Shown piece after piece: positions 1 through 34,478 of a DNA stretch of 34,478 nt. The stretch comes from Bacteroides sp. (lineage in GTDB: Bacteria > Bacteroidota > Bacteroidia > Bacteroidales > Muribaculaceae). The stretch lies in assembly GCA_014802345.1 (NCBI GenBank), contig JAAVCM010000016.1, positions 1 through 34,478 on the forward strand, written 5' to 3'. The translations under genes and the position numbers were made by a program. The notes below the pieces were generated by a model. That model saw only the letters and a list, made by a program, of their open reading frames with translations, searched no databases and was not told the DNA's origin. Every line of letters begins with the position of its first letter. Position 1 is the first letter of the stretch.

Positions 1-237
1 GAAGCGAGGAAAGGGTATAGTATAACGGTTGACTTTACAAAAATAACTACTATTTATATTTTTAAAAAATTTGTAACCAAATTGTATAAAATTTGAAATA
101 AAATTGTCATTATCCATTATGGCGTATGGGTGAAAGAGAATTTTTAAGGGGTAAAGAGAGAGGATAAAAATGTGATATAAACGTGTCAGGTATGAAATTT
201 TAGTCCCTAAGGGTTGGGAAGTTGCGGGAATAATCCT

Positions 238-245
238 TACCTTTG
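238..245 (+). promoter_or_regulatory. Bacteroidetes-type -7 box TACCTTTG upstream of pyrH
   Basis: Matches TAnnTTTG; weak -33-like GTTG at 213-216 (21-nt spacer); ATG at 280. Confidence 0.5.
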
Positions 246-279
246 TTGAAACATCAAAACATCATAACTGCTAACTTTT

Positions 280-993
280 ATGGAAGAACCAAAATACAGA
301 AGAGTGCTTCTGAAACTCAGCGGAGAATCGCTGATGGGCAAGCAGGGCTACGGCATTGACACCGACCGCCTCAACGAATATGCCAGCCAGATTAAGGAAA
401 TCTGTTCTATGGGCGTTCAGGTGGCAATCGTCATCGGCGGAGGCAACATTTTCCGTGGTGTCGCCGGGGCAGCCAAGGGCTTCAACCGCGTCAAGGGTGA
501 CCAGATGGGTATGCTTGCGACCGTCATCAATTCTCTTGCGCTTTCGTCGGCGCTCGAAGGTGTCGGGCAGCCTGCAAAGGTGTTCACCGCCCTCAATATG
601 TATCCTATCGGTGACTATTATTCCAACCGTGCGGCTATCGAGGCTCTCAACCGTGGCGAAGTGGCAATCATGGCGGGAGGTACAGGCAATCCTTTCTTCA
701 CGACCGATACCGGCAGCGCACTGCGCGGCGTGGAGGTCGAGGCCGACGTGATGCTCAAAGGTACACGCGTCGACGGTATCTATACCGCTGACCCCGAGAA
801 GGATCCGACAGCTACGAAGTTTGACAAGATAACCTACGACGAGGTCTATACACGCGGCCTCAAAGTGATGGACCTTACGGCTACCGCCCTCTGCAAGGAG
901 AATCATCTTCCCATCGTGGTCTTCGACATGGACACTCCCGGAAATCTCCTCAAAGTCATCAAGGGGGAGAACATCGGCACGCTCGTCTATTGA
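280..993 (+). CDS. pyrH: UMP kinase
   Basis: Protein MEEPKYRRVLLKLSGESLMG...VIGGGNIFRG...GTGNPFFTTDTGSALR is typical of UMP kinase; followed by frr as in many bacteria. Confidence 0.97.
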   Translation: MEEPKYRRVLLKLSGESLMGKQGYGIDTDRLNEYASQIKEICSMGVQVAIVIGGGNIFRGVAGAAKGFNRVKGDQMGMLATVINSLALSSALEGVGQPAKVFTALNMYPIGDYYSNRAAIEALNRGEVAIMAGGTGNPFFTTDTGSALRGVEVEADVMLKGTRVDGIYTADPEKDPTATKFDKITYDEVYTRGLKVMDLTATALCKENHLPIVVFDMDTPGNLLKVIKGENIGTLVY

Positions 994-1049
994 GCTGTCA
1001 GCCTTCCAACTAACATAAATCCGATAATCGTAACTTAAAACTGAAAAAT

Positions 1050-1607
1050 ATGGAACCCTCCGACTACTTACTTCCCGCCGAAGAAAAGATGGAACTTGCT
1101 GTTGCCTATCTTGACGAGGCGCTCGCACACATCCGTGCAGGCAAGGCTAATCCTAAGATTCTTGATTCAGTACGCGTCAGCTACTATGGCACCAATGTCC
1201 CTGTATCGCAGGTAGCAAATGTCGCTGTACCCGACGCACGCACCATCACCATCACTCCTTGGGAGAAAGCGATGTTCAAGGAGATTGAGAAGGCAATCAT
1301 CAACTCCGAACTCGGCATCACTCCTGAAAACAATGGTGAGATTATCCGCATCTCAATCCCCCCGCTGACCGAGGAACGCCGCCGCGCTCTCGTGAAGCAG
1401 TCGAAGGCTGAGGCCGAAACTGCGAAGGTGAGTGTCCGCAACGCACGCCGCGATGCCATCGACGGTCTCAAGAAAGCTGTCAAGCAGGGCATGAGCGAGG
1501 ACGTGGAGAAAGATGCTGAGAATGAGGCTCAGAAGCTCCACGACAAGTATCTGAAAAAAATCGACGACCTCTTCGCTGCAAAAGAGAAAGAAATTCTTAC
1601 AGTGTAA
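1050..1607 (+). CDS. frr: Ribosome recycling factor
   Basis: 185 aa; [41 protein letters not shown] motifs of RRF. Confidence 0.97.
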
Positions 1608-1620
1608 GTTTAAGAATAGA

Positions 1621-1713
1621 GTATAGAGGATAAAGTATAGAGGATAGATGATAGGATTGGCTGAAAAAACTCAACCTTACTATCATCTATACTCTATACT
1701 TTATCCTCTATAC
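1621..1713. repeat. Near-perfect 34-bp inverted repeat (arms 1621-1654 and 1680-1713) between convergent genes
   Basis: GTATAGAGGATAAAGTATAGAGGATAGATGATAG versus the reverse complement of 1680-1713 differ at one position; 25-nt loop. Confidence 0.85.
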
Positions 1714-1751
1714 TTAAAAAACTCTATACTTAAAAAACTCTATACTTAAAA
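1692..1751. repeat. Short tandem repeat, unit CTCTATACTTAAAAAA (16 bp, about 3 copies plus a related CTCTATACTT)
   Basis: CTCTATACTT at 1692, 1706, 1722 and 1738; last three in 16-bp register. Confidence 0.85.
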
Positions 1752-1755
1752 GAAA

Positions 1756-4671
1756 CTACCTCTTCTTCGGCTGCTTGTTGAAGCGGTACTGGACGGTGAG
1801 GAGCATATAGCGGGGGAGGGCGTTGGTGTAGGTGACTGTACGGCCCTTGGCATTGATGGCATAGTTGACGTTTGAAAGCTGATGGAGCATATCGAAACCG
1901 TCAGCCATGAACACCCATCGTCCTCCGCGCGGAGTGTAGGTCAAGCGCACGTTCCAGATGGCATCTGTCGTGTCAAGTTCCTTCATGCCGTAGCCGTGGC
2001 GTGTATAGAGTATGAAATCGGTGTTGAGGCCGAAGCCGGCGGGAAGGCGGAACTGACCTATCACGCCGTAGCTGTAATGACTGGCGTTGATATTGCTGAA
2101 ATCCTCGCGTGTCGAGGACGTGTGTCGCGTGGTGAACTGCCCGGTCGCTTCGATATGCTGCTTCCCTATCTGCCAGCCTAATCTCAGCTTTTCGGTAGCA
2201 CTCTTTGTGTTGACGGTGGATTTGGTCGGCTCGGTGGTGTCCACGCCGATCATGTCGGCGGAATTGATAATATTACCGCTGGTCGTGGATGATATTGAAA
2301 ACTGATCCTTCGCACCGAACTGAAGATTGAACGTGTTGTCGATTCCGAATGAATTGTTACCGTCGACGTTGTAGGTGCGGTTGCGCCTCACACCCGTACT
2401 GCGGTCGTAGGTATATCCCCTCACGAGGTCACGCGCAATGAATTGAGCTGAGAGGTTGAGTGTGTTGTTCAGCGGACGGTGTCCGTCAGGGGTGAATTTC
2501 CAGATGAAGTTATGGCTTTGGTCGAGTGAATTTTTCAGGTCGGGATTTCCGAGCGAGATGTTGAGCGGATCTGCATCGTTCTCGATGTCGATGAGGTGGG
2601 TGAGGTCAGGGGTATTGGTTTTCAGACGGAATTCATAGGTCAAGTTATGACGGTAGTTCATGCGGCCGCGGCTATTCACGTCTGCCCCGATACCAAATTC
2701 TATGCGTCCGCCATAGTTTCCGACTGAATATAGTCTCGAATCCCTTTTGACGAGATAGGAACGGTTGTCGCGCCAATAGTCCAGATGCTGATGGAGGAGT
2801 GAGAATTCGGGACGTAAAATTATAAGAATAAAATTCTTGTTTTTCATCTTTTTGAACCATTCGAAATAAGGTAATATGTCATGTCTGTTTTCAAACAGAC
2901 TTGACGTGTAGCTGTTCGAGGGATCGAACGTCGTCAGATAACCTTCCGGAAGCGTGCCGTAGATACCCATGTCGTCCAGACGGTCGAGTGCATACATATA
3001 GGAATCACGCTCACGGTTGAGGAAACGGTAGCTATAAGCCACTCCCAGAGTTATGGCCTTGATTGAGACATAGTATTTTGCAGTTCCGTCGAAAGTAAAG
3101 GTGTGGTTGGGAGTATTGTCGAAATACTGACGACGTCTGACCGCAGGATTAGGGTCTGCACCATAATTTATATCATAGTCGCGCCAAGCCTCATCCTTCT
3201 CGTCCTTGTATTTCATCCCGAGTTGGAAGGTGAGTCGGTCATTTGAATGAGGGATTTTGTAGGTAAAGTCGGGGTAGAACTGAAACTCTCCCTCCCGATG
3301 GCTGTTGTTGCTGCGGGTAATCGAGCGGTTGATGACGGCATTGAGTCTTTCGGGAGTGCCGTCGCTGTAAAGAGCTTCGAGTGCGCGATAGGTAATGTCG
3401 GTCTGTTCACGGTCGAAAGTAGCCGAGATGTCCGACGATGAATTCTTGCGTCTTATGTAGCGTCCGAGCGCCATTCCACCCAGATAATAATTCGTGGAAT
3501 AGGCAGTGTAATTGTTGCGCGTCTCGACTTTTATCTGACGGTTCTTGCTGTGGCTGAAAGAATTGTCGAAGGTATTGCCGTTGCTGAGGAAATTGGTGCG
3601 TGCGGTTGTCGTGCGGTTATCGGTCAGGTTTTCCTCCACGTTGACATAGCCGCTGAAGCGGCGCGTCTCGTCGGTATTCTCATACTCGTAGTTGAACGCA
3701 CCCATACGGTACTCGCGTGTCCCCGACGGCATCATTTCAGGAGTCCACGAGTCGCTTTTGCCTGGCTTGCGGTTGTCGTTGAGATTGTTGACGTTACCGA
3801 TAAGGGTGAGTTTTGTTGTCGGTGTGAACCATGATGCAAACAGTCGGCCCATATATCTGTCCGAAGTTCCGTAGCCTCCCTGCGCATTGAGTATCAGGCC
3901 CGCATTGTATTCGCGTTTAAGTTTGACGTCCATCGTCAGGTGTTTCTCGCTGTTGGGGTCGCCGATCCATTTCTCATAGCGCGTCTGCCCCTCGTAAACC
4001 TCGATGTTCTTGACCGTATATGCGCCTATGTTTTCGAGCATAAGCTGATTGTTGCCGTCAAGGAACTCCTTGCCGTTGAGCAGGAGAGATTCGACATACC
4101 GGCCGTTGACCTTGATCTGTCCGTCATCATTGAGTTCGACACCCGGGAGCTGAGCTATCAGTGCGTCGAGCATCGAGCCTTCTGCAAGCTGGAAGGCATC
4201 GGCGTTGTAGACGATGGTGTCGCCCTTATTGTAGAATTTGATTTTCGAGGCTGTGACCGTCACTTCGCCGAGCTGTTTGGGAGCACGTTTGAGCAGCGTG
4301 ACGGGAATGTCGCGGAACTCCTCGCGCTTGCCTACTTTTTCAACCCGATAGGTCACTGTTTCAGTGAGGTAGCCGGGACATACAACGTCGAAAGTATAAG
4401 TGGAATCCTTGCGCTCGACCGATAAAGAATACCATGCCATTGTTATTATTTCACCCTCGCTGGTCATGCTCGAACCTCTGTTGGCCTGAATAGAGTCAAG
4501 GACATTGCCGAGGGAATCGTAGCGCACGACGAAAGCCTCCGTGAGATCTGCTTTGGTGATGGCATCCCTTACGCGGCCGTACAGCCATAGTTTATTTTCG
4601 GCAGCATTTACAATATTTGCGCTCAAAGAGAGAAGAAGCATCACGAGAATGCTTTTGAACGAGAACTTCAT
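1756..4671 (-). CDS. Outer-membrane beta-barrel protein with N-terminal carboxypeptidase-regulatory-like and plug-like regions (TonB-receptor-like family)
   Basis: Signal peptide MKFSFKSILVMLLLSLSANIVNA; LYGRVRDAITKADLTEAFV; plug-like EVTVTASKIKFYNKGDTIVYNADAFQLAEGSMLDALIAQLPGVELNDDGQIKVNGRYVESLLLNGKEF; aromatic-rich beta-barrel. Confidence 0.88.
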   Translation of the reverse strand: MKFSFKSILVMLLLSLSANIVNAAENKLWLYGRVRDAITKADLTEAFVVRYDSLGNVLDSIQANRGSSMTSEGEIITMAWYSLSVERKDSTYTFDVVCPGYLTETVTYRVEKVGKREEFRDIPVTLLKRAPKQLGEVTVTASKIKFYNKGDTIVYNADAFQLAEGSMLDALIAQLPGVELNDDGQIKVNGRYVESLLLNGKEFLDGNNQLMLENIGAYTVKNIEVYEGQTRYEKWIGDPNSEKHLTMDVKLKREYNAGLILNAQGGYGTSDRYMGRLFASWFTPTTKLTLIGNVNNLNDNRKPGKSDSWTPEMMPSGTREYRMGAFNYEYENTDETRRFSGYVNVEENLTDNRTTTARTNFLSNGNTFDNSFSHSKNRQIKVETRNNYTAYSTNYYLGGMALGRYIRRKNSSSDISATFDREQTDITYRALEALYSDGTPERLNAVINRSITRSNNSHREGEFQFYPDFTYKIPHSNDRLTFQLGMKYKDEKDEAWRDYDINYGADPNPAVRRRQYFDNTPNHTFTFDGTAKYYVSIKAITLGVAYSYRFLNRERDSYMYALDRLDDMGIYGTLPEGYLTTFDPSNSYTSSLFENRHDILPYFEWFKKMKNKNFILIILRPEFSLLHQHLDYWRDNRSYLVKRDSRLYSVGNYGGRIEFGIGADVNSRGRMNYRHNLTYEFRLKTNTPDLTHLIDIENDADPLNISLGNPDLKNSLDQSHNFIWKFTPDGHRPLNNTLNLSAQFIARDLVRGYTYDRSTGVRRNRTYNVDGNNSFGIDNTFNLQFGAKDQFSISSTTSGNIINSADMIGVDTTEPTKSTVNTKSATEKLRLGWQIGKQHIEATGQFTTRHTSSTREDFSNINASHYSYGVIGQFRLPAGFGLNTDFILYTRHGYGMKELDTTDAIWNVRLTYTPRGGRWVFMADGFDMLHQLSNVNYAINAKGRTVTYTNALPRYMLLTVQYRFNKQPKKR

Positions 4672-4721
4672 GGTAAAAACTAAAAAGACTATATGAAATT
4701 GAAACGTGAATTATTACGTTG

Positions 4722-4753
4722 CAAAAATAACTCTTAGTTTTTACTTATGCAAA
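4722..4753 (-). promoter_or_regulatory. Predicted promoter for the outer-membrane protein gene
   Basis: On the minus strand TTTG (4750-4753) - 20 nt - TATTTTTG (4722-4729), matching TTTG/TAnnTTTG; about 50 bp upstream of the start codon. Confidence 0.65.
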
Positions 4754-4831
4754 TTAGTTAGATTGTTTTTATTTTAAAATAACTAAATATTTTCGGGGGG
4801 GGGTAAAATGCTGATTTATAATTACATATCT

Positions 4832-5479
4832 CTAAATGAGATTATGCGTCTTTTTTCGTATGAGTGTAATGCCGTCGCGCAGGGGGAGGATGACGGTCTC
4901 GAGGTCGGGACGTGAGGCGACGTATGTGTTGAAGCGGTCGAGTGCCGTGGTCTGTTGGTCGTGGTTTTTCACCGTGTCTGTCACCTTGCCGTCCCATAGC
5001 GTATTGTCCGCTATGATGAATCCTCCCGGACGCAGACGCGGCATCACGAGGTCGAGATATTCGATGTAGTGGCGTTTGTTCGCGTCGATATAGACGAGAT
5101 CCCACGTCTCGTCAATCTCACTGATGATTTTTTCTGCATCCCCGATATGGAGTGTTATGCGGTCGCCGCCGGGAGCGGTTGCGAAAAGTTCGAGGAGTTC
5201 ATCCTCCATCTCGTCGTCGATTTCGACTGTGTGGAGCTGTCCGTCGGGAGCCAGTCCCTCGGCAAGACAGAGGGCTGAATAGCCTGTATAGGTGCCGAGT
5301 TCAAGCACGCGGCGTGGTCCCACCATTGACGCAAGCATCGAAAGGAGCCTCCCTTGCAGATGGCCGGAACACATACGCGGGTATAGGTGACGCAGGTGTG
5401 TGCGGCGGTAGAGCCGTCGCAGATGCTCCGGTTCGGGGGAGATATGGCCGAGAATGTAGTCGTCGATATTATCTGACAT
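4832..5479 (-). CDS. SAM-dependent O-methyltransferase (class I, COMT-like)
   Basis: RVLELGTYTGYSALCLAEGLAPDGQLHTVEID, DLVYIDANKRHYIEYLDLVMPRLRPGGFIIADNTLWDGKV. Confidence 0.93.
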   Translation of the reverse strand: MSDNIDDYILGHISPEPEHLRRLYRRTHLRHLYPRMCSGHLQGRLLSMLASMVGPRRVLELGTYTGYSALCLAEGLAPDGQLHTVEIDDEMEDELLELFATAPGGDRITLHIGDAEKIISEIDETWDLVYIDANKRHYIEYLDLVMPRLRPGGFIIADNTLWDGKVTDTVKNHDQQTTALDRFNTYVASRPDLETVILPLRDGITLIRKKTHNLI

Positions 5480-5891
5480 GACCCATGATGAAGGCTTGTG
5501 CAGCGAGGAAATAGGAGTTGAGACCGAAACCGGTTATCGTACCGCGGCACACTGGGGCTATCAGCGAGGTGTGACGTATGGTTTCACGCGAAGCGGTGTT
5601 GGATATGTGTACCTCGATGACGGGGGTACTGATTCCGGCGATTGCGTCGGCGATTGCAAGGGAGGTGTGGGTATAGGCTCCGGCGTTGAGTATCACACCG
5701 TCGGCATCGGTATTGTGGAGGAAGTCAATGATGTCACCCTCGTGATTTGACTGGAGATACTCGATTTCGTCGCCGTCAATCATTTCGCGGAGTTCGCGTA
5801 GATATGATTCGAATGTACGCGAGCCGTAAATCTCAGGTTCGCGTGTCCCGAGAAGGTTCAGATTGGGACCGTTGATTATCAGTAGTTTCAT
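5469..5891 (-). CDS. aroQ: 3-dehydroquinate dehydratase, type II
   Basis: MKLLIINGPNLNLLGTREPEIYGSRTFE...NHEGDIIDFLH...LNAGAYTHTSLAIADA...EVHISN. Start taken at the internal Met (5891), not the upstream ORF start. Confidence 0.96.
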   Translation of the reverse strand: MKLLIINGPNLNLLGTREPEIYGSRTFESYLRELREMIDGDEIEYLQSNHEGDIIDFLHNTDADGVILNAGAYTHTSLAIADAIAGISTPVIEVHISNTASRETIRHTSLIAPVCRGTITGFGLNSYFLAAQAFIMGHVR

Positions 5892-5911
5892 TTGAGATGA
5901 AAAGTGGAAGA

Positions 5912-6181
5912 TTAAGGATGAGATATGCTTACGAGCAGCCATACGGCAGCGGTCGAGAGAGCCATCAGGATTATGAGAATCCAACTGACCGTCGAGCGGG
6001 TGGGATAGGCGTTCCATGCCAGCCATGCGGAGAAAAGCATATAGAAGGGATAGATCCACACGAATGTCTTTGCCGTCTCGTCGTCAGCAGGGATATTGCC
6101 GAGAAGTACCGGGAAGGAGAATACCGGAAGGAGGAAAAGGAGTATGACGAGCGTCATCCAGAGTGGGGTTCGTTGCTTCAT
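5912..6181 (-). CDS. Small membrane protein, unknown function
   Basis: 89 aa, three hydrophobic segments, collinear with flanking genes and tightly packed. Confidence 0.7.
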   Translation of the reverse strand: MKQRTPLWMTLVILLFLLPVFSFPVLLGNIPADDETAKTFVWIYPFYMLFSAWLAWNAYPTRSTVSWILIILMALSTAAVWLLVSISHP

Positions 6182-6209
6182 ATCGTCGGGAGGTTTGGCT
6201 GTGAGAGTG

Positions 6210-7208
6210 TCAGTCCTTGTTTTTCAGTTCGTTGCGGTAGGCGCGGACTGTGCGGCGGATTCCCTCTTCAAGGTTGATCTGCGGGCGGAAACCGAAGTCG
6301 CGTTCAGCATCGGTGATGTCGCAGTTCCAGTTGCGCTGTGCCATGATCTTATACTTGTCGGTGTTGAGCGTCACGGCCTGGAGCTTGGCGGCACCATATT
6401 TCTCCGACACCACGCAGGCTATTTTCAAGGCCCAGAGGGGGAGACGGACGGGGATGACGAGGCTGCGTCCGAGTTCCTTCGCCACGATGCGACGGAATTC
6501 AGCCTGCGAGTAGGCGCGCGGCTCGGAAATGATGTATTTATGATGGACGGGAGCTTTCTCCAGCGCGTCGAAGATGGCGCGCGCGAGGTCCTCGACATAG
6601 ATGAATGTGAGCATCTGGCGGCGGAAACCGACACCGAAATCGAAATGGGAGTCGATGCTCTTGATCATCATCAGGTAGTCCTGCTCGTGAGGGCCGTAGA
6701 CACCGGTCGGGCGGAGGATTATCCACGGGAAGGTGGCGGGAAGGGTCTGCAAGAATGTCTCCGCCTTGATTTTCGAGACTCCGTAGCGAGTGTTTGGGTT
6801 GGGAATCATCGAGCCGTTGAGTGGTGCGTAGGTCTTCTCGTCGCCGGGACCTATGGCTGAGAGCGACGAGATGTATAGGAAGCGTTCAGGCACCTGATCG
6901 TTGGCTATAAGCGCCTCGCAGAAGTTGCGCAGATAGGTGAAGTTGATGTGATTGAAGTCGCTGAAATTGACGCATTTCGTTGCGCCGAGATTATAGACGA
7001 TATAGTCCCACTTCTTTCCTTCGAGGGCGGTGCGGAGCTTGTCGGTGTCGTCATAATCGAGGGTGATGAAATTAAGGGCGGGGTCAGTGAGGTAGCGGCG
7101 TGAGGTCGATTCGCGGACGGCACACCACGTCTCGTAGCCGCGCGAGAGGGATTCGCGCGCGATGAAGCCTCCGATGAAGCCTCCGGCTCCGACTATCAGT
7201 ACTTTCAT
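6210..7208 (-). CDS. NAD-dependent epimerase/dehydratase family protein
   Basis: MKVLIVGAGGFIGGFIARESLSRG Rossmann motif; YGVSKIKAE (YxxxK); SDR extended type. Confidence 0.93.
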   Translation of the reverse strand: MKVLIVGAGGFIGGFIARESLSRGYETWCAVRESTSRRYLTDPALNFITLDYDDTDKLRTALEGKKWDYIVYNLGATKCVNFSDFNHINFTYLRNFCEALIANDQVPERFLYISSLSAIGPGDEKTYAPLNGSMIPNPNTRYGVSKIKAETFLQTLPATFPWIILRPTGVYGPHEQDYLMMIKSIDSHFDFGVGFRRQMLTFIYVEDLARAIFDALEKAPVHHKYIISEPRAYSQAEFRRIVAKELGRSLVIPVRLPLWALKIACVVSEKYGAAKLQAVTLNTDKYKIMAQRNWNCDITDAERDFGFRPQINLEEGIRRTVRAYRNELKNKD

Positions 7209-7214
7209 GTCTTT

Positions 7215-8537
7215 TTAATCAGTCTGGTTGTTTAGAATCTCTGCGAACAGGTCGGCATAGCGGCTTGCTATCGATGAGGAATTGAAGCGCTCGGCCACGG
7301 AATTGTGAAGTTCCTCGCGCGACTGTTTTTCTTCAATAGCCCACATGATACCGTTGGCGAGGTCTTTCGGGTCCTTGTAGTCAGCTATGTAGCCTGTCTT
7401 CAGATGCTCGACCACATCCGTGCGTCCGTCGCCTCCGAATGTGACCGAAAGCGCACCTCCGGCCTGACCTTCAATCAGCGTGCCGCCGAGGGTCTCGTAG
7501 AGGGAGCTTGAGATGACGGCCTGTGAGATTGAGTAGAGATAACGGATGATTTTGAAGTCGTTTATCAGTCCGAGATAGCGATGCGAGAAGCGCAGGCGGT
7601 CAAGAGCCTGCGGATTCTTCATGTTGCCGAAGAAATAGACGGCCGTGTTGATGGCTATCTGGGGATGGTTGTCGAAGATATAATTGAGTGCATCAATCGT
7701 GTAGTCAAGTCCCTTGATGGGGTCGTCGATACGTGCCGCTCCGAAAAGGAGAAGATTGGGTTTCTGCGGAGGCATGAGCGAATAGAGGTCGCGCGGCGGA
7801 GTGTAGTAGAACTGATCGACCGGGAGAGGATTGTGGATGGTGCGGATGTCACGTCCTTTGAGCAGCGACGAGTTACGGGCGCATTTTTCCAGCCATTTGC
7901 TGACGGTGACGAAGTGGATGGGGGCTTCGGTGTATGTGCGGTTTTTCTTCTTCCAGTATTTGTGGGAAATGTCGTTGGGACTGCCTCCTCCGGCAAGGAA
8001 CTGGCAGTCGCCGCACTCTTCGAGATAGTGTCTGCACTCGTAGGCGTGATGGCATATACCTGTCATCGGCCACATATCGTGGATGGTCCAGACAAGTTTC
8101 TTACCCATCTCGTGGAGCTTGCGTATACCATTGCTGTTCATCAGTCCCTGATTTATCCAACTGAGACACACGATGTCGGCCTCCTTTATCCATGGATGAC
8201 GGTGGACGTTGATGGCGAAGTCGCCTGTCGAGACCTTGAAAATATTGTCGTAGTTGAAACCTACCGCCGGAAGCAGGCGCAGCCGTTCGAGACAGAAGGC
8301 AAGCGCACGGAACGACCGGGTGGAGACGACCGATACGTTGTCCTCGTCGGAGGTCTTGGTGAAGACCACCATGCGCGCGTCTATGCCGATGCTTCGCAGC
8401 GCCTGCATCAGACGGAATGTCACGATGGCTGCTCCTCCGAGAGTGTCGGAATGGTTGACGAGTACCACTTTTTTGCCTCTGAGATTTTCGGGCAGTGTTG
8501 CGGGGGTGTAGGTTTCTGCTTGCGGTTGCTGATTCAT
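7215..8537 (-). CDS. Glycosyltransferase, GT4-like
   Basis: VVLVNHSDTLGGAAIVTFRLMQALR, WTIHDMWPMTGICHHAYECRHYLEECGDCQFL, YETLGGTLIEGQAGGALSVTFGGDGRTDVV. Confidence 0.9.
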   Translation of the reverse strand: MNQQPQAETYTPATLPENLRGKKVVLVNHSDTLGGAAIVTFRLMQALRSIGIDARMVVFTKTSDEDNVSVVSTRSFRALAFCLERLRLLPAVGFNYDNIFKVSTGDFAINVHRHPWIKEADIVCLSWINQGLMNSNGIRKLHEMGKKLVWTIHDMWPMTGICHHAYECRHYLEECGDCQFLAGGGSPNDISHKYWKKKNRTYTEAPIHFVTVSKWLEKCARNSSLLKGRDIRTIHNPLPVDQFYYTPPRDLYSLMPPQKPNLLLFGAARIDDPIKGLDYTIDALNYIFDNHPQIAINTAVYFFGNMKNPQALDRLRFSHRYLGLINDFKIIRYLYSISQAVISSSLYETLGGTLIEGQAGGALSVTFGGDGRTDVVEHLKTGYIADYKDPKDLANGIMWAIEEKQSREELHNSVAERFNSSSIASRYADLFAEILNNQTD

Positions 8538-9922
8538 TTTTTTGTAGAGTGAACCGGGGGTTGGCTGAATGAAAGCTGATTGCCTATATTAATGAGCTGC
8601 AATGTCCTGTAACTGAGGCGCGCTTCAAGATACTTCACTAATTCGCGCTCCTTGGCTGCCGGGAGGGGGGTGGCATACTTGACGAGGACGGTATTTACTG
8701 TGTCGAGGCGCTGAGTGCTTATGTTGCCGAACACGGCATGCGTGACAGCTATCTCCTCTATCTGAGGGAACAGGACTTTTATTTCGGGGGCGATGCGTCC
8801 GGCTATCGTGTCGTTGATTTGGGCGAAGGCTATGATGCTCCTGAGGGAGTCGATGGTGACCTGCTGTGCCGAGATTGACGTGCGCGCAATTTCGTAGATG
8901 TCATTCATCGAAGGGAGGCCGTTTTTCAGTTCCGAAAGGTCGGGCGAGTCCCCTTGGATGATGTTCAGGTGGGCGCCTTCAAGTCCGTAGTGAGCCAACT
9001 GCGCGTTCATCGCCAGCCGGAGCGAGTCGGCGGGAAGCACCTTGCCGATGAGCGTGACGGTGATTATGCGCTCTCCGTGTTCGATGGTCGCACTGCGGTT
9101 AAGCACCTGCGTCGAGGGGAAGTTGAACTGCTGGGCTATGAATCGGTCGGCGTTGGCAGAGAAACGCGACAGGCGTAGCATATCGTAGGTCAGGTAGAGG
9201 GAGGGTAGGAGAGTCAGGATTGAAACGGTGTAGACGATGTGGCGCACCTTGCGCGAGCGCTCCGGATTGCCGGACACTACGGGGCGGTAGTGCATCAGTT
9301 TCACCCCGATGAATGTCGAGAGGGCGATGAAGATGGAGTTTATGAGGAAGAGATAAGTAGCACCGACGAAATAGTTCATCTGCATGGTGGCGAGTCCGTA
9401 GCCCGCGGTGCAGAGAGGAGGCATCAGCGCTGTCGCTATCGCAACACCGGGAATCACATTGCCTTTCGACTTCGATCCGATGGCGACTATGCCCGCTCCG
9501 CCGCCGAAGAAGCCGATGAGGACATCATAAATGGTTGGCGACGTGCGCGCCAGAAGTTCGCTGTGGCCTTCGCTGACAGGGGAGATGAGGAAGTAGATTG
9601 TCGATGTCAGCATACTGAATCCGGCTGCCATAAGGAGGTTGCGCAGACAGCGTTTCAGCAAATCGAAGTCCTGCACGCCAACGCCGAGACCTATGCCGAT
9701 GATGGGCCCCATGAGGGGGGAAATCAGCATCGCGCCTATGATGACCGCCGTGGAGTTGGTGTTGAGGCCGAGCGAGGCAATAAAGATGGCGAGGACAAGG
9801 ATGAGTAGGTTGGTCCCTTTGAAAGACACACCTTCGCGTATGGCCGCTTCTGCCTCAGCCTGAGGCAGAAGGTCGTCGGTCATCGAGAAATATTGTATCA
9901 GATAGTTTTTTAACGATGCCAT
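8534..9922 (-). CDS. DUF389-family membrane protein
   Basis: ILVLAIFIASLGLNTNSTAVIIGAMLISPLMGPIIGIGLG and GNVIPGVAIATALMPPLCTAGYGLA are DUF389 signatures; 4-bp overlap with the next gene. Confidence 0.9.
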   Translation of the reverse strand: MASLKNYLIQYFSMTDDLLPQAEAEAAIREGVSFKGTNLLILVLAIFIASLGLNTNSTAVIIGAMLISPLMGPIIGIGLGVGVQDFDLLKRCLRNLLMAAGFSMLTSTIYFLISPVSEGHSELLARTSPTIYDVLIGFFGGGAGIVAIGSKSKGNVIPGVAIATALMPPLCTAGYGLATMQMNYFVGATYLFLINSIFIALSTFIGVKLMHYRPVVSGNPERSRKVRHIVYTVSILTLLPSLYLTYDMLRLSRFSANADRFIAQQFNFPSTQVLNRSATIEHGERIITVTLIGKVLPADSLRLAMNAQLAHYGLEGAHLNIIQGDSPDLSELKNGLPSMNDIYEIARTSISAQQVTIDSLRSIIAFAQINDTIAGRIAPEIKVLFPQIEEIAVTHAVFGNISTQRLDTVNTVLVKYATPLPAAKERELVKYLEARLSYRTLQLINIGNQLSFSQPPVHSTKK

Positions 9923-9944
9923 ACTGTAGGTGTGTCGTTGCGTT

Positions 9945-11765
9945 TCAGCTTATGGCCTTCTGGCGGTACTGCTCCTTCACTTCGTCGACCACGTTGATGA
10001 TGTAGTCGCCGACCTTTTCGAGCGAACCGATGATGTCCATATAGTAGATTCCGGCCTGATATTCATAGTGGTGTTCGTTGATGTTCTCGACGTTGGCCAC
10101 ACGGAGCTGGTTGCGCATATTGTTGATTTCGCGCTCCTGATTGTAGGAGGTGATGATCTGATTCTGGTCCACTGTCTCGAAGTTGCGCAGGAGCAGGAGC
10201 ATATTGGTCATCGCAGCTTCGACGGCTATGAACATGGAGTCAATGTTGTGGGAGATTTCTTCGTTGAATTCCACATGACTTTCCTGCTTGCGGATAAGGA
10301 TTTTTGCCACACCGTAGCAGCAGTCTGCTATGCTCTCGATTTCGCTGACTATGCGGAGCATGGCGGCGATGCGGTGTTTACCCTCGTTTGAAAGACGGCC
10401 TTCCGAACAGCGGTTGAGATAGTTGGCAATCTCGATTTCCATGCGGTCAGAAATTTCCTCATATTTCTCAAGACGGGTGAACTGCTTGGTGAAGTCATCG
10501 CCCGGCTTGGTGTGGACTATGTTCTGGGCCATCGCAATCATGCGCTGGACACGCTCCGAGTAGACCACGATTTCTTTTTCAGCCTGCGCTATGTTGAGTT
10601 CGGATGCGCTCATCAGACCGCCGGAGATAAATTTGAGCTGGAATTCCTCGTCGCCGGTATGCTTGGCGGGGACAAGTTTCTCGACAATCTTGACATAGAA
10701 TCCTGTGAGCCATATCATTATCACGACGTTGATAAGATTGAACACCGTGTGGAACATCGAGAGTCCGAACGACACGCTGAACTGCATCTGCGCAATCTTC
10801 ATCAGGACGGGATGGCCGGCAGGAAGACTGTTGTCAAAGATACTGTTGTAGAGCTTCGGGTCAGAGGCTTCAAGCTCGTTGACATAGCCGTAGATGCTGT
10901 TGGGGTTGCCCTGACCGAGCCATTCGGTGATGTCGACATTCAGTCGGACAAAGGGATAGAACACGGCGAGGGTCCAGACGATGCCGAAAAGGTTGAAAAG
11001 CAGGTGACCCATCGCGGTTCGTTTTGCAGCCACATTACCGCTCATGGATGCGAGGAGAGGGGTGACGGTAGTACCGATGTTGCTGCCGAGAACCACCGCA
11101 CAGGCGAGGTCAAACGAAATCCATCCTTTCGTACACATGATAAGCACGATGGCGAATGTAGCCGCCGACGACTGTATGATGGCTGTCAGGATGATACCGA
11201 CAAAGACAAATAGCAGCACTGAGGCGAAGCCCATCGAAGCATAGCGCTCGAGGAAGGCAAACATCTCGGGATTGCTCTGCAAGTCAGGGACATAATCGCT
11301 GATAAGGTCAAGACCCATGAACATCAGCGCAAAGCCTATGAGGAATTCGCCTATCGACTTCTTGCGGCTTGAACTCGTGAAAAGAAGGGGGACGGCACAG
11401 GCGATGACCGGGAGGATGAAGGCGGAGGTGTCGACCTTGAAGCCGAATAGCGCGATGATCCACGCCGTGAACGTCGTACCGACGTTTGCACCGAAGATGA
11501 CTGCCATTGACTGGGCGAGGGTCATAAGGCCGGCGTTGACGAAGCTGACCACCATGACGGTCGATGCCGAAGAACTCTGGATGAGTGCCGTGATGACTAT
11601 ACCGGTCAGCATACCGGTGAATCGGTTACGGGTCATGGCCGAAAGAATGTTGCGCAGACGGTCGCCGGCAGCCTTCTGAAGGCCTTCACTCATTACTTTC
11701 ATTCCGTAGAGGAACATGGCTACTGAACCCAGTAGACAAAGTAGGTCAAGGAAGCTGTAAGTCAT
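9945..11765 (-). CDS. Na/Pi cotransporter family protein with C-terminal PhoU-like domain
   Basis: FLYGMKVMSEGLQKAAGDRLRNILSAMTRNRFTGMLTGIVITALIQSSSASTVM; second QSSAATFAIV repeat; helical PhoU-like C-terminus. Confidence 0.93.
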   Translation of the reverse strand: MTYSFLDLLCLLGSVAMFLYGMKVMSEGLQKAAGDRLRNILSAMTRNRFTGMLTGIVITALIQSSSASTVMVVSFVNAGLMTLAQSMAVIFGANVGTTFTAWIIALFGFKVDTSAFILPVIACAVPLLFTSSSRKKSIGEFLIGFALMFMGLDLISDYVPDLQSNPEMFAFLERYASMGFASVLLFVFVGIILTAIIQSSAATFAIVLIMCTKGWISFDLACAVVLGSNIGTTVTPLLASMSGNVAAKRTAMGHLLFNLFGIVWTLAVFYPFVRLNVDITEWLGQGNPNSIYGYVNELEASDPKLYNSIFDNSLPAGHPVLMKIAQMQFSVSFGLSMFHTVFNLINVVIMIWLTGFYVKIVEKLVPAKHTGDEEFQLKFISGGLMSASELNIAQAEKEIVVYSERVQRMIAMAQNIVHTKPGDDFTKQFTRLEKYEEISDRMEIEIANYLNRCSEGRLSNEGKHRIAAMLRIVSEIESIADCCYGVAKILIRKQESHVEFNEEISHNIDSMFIAVEAAMTNMLLLLRNFETVDQNQIITSYNQEREINNMRNQLRVANVENINEHHYEYQAGIYYMDIIGSLEKVGDYIINVVDEVKEQYRQKAIS

Positions 11766-11888
11766 CTTGAGGGGTATAAACGTGAAAAACCGGAGAAAGG
11801 CAGGGATGGACGGTCGTCATGCGACTGCCCCCTGCTTTCTCCGATGCAAATATACAGAGAAATTTTTAAATTCCCTGCAAGCCTTCTT

Positions 11889-12323
11889 TTAATTTTCTTT
11901 GAGCGCTTCCTGCATTTTGGCTACCATGTCGGCGTACTCCTCGTCGGACAGATAGACCTCTCCGGGGTTCATGCGGAATGTGCCGCCGTAGTCAGGTCCG
12001 TCGACGTATTTGGGTGCGAGATGGAAGTGGAGGTGCGAGAGCTTGTCGCTGTAAGCGCCGTAGTTGATTTTTTCGGGATGGAACACCTTGTCCATTGCAC
12101 GGGTCACGCGGGTCACGTCCTTCATGAAGGCGTTGCGCTCCTCGTCGGAGAGTTCAAACAGGTCGTTGACATGACCGTCGTATGCCACGAGGCAACGACC
12201 CTTATATGTCTGCTCCTTGAAGAGGAACACACGCGAAACGTCGAGCTTCGCAATCTCGATCATCAGATTGTGGAGAGTCTCATTGTTGGTGCAGTAGAGA
12301 CAGTCTTTGGGATCACTTTTCAT
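11889..12323 (-). CDS. HIT family protein
   Basis: CLYCTNNE start, terminal histidine triad LSHLHFHLAPKY. Confidence 0.93.
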   Translation of the reverse strand: MKSDPKDCLYCTNNETLHNLMIEIAKLDVSRVFLFKEQTYKGRCLVAYDGHVNDLFELSDEERNAFMKDVTRVTRAMDKVFHPEKINYGAYSDKLSHLHFHLAPKYVDGPDYGGTFRMNPGEVYLSDEEYADMVAKMQEALKEN

Positions 12324-12396
12324 TGTCTTGATTGGTATTTTTGGGGTTTATATAGGTTTATTTCGGATAAGACTCTGAAACCAAAGTTTACGTTTA

Positions 12397-12428
12397 CAAA
12401 AATAGCAAATTACCTTGTCGCTGCCAAA
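12397..12428 (-). promoter_or_regulatory. Predicted promoter for the HIT gene
   Basis: Minus strand TTTG (12425-12428) - 20 nt - TATTTTTG (12397-12404). Confidence 0.6.
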
Positions 12429-12443
12429 CCTTTTCGGTGGAGT

Positions 12444-12474
12444 TTTGAAAATCGGCTATAAAGATGTATATTTG
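12444..12474 (+). promoter_or_regulatory. Predicted promoter for the MntA-like nucleotidyltransferase
   Basis: TTTG (12444-12447) - 19 nt - TATATTTG (12467-12474); ATG at 12499. Confidence 0.65.
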
Positions 12475-12498
12475 CATCTAATAAAAATATTGAGAGGT

Positions 12499-12801
12499 AT
12501 GTTTAATCCTGCCAATAATTACCTATTACCCCTTATAAGGGGATTTTTTACCACTCAGCCTGTGGTGAAAGCATGGCTGTTTGGCTCATATTCGCGTGGA
12601 GAAGAGCGTCCGGATAGTGATATTGATTTGCTTGTGACCTACGATCCACATACGCGTGTATCCTTGATGACAATTTCCCGAATGATCTGCTCTCTGTCAA
12701 AAATAGTCGGTCGTAAAGTAGATATTGTGGAAGAGGAGGGGTTGAGATCTTTTGCAAGACCGTCTGTTAATCGTGATCGCATACTGATTTATGAGAGATA
12801 G
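12499..12801 (+). CDS. mntA: MntA-like nucleotidyltransferase (type VII TA antitoxin family)
   Basis: WLFGSYSRGEERPDSDIDLLVTY carries GSxxxGxxxxxSDxDL; start moved to the internal ATG downstream of the promoter; stop overlaps the hepT-like start (12791). Confidence 0.85.
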   Translation: MFNPANNYLLPLIRGFFTTQPVVKAWLFGSYSRGEERPDSDIDLLVTYDPHTRVSLMTISRMICSLSKIVGRKVDIVEEEGLRSFARPSVNRDRILIYER

Positions 12802-12914
12802 ATTGACAGATAAAACGAGATTGGAGCATATCCTGAGTGCCATAGATGTCATACTTGATTTACGACATCCCTGAGTTGTACCCATTGATTAAGGAACTTT
12901 ACGATGATTTTTGA
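12791..12914 (+). pseudogene. hepT: Internally deleted hepT (DUF86/HEPN toxin) remnant
   Basis: 12791-12874 encodes MRDRLTDKTRLEHILSAIDVILDLRHP*; another frame at 12861-12914 encodes YDIPELYPLIKELYDDF*, which resembles a HepT C-terminus. The middle of the domain, including the RX4-6H region, is missing. Confidence 0.72.
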
Positions 12915-12926
12915 TTCCTGATTTTC

Positions 12927-12957
12927 ATTGTCGGGTGAAATAAACTTAATAACTTTG
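12927..12957 (+). promoter_or_regulatory. Predicted panB promoter
   Basis: ATTG (12927-12930) - 19 nt - TAACTTTG (12950-12957). Confidence 0.6.
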
Positions 12958-13027
12958 TCCGGTCAAACTGATATTTGACCGTAGTATTCACAGTCATTGA
13001 AACTTAAAATTAATACTTTAAAACGCA

Positions 13028-13849
13028 ATGTCAACATACACTGTTGAAGACCCTCGCAAGGTGACCACACGTCGCCTTATCGAAATGAAGGCAAAGGGTG
13101 AGAAAATCGCCATGCTTACCGCATACGACTATTCAATGGCCCGTCTCATCGACGAGGCCGGTATGGATGCCATACTTATCGGCGATTCGGCTGCCAACGT
13201 GATGGCAGGCTATGCCACCACGCTCCCTATGACGCTCGACCAGATGATTTATCACGCGCAGTGTGTTGGTCGTGGTGTCAAGCGTGCGCTTGTGGTCTGC
13301 GACCTTCCCTTCGGTACATATCAGGGTAATTCGAAGGAGGCTCTTGCCTCGGCCATCCGTATCATGAAGGAAAGCAGCACCGAAGCTGTGAAGATGGAGG
13401 GTGGTGCCGAAATCATCGAGTCGATAGAACGCATCATTTCCGCCGGTATCCCTGTCATGGGGCATCTCGGACTCACTCCCCAGAGCATCAATAAGTTCGG
13501 TACTTACAATGTCCGTGCGCGCGAGGAGGCCGAAGCAGCCAAACTTATGGAGGATGCCAAGTTGCTCGAAAAGGCAGGATGTTTTTCGGTCGTTCTCGAA
13601 AAGATTCCCGCTGACCTTGCCCGAAAGGTGTCTGAAAGCCTCTCGATTCCGACAATCGGTATCGGTGCAGGTAACGGTTGCGACGGTCAGGTGCTTGTGA
13701 TGCAGGATATGCTCGGTATCAATAAAGGTTTTTCACCCCGCTTCCTCCGCCGCTATGCCGACCTCGGGACCATCATCGAGGATGCGGTGGGCAACTATAT
13801 AAAGGATGTGAAAAGCAGCGACTTCCCTAACGAGAAGGAGCAGTATTAA
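13028..13849 (+). CDS. panB: 3-methyl-2-oxobutanoate hydroxymethyltransferase
   Basis: [71 protein letters not shown]. Confidence 0.97.
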
Positions 13850-13856
13850 GCGTGAT

Positions 13857-13913
13857 CCATAGACAATCAGAGGCGCGGATAGTTTTACTATCCGCGCCTC
13901 TGATTGTCTATGG
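13857..13913. terminator. Perfect 27-bp stem, 3-nt loop; probable bidirectional terminator between convergent panB and mrp
   Basis: CCATAGACAATCAGAGGCGCGGATAGT-TTT-ACTATCCGCGCCTCTGATTGTCTATGG. Confidence 0.85.
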
Positions 13914-13921
13914 TGATGTTA

Positions 13922-15019
13922 TCAATGATGGAGTTCGACTTTGTGGGTCGGGGGAAGTTCGCGGTTGCGCTCGGCTACTGCGTCGACCACTTCATGTGCG
14001 AGATGGGCGAAGGCATGGCCGGTGATGCTGTCCGTCAGGGCTATCGGTGTGCCGGAGTCGCCGCAGTCGGCGATGGAGGCCACGAGGGGAATCTGGGCAA
14101 GGAGACGCACTCCGAGTTCGTCGGCCAGACGTATGCCACCCTCCTTACCGAAAATATAGTAGCGCTCGTCGGGATGCTCGGCAGGAGTGAAATAGGCCAT
14201 GTTTTCCACAAGTCCGAGGATGGGGACATTGACCTTCTCGTCGACAAACATTGCGATCCCCTTGCGTGCGTCGGCAAGTGCGACTTCCTGAGGAGTGGTG
14301 ACCACGACCACGCCTGTAATCGGAAGTGTCTGGACGAGCGTCAGATGTATGTCGCTTGTACCCGGAGGCATATCAATCACGAAATAGTCAAGCTCGCCCC
14401 AGTCGGCATCGGCTATAAGCTGTTTGAGTGCGTTTGAAGCCATTGAGCCGCGCCAGAGGACAGCTTTCTCCTTGTCGACGACGAACCCGATGGAAAGGAG
14501 TTTGACACCATAGCGCTCCACAGGGATGATGAGCTGGCGGCCGTCGACTTCGTGGATATAGAGTTGCTCGTCCTCAATTCCGAACATTTTTGGCATCGAG
14601 GGGCCGAAGATGTCGGCGTCGAGAAGACCGACCTTATAGCCCTCGGCAGCAAGTGCCACGGCAAGATTGGAGGCTACGGTCGATTTGCCGACACCACCTT
14701 TACCTGACGATACGCCTATGATATTTTTGACTCCGGGAAGTACGGGTGCATTTTTCGGAGGAGCAGGCTTGCGCGAAGCGACGTTGACAGTCACCTTTAC
14801 CTCAGGCGATATATAGGTGTGGATTGCTGTCTCTGCCGCGCGTGTCATTGATTTGATGAACGGATCGGTCGGTTTGTCGAATATAAGCGAGAAGCTGACG
14901 CTGTCGCCGTCGATGCGTATATCATCCTCGACCATTCCGGCTTCGACGAGGGTCTTGCCGTTGCCGGGATAGCGGACGGTGTTGAGCGCATCGGTGATGA
15001 GTGAGGGATAAAGTTGCAT
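13922..15019 (-). CDS. mrp: Mrp/NBP35-type Fe-S cluster carrier ATPase
   Basis: IIGVSSGKGGVGKSTVASNLAVALA (deviant Walker A), DIFGPSMPKMFG, FVIDMPPGTSDIHLTLVQTLP; start at MQLYPSL. Confidence 0.95.
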   Translation of the reverse strand: MQLYPSLITDALNTVRYPGNGKTLVEAGMVEDDIRIDGDSVSFSLIFDKPTDPFIKSMTRAAETAIHTYISPEVKVTVNVASRKPAPPKNAPVLPGVKNIIGVSSGKGGVGKSTVASNLAVALAAEGYKVGLLDADIFGPSMPKMFGIEDEQLYIHEVDGRQLIIPVERYGVKLLSIGFVVDKEKAVLWRGSMASNALKQLIADADWGELDYFVIDMPPGTSDIHLTLVQTLPITGVVVVTTPQEVALADARKGIAMFVDEKVNVPILGLVENMAYFTPAEHPDERYYIFGKEGGIRLADELGVRLLAQIPLVASIADCGDSGTPIALTDSITGHAFAHLAHEVVDAVAERNRELPPTHKVELHH

Positions 15020-15042
15020 TGTGTGGAGGTTGTTTGTGTGGG

Positions 15043-15807
15043 TTATTGGAATTCCGGTGACGACTGCAATATGCCGCGTCCGAAGGAGCGGTAAGTGTCG
15101 GGTTCTATTTCGACATCCGGTTCGGTCAGGGCAATGTCGGGAGCCGGGAGTTGCCATGCGATATATTTGCTCGGTATTCCGCGTCCGAGCCACTGCTGCT
15201 CGTAGTATGTTCTGATGGGCGGGACCACGGAGGTCAGTTCCGAGTTGTAGAGGTCGGCGGTAGAGTGGAGGGGTGTGATGTTATTGTGGGCCAGCATCGC
15301 CGAGGTATAGGCAAACAGGAAGGGGCTGTCGGTTTTCAGGTGGATTGTCCCCCCGGGGGCAAGAACTTCGCGGTAGATGTCAAGGAAGTGCGTGCCGGTC
15401 AGACGTTTGTTCACCTTCTTCATCTGCGGGTCAGGGAAGGTGATCCATATTCCCGCCACTTCGCCGGGCGCGAAGAAACGCGGGAGCAGATGGATTGACG
15501 TGCGCAGGAAAGCGACATTTGTCATGCCGAGTTCGTCGACCTCCTTGGCTCCTGTCCACATACGCGCACCTTTGATGTCAATGCCGATGAAGTTACAGTC
15601 GGGATAGAGTTTTCCCATCCCGACGGCATATTCACCCTTGCCGCATCCGAGTTCAAGGATGATGGGGTTGGAGTTGCCGAACACCTTTTCACCCCACTTC
15701 CCTCGCAGCGGACATTCCCCTTCGGCTTCGAGGACGGATTGCGGATACTGATGGACACAGTCGAGGCGTTCCATCTCGGCAAACTTTTTGAGCTTGTTTT
15801 TTCCCAT
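15043..15807 (-). CDS. trmB: tRNA (guanine-N7-)-methyltransferase
   Basis: ILELGCGKGEYAVGMGKLYPDCNFIGIDIKGARMWTGAKE; ITFPDPQMKKVNKRLTGTHFL. Confidence 0.94.
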   Translation of the reverse strand: MGKNKLKKFAEMERLDCVHQYPQSVLEAEGECPLRGKWGEKVFGNSNPIILELGCGKGEYAVGMGKLYPDCNFIGIDIKGARMWTGAKEVDELGMTNVAFLRTSIHLLPRFFAPGEVAGIWITFPDPQMKKVNKRLTGTHFLDIYREVLAPGGTIHLKTDSPFLFAYTSAMLAHNNITPLHSTADLYNSELTSVVPPIRTYYEQQWLGRGIPSKYIAWQLPAPDIALTEPDVEIEPDTYRSFGRGILQSSPEFQ

Positions 15808-15827
15808 CGGTCAGGCCGTTTTGATGT

Positions 15828-16274
15828 CTACTGCTGGTTTTGTTTATCGCGGTTTTGCTGTGCCTGAAATGCAAGGGCATAGAGACGCATCTGCTTCACC
15901 ATTGCGAGAAGACCGTTGGAGCGGGTGGGCGAGAGGTGTTCCGAAAGCCCTATGTCGTCGATGAAATGTAGGTCGGCTTTGAGGATGTCGTCAGGTGTCT
16001 GGTCGTTAAGCACCTGAATGAGCAGCGAAATTATGCCTTTGACGATGATGGCATCCGAATCGGCAGTGTAATGCACCTTGCCTTCCGGGGTTAGTTCGGC
16101 ATTGAGCCATACACGGCTCTGGCATCCCTCAATCAGATGGTCGGGGGTCTTATATTTCTCTGCGATTTCAGGAAGATTGTTGCCGAGGTCGATGATCATC
16201 GCATAGCGGTCCATCCAGTCGTCGACTTCCGAAAACTCATCGACAATGTCGTTTTGTATCTGGTTTATGGTCAT
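15828..16274 (-). CDS. sufE: SufE family protein
   Basis: DRYAMIIDLGNNLPEIAEKYKTPDHLIEGCQSRVWL with GCQS active-site Cys; LSPTRSNGLLAMVKQMR. Confidence 0.93.
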   Translation of the reverse strand: MTINQIQNDIVDEFSEVDDWMDRYAMIIDLGNNLPEIAEKYKTPDHLIEGCQSRVWLNAELTPEGKVHYTADSDAIIVKGIISLLIQVLNDQTPDDILKADLHFIDDIGLSEHLSPTRSNGLLAMVKQMRLYALAFQAQQNRDKQNQQ

Positions 16275-16404
16275 TGTATATATTTCTTAAATTTATGAAG
16301 TTCGCTTGATTACTCGATAATATCCTCGTCATCCCATTGGACACGGTTGGAACTTGAATGACGCAAAGTTACGAAATTCTCACGTCATTCGCCATAAAAA
16401 TGCT

Positions 16405-17382
16405 TCATCTGCCTTTGCCTTTGAGTTTGTTGATTCCTTTGGCTATACGCATGAAGTTACGGCTGTTGACAAAGGGACGCATGAGCAGACTGCGGCGGTG
16501 ATAGCGTCCGGCTTCGCCGTAGGAGGTCGTATAGCGACGGCGCGTGGCGACGATATTGTCAAGAAAATCAATCAGATGTGAATCAAAATCGGTGGCAATG
16601 TCGGCTGTCAGCCTTGGTGCCGTCAGCATTTCCATATATGCCTCCGTATCATTGTCGAGATGAGAGAGAGCCGCTATGAACGCGTCCATAGAGTCGTAGT
16701 CGTCCACATTGATGAAGGCCTGAGGATTGAAATCTTTTGCGATGTCCGGCGCACCCCAATATATAGGGATGGTTGCGGCGGCAAAGGGTTCGACAATCTT
16801 TTCGGTCACATATCCCTCCACACTGCTGTTTTCAAGGGCGAGATTGAATTTATAATTCCGAATGAAAGGGATTTTCTCAGCTACGCAACCACCTATGTTG
16901 TTCCTGAACGGACCGCCGTAGGCAAGCGGACGGTAGGCATCGACAGCATCTATGATTCTCAATCTCCTCGGGTCACAGTTATAGTCATTGCGCATCAGCA
17001 GGGAGCAAAATTCCCTTCCGGTTGCCTCTCCGACGGTAAGGGCCGGAATCCTCACAGCTTCATCAAACTGATAGAGCATATAGAGTGGATAGCGCAGATG
17101 ACGTTCACCGAAATTCAGATGATGGAACGAAATGGCATAGTCGCACTCGTTGAAGTCGGGGACGTCGTTCTCACCGGTAAAATAGATTTTCACACATCCA
17201 TCGTAGTCAAGATGGTGCATGGAGTCGTCACGCGAGAAAAACAGAATATCAGGTGTGGCGGGGCTGTCGGCTGGAAGGACCGTGACATCGTGATGCGCCC
17301 GCAGCGCACTGACAAACTTATTGTTGTCCGGCTGAAAGTCTTTCCAGAAATCAACGAATTTTACGGTAACAGACTGCGGCAT
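16405..17382 (-). CDS. GT10-like alpha-1,3-fucosyltransferase
   Basis: KIPFIRNYKFNLALENSSVEGYVTEKIVEPFAAATIPIYWGAPDIAKDFNPQAFINVDDY is the GT10 acceptor/donor motif. Start set at MPQSVTVKF (17382); the longer GTG start at 17418 would overlap a likely -7 box. Confidence 0.88.
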   Translation of the reverse strand: MPQSVTVKFVDFWKDFQPDNNKFVSALRAHHDVTVLPADSPATPDILFFSRDDSMHHLDYDGCVKIYFTGENDVPDFNECDYAISFHHLNFGERHLRYPLYMLYQFDEAVRIPALTVGEATGREFCSLLMRNDYNCDPRRLRIIDAVDAYRPLAYGGPFRNNIGGCVAEKIPFIRNYKFNLALENSSVEGYVTEKIVEPFAAATIPIYWGAPDIAKDFNPQAFINVDDYDSMDAFIAALSHLDNDTEAYMEMLTAPRLTADIATDFDSHLIDFLDNIVATRRRYTTSYGEAGRYHRRSLLMRPFVNSRNFMRIAKGINKLKGKGR

Positions 17383-17532
17383 GGAAATCGGATGTGATAT
17401 TTTTTGTTGCTTGCACACAAAGATATAACAAATAGTTGATAAAATCTATATGGTGAGTGTGTTTTTAATCTCACGGAAAATGTCTAACTTCACGCTGCCG
17501 AAACCATCAAACATTATCACCCTAATAAAAAA

Positions 17533-18099
17533 ATGAAACGGATTGCTATCTTTGCTTCCGGCAATGGTTCGAATGCCGAGAACATCATACGCTATTTTCA
17601 GGCGGACTCCCGCGGGGCCGAAGTCGCCGTCGTCATCACTAACAAGGCTGATGCCCCGGTGATAGGGAGGGCGGAGCGGCTGGGAGTAGAGGCCATCGTC
17701 CTCCCGGGTGCCGACATACGCAATCCCGATATAATGCTTCCGCTGCTTGCCGGACGTAGGATTGACCTTATAGTGCTTGCGGGGTTCCTGCTTATGATTC
17801 CGTCGTTTCTGATAGCCGCTTATCCCGGGGGTATAGTCAACATACATCCGTCCCTGCTTCCGAAATATGGGGGCAAAGGTATGTATGGCCGTCATGTCCA
17901 TGAGGCGGTAGTGGCGGCCGGAGAGAAGGAGACTGGCATAACTGTCCACTATGTGAGCGAAAAGTGCGACGAAGGGGAGCCTATCTTTCAGGCATCTATT
18001 GAGGTGGTGCCGACAGATACCCCCGCCGATGTCGAAGCCAAGATACATCAGTTGGAAAAAGAGCATTTTCCACGGATAATCGAAGGCTTACTTAGCTGA
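17533..18099 (+). CDS. purN: Phosphoribosylglycinamide formyltransferase
   Basis: MKRIAIFASGNGSNAENIIRYF; VLAGFLLMIPSFLIAAYPGGIVNIHPSLLPKYGGKGMYG; GITVHYVSEKCDEGEPIFQ. Confidence 0.96.
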   Translation: MKRIAIFASGNGSNAENIIRYFQADSRGAEVAVVITNKADAPVIGRAERLGVEAIVLPGADIRNPDIMLPLLAGRRIDLIVLAGFLLMIPSFLIAAYPGGIVNIHPSLLPKYGGKGMYGRHVHEAVVAAGEKETGITVHYVSEKCDEGEPIFQASIEVVPTDTPADVEAKIHQLEKEHFPRIIEGLLS

Positions 18100-18139
18100 G
18101 GTATAGGAATGTAATGGACGGATGAGGTTGATTGCGCGT

Positions 18140-19024
18140 TTATTGTTTCTTCTGGAATACCCTTACATAGTCCACTTCCATTTTGGTAGGAAGCGCACTC
18201 TCGTCGACTCCATTCTTGCCGCCCCATGAGCCACCCCACGCAAGGTTGAGAATCATATAGAAAGGAGAGTCGAATGGCCAAGTCATATCGTCTCCTTTAT
18301 GGTCGTTCTTGAATGTAAAGAGTTTTTCGCCGTCGACGTAAGAGATTATTTCGTCCGGGGTCCATTCGAGGGAGTAGATGTGAAATTCATCCTCGGTCCC
18401 GACGGTGTTGCGTTCGCGTGCCTGCTGATTATGGTTCTTGGCATTGTAGAAGCCGGTATGTACGCCCGACTGCGTGTAGTCAGGACGGTAGCCGACCGCC
18501 TCCATGATGTCGATTTCGCCGAAACGTGGCCATCCGTAGCGTGGATGTACGGGTTTCATCCAGAATGCAGGCCATGCGCCGCGTCCCTTCGGGAGCTTCA
18601 TCCTCGCCTCGAATATGCCGTATTGCCAACCGCTGTCGACCATCGCGTAGAGACGCGCCGAATATACGTCATCGCCATGTTTTGAGGCTGTAATGGTCAG
18701 AATACCGTCGGCCACATCCGTTACGCTCACTCCTTCGGGGACTCTTGGGCGCCCGAGTCTGCGCACGCGGCTCCCGACGGTGTCGGCGGCGATGGCAGAG
18801 GGCGAATCGTCGACATAAGTCTGAAGCTCACGGTTGACCCATCCCGGACGCTGTACCTCGTAGGTCCACCAGTCGGGGTTCAGTTCACTTCCGTCAAATT
18901 CGTCGTGCCACACGAGCCGGTAGCCCTTCGGCACCGGGATAAAATGAAAACCGTCATTATCAGCCTTGACAGGCAGTATCGTTGAGCCGATGAGGACAAC
19001 GAGCATCAAAAAAATTTTCTTCAT
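18140..19024 (-). CDS. Secreted GH16 family glycoside hydrolase (beta-glucanase-like)
   Basis: Signal peptide; YRLVWHDEFDGSELNPDWW; WPRFGEIDIMEAVGYRPD (ExDxxE catalytic motif). Confidence 0.93.
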   Translation of the reverse strand: MKKIFLMLVVLIGSTILPVKADNDGFHFIPVPKGYRLVWHDEFDGSELNPDWWTYEVQRPGWVNRELQTYVDDSPSAIAADTVGSRVRRLGRPRVPEGVSVTDVADGILTITASKHGDDVYSARLYAMVDSGWQYGIFEARMKLPKGRGAWPAFWMKPVHPRYGWPRFGEIDIMEAVGYRPDYTQSGVHTGFYNAKNHNQQARERNTVGTEDEFHIYSLEWTPDEIISYVDGEKLFTFKNDHKGDDMTWPFDSPFYMILNLAWGGSWGGKNGVDESALPTKMEVDYVRVFQKKQ

Positions 19025-19144
19025 CTATTCTGAAATTACAATCCTGTTATAAATAATGTCGTGGGGATGAGGAGATGTTGAAACGGGACATATAATATAT
19101 AATGTGGCGGAACGGTTTTTGGTTTGCTCCGGGATAAATAAATA

Positions 19145-19181
19145 GCGCGGGTTCAGGGAAATACTTTCCCTGAACCCGCGC
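19145..19181. terminator. 17-bp perfect hairpin downstream of the CMD-cupin gene
   Basis: GCGCGGGTTCAGGGAAA-TAC-TTTCCCTGAACCCGCGC. Confidence 0.8.
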
Positions 19182-19258
19182 CGTCGGTTATGAAGATTAC
19201 TTATGGCGGACGTGTGGTGGGGGTGTCAGTGTAGACTCTCTGTTGGCGTAGAGAGGGA

Positions 19259-20101
19259 TTAGTCGAGTTTGGAATACTCCTCGTCGCTGACCGGTTCGAG
19301 CCACTCGTTGGATGTCTCCTTACCGTCGGGCGACATGGCGAGGTGGGCAAACCAACTGTCCTTCGTAGCGCCGTGCCAGTGCTTGACGTTGGCAGGGATG
19401 TTGACTACGTCGCCGGGACGGAGCTTGCGAGCGGGTTTGCCCCATTCCTGATACCATCCTTCGCCCCCTACGCAAACGAGGAGCTGACCGCCCCCTTCCG
19501 AAGCATGGTGGATGTGCCAGTTGTTGCGGCAGCCGGGTTCAAAGGTGACGTTGGCGATGGAAATCTGGTCGGAGGACACGGGTGCGAGATAGCTCTGACC
19601 GATGAAGTATTGTGCGTATGCGTCGTTGGGAGAGCCGATTGGAAAAATCATTTCCTGTTCGAACTTCTCGCGTGCGTCGGTTGCGTCAGTAGCGTCCTTC
19701 CACACTTCTGTTGCCTGACGGAATGCGCCCCATGCCTTAGGCCATCCGGCATAGAAGGCTATCTGGGTAAGTATTTCAGCTATCTCAGTGCGGGTCACGC
19801 CGTTTTTCTTCGCTTCCTGAAGATGAAAGGTGAGCGAGGAGTCGATGATGCCGCTGCTGACGAGTGCTGTCACCGTCACGATGCTGCGGTCACGCAGGGG
19901 AAGACGGTCGGTGCGGCTCCATACTTCTCCGAAAAGCACATCATCGTTAAGTTCGGCGAATTTCGGAGCGAAGTCACCGAGCTGTGTGCGGCCGGCGGTC
20001 TGCTTTATTTCCGACGGTTTATCGGTGAGTCGGGTAGGATTCTGAGCGTTTGCCATAATTGTCGTAAAAAGAATCAGCGATAATAATTTAATGCGCTTCA
20101 T
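19259..20101 (-). CDS. Exported carboxymuconolactone decarboxylase-like plus C-terminal cupin fusion protein
   Basis: Signal peptide MKRIKLLSLILFTTIMANAQ; CMD-like RDRSIVTVTALVSSGI...FYAGWPKAWGAFRQA; cupin FEPGCRNNWHIHHASEGGGQLLVCVGGEGWYQ and PGDVVNIPANVKHWHGA. Confidence 0.9.
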   Translation of the reverse strand: MKRIKLLSLILFTTIMANAQNPTRLTDKPSEIKQTAGRTQLGDFAPKFAELNDDVLFGEVWSRTDRLPLRDRSIVTVTALVSSGIIDSSLTFHLQEAKKNGVTRTEIAEILTQIAFYAGWPKAWGAFRQATEVWKDATDATDAREKFEQEMIFPIGSPNDAYAQYFIGQSYLAPVSSDQISIANVTFEPGCRNNWHIHHASEGGGQLLVCVGGEGWYQEWGKPARKLRPGDVVNIPANVKHWHGATKDSWFAHLAMSPDGKETSNEWLEPVSDEEYSKLD

Positions 20102-21168
20102 CGGAGATACTTGTTATAAAAACCGGCTATTTCGTCAAAAGGAATGATGTCGAGTTGGTCGTAGAGGTCGCAGTGGCTTGCTCCCTTGACTGTCAGGAGT
20201 TGCTTGTTGTCACCTTTGAGAAGGCCGAAAGTATCCTTACCGAAATAGTAGGAGTGAGCCTTGTCGCCATGCACTATCAGCACTGCGTTCTCAAGCTCGC
20301 CTGCATATTCGAAGAACTTGAAGTTGACGAAGGGTAGGGCAGAGGTTGCGTTCCAGCCGTCGGTCGAATTGCCTGAGCGCGGATGGAAACCGCGCGGAGT
20401 CTTGTAGTAGGCATGGTAGTCCTTCAAGAACTGAGGAGCGTCGGCTGGCAGGGGGTCAACGACACCTCCGGCACGCGTGTAGGAGCCGTTGCGGTAGTCC
20501 TCGGTGCGCTGTTTCGCCATCGCCGCGCGGTTGGCATTGCGCTTCTCGGCTGAATTGTCGGCATCGAAATAGCCGTTGGCGTTTACGCGGGTCATGTCAT
20601 ACATCGTCGAAGCGACGGTTGCCTTTATGCGCGGGTCGTTGATAGCTGCTTCAATGGCTATTCCACCCCAGCCGCATACGCCGAGGATGCCTATGCGCTC
20701 GGGGTCGACATCAGGTTGCACCGACAGAAAATCTACGGCTGCCGAGAAATCCTCCGTATTGATGTCGGGTGAAGCCACGCGGCGGGGCATACCTCCGCTC
20801 TCACCGGTGAACGAGGGGTCGAAGGCAATCGTGAGGAAACCTCTTTCAGCAAGCTGCTGGGCATAGAGGCCGCTTGACTGCTCCTTCACAGCACCGAAAG
20901 GACCGCTGACCGCGATGGCAGGAAGTTGTCCCTCCGCATCTTTGGGCGTGAACATATCGGCGGCGAGAGTGATACCGTAGCGGTTCACGAATGTGACCTT
21001 GCGATGATTTACCTTGTCGCTTTTCGGAAATACTTTATCCCATTCCTGAGTCAGATTCAACTGCTCGGCGGGAGCAAGGGAAGTGTTGGTGTTCGGATTT
21101 TCCATATTCTGAGAATTAACTGTCAGTGTGGCGCTTGCCAATGCCAGTGAGATTAGTAATTTTTTCAT
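20098..21168 (-). CDS. Exported alpha/beta hydrolase with putative Cys nucleophile
   Basis: Signal peptide MKKLLISLALASATLTVNSQ; ERIGILGVCGWGGIAIEAAINDPRIKA; DPSFTGESGG; 4-bp overlap with the CMD-cupin gene. Confidence 0.9.
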   Translation of the reverse strand: MKKLLISLALASATLTVNSQNMENPNTNTSLAPAEQLNLTQEWDKVFPKSDKVNHRKVTFVNRYGITLAADMFTPKDAEGQLPAIAVSGPFGAVKEQSSGLYAQQLAERGFLTIAFDPSFTGESGGMPRRVASPDINTEDFSAAVDFLSVQPDVDPERIGILGVCGWGGIAIEAAINDPRIKATVASTMYDMTRVNANGYFDADNSAEKRNANRAAMAKQRTEDYRNGSYTRAGGVVDPLPADAPQFLKDYHAYYKTPRGFHPRSGNSTDGWNATSALPFVNFKFFEYAGELENAVLIVHGDKAHSYYFGKDTFGLLKGDNKQLLTVKGASHCDLYDQLDIIPFDEIAGFYNKYLR

Positions 21169-21267
21169 ACTACAAAGTAACAATAATAATCACTCCGGCA
21201 ACTAACCATCATTATGGAATTATTTACCAAAATTGTAGATGATGGTAATAGATTGAGAAATAAGCAG

Positions 21268-21275
21268 TAAATTTG
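21268..21275 (+). promoter_or_regulatory. -7 box TAAATTTG of the AraC-family gene
   Basis: TAAATTTG followed by CTTC then ATG at 21280; no clear -33 TTTG at the standard spacing. Confidence 0.5.
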
Positions 21276-21279
21276 CTTC

Positions 21280-22191
21280 ATGGAAAATAAGAAAGTGACT
21301 CTCGATTCAATCGATGCCTACAATAAACTCTACGGTCTTCCGACGTATCATCCGCTTGTGACAGTGATTGACCTTAAAAACGCCAAGAACATAGTCAACG
21401 ATGTCAGGATAACCTACGGGGTCTATGCTCTGTTCCTTAAAAACGGAGTGCAGTGTTCACTGAAATACGGGCGAAGGCTTTACGACTATCAGGAGGGAAC
21501 GGTGGTAAGTTTCTCTCCCGGTCAGGTGGTCGATGTCAATATGGCGGATCCCGAGAAGGCTCCCGATGTAGTCGGACTGATGTTTCATCCTGACCTCATC
21601 TACGGGACTCCCCTTGCCGATAAGATTTCATCGTTCTCCTTCTTTGACTATTCGCAGATGGAGGCGCTGCATCTGTCGGAGGATGAACGCAAGAAATTCC
21701 TTTTCTGTCTCGAACAGATAAAGGAGGAGACGGAGCATCCGGTCGACCATCATTCCGCTGCCCTGATTTCAGCCAACATTCAGGTGCTTCTCGAATACCT
21801 CCACCGTTTCTATGACCGTCAGTTCATCACACGCCACAAGGTCAATTCAGAAGTAGTCGTGCAGTTCCAGCGTCATCTCAGGGAATACTTCGATGGGGAT
21901 ATCCGTCGGAACGGCATCCCCGGAGTGGCCTATTTCGCTGACCGCGCCAATCTTTCGGCAGGATATTTCGGAGACCTTATAAAAAAGGAGACCGGCACAA
22001 GTCCGAAGGATCTGATTTCTCTCCACCTTATCTCTGTGGCGAAACAGCGGCTCATGTCGACATCCGATGATGTCGGCATGATTGCCTACGACCTCGGGTT
22101 TGAATATCCTGCTCACTTTTCGCGTATGTTCAAACGGATGACGGGTCAAAGCCCGAGCCAGTATCGAGCTTCGTTTGCAATGCCGTCGTGA
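21280..22191 (+). CDS. AraC-family transcriptional regulator
   Basis: C-terminal HTH: GVAYFADRANLSAGYFGDLIKKETGTSPKDLISLHLISVAKQRLMSTSDDVGMIAYDLGFEYPAHFSRMFKRMTGQSPSQYR. Confidence 0.95.
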   Translation: MENKKVTLDSIDAYNKLYGLPTYHPLVTVIDLKNAKNIVNDVRITYGVYALFLKNGVQCSLKYGRRLYDYQEGTVVSFSPGQVVDVNMADPEKAPDVVGLMFHPDLIYGTPLADKISSFSFFDYSQMEALHLSEDERKKFLFCLEQIKEETEHPVDHHSAALISANIQVLLEYLHRFYDRQFITRHKVNSEVVVQFQRHLREYFDGDIRRNGIPGVAYFADRANLSAGYFGDLIKKETGTSPKDLISLHLISVAKQRLMSTSDDVGMIAYDLGFEYPAHFSRMFKRMTGQSPSQYRASFAMPS

Positions 22192-22194
22192 AGG

Positions 22195-22248
22195 GACAAA
22201 TAATCATGCAGGGTCTGCGCTTGCGCAGACCCTGCATGATTATTTGTC
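22195..22248. terminator. Perfect 26-bp inverted repeat (2-nt spacer); probable bidirectional terminator between convergent genes
   Basis: GACAAATAATCATGCAGGGTCTGCGC-TT-GCGCAGACCCTGCATGATTATTTGTC. Confidence 0.85.
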
Positions 22249-22264
22249 GGGATAGTAGACTACG

Positions 22265-22867
22265 TTATTTCTTGTAGAGTACGGGGTTGGTCGAGGGGTC
22301 GTTATACATTTTCATCTGGCGGTAGACCTTCATGTACTTGCGTCCGGCAGCGATGTCGTCGAGGAGCTGGTCAATTGCAGTGGTAAGGTCCTGCTCCTGC
22401 TGAAGAAGGATGTCGAGCTTCGCCTGACATTTTGCTATGTGTTCGGGGGTGGCATCGGTGCGTTCCACCTCGCGCGCCATGTGGTAGATTTTTAGGGCGA
22501 GAATTGAGAGGCGGTCAAGCGCCCATGCAGGACTTTCGGTGTTGATTGTGGCGTCGGGGAGAGGAGTGACGTCGGCATATTTCTCACGGAAATATGTGTC
22601 GATTTCCTCCACCATGTCGGTGCGGTCCTGATTGGACTTGTCGATGCGGCGTTTCAATGCGAGGGCAGCGACGGGATCGATGTTGGGGTCGCGGATGATG
22701 TCTTCGAGGTGCCACTGCACGGCATCAATCCAGTTTTTGGCAAAAAGCGTGGCCTCAATCGAGCCTTCGGGATATGGGTTTGCTACACGAGCATCAACGT
22801 CGTCAGTCGCATGATAGAGTGCGGTCGTATCGGCAAAAATCTTAAATGAGTCGCGTGCGAAATTCAT
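22265..22867 (-). CDS. DUF4254-like protein
   Basis: IEATLFAKNWIDAVQWHLEDIIRDPNIDPVAALALKRRIDKSNQDRTDMVEEID; resembles DUF4254 proteins of Bacteroidetes. Confidence 0.8.
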   Translation of the reverse strand: MNFARDSFKIFADTTALYHATDDVDARVANPYPEGSIEATLFAKNWIDAVQWHLEDIIRDPNIDPVAALALKRRIDKSNQDRTDMVEEIDTYFREKYADVTPLPDATINTESPAWALDRLSILALKIYHMAREVERTDATPEHIAKCQAKLDILLQQEQDLTTAIDQLLDDIAAGRKYMKVYRQMKMYNDPSTNPVLYKK

Positions 22868-23001
22868 GGGATATATCTTTGGTTAAAGTGTGGATGATTA
22901 TTATTGGTTTTTAATAAATGCAAAGATGGCGATTTTTATTGCCAAAACAAAACGGATGCCCGAAAAAAATGCTTAAATTTGTCTCAAAACCATCTATCGT
23001 C

Positions 23002-23781
23002 ATGCAGACTGTCCTATTCCATTCCACTATTTTCGGTCCCATACGCTCGCGTCGTCTGGGAGTGTCGCTGGGCGTTAACCTTACGCCCGACGACGGTAAG
23101 ATTTGCTCGTTTGACTGCCTTTATTGCGAGGCGGGATTCAATGCGCAGGGCCCCGGCACCACCGGCTTCCCTCCGCGTGAGCGGGTGGCGCGCCTTCTGG
23201 AATCGCGTCTGAAAAACATGAGCGAGGCTGGCGAACCGCTTGACGTAATCACCTTTTCGGGCAACGGCGAGCCGACCCTGCATCCTGATTTCGGAGGTGT
23301 GATTGCCGACACGATTGCCATCCGCGACAAGTATTATCCCTCGGCGAAGGTGAGTGTCCTGAGCAACTCGACCCGCCTTGACCGCGACGACGTGGCTGCC
23401 GCTCTCAGGACGGTCGACAACAACATTCTCAAATTGGACTCCGCAATCACGGAGACGATGCACCTGATTGACCGCCCCAACAATCCGGCTTTCACTTCTG
23501 AAAAAGCCATTGCCGATATAGCCCGCTTCGGCGGTCAATGTATCGTACAGACGATGTTCCTGCGCGGAGAATTCGAGGGCCGGAAGATTGACAATACTGT
23601 CGGTACTGAGGTCGATGCGCTGATTGATGCATACAACAGAATCCGTCCCCGGGAGATTATGATTTATTCAATAGACCGCAAGACTCCTGCGGAGTCGCTT
23701 GAAAAAGTGAGCCGCGAGGAGCTTGAAAGGATAGGGGAGCGCATAGCTTCCGCGACAGGTATTCCTGTTCAGGTAGCCTGA
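23002..23781 (+). CDS. Radical SAM protein
   Basis: RRLGVSLGVNLTPDDGKICSFDCLYCEAGF (CxxxCxxC), FSGNGEPTLHPDF; start placed at MQTVLFHSTIFGP, downstream of TAAATTTG at 22974-22981. Confidence 0.92.
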   Translation: MQTVLFHSTIFGPIRSRRLGVSLGVNLTPDDGKICSFDCLYCEAGFNAQGPGTTGFPPRERVARLLESRLKNMSEAGEPLDVITFSGNGEPTLHPDFGGVIADTIAIRDKYYPSAKVSVLSNSTRLDRDDVAAALRTVDNNILKLDSAITETMHLIDRPNNPAFTSEKAIADIARFGGQCIVQTMFLRGEFEGRKIDNTVGTEVDALIDAYNRIRPREIMIYSIDRKTPAESLEKVSREELERIGERIASATGIPVQVA

Positions 23782-23862
23782 ATACGGTCAACAGATTTTT
23801 CGGGTCACACATATATTAATATACAGAAGCAAAAATCCTCAACACCCAAATAAAGAGTCACG

Positions 23863-24777
23863 ATGTCCGACCTTCCAGTCCTCACTCCGCGTCCGCTTCG
23901 CCGAGGCGACCGCATAGCCATCGTTTCACCTGCCGGAATCATCAAGCCGCAGGTGGTCTACAATTGTCTGCCTATCCTTGCCGACCGTGGGTGGATTCCC
24001 TACGTCGGGCTCAACACATTCAACCGTGAGGGAACCTACGCGGGTACTGACGATGAACGCTACGAGGATCTTGAAGCCGCGCTGCTCGACCCGGACACGA
24101 GGGCTATCCTCTGCGCACGCGGTGGCTACGGTGCTGTCCATCTGCTTGAGCGGCTCGACAAGTTGCCGCTACGCGACGACCCGAAATGGGTGGTCGGTTA
24201 CAGCGACATCTCCGCGCTTCACGCGCTGATGACACGGAAGGGGATAAAATCAATCCACGCTCCGATGACAAAGCACATAGCCGAAAATCTCGGACGGGAC
24301 GACGATTCACTTCTCTTGTTCAGCGAACTTGAAGGTGCGACACCCGACATTGAGGTGGAGGGTCACTGGCTGAACCGTCCGGGTCACGCGGAGGGACTGC
24401 TCGTCGGTGGAAATCTCGCGGTGATAAGCGCGCTTGTCTCGACTCCGTTTGATGTCATCCGTCCCGGTCGCATACTTTTCATCGAGGATATAGCCGAGCC
24501 TATATATAAGGTGGAACGTATCCTCTACACTCTGCTTCTTAGCGGTGCGCTCAGTTCGCTGGCCGGACTCATAGTCGGACAATTCACCGACTATGCTCCG
24601 GACAGAAATTCGCAGACGATGGAGGAGATGATTTCACGGATGGTCGCACCTTTCGGTTTTCCTGTTGCCTACGGATTTCCTGTCGGTCATGTCGATCACA
24701 ATGTGCCGATGATTTGCTCATCGACGGTCAGGCTCGATGTCACCCTTAACTCTTCAACTCTCGTGACCGTAGGGTAG
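23863..24777 (+). CDS. LD-carboxypeptidase (peptidase S66 family)
   Basis: RRGDRIAIVSPAG; AILCARGGYGAVHLLERLD; WVVGYSDISALHALMTRKGIKSIHAPM; GRILFIEDIAEPIYKVERILYTLLLSG. Confidence 0.95.
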   Translation: MSDLPVLTPRPLRRGDRIAIVSPAGIIKPQVVYNCLPILADRGWIPYVGLNTFNREGTYAGTDDERYEDLEAALLDPDTRAILCARGGYGAVHLLERLDKLPLRDDPKWVVGYSDISALHALMTRKGIKSIHAPMTKHIAENLGRDDDSLLLFSELEGATPDIEVEGHWLNRPGHAEGLLVGGNLAVISALVSTPFDVIRPGRILFIEDIAEPIYKVERILYTLLLSGALSSLAGLIVGQFTDYAPDRNSQTMEEMISRMVAPFGFPVAYGFPVGHVDHNVPMICSSTVRLDVTLNSSTLVTVG

Positions 24778-25036
24778 GGGAGGGGTATGGCGCATAGGAA
24801 GGATAGATTTAGAAACGTACAATTGTCTTTTAATTTTTAATTAATACGTTTTAGATACCCCCTTAAATAGATAGTTTGCGCTTGAATTTAACCCTTTCAG
24901 ACTTCCAAATTCATGTCCTCCCGTCCGAATCTCTCCGAATATTCAATTCTCAGAGGCTTTAAAATCGGATAAGTATTGATATAATAGAGCGTTAGGTGTG
25001 ATTTTTATATGTCGGACGAGAGGTTGATTTAAAAAT

Positions 25037-25068
25037 TTTGACGTTGATTGAAAAATTGTGTAACTTTG
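25037..25068 (+). promoter_or_regulatory. Predicted ybeY promoter
   Basis: TTTG (25037-25040) - 20 nt - TAACTTTG (25061-25068); ATG at 25073. Confidence 0.7.
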
Positions 25069-25072
25069 TGAC

Positions 25073-25501
25073 ATGAACAAAATAGAGTGGCTCACCGACG
25101 GGGCGACAAAAATGCCCGAAATTGACACCGCGCGTCTTGACAAATGGATTGCAGCGGTGGCGGCCTCACACAACCGCATAGTCGGCCCTCTCACCTATAT
25201 CTTTTGCGATGACCCGAAAATTATCGAGGTCAACCGTCAATTTCTCAATCACGATTATTTTACGGACATCATCACCTTCGATTACAGTCGCGGGCGCATG
25301 ATTTCAGGCGATATGTTTATTTCACTCGACACCGTCGAGTCCAATTCCGTGATGGTGGGCGCCACATACGAGCGTGAACTGCTCCGAGTGATAATCCACG
25401 GCGTGCTGCATCTATGTGGCATCAACGATAAGGGCCCCGGTGAGCGTGAAATTATGGAATCATTTGAAAATAAAGCACTTACAATTTTAGATGAGATTTG
25501 A
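25073..25501 (+). CDS. ybeY: Endoribonuclease YbeY
   Basis: LNHDYFTDIITFDYS; RELLRVIIHGVLHLCGINDKGPGEREIME (HGxLHLxGxDH-like metal site). Confidence 0.94.
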   Translation: MNKIEWLTDGATKMPEIDTARLDKWIAAVAASHNRIVGPLTYIFCDDPKIIEVNRQFLNHDYFTDIITFDYSRGRMISGDMFISLDTVESNSVMVGATYERELLRVIIHGVLHLCGINDKGPGEREIMESFENKALTILDEI

Positions 25502-27371
25502 CTATGACGTTATTGTCATAGGTGCGGGCCACGCAGGTTGTGAGGCGGCTCACGCTGCCGCACGTCTTGGCGTCAGAACCCTGCTGATGACAATTGATAT
25601 GAACAAGATTGCCCAGATGAGTTGCAATCCCGCAGTAGGCGGAATTGCCAAGGGGCAGATCGTGAGGGAAATCGACGCTCTCGGGGGCATGATGGGTATT
25701 GTCACCGACGAGAGTGCCATCCAGTTCCGTATGCTCAACCGCTCAAAGGGCCCTGCCATGTGGAGTCCGCGCGCACAGAGCGACCGCATGGAGTTCTCGC
25801 GTCTGTGGCGTGAGATTCTTGAAAACACTCCCGGCCTCGATATATGGCAGGATGCTGCAAATTCTCTGGTTATTGAGGATGGATGTGTGAAAGGTGTCAG
25901 GACTGTGCTTGGAGTGACCTTTACGGCAAAAAGCGTCGTGCTGACCGCAGGTACCTTCCTCAACGGTCTGATGCACATCGGACCGGTGAAGGTTCAGGGA
26001 GGACGTGTGGCCGAGCCTGCGTCGTCTGGTCTCACCGAGCAGTTGCGCTCACTCGGATTTGTCACCGACCGCATGAAGACGGGAACCCCCGTACGCATCG
26101 ACGGCCGTTCTGTCAACTGGGAGCTGACGACATTGCAGGAGGGGGAAAATGATTTCCATAAATTTTCCTATCTGACGAATATCCACCGCAAGCTCCGTCA
26201 GCGTCCGTGTCACACGGTCTACACAAACCCAGAGACACACCGCATACTCCGCGAAGGGCTGCCGGACTCGCCGCTCTACAACGGACAGATCAAAAGTATC
26301 GGCCCGCGCTACTGTCCGAGTATCGAGACGAAGATTGTCACCTTTGCCGACAAGAACGAACATCAGCTTTTCCTCGAACCCGAAGGGGAGGTGACGCAGG
26401 AATATTACCTTAACGGCTTCTCCTCGTCGCTCCCGGTCGACATTCAGATTCGTGCGTTGGAGACTATTCCAGCTTTGAAGGAGGTTCAGATCTATCGTCC
26501 GGGCTACGCTATCGAATATGACTTTTTTGACCCGACCCAGCTTTATCACTCTCTGGAGACGAAGCTAGTCAGCGGTCTCTATTTTGCCGGTCAGGTCAAC
26601 GGAACGACCGGCTACGAGGAAGCCGCAGGTCAGGGTCTCGTTGCCGGAATCAACGCCGCCCTCAAAGTCAAGGGGGAGGCTCCCTTCACTCTTGCGCGCG
26701 ATGAGGCATATATCGGAGTGCTGATTGATGACCTCGTGACGAAGGGTGTCGATGAACCTTACCGAATGTTCACCTCGCGTGCCGAGTATCGCATACTGCT
26801 TCGTCAGGACGATGCGGATATGCGCCTTACTCCCCGGGGTCACTCCGTAGGGCTTGCTTCGGATTACCGCTATGAAATCATGGAAAGCAAGCGCCGCCAG
26901 CGTGACGCGCTGATTGATTTCTGCCGTGAGTTCTCCGTCAAGACAGCCCTTATAAATCCCTACTTGGAGAGCATCGGGGAACAGCCGCTGAAACAAGGTG
27001 TGAAACTTTATGACCTCGTCCTCCGTCCGGCACTCACCATCCGTATCCTTGCCGAAGGAATCGCTCCTCTGGCAGAATTTATCGGAAAGGAAATCGAGGA
27101 GGCACGACGCGATGAAATCATTGAAGCAGCCGAGATACTCATCAAGTATCAGGGCTACATCCAGCGCGAAAGCCAGATTGCCGACAAGCTCCGGCGATTG
27201 GAGAATCTTGTCATCCGCGGGAAAATTGACTATTCGAAACTGACCACCCTCTCGACCGAGGCACGTCAGAAACTTGAAAAAATCAATCCTGAAACCATAG
27301 CGCAGGCATCGCGCATCCCCGGCATATCTCCGGCCGACATCAATATTCTGCTCCTCCTTTTAGGACGATGA
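25491..27371 (+). CDS. mnmG: tRNA uridine-5-carboxymethylaminomethyl modification enzyme MnmG/GidA
   Basis: YDVIVIGAGHAGCEAAHAAARLG; MSCNPAVGGIAKGQIVREIDALGG; full 626 aa. Confidence 0.98.
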   Translation: MRFDYDVIVIGAGHAGCEAAHAAARLGVRTLLMTIDMNKIAQMSCNPAVGGIAKGQIVREIDALGGMMGIVTDESAIQFRMLNRSKGPAMWSPRAQSDRMEFSRLWREILENTPGLDIWQDAANSLVIEDGCVKGVRTVLGVTFTAKSVVLTAGTFLNGLMHIGPVKVQGGRVAEPASSGLTEQLRSLGFVTDRMKTGTPVRIDGRSVNWELTTLQEGENDFHKFSYLTNIHRKLRQRPCHTVYTNPETHRILREGLPDSPLYNGQIKSIGPRYCPSIETKIVTFADKNEHQLFLEPEGEVTQEYYLNGFSSSLPVDIQIRALETIPALKEVQIYRPGYAIEYDFFDPTQLYHSLETKLVSGLYFAGQVNGTTGYEEAAGQGLVAGINAALKVKGEAPFTLARDEAYIGVLIDDLVTKGVDEPYRMFTSRAEYRILLRQDDADMRLTPRGHSVGLASDYRYEIMESKRRQRDALIDFCREFSVKTALINPYLESIGEQPLKQGVKLYDLVLRPALTIRILAEGIAPLAEFIGKEIEEARRDEIIEAAEILIKYQGYIQRESQIADKLRRLENLVIRGKIDYSKLTTLSTEARQKLEKINPETIAQASRIPGISPADINILLLLLGR

Positions 27372-27377
27372 AATTAT

Positions 27378-27393
27378 TGTTTCACGTGAAACA
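27378..27393. promoter_or_regulatory. parS: parS centromere-like site (ParB-binding), TGTTTCACGTGAAACA
   Basis: Exact 16-bp palindrome identical to the canonical chromosomal parS consensus; symmetry extends to ATTGTTTCACGTGAAACAAT (27376-27395); intergenic, immediately 3' of mnmG. Confidence 0.88.
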
Positions 27394-27466
27394 ATCCTTG
27401 AAAAATTCTTTATCCTCTACTCTCCATCTCTCATCATAGACCCTAAACTTAATACTTAAAATAAAA

Positions 27467-27985
27467 ATGGAATACCTCAAAAGACGCATCCGCGATGTCT
27501 ATGACTTCCCCAAAAAAGGCATAATCTTCCGCGACATCACAACCCTTCTCAAAGACCCACGCGGTCTGCATATCATCGGCTGGGACCTTTCGCAGCTCTA
27601 CCGCGACAAAGGTGTGACCAAGGTGGTCGGCATCGAGTCGCGCGGCTTCATCGGCGGTTCAATCCTTGCGTTTGAACTCGGCGCAGGTTTCGTCCCTGTA
27701 CGCAAGCCGGGCAAACTTCCTGCTGACACCATCAGCACTTCATACGATAAGGAATATGGCAAGGACGTCGTAGAAATCCACCGCGATGCAATCACCCCCG
27801 ACGATATTGTCGTTATCCATGACGATGTCCTCGCCACCGGCGGAACAATGGCCGCTGCCTATGAGCTTGTGAAGTCAATGAACCCGAAGAAAATCTACAT
27901 CAACTTCATCATTGAGCTTCTTGACCTCAAAGGCCGCGAAAACCTCCCCGCCGAAGCCGAGGTCACTTCGCTTATCACTTATTGA
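27467..27985 (+). CDS. apt: Adenine phosphoribosyltransferase
   Basis: IRDVYDFPKKGIIFRDITTLLKDP; VVGIESRGFIGGSILAFELGAGFVPVRKPGKLP; VVIHDDVLATGGTMAAA. Confidence 0.97.
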   Translation: MEYLKRRIRDVYDFPKKGIIFRDITTLLKDPRGLHIIGWDLSQLYRDKGVTKVVGIESRGFIGGSILAFELGAGFVPVRKPGKLPADTISTSYDKEYGKDVVEIHRDAITPDDIVVIHDDVLATGGTMAAAYELVKSMNPKKIYINFIIELLDLKGRENLPAEAEVTSLITY

Positions 27986-27990
27986 TTGGA

Positions 27991-28028
27991 AAGTCGGACT
28001 CGTCGGGCGCGTCTGACAAGTCCGACTT
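27991..28028. repeat. Intergenic 9-bp-periodic palindromic element
   Basis: GTCGGACTC / GTCGGGCGC / GTCTGACAA / GTCCGACTT in exact 9-bp register (27993-28028); outer arms AAGTCGGAC and GTCCGACTT are inverted repeats. Confidence 0.75.
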
Positions 28029-28055
28029 CCATCCCCCACGCTTAATCCTCAATCT

Positions 28056-29873
28056 ATGGCCAAACACAAAAAATCGGCATCACTGACAGAGAAAATATCT
28101 ATCCTTCCCGATACCCCCGGCGTGTATATGTACTATGACGCCGAGGGTACGGTTATCTATGTCGGTAAGGCCAAAAATCTCAAGCGGCGTGTCAGCTCCT
28201 ACTTCAACCGCACGCATGACAGCCTTCGGACCAACCTGCTTGTCCGGGCGATTGTCGACATGAGCTATATCGTCGTGCCGACCGAACAGGATGCACTCAA
28301 TCTTGAAGCATCCATGATCAAGGAGTATCAGCCACGCTACAATGTACTCCTGAAAGACGACAAATCCTATCCGTGGATAGTCGTCACCAACGAGCCTTAT
28401 CCGCGTGTGTTCATGACACGCCAGCGTGTGAAGGACGGTTCGAAATACTATGGCCCGTACACCGACACCGGGTCGGCGCGCGCCACTCTTGAACTCGTCA
28501 AGAAAATCTATGCCGTCCGTTCATGTCGGCCGCCGATGACGCTCGAATGGGTCAAGGCAGGAAAAGGCCGTCTCTGTCTCGACTATCATCTTAAGAGATG
28601 CAAGGGGTGTTGTGTCGGGCTTATCTCCCCCGAGGACTACAACCGCGACATCGACAAAATCCGCTCTATCCTCCGTGGCGACACAGGCGAACTGCTGACC
28701 TATCTACGCGGTGAGATGGAGAAGCTGGCTGCCGAACTGCGCTTCGAGGAGGCGCAGGAACTTAAAGAGCAATATGACCTCATCAAGCGCTATCAGGCAA
28801 AGAGCGTCATCGTCTCGCAGACCATCGAGGATATTGACGTGTTCGGTATCGACGACGAAGAGGCGGATGTCTACATCAACTATATGCACGTCCGCCACGG
28901 AGCTGTCGTGAAGTCCGTCACCCTTGAATTCAAACGCCGCCTCGATGAGTCGCGCGCACAGCTTCTCGGCTATGCCATGTCGGAGATTTCCGAGTCGCTC
29001 GGAGTGAAATTCTCAGAGGTCATTGTGGCTGAGGAGCCGGATGTCGAGATGCCCGATGTCCGTTTCATCATCCCTCAGCGTGGCGACAAAGCAAAGCTCC
29101 TTGAAGTCTCGGAGAAAAATGCGCGGCAGCATCGCGTCGATAAAATCAAGACGATGGAGAAGCGCAATCCCGAGACACGTACCGAGCGCATCCTTCAGCG
29201 GATTCAGTCTGATTTCCACCTGTCCGAGTTGCCCCGCCACATCGAATGTTTCGACAACTCGAATATTCAGGGTACGAATCCTGTTGCCTCGTGTGTCGTG
29301 TTCAAGGATGCAAAACCGAGCAAGAAGGACTACCGTCACTTCAACATAAAGACTGTTGTCGGGCCTGACGACTTCGCTTCGATGAAGGAGGTGCTGACGC
29401 GACGCTACACGCGTCTGGTCAACGAGGGCCGTTCCCTTCCGCAGCTCATAGTGGTCGACGGCGGAAAGGGCCAGTTGTCGGCTGCCGTCGAAGCCCTCGA
29501 CGAAATGGGGCTTCGCGGTAAAATCGCGGTGGTCGGCATAGCCAAGCGACTTGAAGAAATATATTTTCCCGGCGATAGCATCCCGCTCTACATCGACAAG
29601 AACAGCGAGACACTGCGCGTCGTGCAGCAGCTACGCGACGAGGCTCACCGCTTCGGTATCACCCACCACCGTAACCGTCGAAGCAAGACGCAGGCCGTCT
29701 CCGAACTTGACGGGATAAAAGGAGTCGGAGAGAAAACACGCACTGCACTGCTCACGCATTTCAAGAGCGTCAAACGTCTGCGCGAGGCTGACCTCGATAC
29801 GATAGCCGAGGTCATTGGGGCTGCCAAGGCTTCGGTCGTCTACGGAGCCATCCACGGAGAGCAAACCGAATGA
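28056..29873 (+). CDS. uvrC: Excinuclease ABC subunit C
   Basis: LPDTPGVYMYYDAEGTVIYVGKAKNLKRRVSSYF (GIY-YIG); IECFDNSNIQGTNPVASCVVF; C-terminal HhH. Confidence 0.98.
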   Translation: MAKHKKSASLTEKISILPDTPGVYMYYDAEGTVIYVGKAKNLKRRVSSYFNRTHDSLRTNLLVRAIVDMSYIVVPTEQDALNLEASMIKEYQPRYNVLLKDDKSYPWIVVTNEPYPRVFMTRQRVKDGSKYYGPYTDTGSARATLELVKKIYAVRSCRPPMTLEWVKAGKGRLCLDYHLKRCKGCCVGLISPEDYNRDIDKIRSILRGDTGELLTYLRGEMEKLAAELRFEEAQELKEQYDLIKRYQAKSVIVSQTIEDIDVFGIDDEEADVYINYMHVRHGAVVKSVTLEFKRRLDESRAQLLGYAMSEISESLGVKFSEVIVAEEPDVEMPDVRFIIPQRGDKAKLLEVSEKNARQHRVDKIKTMEKRNPETRTERILQRIQSDFHLSELPRHIECFDNSNIQGTNPVASCVVFKDAKPSKKDYRHFNIKTVVGPDDFASMKEVLTRRYTRLVNEGRSLPQLIVVDGGKGQLSAAVEALDEMGLRGKIAVVGIAKRLEEIYFPGDSIPLYIDKNSETLRVVQQLRDEAHRFGITHHRNRRSKTQAVSELDGIKGVGEKTRTALLTHFKSVKRLREADLDTIAEVIGAAKASVVYGAIHGEQTE

Positions 29874-29905
29874 ATATCGGGGCGGACAGCCCCGATATTT
29901 TTTTT
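29873..29905 (+). terminator. Rho-independent terminator after uvrC
   Basis: AATATCGGGGC-GGACA-GCCCCGATATT followed by a T-run. Confidence 0.9.
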
Positions 29906-30047
29906 GTCCATACAGTTTTGCATTAACGCACCTCCGCCCGTCGTTACACATAGTAATTTTGCAATGCGTTTGATTCCGGTGAGTGATTCCCCCTGTGTCC
30001 CCTCGCCATTCCGACATTCTCTAAACTTAACCCCTAAACTTTAACCT

Positions 30048-30434
30048 ATGCTATTGCTGATTCTTCTGGACTATCTGTGTGTATTTATTTCCGTGATTGC
30101 CGATCTAGTCAGCGGAGTGTGCAAGGCTCGCCGACGTGGTGAGAAATGCACCTCCGCAGGTCTGCGCCGGACCGTCGACAAAATCGGCCGCTACTACCTC
30201 GCTCTCTTTTCCATGACGGTTATTGATGTGCTGCTTCTTGCCTCTCTGAGCTATTTCGAGGATGAAGGTCTGAACTTCTGTCCGCTTTTCCCCTACATGA
30301 CGACATTCGGCGCACTGTCGCTCTCGCTGATTGAAGTGAAAAGCATCTGCGAGGCTTCGGACGAGAAAGGCGACTTCCGCGAGGGAGTTTCGGCTCTCCT
30401 TACAATGCTCAGGAATCTCTCTTTCCTCCGATAG
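30048..30434 (+). CDS. Phage-holin-like small membrane protein
   Basis: 128 aa; LLILLDYLCVFISVIADLVSGVCKARRRGEKCTSAGLRRTVDKIGRYYLALFSMTVIDVLL resembles Bacteroidetes phage-holin-family proteins. Confidence 0.68.
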   Translation: MLLLILLDYLCVFISVIADLVSGVCKARRRGEKCTSAGLRRTVDKIGRYYLALFSMTVIDVLLLASLSYFEDEGLNFCPLFPYMTTFGALSLSLIEVKSICEASDEKGDFREGVSALLTMLRNLSFLR

Positions 30435-30477
30435 TGTGGATATGGCGGATGAATGATGAGATAAATGATTCGTAAAA

Positions 30478-30509
30478 ATTGTAATTTTTTACAAAATATC
30501 CTACTTTTG
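30478..30509 (+). promoter_or_regulatory. Predicted promoter of the secreted LRR-like gene
   Basis: ATTG (30478-30481) - 20 nt - TACTTTTG (30502-30509). Confidence 0.6.
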
Positions 30510-30598
30510 TCCTTTGATTCATAAAGTGTGGGATTTTAGCTTTCTCAAACTGAAAACAGATACTTTTACATAACCAACCTTAACATTTTTTTCTGCTG

Positions 30599-32449
30599 AT
30601 GAAAAAGATTATCACTATCATCTCAGCCGCTGCAATCACCCTTTCAGCGTCTGCGGAAGTCATCTATTCATGGGAGTCAAACGGCCCCGAGGCTGTCACC
30701 GAGGTCGGCGGTAAGGCTACCGCGAAAGTCGACGAAGTCCGTGTCAACTATCTCAACAAGGCAAAGGATGTCGAGTACTATACCATCTGCCTCTGTGGTA
30801 AGAAGGGTACTTATCCTGAAAGTGCCTACGTCAACGTCACCCTTGACCAGCCACTGGCTGCCGGCGACGTGATTTCGATTACTGCTTTCCGCAACAAGAA
30901 CGAGAGCGGCAAGAATGTGACTGCCGAAATACTTTTCGGTAACGACGTATCCGTTGCCACCACCGAACAGTTCCCCAACATTAACGTTGACGGCGAGAAT
31001 GACGACGCTCCCGGTACCCAGACTCTCGTTGTTCCCGCTGATGCAGCCGGCTGCACCTCTTTCGACATGACCCGTGGTTCTGCCGGAACAAATCTTTTCA
31101 TCACAAAGCTCATGATTACCCGCGAAGGTGGCGAGACCCCCGCACCTTCCGGTGATGTGGCCAATGTCAAACTTTTCTCTTACACCGTGGCTCCCGAGGC
31201 TGTCGGCAAGACAACCTATTTCCAGATTTCGGCTACCGACGGACAGAAGGTTCAGGTCGACTGGGGTAACGGTGAGAAGGCAGAACCCGTAGCACTTGCT
31301 GACTATGACGCTGCCGGATGGGTCTTCACTCAGGTTGCCGGTGAAATCAAGGGTACCACCGTCACCGTCTACGGCGAGAAGATGGAAAACATCAACTATC
31401 TTGATCTCGGTTATGCTGCAACAAACGCTCCCGAGACAAAGCTCCTCACGGTTGACATCAAGGATCTGACTGCTCCTCTCAAGGAGTTCAGCGTGTCAAG
31501 CAACAACATCTCTACCCTTGACCTTTCGGCCAACACCGGTTTCGCTACCGTCAATGCCGGAATGAATGCTCTGACTTCAATCGTACTTCCCGTCAACTCC
31601 GCAATCAAGACTATTGATGTCAGCAATACCGATGCAACCGGTGAAAAGGGTACTAACCGCGTTGCTGCTACCGACTGGTCGGTCCTCACAAACCTCACCG
31701 CTCTCAAGATGAACTATAATGCAGCCGATGCTGAAATTGACCTCGACCTCGGTGCTCTTCCCGAACTCACCACTGTCAACGCCAACGGCTGCAACATCCG
31801 TTCAATCGACGTTTCGAAGAACGCAAAACTGAAGACACTCAACCTTAACGACAACAAGCTCTCGACTCTTGATTTCTCGACCATGCCCGCTAAGTCGATT
31901 GTATTTGCCAACAACAATCAGCTTACTTCAATCAAGGCTACCACTGGCATGACTCGCCTTCAGGTCAAGGACAACAAGCTCGATTTCTCAACCCTCCCCC
32001 TTCAGGAAACACTCGGCATTACTGCTGCCAACAACTATGTCTATGCTCCCCAGCAGGATATGGAAGTTGAGGTGAAGAACGGAGTCGTTGACCTCGCTTC
32101 ACAGGCAATGGTCGGTGAAACCGCAACAGTTTATAGCTGGGTCATTGCTGAGGAAGGTAAGGAACTGGAAGCAATCGAGCAGGGATTCACTGCCGAGGGC
32201 GGCGTGTTCACCTTTACTCAGTCTGTCGCAAATGCAGTCTGCTGCATGACCAATGAGGCACTTCCTTCACTTACACTCAAAACTGTTCCCATGAACATAA
32301 CCGTTGAATCTTCTGCCATCTCTGAAATCGAGGCTGATGATGCTCCCGCTGAGTATTTCAACCTTCAGGGTGTCAAGGTCAGCGGTGACCAGCCCGGTCT
32401 CTACATCCGCCGTCAGGGTGGCAAGACCACAAAGGTTATCGTGAAATAA
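30599..32449 (+). CDS. Secreted protein with leucine-rich-repeat-like region and C-terminal sorting-like tail
   Basis: Signal peptide MKKIITIISAAAITLSASAEV; LRR-like LTTVNANGCNIRSIDVSKNAKLKTLNLNDNKLSTLDFS; C-terminus EYFNLQGVKVSGDQPGLYIRRQGGKTTKVIVK. Confidence 0.85.
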   Translation: MKKIITIISAAAITLSASAEVIYSWESNGPEAVTEVGGKATAKVDEVRVNYLNKAKDVEYYTICLCGKKGTYPESAYVNVTLDQPLAAGDVISITAFRNKNESGKNVTAEILFGNDVSVATTEQFPNINVDGENDDAPGTQTLVVPADAAGCTSFDMTRGSAGTNLFITKLMITREGGETPAPSGDVANVKLFSYTVAPEAVGKTTYFQISATDGQKVQVDWGNGEKAEPVALADYDAAGWVFTQVAGEIKGTTVTVYGEKMENINYLDLGYAATNAPETKLLTVDIKDLTAPLKEFSVSSNNISTLDLSANTGFATVNAGMNALTSIVLPVNSAIKTIDVSNTDATGEKGTNRVAATDWSVLTNLTALKMNYNAADAEIDLDLGALPELTTVNANGCNIRSIDVSKNAKLKTLNLNDNKLSTLDFSTMPAKSIVFANNNQLTSIKATTGMTRLQVKDNKLDFSTLPLQETLGITAANNYVYAPQQDMEVEVKNGVVDLASQAMVGETATVYSWVIAEEGKELEAIEQGFTAEGGVFTFTQSVANAVCCMTNEALPSLTLKTVPMNITVESSAISEIEADDAPAEYFNLQGVKVSGDQPGLYIRRQGGKTTKVIVK

Positions 32450-32480
32450 GCGATATATTCTCTGTTCTGCTTACAAAGGC

Positions 32481-32539
32481 TTCCGGCGAGCCGGAACCTT
32501 CATAAAACTCCCGGGACGTGTCTTTCCGATGCGTCCCGG
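32481..32539 (+). terminator. Two consecutive intergenic hairpins (32481-32496; 32511-32539)
   Basis: TTCCGGC-GA-GCCGGAA and CCGGGACG-N13-CGTCCCGG. Confidence 0.5.
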
Positions 32540-32584
32540 TTGATTTCAAATTTATCATCATCAATCACTGTTAAAATCTGAATC

Positions 32585-34081
32585 ATGAAACTTAAACAGT
32601 CCTGCGGTCTCCTTGCCGCCATGCTTTCGCTCGTCTGCTCAACGGCGACGGCTGAGGCTGCCGACTACGGTCAGTTCTACAAGAATCTTCCTATCACTCT
32701 CCCCGCTGTCACACCTCCCTCGATTCCTTCCTACGAGGTATCAATCACAACCTTTGGCGGTGTCAACGACGGCATCACCCTCAACACCGAGGCTTTCGCC
32801 AACGCCATGAGTCATCTTTCGTCGAAGGGTGGCGGCCGACTCGTGGTTCCGGAAGGTATCTGGTACACCGGTCCCATTCATTTTGAGAGCAATGTCGAGC
32901 TTCATCTCGACCGCGGAGCCCTCGTGCTTTTCAGCGAGGATCTGGCCGACTATCCCGCCGTAGCTTCCGACTGGGAAGGTCTGTCGACCCACCGCGCCAC
33001 ATCGCCTCTTTCCGCGCGCGACAAGCACGACATCGCAATCACCGGCGACGGTACGTTCAACGGCAACGGTCAGAAATGGCGTCCCGTCAAGAAAGGCAAG
33101 ATGACCGAAAGCCAGTGGAAGGAACTTACCCGGACCGGCTGTGTCAACGCCAAGGGTGACGTATGGTTCCCCAACGAGCGTATCCGCGAGGTCTACGAGG
33201 ACAAGAATCTTCAGACAAAGGTCCACCATGGCGACAAGTCTACCGTCGAGTATGCCCACGACTTCCTCCGTCCCGTCCTGCTCTCGTTCATTAATTGCCG
33301 CAACGTGATGCTCAAGGACGCCACGTTTGAAAATTCCCCCGCATGGAACCTCCATCCCCTCCTCTGCGAGAATCTCATCATTGATAATGTAAATGTCCGC
33401 AATCCTTGGTATGCTCAGAATGGCGACGGCATAGATGTTGAGTCATGCACGAATGTCCTCGTCGCAAACAGCCGCTTCGATGTGGGCGACGATGCCATCT
33501 GTATCAAATCAGGCAAGGATAAGGACGGACGCGACCGCGGTGTTCCTTGTTCGAATGTACTCATCGAAGGTTGTACCGTATATCATGGCCACGGCGGTTT
33601 CGTCATCGGCTCTGAAATGTCGGGCGGATGCAAGGACATTGTCGTGCGCAACTGTGTCTTCATCGGTACCGATGTAGGTCTCCGATTTAAGTCCACACGC
33701 GGACGCGGCGGTGTGGTCGAGGATATCTATGTCGACAACATCAAGATGAGCGACATCGCGGGCGACGCACTTATTTTCGACCTCTACTATGGCATCAAGC
33801 CCGGCGCGCCGGTTCCCCCCGTCACTGAGGAGACCCCGTCGTTCCGTAATATGTACATCAATGATGTGACTTGCCGTTCAGCCAAGCGTGCCGCCCTTTT
33901 CAACGGTCTGCCTGAAATGCCGATGAAAAATGTCGTCATCAGCAATTCACATTTCCGTGCTGACACGGGTATCGAACTTAACCATGTAGACGGCCTCACG
34001 CTCAAAAACGTCCGTATCACCACACCCGGCGAACAAATCAAGCGAGGGGAAGGCGTGAAGAATGTAAACGTCCAGCCGTAA
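32585..34081 (+). CDS. Secreted GH28 polygalacturonase-family protein
   Basis: NGDGIDVESCTNVLVANSRFDVGDDAICIKSGKD, HGHGGFVIGSEMSGG, GLRFKSTRGRGG contain the GH28 catalytic motifs (NxD, DD, GHG, RxK). Confidence 0.95.
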   Translation: MKLKQSCGLLAAMLSLVCSTATAEAADYGQFYKNLPITLPAVTPPSIPSYEVSITTFGGVNDGITLNTEAFANAMSHLSSKGGGRLVVPEGIWYTGPIHFESNVELHLDRGALVLFSEDLADYPAVASDWEGLSTHRATSPLSARDKHDIAITGDGTFNGNGQKWRPVKKGKMTESQWKELTRTGCVNAKGDVWFPNERIREVYEDKNLQTKVHHGDKSTVEYAHDFLRPVLLSFINCRNVMLKDATFENSPAWNLHPLLCENLIIDNVNVRNPWYAQNGDGIDVESCTNVLVANSRFDVGDDAICIKSGKDKDGRDRGVPCSNVLIEGCTVYHGHGGFVIGSEMSGGCKDIVVRNCVFIGTDVGLRFKSTRGRGGVVEDIYVDNIKMSDIAGDALIFDLYYGIKPGAPVPPVTEETPSFRNMYINDVTCRSAKRAALFNGLPEMPMKNVVISNSHFRADTGIELNHVDGLTLKNVRITTPGEQIKRGEGVKNVNVQP

Positions 34082-34088
34082 AACACCC

Positions 34089-34148
34089 AAATAGCATCGA
34101 TTAAAAAAAGGAAGCCAACCGGCTTCCTTTTTTTAATCGATGCTATTT
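34089..34148. terminator. Perfect 28-bp stem, AACC loop, after the GH28 gene
   Basis: AAATAGCATCGATTAAAAAAAGGAAGCC-AACC-GGCTTCCTTTTTTTAATCGATGCTATTT. Confidence 0.9.
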
Positions 34149-34196
34149 TATTGGAGTGACATATCATGTAATAATACGGAAAAAATTGTTATAAAA

Positions 34197-34228
34197 TTTG
34201 GCAGCATGGAGCAAATTTGCTACCTTTG
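34197..34228 (+). promoter_or_regulatory. Predicted hicA promoter
   Basis: TTTG (34197-34200) - 20 nt - TACCTTTG (34221-34228). Confidence 0.65.
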
Positions 34229-34261
34229 TAATGTTGATAGCAACATTAGTTCTTTTAAATT

Positions 34262-34447
34262 ATGAAGTACAAGCAACTGAAAGCGGAACTTTCCGCAGCC
34301 GGATGTTATCTGCTTCGTACCGGAGGTAACCACGAGATATGGTTCTCGCCGATTACAGGCAAACGCTTTCCGGTTCCTTCTCATGGAGCCAAAGAAGTCC
34401 CTCCGTCAACCGAACGGTACATCAGGAAAAACTCAGGTCTTGATTAG
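34262..34447 (+). CDS. hicA: HicA-like mRNA interferase toxin
   Basis: 61 aa; YKQLKAELSAAGCYLLRTGGNHEIWFSPITGKRFPVPSHGAKEVPPSTERYIRKNSGL matches the HicA dsRBD-like pattern with catalytic His in GGNHEIW. Confidence 0.85.
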   Translation: MKYKQLKAELSAAGCYLLRTGGNHEIWFSPITGKRFPVPSHGAKEVPPSTERYIRKNSGLD

Positions 34448-34478
34448 GCTCTGTGTTTTCGGCATCGTCGCAGAAGCG

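Follow-up and report, generated by a model that had tools for sequence, protein, structure and literature searches.

The window, a 34,478-nucleotide stretch of contig JAAVCM010000016.1 from a Muribaculaceae genome recorded as Bacteroides sp., very likely carries a former chromosomal MntA/HepT toxin-antitoxin pair in which one internal deletion of 221 bp has struck the toxin gene, hepT, while the antitoxin gene, mntA, is intact (Table 1). In class I HEPN/MNT systems MntA AMPylates the tyrosine in the toxin's RX4HXY motif, and the RNase is thereby silenced (PMC7641770). The deletion removes this RNase/AMPylation motif and leaves the two ends of the toxin gene out of frame. Because the HEPN core is lost together with the motif, and the ends no longer share a frame, sequence and comparison show that the window allele cannot yield a HepT RNase.

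Table 1. Features of the mntA/hepT locus and its flanks in the window (positions are those of the window)
Feature	Position	Strand	Remarks
HIT-domain gene	11889..12323	-	PF01230; upstream flank common to syntenic loci
mntA promoter, likely Bacteroidota-type	12443..12474	+	TTTTG at 12443-12447, TATATTTG at 12467-12474, spacing 19 bp
mntA	12499..12801	+	intact, 100 aa; MNT-domain nucleotidyltransferase antitoxin with GSX10DXD
hepT 5' remnant	12791..12859	+	first 23 codons; beyond them the frame is out of register and stops at 12874
Deletion junction	12851..12861	+	221 bp of the hepT of G006 and G015 missing; from alignment with L003, L004 and L005; exact breakpoint ambiguous
hepT 3' remnant	12861..12914	+	last 17 codons and stop; frame differs from that of the 5' remnant
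panB promoter element (likely), TAACTTTG	12950..12957	+	motif match; conserved in alignment
panB	13028..13849	+	PF02548, E=4e-117; downstream flank common to syntenic loci

As an earlier sequence-only reading had proposed, a frame that opens like hepT overlaps mntA by 11 bp (mntA stop at 12801, hepT ATG at 12791) and stops after 27 codons (12791-12874; MRDRLTDKTRLEHILSAIDVILDLRHP, then a stop), and a second frame (12861-12914) encodes YDIPELYPLIKELYDDF followed by a stop. The N-terminal remnant shares 14-16 of its 23 residues, and the C-terminal remnant 8-11 of its 17, with the HepTs of three syntenic intact loci. No shuffle of its residues, out of 20,000, scored as high as either piece against HepT, and nowhere else in a six-frame translation of the whole window matches HepT nearly as well as these two places, which bears out the suggestion that the second frame is the C-terminal end of the same toxin. 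Neither piece alone gave a match to PF01934; only the two ends of HepT are left in the window. On DNA alignment with the intact alleles, the window lacks one block of 221 bp (73 codons and 2 nt), a gap that MAFFT sets after 12851 and for which shared residues permit positions 12851-12861, in agreement with the earlier estimate that some 70-80 residues, including the HEPN motif, were missing near 12855-12865. The deleted part contains the motif R-HVLV-H-G-Y, of which the R, H and Y are invariant across the intact relatives. A pure or programmed frameshift in hepT was considered and ruled out, as the 221 bp are absent outright. The two genes are adjacent and the toxin is disrupted, so the locus does not count as an intact pair.

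Comparison with syntenic loci between the HIT gene and panB, the check that the same reading had put forward, yielded an intact hepT in three congeners. Among the 27 genomes of the genus, MntA occurs at this position in three besides that of the window (L003 in G006, L004 in G015 and L005 in G012), and each time the next gene, with an overlap identical to that in the window, encodes a 114-115 aa HepT (PF01934, E=1.8e-16 to 2.1e-19) with an invariant R-X4-H-X-Y, both genes being intact and adjacent. The HIT gene is 92-99% identical across the module-bearing relatives. The window hepT is the same gene as the intact hepT of these congeners minus the 221 bp that include the catalytic motif. A sequence search for solved structures related to the HepT of the intact relatives returned none at E<=0.01. 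Four more genomes (G026, G001, G004 and G025) have the HIT-panB synteny without the module, and a search of these sites for module remnants gave nothing convincing; G004 and G025 hold a different gene there, by eye an AraC-type regulator. A panB tree of the genus, meant to distinguish a single gain of the module from repeated losses, has very low support at the key nodes. A locus of the HIT-mntA-hepT-panB type is also present in L082 (JAMPDC010000001.1), titled 'Staphylococcus sp. isolate NALB_7821b_12', a title that looks wrong.

The 23 codons of the N-terminal remnant have 61-70% amino acid identity to the intact homologues, which are 61-65% identical among themselves. Since the remnant is not visibly more drifted than genes that are still whole, the deletion is probably young relative to the split of these species.

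That the assembler dropped 221 bp from a genome with a full-length hepT is quite unlikely. The window genome (G000) does behave as a draft metagenome assembly, of 34 contigs and 87.5% complete, and is the single genome of its species examined, so that a local assembly error or a minority allele may conceivably account for the gap. However, the genes around the junction are intact, the contig that contains it extends over 107.6 kb, and many independently assembled genomes, including that of the isolate Xylanibacter ruminicola Ga6B6, also show loss of the toxin between clean flanks. We regard it as highly improbable that either the peptide of 27 aa or a product joining the two remnants by a frameshift is functional: the frame does use the start codon and overlap conserved in hepT, but the catalytic core is absent, lesions elsewhere are nearly all different, and a search for a relative keeping the same short ORF, which would have spoken against decay, found none. 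Deletion within a once complete pair is the preferred reading. The ancestral pair would have comprised mntA and a full-length hepT between HIT and panB; a single internal deletion would have taken the HEPN core and RX4HXY and left the ends out of frame, and mntA, its probable promoter and catalytic motif preserved, would have been left to supply free antitoxin. The biology requires this order, in which the toxin goes first and the antitoxin later or never, since a toxin that outlasted MntA would be unrestrained. The original description of the locus as toxin-antitoxin decay by toxin deletion holds for hepT, but not for mntA, which bears no sign of decay.

The window MntA matches PF01909 (E=1.3e-16, 61.1 bits against a cut-off of 21), carries GSX10DXD, a motif as defined in PMC7641770, in the form GSYSRGEERPDSDID, and is 67-74% identical to the MntA of the syntenic intact pairs; the nearest solved chain is 1wot, a minimal nucleotidyltransferase. 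The promoter proposed for mntA, called by motif match and alignment, includes TATATTTG, a match to TAnnTTTG that is retained at the aligned position in G006 and G015 despite diverged flanking DNA; G012 has TAATTTTG there. We take this promoter, from general knowledge, to be of the Bacteroidota type. From the intact mntA, its catalytic motif and this probable promoter, a free AMP-transferase antitoxin is most likely still made by the cell. The likely panB promoter element lies downstream of the hepT remnant and was thus spared by the deletion. Elsewhere in the window, a GT10 fucosyltransferase-like gene (FucT_N and Glyco_transf_10 domains) occupies 16405-17418 on the minus strand. The window genome also has a second, distant pair of the MntA/HepT type (L001, G000:C12:32923-33508), with an MntA 38% identical to that of the window and a HepT-like ORF that retains RNHIAHGYF, so that a toxin of the HepT kind is still present elsewhere in this genome.

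Many other toxin losses of this type, apparently independent, have taken place in Bacteroidales; what had been read as a snapshot of decay stands as a toxin deletion but is not an isolated case. Window-like MntA loci, 152 in all, were collected first in 397 genomes of Muribaculaceae and next in members of two genera; we left out four at contig edges and scored HepT at the expected position by means of a profile from 77 intact HepTs. HepT was intact in 99 of the 148 evaluable loci and broken or missing in 49 (33%), these counts being of loci, mostly from metagenome assemblies, a few of them duplicated or going back to a single common event. The defective loci divide into 25 with fragments or frameshifts, 16 with no recognizable HepT, and eight with in-frame stops or a lost motif. 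Large lesions, present in 39 of the 49, would not be explained by sequencing error. Among named GTDB genomes, a few of which are also in the family set, intact and defective HepT stand at 50 to 28.

The hepT lesions differ between nearly all loci and comprise deletions, frameshifts, stops and replacements. Some leave N-terminal stubs, some C-terminal stubs, some both ends with the middle gone (the window, L060 and L145), and some a stub running into another gene, for example in L121. In L121 (about 1370-2300) the hepT stub MREPKRDQGRLLDIVHE reads through, without a change of frame, into a long ORF resembling by eye a DUF1016-type nuclease, a possible gene fusion. Just 3' of mntA in L007 and L083, an in-frame loss has produced a mini-ORF of about 30-40 codons that joins the hepT start to the C-terminal helix. 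Two locus pairs (L198/L200 and L107/L097) set intact against deleted alleles; the MntA is nearly the same in both, and the sequences agree to either side of the gap. A different toxin beside MntA was considered where the HepT remnant is absent and was rejected, the ORFs there being, by eye, mostly unrelated or part of another neighboring module. In L169 and L129 a toxin-less MntA is followed within about 150 bp by a second, different MNT gene, in L129 along with an ORF of HEPN-like appearance, which hints at clustering of these modules or at replacement of one by another.

The reverse loss was not seen: among 95 strong HepT matches in the 397 genomes, contig edges set aside, none was an intact HepT without an intact MntA, and at the sole locus with a broken MntA (L250 in G301) the HepT has a stop too. 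This one-way asymmetry is expected for a toxin and its antidote.

Beside a broken HepT, MntA kept GSX10DXD in all 67 cases examined and had a stop in none, at loci that were gathered by a good MntA match and are thus biased toward intact MntA, with decayed copies hidden. The pooled MntA dN/dS was 0.063 (bootstrap 0.045-0.083) for 19 broken-intact pairs, near the 0.048 (0.026-0.067) of 10 intact-intact pairs. Ratios of this size exclude a long period of neutral drift in MntA but are still compatible with recent loss of the toxin. Deletions common to more than one species tell the two apart. In all, with the search for more of them extended to two genera, only three cross-species pairs with a shared junction were found (L227/L231, L179/L191 and L090/L091), which indicates that most losses are private, and most are probably young. 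Since the deletion that L227 and L231 share, their MntA genes have accumulated 15 synonymous and two non-synonymous differences, where under neutrality about 78% would be non-synonymous (binomial P about 1e-8); the MntA differences of the other two pairs are too few to inform. This one pair shows that MntA can remain constrained after toxin loss, a hint that it keeps a job without HepT.

We tentatively raise the possibility, which we would not yet call probable, that selection often maintains MntA after HepT loss for a toxin-independent value, such as AMPylation of a different target, or anti-addiction, in which MntA would neutralize HepTs that arrive on mobile elements or are encoded at other loci. 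The retained motif, the low dN/dS and the L227/L231 differences are in its favor, as is the match of the window MntA (best E=7.1e-20) to the PDC-S09 single-gene phage-defense candidate models of PADLOC, a match that may be relevant to MntA acting alone. Against it, the recency of mostly private losses would alone give a low dN/dS, the choice of loci by MntA match conceals decayed antitoxins, and synonymous sites of the window mntA are saturated relative to its syntenic relatives.

Among characterized systems, SO_3166/SO_3165 of Shewanella oneidensis is similar in that a GSX10DXD MNT antitoxin adjoins a PF01934 HepT (PMC7641770), and the intact relatives of the window locus likewise have RX4HXY and overlapping genes. 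In contrast to that pair, the window toxin gene lacks the 221 bp that include RX4HXY, and in the group of the window mntA precedes hepT and overlaps its start. Two surveys, one of Klebsiella pneumoniae (PMC7192599) and one of E. coli (PMC10790755), describe abundant orphan antitoxins and explain them by degraded pairs or anti-addiction; there, too, the antitoxin is kept, the toxin is lost or degraded, and synteny is partly retained. The searched text of both surveys makes no mention of HepT or HEPN. The present analysis differs from them in that the lesion is dated against homologues, and that a prevalence of one-third and the constraint on MntA are measured in Muribaculaceae. With its antitoxin intact, its cognate toxin lost, and a context common with the intact pair, the window locus is a textbook example of an orphan antitoxin left behind by a degraded pair, in the HepT/MntA family, and represents a common route of decay, not a new kind of system. 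A partial literature search found no paper describing recurrent HepT loss. What goes beyond known orphan antitoxins is the high recurrence of HepT loss, together with the hint of an MntA function without HepT.

The locus provides a clean before-and-after picture of the death of a HepT/MntA pair, and some fifty parallel cases in one bacterial family make it testable whether antitoxins merely outlive their toxins or are kept for another job. Counts of MntA genes overstate the number of working HepT/MntA systems, since about one-third of these Muribaculaceae MntA genes are without an intact HepT partner. If MntA is indeed often maintained by selection, MntA/HepT loci of Bacteroidales would regularly mature into stand-alone MntA genes.

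Follow-up and report, generated by a model that had tools for sequence, protein, structure and literature searches.

What is a perfect 20-bp palindrome, ATTGTTTCACGTGAAACAAT, doing in the short gap between mnmG and apt, and does it say anything about where the replication origin lies? The window, i.e., the whole stretch of 34,478 nucleotides analyzed here, has the following features around the palindrome:

25073..25501, + strand: ybeY (TIGR00043), overlapping the start of mnmG
25491..27371, + strand: mnmG (gidA; TIGR00136, 799.5 bits against a cut-off of 524.85), whose 3' end anchors the site
27376..27395, no strand assigned: parS, the perfect 20-bp palindrome
27378-27393: the 16-bp core of parS, TGTTTCACGTGAAACA, with 0 mismatches to the canonical consensus
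27467..27985, + strand: apt, adenine phosphoribosyltransferase (TIGR01090, 201.8 bits), not needed for retention of the site
28056..29873, + strand: uvrC (TIGR00194)

We hold with high confidence that the palindrome serves a Muribaculaceae-type bacterium as its single chromosomal parS (centromere), and it is predicted to load ParB for ParA-driven segregation of the origin. As such it is an ordinary parS, one more example of a known element, and the interesting part is its anchoring at mnmG despite dispersed dnaA and parAB.

An earlier note on this DNA had described an exact canonical parS palindrome in the short mnmG–apt gap as the only match in the window, which was said to contain neither parA nor parB, and all of this is confirmed; parAB is located on contig C19 and dnaA on C29. 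The palindrome is within the 95 bp that separate mnmG from apt, with the core starting six bases past the mnmG stop (27371) and ending 73 bases short of the apt start (27467). No second match is found in the window even with up to three mismatches (0.17 expected by shuffling), and in the 2.67 Mb assembly this is the sole match with at most one mismatch, compared to 0 matches of a reversed-pattern control, so that the scan for scattered copies yielded one site. A single match with two mismatches on contig C9 was not taken as a site, since this number approximately equals the chance expectation. Very probably, the chromosome has no parS other than this palindrome; as the genome is a draft (34 contigs, 87.5% complete), further parS in the missing sequence are possible.

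The strongest evidence for the proposed parS identity is conservation at mnmG. In 80 Bacteroidales loci, selected by MnmG protein similarity with the motif disregarded, GTTYCACGTGRAAC is present within 320 bp downstream of mnmG in 73 (approximately 0.0003 expected by base composition), at a median distance of 11 bp past the last sense codon. Outside the 16-bp core the information drops to 0.04–0.8 bits in these loci; the search predetermined the core letters, but not the drop at the core edges. Conversely, mnmG adjoins 55 of 59 loci selected by the motif alone, as well as 21 out of 27 further phylum-level loci. Of 392 Bacteroidales genomes 334 contain the motif, as do 276 of 299 Bacteroidota genomes, mostly in one or two copies, reversed-pattern control matches being rare in both surveys. 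In other Bacteroidota families or classes the site lies 5' of mnmG. We have found no relevant literature on a linkage of parS to mnmG or gidA in Bacteroidetes, though the survey of Livny et al. (2007) could already report it; the mnmG anchoring and its extent in the phylum come from the present analysis, with priority subject to earlier surveys.

Two further observations concern copy arrangement. In many Bacteroidota genomes two parS approximately 1.9 kb apart flank mnmG (e.g., G282:C22:4720 and 6621), and Muribaculaceae mostly retain only the 3' one.

The same comparisons bear on the possibility that the palindrome is a transcription-factor operator controlling apt, that is, a CACGTG-type site in the apt leader. 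Its position in the gap directly upstream of apt would suit this role, but the mnmG end retains the site also if a gene other than apt comes next, e.g., in Parabacteroides loci with 6 kb flank, and for this reason we reject the operator, which we regard as very improbable. Moreover, other Bacteroidota have the site 5' of mnmG or flanking this gene on both sides, the sequence matches the universal parS consensus, and the site is missing where ParB is missing: among 24 checked Bacteroidales genomes without GTTYCACGTGRAAC, three (G191, G219, and G385) have no ParB and no site by mnmG, all three ParB-less genomes thus being without parS (3/3).

Slightly less probable still is an intrinsic terminator stem of the mnmG transcript. 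Just past the mnmG stop codon the RNA can fold into a stem of 8 bp closed by a 4-base loop, but the fold is weak (z –1.8), no T tract follows, and a terminator scan gave no match at the site. The conservation across the order is letter by letter, including the would-be loop ACGT, and not by compensating changes. We reject this explanation, as a GC-rich hairpin followed by a run of T is not seen.

If the palindrome is parS, the genome is expected to encode a protein able to read it, and the search for parB proposed in the earlier note identified exactly one ParB_N protein, on contig C19, beside a ParA-family ATPase:

L117:10144-11025, same strand as the ParA-family ATPase ORF and directly downstream of it: ParB ORF
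L117:11098-11928, same strand as ParB and directly upstream of it: ParA-family ATPase ORF

ParB scores 184 bits with the parB_part profile (cut-off 58), while the ATPase ORF stayed below the cut-offs of all equivalog ParA models in the profile search. ParB aligns to the Caulobacter ParB structure 6t1f over residues 5–226 (1.7e-51), and contains the CTP-binding motifs GERR and ENxQR (GERRYRAAK and ENIQRED), which line up with their counterparts in 6t1f. Its residues at the DNA-reading positions, in Caulobacter numbering, are K171, R173, N178, G201, and R204. R173 and G201 are conserved in ParB, with Q and R, respectively, found instead in Noc (PMC7383237). Since both residues match ParB and not Noc, a ParB of the parS-reading type is present, and judging from these residues it should bind the palindrome. 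That a Noc-type paralogue instead reads the palindrome as a Noc-binding site (NBS) is the least credible of the alternatives and is rejected, since, although the Noc/NBS nucleoid occlusion system has a homologous DNA-binding protein and a similar palindrome, and the Noc model TIGR04285 gives our ParB 246 bits, with Noc structures as its best alignments, this score is below the cut-off of 315, ParB has R, F, R, and G where Noc has Q173, K179, K184, and R201, only one ParB_N protein has been found in the genome, and the specificity residues and the DNA are of the ParB/parS kind, the latter being the parS consensus.

With the parS reading preferred, we turn to the suggestion that the site is origin-proximal. 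For three near-closed members of the family (G073, G134, and G049, in this order below), GC skew was sampled in stretches and fitted with a two-state model. The mnmG-linked parS is 80, 14, and 8 kb from the fitted skew origin, with the caveat that the sampling is coarse and, at worst, the 90% bootstrap limit of this distance is 0.28 Mb. On the contrary, dnaA is 0.56, 1.64, and 1.05 Mb, and parB 0.89, 0.69, and 0.58 Mb away from the skew origin. The suggestion is therefore upheld in the relatives, and by analogy with these three the parS of the draft genome is probably origin-proximal as well. The accompanying argument, that mnmG is often near oriC and parAB, holds in part: mnmG is near the skew origin in the relatives, but not near parAB or dnaA, both of which are hundreds of kb from this origin. 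As dnaA is at 0.56–1.64 Mb from the skew origin in these genomes, it marks the origin of Muribaculaceae poorly. This agrees with the passages of the Hi-C study of the OMM12 gut bacteria (PMC10197239) on parS and origins, which describe parS clusters at the origin, including that of Muribaculum intestinale, and dnaA as not always located there. According to a review, par operons and most parS sites are located in the ori domain (PMC7022226); the par operon of the measured Muribaculaceae genomes is an exception to this statement.

The contig of the window itself has no clear switch near parS in the strand-corrected skew at fourfold sites. In the window, the top-strand GC skew turns from + to – at approximately 26–27 kb (region 23000-31000); we rejected this turn as an origin, as its sign is opposite to that of an origin, the gene strand changes there, and the strand-corrected fourfold-site skew shows no switch.

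By analogy with known ParABS biology, ParB binding, clamp loading, spreading, and segregation would proceed as follows. A ParB dimer, encoded together with ParA elsewhere on the chromosome, would read the 16-bp palindrome and close at parS as a CTP-bound clamp, which would then slide to the adjacent DNA (mnmG, apt, and uvrC), and ParA-ATP would move the ParB–DNA complex so that the replicated origin regions reach opposite cell halves. We do not include Smc-ScpAB loading in this scheme, because ScpB was not found above the family cut-off in any of ten Muribaculaceae genomes, though ParABS is present. Condensin loading, the usual downstream step, may be absent or performed by something else; the OMM12 study (PMC10197239), in the part dealing with condensins, gives no known ones for two Bacteroidetes.

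The site shares with chromosomal parS of the ParABS systems of Bacillus subtilis (Spo0J) and Caulobacter (ParB) the 16-bp consensus, low copy number, an intergenic position that in the relatives is near the origin, and a ParB with parS-reading residues. It differs from them in that, in the Muribaculaceae examined, a long distance separates parAB and dnaA from the origin and parS, the site keeps to the 3' end of mnmG, and ScpB is not found above the cut-off. In the OMM12 study (Muribaculum intestinale and Bacteroides caecimuris), parS sites were called with the same consensus, and its passages on parS and origins do not mention mnmG, the anchoring to which was computed here.

Not all genomes retain the canonical sequence. 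In several other genomes without GTTYCACGTGRAAC, a near-parS palindrome, one mismatch off, is found at the same place, and in some Bacteroidales with ParB no site is recognizable near mnmG. In G263 and G837, the two members sampled from one Bacteroidales genus, parS at the mnmG end is replaced by another palindrome:

L273, approximately 16 bp past mnmG (G263), and L350 (G837): TGTTCCGCGCGGAACA site, with ParB in L249 and L338

ParB of both genomes has alanine for glycine at position 201. Among approximately 50 genomes compared, the TGTTCCGCGCGGAACA palindrome occurs in no other genome, and alanine at this position occurs outside the pair only in G309, a member of lineage f2. ParB proteins of this lineage, which comprises one family (G309, G242, and G149; L255, L259, and L265), have changes at R173, G201, or R204, positions described as conserved, and its mnmG loci (L268, L269, and L270), where a site is recognizable, have altered palindromes such as TTTTCACGTGAAAA 5' of mnmG. 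The combination of TGTTCCGCGCGGAACA, in place of parS, with Ala201 is a possible natural specificity shift. The co-changes of ParB and its site in G263/G837 and in f2 represent few independent events, and should be considered leads rather than proof.

These observations suggest a broader picture, which we offer tentatively, at somewhat below even probability: the Bacteroidota centromere would be anchored to mnmG (3', 5', or both) while dnaA and parAB are dispersed, in Muribaculaceae it would work without Smc-ScpAB, and ParB recognition residues would have changed alongside drifted sites, with the anchor exposing natural shifts of ParB–parS specificity. Due to the fixed position, centromere DNA can be read in lineages with a changed ParB, so that ParB–parS co-evolution can be studied. 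In practice, parS allows the origin region to be located by a single motif in Bacteroidota genomes, for which dnaA is misleading; this helps to estimate growth rates from sequencing coverage and to order contigs. It also raises the question why parS remains tied to mnmG when the parAB genes do not.

Among the genomes compared, the closest named relative of the source of the window is a Duncaniella sp. MAG (MnmG identity 83%), which places this source among Muribaculaceae-type Bacteroidales. A small ORF at 12415-12801 of the window has, as judged by eye, the GSYSRGEERPDSDIDLLV motif known from nucleotidyltransferase-domain proteins, and possibly encodes an MntA-type antitoxin.
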